Translations under genes and position numbers: made by a program
Source: Candidatus Syntropharchaeum sp.
GTDB taxonomy: Archaea; Halobacteriota; Syntropharchaeia; Alkanophagales; Methanospirareceae
Length of the DNA: 12,112 nucleotides
Direction of reading: 5' to 3'
Assembly (NCBI GenBank): GCA_016782355.1
Contig: JADHYP010000025.1
Coordinates: forward strand, 1-12,112
Shown here: positions 1 to 12,112 of the stretch, in pieces
Layout of the letters: every line of letters starts with the position of its first letter
How positions within the stretch are numbered: the stretch's first letter is position 1
Notes under the pieces: generated by a model
The model's database searches: none
What the model was told of the DNA's origin: nothing
The model's input: the letters and a program-made list of their open reading frames with translations, nothing else

Positions 1-153
1 AAATTCTAAACCCGCTCTGCCACAGAGATACTCGTGCTCCTTCACGACGCCGGAGAGCGAATTCGCAAACTCTAATAACTCTGGTACTTCTAAGCCATCG
101 TCTATTTCTCCATTACAATGACATATCAAGATAGCGAGCCTGTCTCCTTCCAT
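1..153 (-). CDS. HdrA-like protein, N-terminal fragment (partial)
   Basis: This is the first 51 codons of a second HdrA-like protein; the rest lies beyond the left edge. The start is the ATG at 153, with a GGAGGT ribosome site formed by the last codons of frhB and only 3 bp after its stop. The peptide has the pattern of the N-terminus of the complete HdrA in this window: an ICHC motif (residues 10-13), an LEFANSLSGVV stretch matching AKFASSLPGVV, and a YLC matching YTC. In HdrA this region is a small Fe-S domain ahead of the FAD domain. It is the last visible gene of the metVF-hdrA-frhB operon. A second HdrA beside the first suggests a paired HdrA arrangement, but the FAD and ferredoxin parts cannot be seen, so it could also be a short HdrA-N-like protein. 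Confidence 0.75.
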   Translation of the reverse strand, partial: MEGDRLAILICHCNGEIDDGLEVPELLEFANSLSGVVKEHEYLCGRAGLEF

Positions 154-156
154 TTT

Positions 157-1218
157 TTAACCTCCAACTCCAGCACCAACTGCTGTTTCGAACTTTTCGT
201 GCTTCAACTTCACTGCTTTGCTTATTCCCTTCTTATCAACGTCGTCTCTCGAGAAATCAATCAAATCTAAAAGTTTCTCACCACGCTCAGACCTCACTAT
301 TATGGTTGAATATCCATCTTCGCTACCCACTGAGCCAACGGAGATGTCTGCAAGCCAAGCTGCGAAATCATCGCAATACCGACAATTCTCTCTCACTGCC
401 TCATCCAGTTCCGCTACTTTTGTCTTATACGTCTTGCCATCCGCCGTAACCACGTATTTACCTTTGGTTATCTGTATTTTAGAGGCAGAGGCGAGGTCAA
501 CGCCTAACAGCTCCTTTGTCTTCTTCACAAGTTTATCATGGTAAAAGCTCTCAAAACAGAATAGTCCAATGGCAGTGATTTCTATCTGAGGCACATCTTT
601 CAGCAAAACTGACTGTATCTTCCTCACCGCCCTTATCTCGCATGGCGTCCCGACGACTGCTATTTTTCTTTTACCGCTTTTCACCGCCTCCCCTATCTTC
701 GATACCATCGGGCATTGCACATATTTCGTGCCCTTCGCTTTTTCTATTTCATCTACATGCTCTGCTATTTTTGCACTTGCATTGAAGCCATCTTCTCTAT
801 TTGCCACAATAACGCAATCAAACAGTTCATTCCCCATTCCCGCTGTTAGCATAGAAGTAACAATGCCACCGTCTTGCCCCTCTATCGCAGTTTTACCTGC
901 GATTAACTCCTTATAGATGCCTAAGTGTTCATCTCTCTCTTTTATGCCTTCCGAATCCATAAATTTCTTCTCTAATCCTTCTATATCTGTTTCCGTCATC
1001 GGGCACACGTCATAGCAGGTTCCATTCTCGCTACATTTCAGCACACCCTCTTTATCCAGCGGGCACTCATCTTTTAGTATTGGCACCTCTCTCGTCGCAT
1101 CGAGTTCCAGCTCGATATGCTCACAAAAAGAAGCACAGGCTCCACAATAAGTGCACAGATTTCTGTCAATTATCTCCTGCTTTAGCCCTTCAAATCCGTT
1201 GCTCTTTTTTGAGACCAT
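157..1218 (-). CDS. frhB: Coenzyme F420 hydrogenase/dehydrogenase beta subunit (FrhB-like)
   Basis: FrhB-family flavo-iron-sulfur protein (353 aa) that in known members passes electrons between F420 and Fe-S partners. The N-terminus carries a CxxCxxCxxxC ferredoxin motif (Cys22, 25, 28, 32) and a second Cys set (Cys52, 62, 68, 72). The core has family motifs: GQDGG, VGTPCEIRAV, and a CRYCDDF...ADISVGSVG segment near the C-terminus. The frame stays open to 1338, but the ATG at 1218 is chosen: it lies 2 bp after the hdrA stop with an AGGGGT site, and the longer version would overlap hdrA by about 40 codons and lose family similarity. No Ni-Fe hydrogenase subunits are visible, so it probably serves as the F420 module of the HdrA-MetF complex rather than of a hydrogenase. 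The cytoplasmic F420 role is from the family; the partner choice is inferred from the operon. Confidence 0.9.
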   Translation of the reverse strand: MVSKKSNGFEGLKQEIIDRNLCTYCGACASFCEHIELELDATREVPILKDECPLDKEGVLKCSENGTCYDVCPMTETDIEGLEKKFMDSEGIKERDEHLGIYKELIAGKTAIEGQDGGIVTSMLTAGMGNELFDCVIVANREDGFNASAKIAEHVDEIEKAKGTKYVQCPMVSKIGEAVKSGKRKIAVVGTPCEIRAVRKIQSVLLKDVPQIEITAIGLFCFESFYHDKLVKKTKELLGVDLASASKIQITKGKYVVTADGKTYKTKVAELDEAVRENCRYCDDFAAWLADISVGSVGSEDGYSTIIVRSERGEKLLDLIDFSRDDVDKKGISKAVKLKHEKFETAVGAGVGG

Positions 1219-1220
1219 TC

Positions 1221-3173
1221 TTACATACCCCTGCTTAACAAGCCCTCTATCTGCGCAAATACCTGCCTGTCCATGTAATGCCTCACGCTCATTGCTCCTG
1301 ACGGACAAGTAGTTGAACAGGAGCCACAACCCTTGCAAAGCACTTCGTTCACCTCCATTACACGCTTCTCCTCGTCAAAACTCAGTGCTTCATAAGCACA
1401 TATCATCTCACAACTACGGCAGCCTACGCAAATTGCCTCATCCACGTTCGCAGTTAGCGGTTCTATCTCTACTTCGCCTTTCATCAAAGGAATGGAAGCG
1501 CGAGCCGCAGCCGCGCAAGCCTGAGCAACACTGTCCGGAATGTCTTTTGGAGACTGACAGCAACCAGCTAAGAAGATTCCACCTGTGGGCGTGTCCACCG
1601 GCTGAAGTTTCTGATGCGTCTCCATAAAGAAACCGTCTGCACGCTGTGAGATTCTGAGCATTCTTGCAAACTCTTTCGCATCGCTCCTCGGTGTTGCACC
1701 AGTTGCAAGCACCACCAAATCGGCTTCAAATCCCCTCACACCACTTGAATCTTCTACGTTTACAATTACCCTATCGCTATCGCACCTTTCAGTCCATATC
1801 TTCGCATCTGTGTTCTTCCTGACATATTTAATGCCTTCTTCCCTGGCACGGTTGTAGAACTCCTCAAAACCCTTTCCAAAAGCCCTCGCATCGGTATAAA
1901 GAACGGTAATATTCGCATCTGGTATGTGCTCTCTGGTGAGCAATGCGTGCTTCGCGGTATACATGCAACAGAACCGGGAGCAGTATTCATTACCTATCTC
2001 CACATCCCTCGACCCAACGCATTGAATGAAGACCACGTCCTTCGGCTCCTTACCGTTTATTACAATCTCGCCCCCTGTGGGACCTGAGGAGTTTGTCAAT
2101 CGCTCAAATTCCAAGCCTGTGATTACGTCAGGAAACTGTTTATAGCCCAGTTCGGGCTTCTTTACCGGGTCAAATACGTCATAGCCGGTTGCAGCAATTA
2201 TAACACCGGCTTCTAACTCTAACTCCTCTTCTCTTTGCTCATAAATTATCGCTTCCGCTTCACATACCACCTCGCACAGGCCACATCCCATACATCTGTC
2301 CCGCTCTAAGGTATAAACAAGGGGAACAGCCTGCGGAAACGGCACATAAGCCGCCTTTCTTCCCGATAAGCCGAGCTCGAACTCGTTGGTGATGGTCACG
2401 GGGCATACCTTTGTGCATTCACCACATCCCGTGCATTTTTCTTCATCCACATATCTTGCTTTTTTCTTTACTCTCACCTTGAAATTACCTATGTAGCCTT
2501 CTACGCTCTCCACCTCCGCATAAGTTATCAATTCTATGTTCTTATGCCTTGCTACATCCACCATCTTCGGCGTGAGGATGCATGCCGAGCAGTCAAGTGT
2601 GGGGAAAGTCTTGTCGAGTTGCGCCATGTGCCCCCCGATAGAGGGCTCCTTCTCCACTAAATAGACCTTGAATCCCTTATCAGCGACATTGAGAGCCGCA
2701 AACATGCCGGAGACACCACCCCCAACCACCACACACGCTGGTATCACCCCAACTTTCATGCGCTCCAGAGGCTCGAGCAGCGAAGCCCTTGCAACTGCGC
2801 CACGAACCAAATCCTTCGCCTTCTCCGTGGCTTTGCCCTTATCGGTATGAACCCAGGCACAGTGCTCTCTGATGTTTACCATCTCGAACAGGTAAGCGTT
2901 CAAGCCCGCCTCCTCTACAACCTTTCTGAACGTCGGTTCGTGCATACGAGGCGAGCATGATGCCACTATTACCCTGTTCAGCCCACATTCTTTTATGTCA
3001 TTTCGTATCATCTCCTGCCCCGGGTCTGAGCACGTGTATAAGTAGTCCCTTGCAATTACGACACCGGGCAATGAGGATGCGAACTTCGCAACTCCCGCGG
3101 AGTCCACTATCGCCGCTATGTTCACACCGCAGTGGCAAATATAGACACCTATCTTCACTTCTTCGCCTCTCAT
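1221..3173 (-). CDS. hdrA: CoB-CoM heterodisulfide reductase subunit A-like flavoprotein
   Basis: Full-length HdrA (650 aa, normal for the family), an FAD protein with several [4Fe-4S] clusters that routes or bifurcates electrons. In order: an N-terminal Cys domain (ICHC at 12-15, YTC near 48, ASCSPR at 71-76); the FAD-binding GGGVSGM at 151-157; the IGGHMAQLDKTFPTLDCSAC segment at 179-198; ferredoxin motifs at 247-257 and 294-304; the IQCVGSRD and YCSRFCCMYTAKHA motifs typical of HdrA; and two C-terminal CxxCxxCxxxC motifs at 582-592 and 613-623. The ATG at 3173 has a GGAGG site 11 bp after the metF stop. No hdrB or hdrC is visible, so this HdrA is unlikely to act here as part of a classical CoB-CoM heterodisulfide reductase. 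Between metF and frhB, an electron-transfer hub between a methylene-tetrahydropterin reductase and F420 is more likely. Confidence 0.95.
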   Translation of the reverse strand: MRGEEVKIGVYICHCGVNIAAIVDSAGVAKFASSLPGVVIARDYLYTCSDPGQEMIRNDIKECGLNRVIVASCSPRMHEPTFRKVVEEAGLNAYLFEMVNIREHCAWVHTDKGKATEKAKDLVRGAVARASLLEPLERMKVGVIPACVVVGGGVSGMFAALNVADKGFKVYLVEKEPSIGGHMAQLDKTFPTLDCSACILTPKMVDVARHKNIELITYAEVESVEGYIGNFKVRVKKKARYVDEEKCTGCGECTKVCPVTITNEFELGLSGRKAAYVPFPQAVPLVYTLERDRCMGCGLCEVVCEAEAIIYEQREEELELEAGVIIAATGYDVFDPVKKPELGYKQFPDVITGLEFERLTNSSGPTGGEIVINGKEPKDVVFIQCVGSRDVEIGNEYCSRFCCMYTAKHALLTREHIPDANITVLYTDARAFGKGFEEFYNRAREEGIKYVRKNTDAKIWTERCDSDRVIVNVEDSSGVRGFEADLVVLATGATPRSDAKEFARMLRISQRADGFFMETHQKLQPVDTPTGGIFLAGCCQSPKDIPDSVAQACAAAARASIPLMKGEVEIEPLTANVDEAICVGCRSCEMICAYEALSFDEEKRVMEVNEVLCKGCGSCSTTCPSGAMSVRHYMDRQVFAQIEGLLSRGM

Positions 3174-3184
3174 TTCCTCCTTCC

Positions 3185-4114
3185 TTATCCTTCCCCTCTA
3201 ACCCTTCCTATTAGCTCTCTTACCATTACCTCGTAGCCAACAGCCATGACATGCACGCCCTTTGCCTCTGATTTCTTTATGTCCCGGACAAAGTTCTCGA
3301 AGTACTCCAAATTTATCTCCATGTATTTCTCCTTTCTCTGCTTCTTGTCCGAGATTTCAGTAACTTTCCTAAATGTCTCAAGCAATTCCTTGGGCACGGA
3401 AACTCCGGGGATATTTTTATCGAAATAATCTGCAACGCCATAGTTCTTCATCGGGAATATCCCGATAATCACCGGAACCTTTATACCGTATTGGTCGTAA
3501 ACCTCGAACAGTCGGTCAACTTTCTCCATCTCGTAGATGACCTGTGTCTGCGCAAATTCGGCACCCGCAACCTCCTTCCTCTTTAACTTCATTACCTCCG
3601 CCTCAAGAGGGTCCGCATTTGGATTCACTGCAACGCCGACGTGTAATTTCGGCGGTTCGTGTATCGGCTTCTCTGCGAGGTCGACCCCCTCATCCACCAT
3701 CCTCCTTATCATATACGTGAGTAATGCAGAATCGAGGTCGCAAACTGACTTCGCACCGGGATTATCGCCAAGGGATACGTGGTCGCCAGTGAGCGCGAGA
3801 ATATTCTTCAAGCCGAGAGCAGCGGCGCCAAGAACGTCGCCAGTCAAAGCAAGTCTGTTACGATCTGAACACCTGAGTTGATAGACTACTTCCATTCCTG
3901 CGTCCCTCTGCACCACGTAGGATGCGACAAGGCTGCTCATGTAAGCCATTGACTGCGGGTTATCCGTCACGTTGCACGCAACTGCGTATCCAACCAGGGG
4001 CTTTGCACCTTCCACAAGTTCGGTCAAATCAGTCGTCTTCTCAGGCTCCAGTTCTCCGGTGAAAACAAATTTGCCATTCAAAAGTTCCTGCATCAAATTG
4101 CTATACGCTTTCAT
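3185..4114 (-). CDS. metF: Methylenetetrahydrofolate reductase-type MetF
   Basis: MetF-family TIM-barrel reductase (309 aa) interconverting methylene- and methyl-tetrahydropterin (H4F or H4MPT). Family marks are the GELEPEK strand with acidic residues at the N-terminus (residues 20-26), VTDNPQS, the YQLRCSDRNRLAL segment, LALTGD, the FAQTQ motif and PVIIGIFPM. A GTG at 4123 is possible, but the ATG at 4114 fits better: GGAGGTGA lies 5 nt upstream, and that ribosome site would leave no spacer for the GTG. The start is 1 bp past the metV stop, so the two are translationally coupled. An archaeon with F420 chemistry would be expected to use Mer for this step; a MetF beside hdrA and frhB suggests replacement of Mer, as described for ANME-1. 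The direction (oxidative in methanotrophy, reductive otherwise) cannot be read from the sequence. Confidence 0.92.
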   Translation of the reverse strand: MKAYSNLMQELLNGKFVFTGELEPEKTTDLTELVEGAKPLVGYAVACNVTDNPQSMAYMSSLVASYVVQRDAGMEVVYQLRCSDRNRLALTGDVLGAAALGLKNILALTGDHVSLGDNPGAKSVCDLDSALLTYMIRRMVDEGVDLAEKPIHEPPKLHVGVAVNPNADPLEAEVMKLKRKEVAGAEFAQTQVIYEMEKVDRLFEVYDQYGIKVPVIIGIFPMKNYGVADYFDKNIPGVSVPKELLETFRKVTEISDKKQRKEKYMEINLEYFENFVRDIKKSEAKGVHVMAVGYEVMVRELIGRVRGEG

Positions 4115-4115
4115 C

Positions 4116-4811
4116 TCATTCACCTCCTCCTGAATACTTAACGCCTCCTTTTAAGTCCCTCGGTGACTGCGAAATCCGGTTGTCACGCATAAGCCTGAAC
4201 TGCAAGAACTGGTCTAACTTTTCAAGCTCTTTCAGCTTATTGTAAATCAAAATCCACGCACAATCGTTCTCATAGCCTCCAACCTCGCATTTACCTTCTA
4301 CCTGCCCACCACAGGGTCCATTCAAAAGTCCTTTCGCACATCTCGTTATCGGACATACACCACCCGTCTTGTCGAGAATGCAATCGCCACATGCACTACA
4401 CCGCTCGTGAAGGTCCCCCATCTCACGGTCCTGCATACCTATGAACTTCGTGTTCACCGCAGGGAGAACGAGCTTCTCAGAAAAAACTTCCGCCACGGTT
4501 TGAACGCCTGCACCACATGCCATGCTTAACACCGCATCGTAACCCTCAATACTGCCCTCAAGCGCTTCCCGGACAATCTCTTTATCGCACTGTCTGAGAA
4601 CAGTAGACGCTTCTATCTTTAAATCGCCCTCCTTATTCTCTCCTTTCGTCTTTTTCCCCATCCTGAGCATGGAGGAAAGCACCTCAGCTTGCTTCTCTCC
4701 ACCGACCTGGTAAATACCTGAGCATCCATCACAGCCTAAGACAAGCATCCTATCGCTGTCTTTAACCATATCGATTATATCTTCCAGGGGTTTTTGTTCT
4801 ACCACTATCAC
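4116..4811 (-). CDS. metV: MetV-like zinc/Fe-S partner of methylenetetrahydrofolate reductase
   Basis: Cys-rich MetV-family protein (231 aa), the usual partner of MetF in acetogens and several archaea, proposed to link MetF to an Fe-S electron source. The N-terminal half has a GCDGC motif (Cys27, Cys30), Cys75 in RQC and Cys99 in MACGAG. The C-terminal half has the dense cluster Cys138, 141, 144, 153, 158, 167, 175 and 184, including a GPCGG motif. Translation begins at GTG 4811 with an AGGTGG site 5 nt upstream; no ATG in frame fits. It stops 1 bp before metF. The gap to the 174-aa gene upstream is only 29 bp, so a separate promoter would have to lie inside that gene or in an A-rich stretch around 4847-4857. 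Confidence 0.87.
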   Translation of the reverse strand: MIVVEQKPLEDIIDMVKDSDRMLVLGCDGCSGIYQVGGEKQAEVLSSMLRMGKKTKGENKEGDLKIEASTVLRQCDKEIVREALEGSIEGYDAVLSMACGAGVQTVAEVFSEKLVLPAVNTKFIGMQDREMGDLHERCSACGDCILDKTGGVCPITRCAKGLLNGPCGGQVEGKCEVGGYENDCAWILIYNKLKELEKLDQFLQFRLMRDNRISQSPRDLKGGVKYSGGGE

Positions 4812-4840
4812 TTACACCACCTCTCTTTCATCTTCCATCC

Positions 4841-5365
4841 CTATCCTATTTTTTTATCTCGTTCGGGCACAGAATTCGTGATAACAAGCCGATTTATTGC
4901 GAGCAGCGTTGCTTTTGCATCTGCACGTGTGCAGGCGCTTAACACCTTCTTTAGCACATTACCGTCCCAAGCACCCTTCATGAGTCGCATGAAGGCTGCC
5001 TTTTCTACTTCGCTGAGCCTCACGTCACCCTCCGCAATAATAGAGAGAAAAGCTTCGCCTAACTCTTCCTGCGTCTCTTTGTCAAGCGACAGTATGTCGT
5101 CAAACCGGCTTGTTATCTCGAAGAGGGCATCAATGTCCACCAGTTCTGCTTCGTAGAGAGTAGAAAAAGGCACCAGGTAGAGTTTGTTGCTGCGCACCTC
5201 AATAAGGAACTTTCGCACCTCATGGAGGTCAACGCCCATCTCTTTAAGCAGTTCAATCTCCTTGCTGCCGAAATAAATGGAGACGCCTCTTTTATCGCCC
5301 TTCTCATGGACATTGACGACGAGTGTCCCCCCGCCTTTCTTTTCCCCCTTTGCCTTCCGTGCCAT
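4841..5365 (-). CDS. Two-domain small protein of unknown function, parent of the local paralog family
   Basis: Protein of 174 aa that I do not recognise. Two parts can be seen: a basic N-terminus (MARKAKGEKK), then an alpha/beta segment at about 14-75 with an RGVSIYF strand and a KLYLVPF strand, and a helical segment at about 92-160 (QEELGEAFLSIIAEGDVRLS, FMRLMKGAW). Each part has a separate paralog nearby: the N-part matches the 81-aa protein at 6845-7090 and the C-part the 87-aa protein at 6369-6632. The ATG at 5365 is chosen over an in-frame GTG at 5392 because the GTG would lie at or upstream of the transcription start predicted from the TATA box near 5402, and because the 87-aa gene's upstream region conserves this ATG. 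It is divergent from the AAA+ ATPase with a shared 98-bp promoter region. A DNA-binding or adaptor role is possible but unproven. Confidence 0.8.
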   Translation of the reverse strand: MARKAKGEKKGGGTLVVNVHEKGDKRGVSIYFGSKEIELLKEMGVDLHEVRKFLIEVRSNKLYLVPFSTLYEAELVDIDALFEITSRFDDILSLDKETQEELGEAFLSIIAEGDVRLSEVEKAAFMRLMKGAWDGNVLKKVLSACTRADAKATLLAINRLVITNSVPERDKKIG

Positions 5366-5410
5366 TTGTGTCTTCAGTGTAATATATGTCACAGGTGATA
5401 TATAAATCTT
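5366..5410 (-). promoter_or_regulatory. Promoter/operator A of the 174-aa gene (shared motif)
   Basis: Read on the minus strand there is a TATA box (GATTTATATATC, centred near 5402), then CACCTG, then CATATATTA, then GACAC centred near 5370, two bases before the ATG. The same parts recur in the same order at 6716-6757 and 8614-8662. The TATA-to-GACAC distance is 32 bp here and at 6716-6757. The leader would be about 10-15 nt with no clear Shine-Dalgarno site. Confidence 0.65.
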
Positions 5411-5427
5411 TTGAAATTTTTAAGAAA

Positions 5428-5438
5428 AGATTTATGGA
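5428..5438 (+). promoter_or_regulatory. TATA-like box for the AAA+ ATPase gene
   Basis: GATTTATGG follows an A-rich stretch (AAGAAAA) about 27-35 nt before the ATG at 5464. A start of transcription about 25 nt downstream would give an almost leaderless mRNA, in keeping with the lack of a Shine-Dalgarno site before this gene. Confidence 0.45.
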
Positions 5439-5463
5439 TGCATTCCAAAAATATACTTAAAAG

Positions 5464-6348
5464 ATGAAAAGAACCACCTTTGCTGACGTCGGCAATCTCG
5501 AAGAGCTAAAAAAGGGAATAAGGCTCTCCATTATTTATCCCCTGAATCGCCCTGACCTTTATGAACTCTACAAGCGGGGAATAAAGAGCAGCATCATTCT
5601 TTACGGTCCCCCAGGCTGTGGAAAGACTCTGCTCGCAAGAGCAACTGCGGGCGAAGTGGATGCGAATTTTTCCAACGTAAAGATACCTGACCTGCTGAGC
5701 AAATGGTATGGAGAAACCGACAGGAACATACAGCGTATCTTTAAAGAGGCGAGAAATAATGCGCCGTCCATTCTTTTTTTTGATGAAGTTGATGGTATTG
5801 GCTCGCACAAAGATACGGAACATCACGAAAGAAGAATTCTGGATACCTTTCTTACAGAATTGGACGGGTTCGAGGACCGTGGGGACGTAATGATTCTCGC
5901 TGCTACGAACGCACCCTGGAACATTGACCCGGCATTAATGCGCCCCGGCAGATTTGACAAACTTTTCTTCGTCCCGCCGCCTGACTTCAAAGCAAGGGTC
6001 GAAATTTTCAAAATCCATCTGAGGGAGCGACCTGTTGCTGAAGACTGTGACCTGAAAGAGCTTGCGAGACTCACCGAAACATATTCGGGCGCTGACATAC
6101 GAGAGGTCTGTAACGAAGCTGCAATGTTCCCTTTAGAGGAAGCGATACAGGGAAAACCTTCGAGAGATATTTACATGGAAGATTTACTGGAAGCAGTAAA
6201 AAAAGTAAGGTCCTCTCTCCCTTACTGGCAAAGGATTGCAAAATTGCGAATTGCCGAGAGGAGGATGGAGGATTTCTTCCCCGAGATTTTCGAATACTCG
6301 CAGAAACTGGAGGAACGAATAAAAGAAAGAATCTCAGGTTATGTCTAA
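5464..6348 (+). CDS. Single-domain AAA+ ATPase (CDC48/classic clade)
   Basis: Classic-clade AAA ATPase of 294 aa with one complete ATPase module and no N-terminal substrate domain. Visible parts: FADVGNLEELK lead-in (6-16), Walker A GPPGCGKT (48-55), pore-loop-like KWYGE (80-84), Walker B ILFFDE (103-108), sensor-1 ATN (147-149), arginine fingers in RPGRFDK (Arg160, Arg163), and sensor-2 SGAD (208-211). The tail (from about 255) is basic and helical and replaces the second ATPase ring of CDC48. Such proteins form hexamers that remodel or unfold partners using ATP. All catalytic residues are present, so it should be active. It diverges from the 174-aa gene and converges on the 87-aa paralog, so those small proteins are candidate adaptors or substrates. 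The substrate cannot be read from the sequence. Confidence 0.92.
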   Translation: MKRTTFADVGNLEELKKGIRLSIIYPLNRPDLYELYKRGIKSSIILYGPPGCGKTLLARATAGEVDANFSNVKIPDLLSKWYGETDRNIQRIFKEARNNAPSILFFDEVDGIGSHKDTEHHERRILDTFLTELDGFEDRGDVMILAATNAPWNIDPALMRPGRFDKLFFVPPPDFKARVEIFKIHLRERPVAEDCDLKELARLTETYSGADIREVCNEAAMFPLEEAIQGKPSRDIYMEDLLEAVKKVRSSLPYWQRIAKLRIAERRMEDFFPEIFEYSQKLEERIKERISGYV

Positions 6349-6361
6349 AAAAAGAAAAAAA
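6347..6361 (-). terminator. Oligo-T terminator for the 87-aa gene
   Basis: On the minus strand, two runs of seven T separated by a C follow the stop of the 87-aa gene by about 8 nt. Archaeal RNA polymerase stops at such T-tracts. The tract lies at the convergent junction with the AAA+ gene, overlapping its stop codon. Confidence 0.5.
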
Positions 6362-6368
6362 GAGGGAA

Positions 6369-6632
6369 TTAGTATCCACGTAATATCTCGGTTGTCTTCG
6401 AGGGATTGATGCGCATGGCAGTCTTTATTACCTTCCTGAAAATGTCCTTCGTATGGTGCCCCTTTATCAAAGCCATGAATTCGCTTACCTCTCGGGGATT
6501 GAGTTCAACCCCTTTCTCCACAACCACCTCGAGAAGCTCGTCGCCTATTTCCCTCTTCTCCTCATCCGGTAGCTCTGCAATCCTCTCAACCTCCCTCTCC
6601 TCTTCTCTAACCATTTCCATTTCGTATTCCAT
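6369..6632 (-). CDS. Small helical protein, paralog of the C-terminal half of the 174-aa protein
   Basis: Protein of 87 aa with no recognised family. After a very acidic start (MEYEMEMVREEE), residues of about 20-84 follow the C-terminal domain of the 174-aa protein: DEEKREIGDELLEVVVEKG against KETQEELGEAFLSIIAEGD, then VSEFMALIKG against KAAFMRLMKG, then a DIFRKVI / NVLKKVL helix. It lacks the N-terminal domain, whose first residues survive only as an 8-codon open frame upstream (6689-6715). The ATG at 6632 has a perfect GGAGGTGA site 7 nt upstream. It runs convergently with the AAA+ gene and ends in a T-tract. It probably keeps the interaction function of the C-domain alone; that is inference. 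Confidence 0.78.
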   Translation of the reverse strand: MEYEMEMVREEEREVERIAELPDEEKREIGDELLEVVVEKGVELNPREVSEFMALIKGHHTKDIFRKVIKTAMRINPSKTTEILRGY

Positions 6633-6688
6633 TTCCCTTTCACCTCCTATTTTTATCCTTTTGGGGATACAGCCTTCGCCTCACCTTT

Positions 6689-6715
6689 TTATCCCACCCG
6701 TGCCTTTCGTGACAT
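6689..6715 (-). pseudogene. Remnant of the lost N-terminal domain, or an 8-codon leader ORF
   Basis: Reads MSRKARVG then stop, matching the MARKAKG start of the 174-aa protein, with the ATG at the same distance from the shared promoter motif. The rest of the N-terminal domain is missing and translation restarts at 6632. It is either debris of a deleted domain or a short upstream ORF that now regulates the 87-aa gene. Confidence 0.55.
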
Positions 6716-6757
6716 TGGTGTCCCCAACATAATATATGGCGCAGGTGCTTTATAAAG
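6716..6757 (-). promoter_or_regulatory. Promoter/operator B of the 87-aa gene (shared motif)
   Basis: On the minus strand: CTTTATAAAG (centre near 6752), CACCTG, CATATATTA, GACACC (centre near 6720), then ATG two bases later. Order and the 32-bp TATA-to-GACAC spacing equal those before the 174-aa gene. The region is more conserved than much of the downstream coding sequence, which supports a protein-binding site as well as a core promoter. Confidence 0.65.
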
Positions 6758-6844
6758 TTTTCGGTAAAAGTATTTCATGTATGTTTCATCAATATGATAT
6801 AGTTGTAGCTGTTCTATTTGAGATAAGAAAGGAGAAGAGACAAA

Positions 6845-7090
6845 ATGGCTGATGAAGAGCCAGGAGGGAAAGAGAAGAATATTATAGAGCTTATAGCTTC
6901 TGTTCAAAGAGCCGGGAATGAAAGGGGAAAGCGAATTTATTTTGACAGTAAGAGCATGGAGGAGATAAAGAAGAAATGCGGCGAAGACTTCTTCTTGCTC
7001 ACCGAAAGGACTTTACTTGCTTTTATTGACCCCTCTGAGGAGAAGATCACGCTCAGCCCTCTCAAGGGCGTCTATAAGAAGTACCTTTAA
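6845..7090 (+). CDS. Small protein, paralog of the N-terminal half of the 174-aa protein
   Basis: Protein of 81 aa, unrecognised. It matches the N-terminal domain of the 174-aa protein: ERGKRIYFDSKSMEEIKK (27-44) against KRGVSIYFGSKEIELLKE, then TLLAFIDPSEEKITLSPLK against FLIEVRSNKLYLVPFS, and a VY/LY near the end. It therefore supplies alone the half that the 87-aa protein lacks. The ATG at 6845 follows an AAAGGAGAAGAG site with good spacing. Its last 78 nt overlap, antisense, the end of the 58-aa gene at 7013-7189. The two genes converge, so their mRNAs would be complementary over that stretch. A fragment of its 3' end recurs at 8701-8790. Confidence 0.72.
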   Translation: MADEEPGGKEKNIIELIASVQRAGNERGKRIYFDSKSMEEIKKKCGEDFFLLTERTLLAFIDPSEEKITLSPLKGVYKKYL

Positions 7091-7189
7091 TTTCTCCGCC
7101 TGCTCCTTCGTCAGCTCCACGTCTACCCTACCAAACGTGATGATGATGTTGCTACCCACCATTACCTGCACATCTATTTCCATCTCCAT
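7013..7189 (-). CDS. 58-aa conserved small protein, copy 1
   Basis: Short gene starting at ATG 7189 with an AAGGTGAT site, 12 bp after the GvpD-like ATPase stop, so probably in the same operon. The product has a beta-rich start (MEMEIDVQVMVGSNIIITFG) and a charged helix (VELTKEQAEKLKVLLIDALE). The main evidence that it is real is copy 2 at 8713-8889: same length, 53 of 58 residues identical, and in the first 40 codons about six silent changes against two amino-acid changes. That pattern is expected of a selected protein on this strand. The last 26 codons (stop included) lie antisense to the 81-aa gene. I recognise no family; a partner or regulator of the adjacent ATPase is a guess from position. 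Confidence 0.75.
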   Translation of the reverse strand: MEMEIDVQVMVGSNIIITFGRVDVELTKEQAEKLKVLLIDALERAERDLLLRGVNKSK

Positions 7190-7201
7190 CCTTTATCACC
7201 T

Positions 7202-8587
7202 TTACACAAAAGAAGTTAGCTTTATCCTGAGGGTATCATCAGTGACAACATTCTCCAGGCAATGTAGTTTGGTCTCAGGGCGATCGCAATAAAGGATAAC
7301 ACTCTTATGAAGTACGGTCAACTTCAGGTATGTTGATGACATGTGAATAAGTTCCCTGCCCAATTGGAGCCCGGGCGTCATTCCAAATGCACCTACATTC
7401 CCCGCATCCCTCATATCTGTCATCAACCGGGATAAGAGTCCCACCATTTCACCAAGTTTGCCCCGTTCTTTCAACTGATATGGATACTCTAACATATCCA
7501 CTCCGATAATAACCATGACTGGTGGCTCCAAGCTGGAAACGAAATCTATGAATTTGGAGAAATCTGACTTCATCAAGTCTCCTTTCAATATTCTCACGTT
7601 CTCTCTCTCATCTTCCTTCTTCTCTGAACCTATCTCGAAGACCGTGAAAAACTTATTATAATCCTCTTCGCTTACAAAAGGCAGTATCCCCCTTCTCAAT
7701 CTCCTCTCATCCCAGCCGCAACAGGGAATACATACACAATTATTCCCTTGCTGTATGCTGTTTATAATCATGTGAGCGATAAGGGACTGGTAACCCAAAA
7801 TAGAGATGTTATCCCCGGCTTCTATAATATTAAAGCTTCCCTTTTTAAAGCCCCCACCCAGGATCTTATCCAGGTCAGAGATCCCTGTAGACAGGTGCGT
7901 TTCAGTATTTGGCACGAGTTCCGCTCTTCTTTGCTTCTCTATTCCCCTCCGCTCGAAAGGTTTGAAAGATTGAAATTCACCACCCTTTAACGTGAACGGG
8001 TATTTATGCTGACTTATCTCAATGCCCCGCAGCTTCTTTATCTCAATCTCTCTCGCCCTTCGATAATCTATTTCGTAATTCCTTAACACCACTATTCCAT
8101 CCACTAAATAATCCAGTGGAGTTACTTCCTTGCTTTCCGTCACGAGAATCAGGCTTATCCTGCTTTCCCTTACGAGCTCTGCTATCGCAGCCTGCAGCGA
8201 TACAACCCTCTTGCTGTCTTCAATTTGTGCGGTCATCGCATCCCAGCTGTCAACCACGATAGTTGCTGGCTTTTTTATCCCACGGAGTCTTGAATACAGG
8301 ACTTCTGGAAATGTCTGAAGTCCAAACTGTGCGTCTGCCGAGATATAAAGCTTTGTCGCATCTATTACGTTCAATGGCAGGATGCACTCATTAAGCCAGG
8401 GGAACTGCTTGTAGAGGGAGTTAGGGGATACCCTCGTTGAAATATAGAGCGCATCAGCGCCACCAAACTGTGCAATTGCAGAGAGCGCAAGTATCGTCTT
8501 CCCCGTTCCTGGCAAGCCTTTTATCAGCAGTGAAAATCCCTTTTCTGAGGACAATGCCTCATCCAGTTCAGGTAATACCTTTGTCAT
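7202..8587 (-). CDS. GvpD/KaiC-like tandem RecA-fold ATPase
   Basis: Protein of 461 aa with two RecA/KaiC-type domains. Domain 1 (about 1-200) has Walker A GLPGTGKT (24-31) and Walker B ATIVVD (108-113), so it should bind and hydrolyse ATP. Domain 2 begins at about 233 with the KaiC-typical STGISDLDKILGGGFKKG, but its P-loop position reads EAGDNISI (256-263) with no GKT, so it is probably a non-catalytic partner domain. The layout resembles archaeal KaiC-like proteins and GvpD, a gas-vesicle regulator with an N-terminal P-loop; no gas-vesicle structural gene is in the window. The ATG at 8587 has a GAGGG site. The promoter shares the motif found before the 174- and 87-aa genes, and 58-aa genes lie on both sides. 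A regulatory or signalling ATPase is most likely. Confidence 0.82.
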   Translation of the reverse strand: MTKVLPELDEALSSEKGFSLLIKGLPGTGKTILALSAIAQFGGADALYISTRVSPNSLYKQFPWLNECILPLNVIDATKLYISADAQFGLQTFPEVLYSRLRGIKKPATIVVDSWDAMTAQIEDSKRVVSLQAAIAELVRESRISLILVTESKEVTPLDYLVDGIVVLRNYEIDYRRAREIEIKKLRGIEISQHKYPFTLKGGEFQSFKPFERRGIEKQRRAELVPNTETHLSTGISDLDKILGGGFKKGSFNIIEAGDNISILGYQSLIAHMIINSIQQGNNCVCIPCCGWDERRLRRGILPFVSEEDYNKFFTVFEIGSEKKEDERENVRILKGDLMKSDFSKFIDFVSSLEPPVMVIIGVDMLEYPYQLKERGKLGEMVGLLSRLMTDMRDAGNVGAFGMTPGLQLGRELIHMSSTYLKLTVLHKSVILYCDRPETKLHCLENVVTDDTLRIKLTSFV

Positions 8588-8613
8588 TATTATCCCTCTT
8601 TTTTGCTTTTTAT

Positions 8614-8662
8614 GTAACTGGTGTCTTTTATGTACTATATATAACCAGTGTCTTATATATCT
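8614..8662 (-). promoter_or_regulatory. Promoter/operator C of the GvpD-like gene (shared motif)
   Basis: On the minus strand: a GATATATAAG TATA box (centre near 8656), ACACTGGT, TATATAGTA, then GACACCAGT (GACAC centre near 8622), the same order as at 5366-5410 and 6716-6757, with a TATA-to-GACAC spacing of 34 bp. ACTGGT (8617-8622) and ACCAGT (8644-8649) are inverted copies, which suits a dimeric regulator. The leader to the ATG would be about 40 nt. Confidence 0.6.
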
Positions 8663-8700
8663 TTCTGGTAACCGTAATATTTATTCAATCTCTTCCTTTT

Positions 8701-8790
8701 ACAGAAAAGACTTTACTTGCTTTTATTCACTTCTCTGAGGAGAGAATCACGCTCACTTCTCTCAAGTGCGTCTATAAGAAGTGCCTTTAA
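8701..8790 (+). pseudogene. Duplicated 3' fragment of the 81-aa gene
   Basis: The plus strand reads TEKTLLAFIHFSEERITLTS and on to the same stop as the 81-aa gene (TERTLLAFIDPSEEKITLSP...), but no start or upstream two-thirds is present. It was carried along with the duplication that made the second 58-aa gene, which overlaps it antisense. It is probably not expressed as a protein. Confidence 0.6.
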
Positions 8791-8889
8791 CTTCTCTGCC
8801 TGCTCCTTCGTCAGTTCTACGTCTACCCTGCCAAACGTGATGATGATGTTGCTGCCCACCATTACCTGCACATCTATTTCCAGCTCCAT
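8713..8889 (-). CDS. 58-aa conserved small protein, copy 2
   Basis: Second copy of the 58-aa gene, upstream of the GvpD-like ATPase; a 125-bp stretch with promoter C separates it from that gene. It differs from copy 1 at five residues (M3L, V36A, A45S, L49S, G53E), while several other codons differ silently. ATG 8889 has a GAGGT site 5 nt upstream, unrelated to the site used by copy 1, so both copies kept a working ribosome site with different upstream DNA. A TATA-like box lies at 8911-8920. Four of the five replacements fall in the C-terminal helix. Function unknown. Confidence 0.75.
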   Translation of the reverse strand: MELEIDVQVMVGSNIIITFGRVDVELTKEQAEKLKALLIDALERSERDSLLREVNKSK

Positions 8890-8910
8890 CGTGTACCTCG
8901 CCTACTCTTT

Positions 8911-8920
8911 TCTTTATATG
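8911..8920 (-). promoter_or_regulatory. TATA-like box for 58-aa copy 2
   Basis: Minus strand CATATAAAGA lies 22-31 nt before the ATG at 8889; a second candidate, CTTATACC, is just upstream. It lacks the GACAC/CACCTG motif of the neighbouring genes. Confidence 0.4.
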
Positions 8921-8973
8921 GTATAAGTCCTAACTTAATACTGTATCGGGACAACACCAATAAATAAAATTTG

Positions 8974-8989
8974 TTTTTATATATAAAAA
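8974..8989. repeat. Perfect 16-bp AT palindrome
   Basis: TTTTTATATATAAAAA is self-complementary and lies in the 238-bp region between the divergent 58-aa copy 2 and first membrane-protein gene. It could be a two-way TATA element or chance in AT-rich DNA. Confidence 0.4.
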
Positions 8990-9040
8990 TCCCAATGCCA
9001 AATTCGTAGTATGGGTATATTTCCAAAATGCCAGAATAAA

Positions 9041-9060
9041 AAACGAAATATATTTATATA
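9041..9060 (+). promoter_or_regulatory. Promoter of the membrane-protein genes
   Basis: A purine-rich AAACGAAA followed by TATTTATATA resembles an archaeal BRE-TATA pair. Transcription would start near 9083, leaving a leader of about 45 nt that contains GGTGAT upstream of the ATG at 9128. Confidence 0.5.
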
Positions 9061-9127
9061 CCCTTACTCCATTCAAAATTTATAAGGTAGGAGATAATAA
9101 ATAAGGGATAGGTGATTTAAGATAAAG

Positions 9128-10087
9128 ATGGGCACAAGAGAGTCCTTCGAAAAGGTAATAATGGATTGGCGAACTTTAGCAGTGATAGCGGTGGTGACGA
9201 TTTTATGGCGAACGTTCATAAGCCTTGACAAAGAGATAGCGCTCTGGGAAAGTGTCTGCTCAGGTGTTGTTCTTCTCATATTGGGCTGGTTTATCTTCGG
9301 TTATCTCTATCATCTGTCCAGGACAGAGACGAGCTGGTTAATTTCGAATAAGCTGGCTCAGGGAATTGCCATTAGCGTAAGCGCCTTAAACGTTTACGTT
9401 CTTGTTTACTATGCGATGAGATGGTTCCGATTAATGACTGAAACAGAAGTTTATGTGCCGCGGGATTTTCTTCTCAGGGATGCGAAATACGCAATGTTAG
9501 TGCTGGCGTATTGTGGCATAATATGGGCGACGGGGCATCTAAGAAAGATGCACGATAATTACATGTTGGTAACCGAGAAAATGCCGGAGATGCGTAAACC
9601 GGGGGCGCAAGAAGCATTATTCAAAATAATAACTGATGAACGGTCGGTGATAGTGATATTAGGCGTAGTATTTTTATGGCGGTCATTCGTAAGTTTCGAC
9701 AAACAAATAGTTCTTTGGGAATGTATGTGCTCCGGGATTGCTCTTTTCATAATGGGTTGGGTTCTCTTCGGTTACATAAGTTCACTGACAGTGAGAGCGG
9801 TCAGACCAAGCGTTGCAAAGATCTATCAGGGGTTTGCCTTTGCGCTATTCGCTGTAAACATGTATGCTCTCGTTTACTACGGAATGAGGTGGTATGGATT
9901 AATATACTTTGCAGGTGCAGAAGAAGCGTTAGTACCGCTGGATTTTATATTCCGGGATGTGAGATATTTTATGTTAGTGATATTTTATTGCACGGCAATA
10001 GTGCTATCGAAGTATTTAGAAAAAGCATCTGAGGAGTGCGAATACTTGATTAAGAAAGGAGAAAAGACGCCAGAGAAATCCCAATGA
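9128..10087 (+). CDS. Multi-pass membrane protein with internal duplication, paralog 1
   Basis: Integral membrane protein of 319 aa with about eight helices, family unrecognised. It is built from two copies of one unit, residues 11-148 and 167-308. Helices fall near 15-32, 41-62, 78-98 and 119-138, then 172-190, 199-220, 236-256 and 277-296. Both units keep LWR before helix 2, WE..CSG at its start, GW..FGY at its end, NVY/NMY with YYAMRW or YYGMRW in helix 3, and a PxDF..RD.(R/K)Y motif before helix 4, which carries YC. Conserved Arg, Glu and Asp next to membrane segments suggest an ion or substrate path or a ligand site, but this is inference. The last codons and stop lie inside a repeat (10076-10092), so the natural C-terminus may have been altered. 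Confidence 0.82.
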   Translation: MGTRESFEKVIMDWRTLAVIAVVTILWRTFISLDKEIALWESVCSGVVLLILGWFIFGYLYHLSRTETSWLISNKLAQGIAISVSALNVYVLVYYAMRWFRLMTETEVYVPRDFLLRDAKYAMLVLAYCGIIWATGHLRKMHDNYMLVTEKMPEMRKPGAQEALFKIITDERSVIVILGVVFLWRSFVSFDKQIVLWECMCSGIALFIMGWVLFGYISSLTVRAVRPSVAKIYQGFAFALFAVNMYALVYYGMRWYGLIYFAGAEEALVPLDFIFRDVRYFMLVIFYCTAIVLSKYLEKASEECEYLIKKGEKTPEKSQ

Positions 10088-10277
10088 CAAATACTACCAA
10101 ATCCCAAGTAAATCCCAATGACAAATCCCAAAAAGGAACCATAAGATTTCACAAGATGGACACAGAAGATAAAAATGAAGAAGTGAAAAAAATCTCGTGG
10201 AAATCTGGGTGTTCTTGCGGTTAAAAAGGGTGCAAGTTGGGTAGTATTGGGATTTGGGATTTGTTTGGTAGTATTGG
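10076..10277. repeat. AAATCCCAA repeat element without a gene
   Basis: An exact 17-bp direct repeat (AAATCCCAATGACAAAT) lies at 10076-10092 and 10110-10126. CCAAATCCCAA at 10097-10107 is inverted at 10247-10257, and AATACTACC at 10090-10098 is inverted to GGTAGTATT at 10240 and 10267. The unit therefore has inverted ends and fills the gap between the two membrane-protein genes. The roughly 110-bp centre has no supported gene. Its ends resemble those of the four-helix-bundle element at 11252-11536. Confidence 0.6.
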
Positions 10278-10305
10278 TATATATTGAGATTTGGAGTTTT
10301 CTAAG

Positions 10306-11253
10306 ATGAGCATGAGAAAATTCATATTCAAGGCGATAACCGATGAACGAGTGTTAATAGTAATAGCGGGTATAGCTTTCTTATGGCGAGTAGTCGTAAG
10401 CTCTGATGAAAAAATAACCTTCTGGGAAAGTGCATGCTCGGCTGTAACTCTTTTCATAATTGGCTGGGTCCTCTTCTGGTATATGTACTCAATGAGCGTG
10501 AAACCGACGGATTGGTCGGTATCGAATAGGATTTATTGCGGCATCTCCCTTTGCCTTATCGTCCTGAACGTTTATATTGCGATTTATTATGGAATGAGAT
10601 GGTCTGGATTACTGCGTGTAGAAGTTTCCGCGCCGCTGGATTTCATTTACAGAGACGTGCGATATGTGCTCTTCGTGATGTATTACTGCGTAGTAATTGG
10701 CTCGGCTCGGTATCTAAGAGGGATACACGAGGATTACAGACTGCTAATCAAAGAAATACCAAAGAAACGTGCAAATTGCATAAAAAAAGCCATATTCAAC
10801 GTGATGACGCATGAACGAACTTTAGCGGTGATAATAGCAGCAGCGATTTTATGGCGAGTAGCTATAAGCACTGACAACGTTATAACCTTCTGGGAAAGCA
10901 CGTGCTCCGGTATTTCGCTTATCATAATTGGCTGGTTCCTCTTCGGATACCTCTGTGCATTGTCCGTGAAGGTGAAACACAAGCCGGATTTGACAAAAGT
11001 CATCCAGCGTGTAGCCCTTGGTCTATGCGCGATAAACGTTTATGCCGTTTTTTACTATGGGATGAGGTGGTATGAGCTGATAGGCAGAGTCATGGGGGAG
11101 ATAACGGAAACGTACGTGTCGCAGCCGCTGGACATTGTCTTCAGGGACATAAGATATGTCATGTTAGTGATTTTTTATTGCGCCGCAATATTATTGGCAA
11201 AGCATTTGGAAAAGGCATACGAGGATTATACCGTGCCAGCCCGGAAAGGGTAA
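10306..11253 (+). CDS. Multi-pass membrane protein with internal duplication, paralog 2
   Basis: Tandem paralog of the preceding gene, 315 aa, same plan of two 4-helix units (about 9-147 and 165-307). The same marks recur: LWR at 26-28 and 182-184, WE..CS at 40-45 and 196-201, GW near 53 and 209, NVY with YYGMRW near 88-99 and 243-254, a PLD...RD.RY motif at 110-120 and 274-284, and YC in helix 4. The second unit is closer to the second unit of paralog 1 in its ending (LVIFYC..AI, then a short linker and YLEKA or HLEKA), so the internal duplication came before the gene duplication. The ATG at 10306 is chosen (GGAG 9 nt upstream); a TTG at 10291 is in frame. The stop codon lies at the edge of a second AAATCCTAA repeat. 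Confidence 0.82.
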   Translation: MSMRKFIFKAITDERVLIVIAGIAFLWRVVVSSDEKITFWESACSAVTLFIIGWVLFWYMYSMSVKPTDWSVSNRIYCGISLCLIVLNVYIAIYYGMRWSGLLRVEVSAPLDFIYRDVRYVLFVMYYCVVIGSARYLRGIHEDYRLLIKEIPKKRANCIKKAIFNVMTHERTLAVIIAAAILWRVAISTDNVITFWESTCSGISLIIIGWFLFGYLCALSVKVKHKPDLTKVIQRVALGLCAINVYAVFYYGMRWYELIGRVMGEITETYVSQPLDIVFRDIRYVMLVIFYCAAILLAKHLEKAYEDYTVPARKG

Positions 11254-11536
11254 ATCCTAAATCCTAATTTCTAAATCCTAATCAATACCAAAATTCAAAA
11301 TTATAATATCAAAACTTATTTCATTCGCTTCGATATAATTTGCGCCCACAGACCCAGAAGATCGGACAAGTTGTTTTATTACTTCAATATTAGGTATTGT
11401 TCTTGGAAGGTTTTTGACAAACTTTATTACCCCTTTTGCGAATTTTAAAGTTCGTTCTTCTAAATCATACTGTTTTGAATTTCTAATTTCGGTCATTTGA
11501 ATTTGTTTAGAGTTTCGGATTTAGTTTTTAGGATTT
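11252..11536. mobile_element. Repeat-bounded four-helix-bundle (S23-type) element, decayed
   Basis: AAATCCTAA occurs at 11252, 11259 and 11273, and its inverse TTAGGATTT at 11528-11536, bounding a 285-bp unit that contains the truncated four-helix-bundle gene. Such AT-rich repeats around this gene type are familiar from many genomes. No transposase is present, so how it moves is unknown. Confidence 0.5.
11278..11496 (-). pseudogene. Truncated four-helix-bundle protein (23S-IVS/S23 family)
   Basis: An open frame of 72 aa whose first 58 residues match the start of the four-helix-bundle family: YDLEERTLKFAKGVIKFVKNLPRT, then QLVRSSGSVGANYIEANE, the family's most typical motif. Full-length members are about 115-125 aa. 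After EANE the frame runs into ISFDIIILNFGID, which is translated from the AT-rich flanking repeat, so the second half is lost by deletion. The family occurs as ORFs inside 23S rRNA intervening sequences and as stand-alone repeat-linked genes; the related Avd protein helps diversity-generating retroelements, but no reverse transcriptase is seen here. It is probably non-functional. Confidence 0.75.
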
Positions 11537-11553
11537 CACACAGTTACGCCGCT

Positions 11554-11796
11554 TTATATGCCACCCATACCATAAAGCAGCGACAATATATACGCCATCA
11601 CGCAGAAAGCGAGGAAAGCAATCGCCAGGAAAAGACCGGCGTAAAAACCTACACTCTCCACGTCTATTCCGGGGCAATTCGCCTTTATTGTGTCCACAGC
11701 CCTCGATTCGTATGAATCCAAAGTCAGCATGAGCCTCATCGTGTCCGCGGGGCATTTAAAAAAACATTTCAGCGCAGCAATGAATTTACTTCCCAT
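11554..11796 (-). CDS. Small membrane-anchored protein of unknown function
   Basis: Protein of 80 aa, unrecognised. The first 48 residues are soluble with a CFFKC pair (Cys10, Cys14) and a basic/acidic stretch; residues about 50-75 are one hydrophobic segment (FYAGLFLAIAFLAFCVMAYI) ending close to the C-terminus, as in a tail-anchored protein. The ATG at 11796 has GGAG and AAAGG upstream. The frame is also open for 28 more codons upstream to a stop at 11881-11883 and would add a charged stretch, but it holds no ATG, GTG or TTG start. Plus-strand readings through here are less plausible. Confidence 0.55.
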   Translation of the reverse strand: MGSKFIAALKCFFKCPADTMRLMLTLDSYESRAVDTIKANCPGIDVESVGFYAGLFLAIAFLAFCVMAYILSLLYGMGGI

Positions 11797-11890
11797 TACC
11801 TTTCTACTCCTTCTTTTATTTCTTTTGGGGGCGCCATCTTCATCTCTTTTTATCTCGATAGTTATGATGTCTTCATATACTTAATTTACA

Positions 11891-11902
11891 CCTTATAAAT
11901 AT
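11891..11902 (-). promoter_or_regulatory. TATA box for the small membrane protein
   Basis: Minus strand ATATTTATAAGG is a good archaeal TATA box about 95-105 nt upstream of the ATG at 11796. Transcription would begin near 11872, leaving a leader of about 75 nt. It lies between this gene and the CBS-domain gene, so the two are probably separate units. Confidence 0.5.
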
Positions 11903-11934
11903 TTCGATATTTGACTTTATGTGTATTCTAAACG

Positions 11935-12112
11935 TTATTTGACACTCGCTCTCAGTATGTCACTTGCAGTTAATATCCCTATGGGAACACCGTAAGCGGG
12001 GCTTAGAGAAAGTATCAATAACCTGTGAATGTTCAAATCCCGCATAATATCCGCGGCTTTTTTTATCGTCATTTCCGCGTCTATCGTCCTCACAAAGGTG
12101 GACATAACCTCC
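11935..12112 (-). CDS. CBS-domain protein, C-terminal part (partial)
   Basis: Minus-strand frame entering from the right edge and ending at a TAA (11935-11937). The visible 58-59 residues have the second-half pattern of a CBS domain: a VMSTFVRTIDAEMTIKKAAD start, IMRDLNIHRLLIL, a short loop, then GILTASDILRASVK. CBS domains come in pairs and bind adenosyl nucleotides or SAM to sense energy or metabolite state. What the domain is attached to lies outside the window. Confidence 0.8.
   Translation of the reverse strand, partial: EVMSTFVRTIDAEMTIKKAADIMRDLNIHRLLILSLSPAYGVPIGILTASDILRASVK

Follow-up and report, generated by a model that had tools for sequence, protein, structure and literature searches.

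The window, i.e. the whole stretch of 12,112 nucleotides that was analysed, carries a two-domain protein of 174 residues (A174), two small proteins that each resemble one of its domains (N81 and C87) and an AAA+ ATPase. All three small reading frames and the ATPase lie where the initial annotation had placed them. The features are as follows.

157-1338, minus strand: frhB-like gene, with F420 hydrogenase beta family domains
1221-3173, minus strand: hdrA-like gene, best NCBIfam match HdrA2 (887.7 bits versus a cut-off of 1100 bits, and so under the cut-offs)
3185-4123, minus strand: metF, MTHFR family, under the NCBIfam equivalog cut-offs
4116-4811, minus strand: metV, MTHFR C-terminal family, second type of metV
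4841-5365, minus strand: A174, two-domain protein of 174 aa, ATG at 5365; N-domain at about residues 13-72, C-domain at about residues 82-160
5366-5398, minus strand: 33-nt element 5' of the A174 start
5464-6348, plus strand: AAA+ ATPase, Cdc48-type, with a single ring domain
6369-6632, minus strand: C87, free C-domain, 87 aa
6640-6727, minus strand: C87 leader, candidate structured RNA or inverted-repeat element
6716-6748, minus strand: C87 promoter element, 33 nt
6845-7090, plus strand: N81, free N-domain, 81 aa
7013-7189, minus strand: s58a, 58-aa protein
7202-8587, minus strand: KaiC/GvpD-like ATPase, often adjoining N81 and s58
8619-8651, minus strand: weaker copy of the promoter element 5' of the KaiC-like gene

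A174 opens the metV-metF-hdrA-frhB gene row as its first cistron, with a gap to metV of 29 bp by coordinates. The frhB-like frame overlaps hdrA, and its start codon is uncertain. The 3' terminal 78 bp of N81 overlap s58a on the opposite strand, and Syntropharchaeales have a fusion of the C-domain with a relative of the s58a domain.

When the window's own genome was searched with A174 (E up to 10), three places were found: A174 itself, C87 (E 5e-5, residues 85-153) and N81 (E 0.003, residues 7-76). In profile-profile comparison the A174 family (13 rows) matched the N81 family (16 rows) over 60 columns with a score of 51.2 (E 1.9e-8), and the C87 family (14 rows) over 79 columns with a score of 87.7 (E 9.9e-15). 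As controls, 300 column-shuffled N81 profiles scored 12.4 ± 2.6 (maximum 23.9), 300 column-shuffled C87 profiles scored 11.6 ± 2.1 (maximum 22.5), and the reversed profiles of N81 and C87 gave 11.5 and 10.5, respectively. Since both scores are far above the shuffled and reversed controls, chance is excluded. N81 and C87 matched each other over only 7 columns (score 13.2). These comparisons bear out the initial annotation, in which the 81-aa protein matched only the N-domain and the 87-aa protein only the C-domain, and by profile similarity the A174 N-domain and N81 are assigned to one domain family. The A174 C-domain, C87, the N-terminal extension of Mer and s58-C were each found similar to one family as well. 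C87 was tied to the Mer extensions by tblastn (E 2.9e-7 to 2.8e-5), as was A174 to the s58-C region of L030 (E 4e-6); a profile built from all C-domain variants recovers all of them, which is not independent evidence. Both halves are intact and conserved genes beside the AAA+ ATPase, as had been proposed: all 12 C87 proteins in a database search, the window's own included, are 87 aa long, and N81 is present in 26 of the 58 genomes of the class. The structural comparison covered the N81 half, and the AlphaFold2 models of A174 and N81 show the same strand order in the N-region (beta-beta-alpha-beta-beta) at low confidence, with a mean pLDDT of 59.9 for N81 and values under 50 for A174 residues 1-27, which include the first strand.

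As a module the C-domain has no name, and it was detected here in one archaeal class only. It occurs in A174, alone, after a small domain beside a KaiC-like ATPase, and fused 5' of Mer, and the combinations observed for the two modules are N-C (A174), C alone, N alone, C-Mer and s58-C. Convincing C-domains were detected in nine of the 58 class genomes, a sample of few, related and partly incomplete genomes, and in all nine a copy adjoins a methylene-H4MPT reductase gene or is fused to it. In six of them (G000, G016, G029, G060, G040 and G042) the copy lies beside a second metV-metF-hdrA operon, and in three (G036, G037 and G038) it forms a fusion with Mer and shares a gene row with it. Full-length metV of this second type (at least 57% identity over at least 226 residues) was found in exactly those six metV-metF-hdrA genomes; the pattern is imperfectly clean, as a fragment of metV lies at the end of a G038 contig (57% over 127 residues). 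A174 lies directly before metV in four of four ANME-1 cases, and the neighbours are the same across three taxonomic families. Four Mers among the 58 genomes are over the equivalog cut-off, and three carry the module (the TIGR03555 cut-off of 348.7 bits is passed by L026, L028 and G037 with 424.1, 392.3 and 426.4 bits, respectively); the fourth is plain and belongs to G062, where no C-domain hit was obtained. G042 has two C-domain copies, one of which is on a 7.7 kb contig (C55) that lacks metV; frhB-like genes flank it on one side and a KaiC-like gene on the other. The search of related genomes for the trio and the ATPase thus placed A174 at the head of a reductase operon in ANME-1. If the link to the reductase were a chance of gene order, with functionally unrelated small proteins travelling along with the operon, a count of only nine genomes would not be surprising, and the six metVF genomes may share one ancestral operon. 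However, the same module stands beside two unlike enzymes of one step and is fused to one of them, and the fusion to Mer makes this explanation unlikely.

The ATPase (294 aa) is a classical AAA protein by its domains (PF00004, E 7e-41; AAA_lid_3, E 1.6e-12), with the AAA domain at residues 44-171. It contains Walker A and B motifs, an arginine-finger region, a pore-loop-like KWYGE and RPGRFD, and the ring motifs GPPGCGKT, FFDE and RPGRFD are invariant in five rows. Its naming as CDC48, PAN, FtsH or CdvC of NCBIfam was rejected, with 257.8, 236.8, 211.7 and 203.6 bits versus curated cut-offs of 802.65, 500, 600 and 650 bits, respectively. An ortholog (at least 76% identity) is present in six of the seven A174 genomes and in none of the 51 others, where the next match is 51%. 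It is absent from G038 and Syntropharchaeales, though the C-domain is present there, and therefore the ATPase is not the sole partner of the C-domain. In G038, a genome 64% complete, no KaiC-like gene was found.

A 33-nt element sits between the A174 start and an upstream TTTATATA stretch, which is read as a TATA-like box. The element is common to the A174 and C87 promoters and weaker at the promoter of the KaiC-like gene. With a matrix from six A174 promoters, the C87 (27.8) and KaiC-like (20.4) promoters rank next in the window, the maximum in 30 dinucleotide shuffles being 14.2. When the matrix was built on four C87 promoters, the A174 promoter scored 27.3 and the KaiC-like promoter 16.2, respectively above and under the null maximum of 19.3. 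The A174 promoter of G038 showed no fit to the element by eye and was omitted from the matrices. The promoters of A174 and C87 are thus alike, as had been proposed. The shared element between the TATA-like box and the start suggests a single, possibly self-regulated regulon of A174, C87 and the KaiC-like gene.

The initial annotation explained the locus by duplication of the 174-aa gene and splitting of one copy, which left the intact halves N81 and C87. Homologous halves in one locus, intact genes, similar promoters, similar first codons and the AAA+ neighbour all stand; the local origin by duplication and splitting is not supported. The eight codons for MSRKARVG, once taken as the kept start of the N-domain, are present and form the end of an ORF at 6689-6907, but they lie inside the C87 leader, which is also found ahead of Na+/H+ antiporter-type operons in ANME-1 genomes that lack the cassette, and therefore they need not be an N-domain remnant. 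In G029 the corresponding leader frame extends to 26 codons, and it is open to interpretation as a decayed A174 start. No Rfam match was found in window positions 4700-8700 at E 1 or less. In a C-domain tree of 27 rows, for which the program warns of long branches, ANME-1 C87 clusters with the C-domain gene that Alkanophagales carry separately (92/97, not starred), and A174 of ANME-1 and Alkanophagales forms another group (99/96, starred). Forcing A174 and C87 of ANME-1 together cost 31 log units (p-AU 0.021, for a group named after the tree was seen), so that C87 and A174 of one lineage form no clade in this tree, which speaks against C87 as a split half of A174. N81 is as old as A174 and more widely spread. 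The window's N81 is 72-73% identical to those of Alkanophagales and N81 is 28-35% identical to A174 N-domains, and it occurs in 19 genomes, many of them incomplete, where A174 was not found. Because of this grouping of C87 with the Alkanophagales gene, away from its own lineage's A174, the two halves probably already existed separately when ANME-1 and Alkanophagales parted, and a recent split is quite improbable. Moreover, Syntropharchaeales, a deeper relative, have the C-domain, and the N-domain was not detected in their C-domain genomes; therefore fusion is at least as likely as fission. Overall, the impression is of an old regulatory kit that has been reused, not of one gene that was split recently.

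The weak fold matches of the N-domain include MazE, AbrB and SpoVT, and an AbrB-like fold is an unproven lead. No PF04014 match (SpoVT/AbrB/MazE) was found in 31 rows. Against 30 AbrB-type domains of the class, N81 scored 12.1 (reached by 12 of 60 shuffles), N81 with A174-N 11.8 (7 of 60) and whole A174 16.3 (1 of 60); the A174-N part alone scored 16.9 against AbrB-type profiles (E 0.009, reached by 4 of 200). PUF (Pumilio) repeats were rejected for the C-domain, as the whole-sequence E of 4.8e-7 sums repeats and the best single stretch has an i-Evalue of 14. A toxin-antitoxin-like or selfish cassette, with the N-domain as an AbrB/MazE-type antidote hitch-hiking beside metabolic genes, would accord with these matches, with the A174-N score and with the patchy presence of the cassette in ANME-1 (4 of 51 genomes). 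However, N81 scored no better than shuffles, the neighbours are constant across families, no toxin-like partner was seen and one scan of viral contigs confirmed nothing, and we regard this origin as very improbable.

We propose, with a probability of roughly 40%, that an old modular kit at the methyl/methylene-H4MPT reductase step of alkane-oxidising archaea is made up of A174, N81, C87 and the AAA+ ATPase. This reading starts from the homology, module combinations, gene order, co-occurrence and shared element described above, and its role is most likely regulation or assembly for the reductase step. A174 would be a regulator or assembly adaptor. The C-domain may be a docking or interaction module, given that the Mer of Alkanophagales contains this very module, and the N-domain a second interaction or putative DNA-binding module. 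C87 and N81, as free single-domain partners, could compete for the two binding faces of A174 and so modulate it, and the Cdc48-type ATPase would remodel the complex; the binder of the element and the direction of regulation are equally putative. A purely assembling or maturing kit, in which the ATPase as chaperone and the three small proteins as adaptors build or activate MetFV-HdrA-FrhB or Mer with no role in transcription, is a doubtful alternative. The position of A174 immediately 5' of metV, the module within three Mers and the pore-loop-like motif agree with it, but it leaves the shared promoter element and the 19 genomes with N81 and without detected A174 unexplained, and the one plain Mer of the class, in G062, does without the module. 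Within the proposed kit, we tentatively consider, as possible though not probable, a new regulatory or adaptor domain family that tracks the metabolic step and not the enzyme, joined to Mer by fusion or to the unlike MetFV-HdrA as first gene of its operon; driven by the AAA+ ATPase and trimmed by free single domains, it might switch flux in methane and alkane oxidation.

In methanogens Mer performs this step, and how the Mer-type step is run in ANME-1 is an open question. In the available text of PMC9012536 and PMC10322722, MetF is proposed as the Mer replacement in ANME-1, and the re-entry of the electrons into metabolism is left open. The presence of the module on Mer as well as on the MetFV-HdrA operon suggests a common control or assembly point of the step. 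The analysis shows a second metVF-hdrA operon in some ANME-1 and provides named, testable proteins for uncultured methane oxidisers.

Compared with known systems, the window ATPase shares the AAA core and AAA lid with Cdc48/VCP- and PAN-type ATPases, and its best-scoring solved chains (VCP/Cdc48 ATPases) and best NCBIfam model (CDC48) agree; unlike these types, it has one ring domain and no large N-terminal domain. The protein at 7202-8587 resembles archaeal KaiC/GvpD-like ATPases, with P-loop matches to KaiC and GvpD that exceed the Pfam cut-offs and scores under the listed NCBIfam KaiC cut-offs; it is a neighbour of the trio and not a member. The resemblance of the N-domain to the SpoVT/AbrB/MazE swapped-hairpin fold is at best weak in profile comparison, and the models are of low confidence. 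The Alkanophagales and G038 Mers pass the equivalog cut-offs (TIGR03555 / NF002619) over the full Mer part, but differ from usual Mer in about 97 extra front residues, which are the C-domain. According to the available text of PMC9012536, Moorella has a MetFV-HdrABC-MvhD gene cluster and Ca. Syntrophoarchaeum a MetFV-HdrA-MvhD cluster. The row described here likewise has metV, metF and hdrA in succession, followed by a frhB-like gene, whereas A174 precedes it. In that same text MetF is clustered with HdrA in none of the ANME-1 genomes of that paper; in contrast, four ANME-1 genomes here do have MetF clustered with HdrA.

The window is the complete contig C103 (12,112 bases) of a genome that is 61% complete. 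Its family is called ANME-1 here, since one family-mate carries the name Methanophagales, the ANME-1 order; its order-mates are named Alkanophagales. The genes concerned are as follows.

4841-5365, minus strand: A174, the 174-aa protein with an N-domain and a C-domain
Downstream of A174, minus strand: metV, metF, hdrA and a frhB-like gene
5464-6348, plus strand: AAA+ ATPase, divergent from A174
6369-6632, minus strand: C87, the free 87-aa C-domain, convergent to the ATPase
6845-7090, plus strand: N81, the free 81-aa N-domain, overlapping s58a
7013-7189, minus strand: s58a, of a 58-aa protein family (s58)
7202-8587, minus strand: KaiC/GvpD-like (KaiC-like) ATPase

Since metV, metF, hdrA and the frhB-like gene follow A174 on the same strand, with metV starting 29 bp past it, A174 is the first cistron of this row. 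A tandem pair of membrane proteins, each internally repeated, was found at 9128-11253, and many ANME-1 loci have such a pair close to N81 or the KaiC-like gene. Further short frames are similar to a 23S rRNA intervening-sequence protein (11278-11496; 24.3 bits, under the Pfam cut-off of 33.8) and to a CBS domain (11935-12105; 41.6 bits, above the cut-off).

The initial annotation had described A174 as having its two halves as separate genes in one locus, and this was borne out. A search of its own genome with A174 matched C87 and N81 and nowhere else. The N81 family profile aligned to A174 residues 13-72 and the C87 family profile to a separate region, residues 82-160; N81 and C87 did not match each other in the family profile comparison. 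None of the 300 column shuffles per family approached the observed profile scores. In the AlphaFold2 models, the N-region of A174 and N81 showed the same beta-beta-alpha-beta-beta order with low confidence, and the C-domain of A174 was a confident helical bundle (residues 91-160, block mean pLDDT at least 91). Neither domain scored above the cut-off of any Pfam or NCBIfam family or convincingly matched a solved structure by sequence. An AbrB-like hint for the N-domain came from weak fold matches and from a weak profile signal, the latter for the N-domain of A174 only, so we did not file the domain there.

Duplication and splitting of the 174-aa gene, as first suggested, is disfavoured as a recent event by the Alkanophagales gene order and the C-domain tree. 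Two Alkanophagales genomes carry Mer (methylene-H4MPT reductase), a C-domain alone and A174, in this order, on one strand and the ATPase and N81 on the other, with s58 and the KaiC-like gene coming next; therefore, all pieces probably predate the divergence of ANME-1 and Alkanophagales. In the tree, ANME-1 C87 joined the free-standing C-domain of Alkanophagales (92/97), A174 of both groups came together (99/96), and a constraint placing ANME-1 C87 with A174 was disfavoured (p-AU 0.021). N81 was present in 26 of 58 genomes of the class and A174 in 7, all of which have N81. In the Syntropharchaeales the C-domain is fused behind an s58-like domain, and the N-domain was not detected in the class-genome search. 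The tree is unrooted, and fusion is no less likely than fission. The ATPase may be a later addition, because in G038, a genome of another family (64% complete), A174 and N81 lie side by side in divergent orientation without an ATPase in between. An ATPase ortholog was found in exactly six genomes, every one with A174.

The C-domain is one module that is joined to three different partner domains and also occurs free, and it holds a constant position at a single metabolic step, which two unlike enzymes carry out. The profile matched in 10 of the 58 genomes, of which nine were kept (G008, a weak match, was dropped); because the genomes are related, such counts are not independent events. Four ANME-1 genomes have exactly two copies each (A174 and C87), and two Alkanophagales and G038 three each (A174, C-domain alone and Mer-fused). 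In the two Syntropharchaeales the copies are s58-fused, one in one genome and two in the other. The metV-metF-hdrA-frhB row lies directly behind A174 in all four ANME-1 genomes. A gene row of KaiC and s58-C-domain diverges from metV-metF-hdrA in the two Syntropharchaeales, but G042 has its second copy between frhB-like genes instead. Full-length metV of this type (at least 57% identity) was found only in these six genomes, with a piece at a contig end in G038 (57% over 127 residues); identities were 49-50% in Alkanophagales and G041, and 38-46% in other ANME-1 among the matches listed. In the four ANME-1 genomes this operon (window 157-4811; L023, L024, L065) is a second one besides the usual, more distant metV.

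In the two Alkanophagales and G038, the C-domain forms about 97 extra N-terminal residues of a Mer above the equivalog cut-off (L026 2194-3474, L027 392-1675, L028 5730-7007). Since a GTG codon lies just before the Mer part in L026 and L027, a second, internal start of Mer is possible there. This fusion is the sole Mer above cut-off in the Ca. Alkanophaga volatiphilum assembly examined. A plain Mer (510.7 bits) was observed in G062 (L109), the sole ANME-1 genome above cut-off among 51 of the family.

The upstream DNA of A174 and C87 is similar, with a TATA-like box followed by a 33-nt element. With a matrix built from six A174 promoters (that of G038 was excluded, as it did not fit by eye), the best other site in the window was the C87 promoter, followed by the KaiC-like promoter, and both exceeded 30 dinucleotide shuffles; the reverse test recovered the A174 promoter, and the KaiC-like promoter fell under the null maximum. 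Hence, the eight codons MSRKARVG before C87 belong to a real similarity, as had been noted, but they are probably not a leftover of the N-domain. The C87 leader (6640-6727) and the same kind of promoter are also found ahead of a gene for a small membrane protein in ANME-1 genomes lacking the cassette (G002 with two copies, G003, G023 and G026), with an antiporter subunit D-like gene downstream on the same strand at all five sites; both D-like genes of G002, on which NCBIfam was run, were above the NF009310 cut-off. The small frame in the leader varies in length and start codon between loci. MSRKARVG is therefore read as part of a shared leader; the longer frame in G029 could still be read the opposite way, as an N-domain remnant. 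A covariance model from six leaders recovered two previously unseen ones, in G014 (E 1.3e-14) and G023:C34 (5.5e-12). Single leaders folded better than shuffles (z -1.9 to -5.0, six leaders), the A174 start did not (z -0.2), and covariation was modest. This promoter and possibly structured leader, common to C87 and the antiporter-type operons (L032, L035, L041, L042, L155, L171), matched no Rfam family at 6640-6727. The small membrane protein behind it (L032 6619-6894 and relatives) resembles the last ~80 residues of the adjacent antiporter D protein (46% over residues 543-618), and would be a further case in which the end of a neighbouring protein also occurs as a free copy.

The tail ends of N81 and s58a, which lie on opposite strands, share 78 bp (7013-7090). 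A near-complete s58 lies opposite 16 of 26 distinct N81 frames (one interrupted), Alkanophagales included, with an overlap of exactly 78 bp in 15 and 96 bp in one; s58 is reduced to a piece in six of the other ten. Opposite a second s58 copy (8713-8889) just the end of an N81 remains (8698-8787), which makes the stretch 8698-8889 a duplicated overlapping pair with one decayed partner. Similar cases were seen in G029 and G016.

The ATPase is a Cdc48-type, single-ring protein with intact motifs. The shared promoter element lies between the TATA-like box and the start, the zone where an archaeal repressor would act. We propose that the C-domain would dock and that the N-domain, as the other interaction surface, may contact DNA; N81 and C87 in their free form would compete, and the ATPase would remodel.

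A literature search, covering mainly open papers, returned nothing relevant on such domain combinations. In the passages seen of the Ca. Alkanophaga volatiphilum paper (PMC10322722), mer is treated as canonical and the N-terminal extension is not mentioned. The parts consulted of PMC9012536 report a MetFV-HdrA gene cluster for Moorella and Ca. Syntrophoarchaeum and for none of that paper's ANME-1 genomes, whereas the cluster is present in four ANME-1 genomes here.
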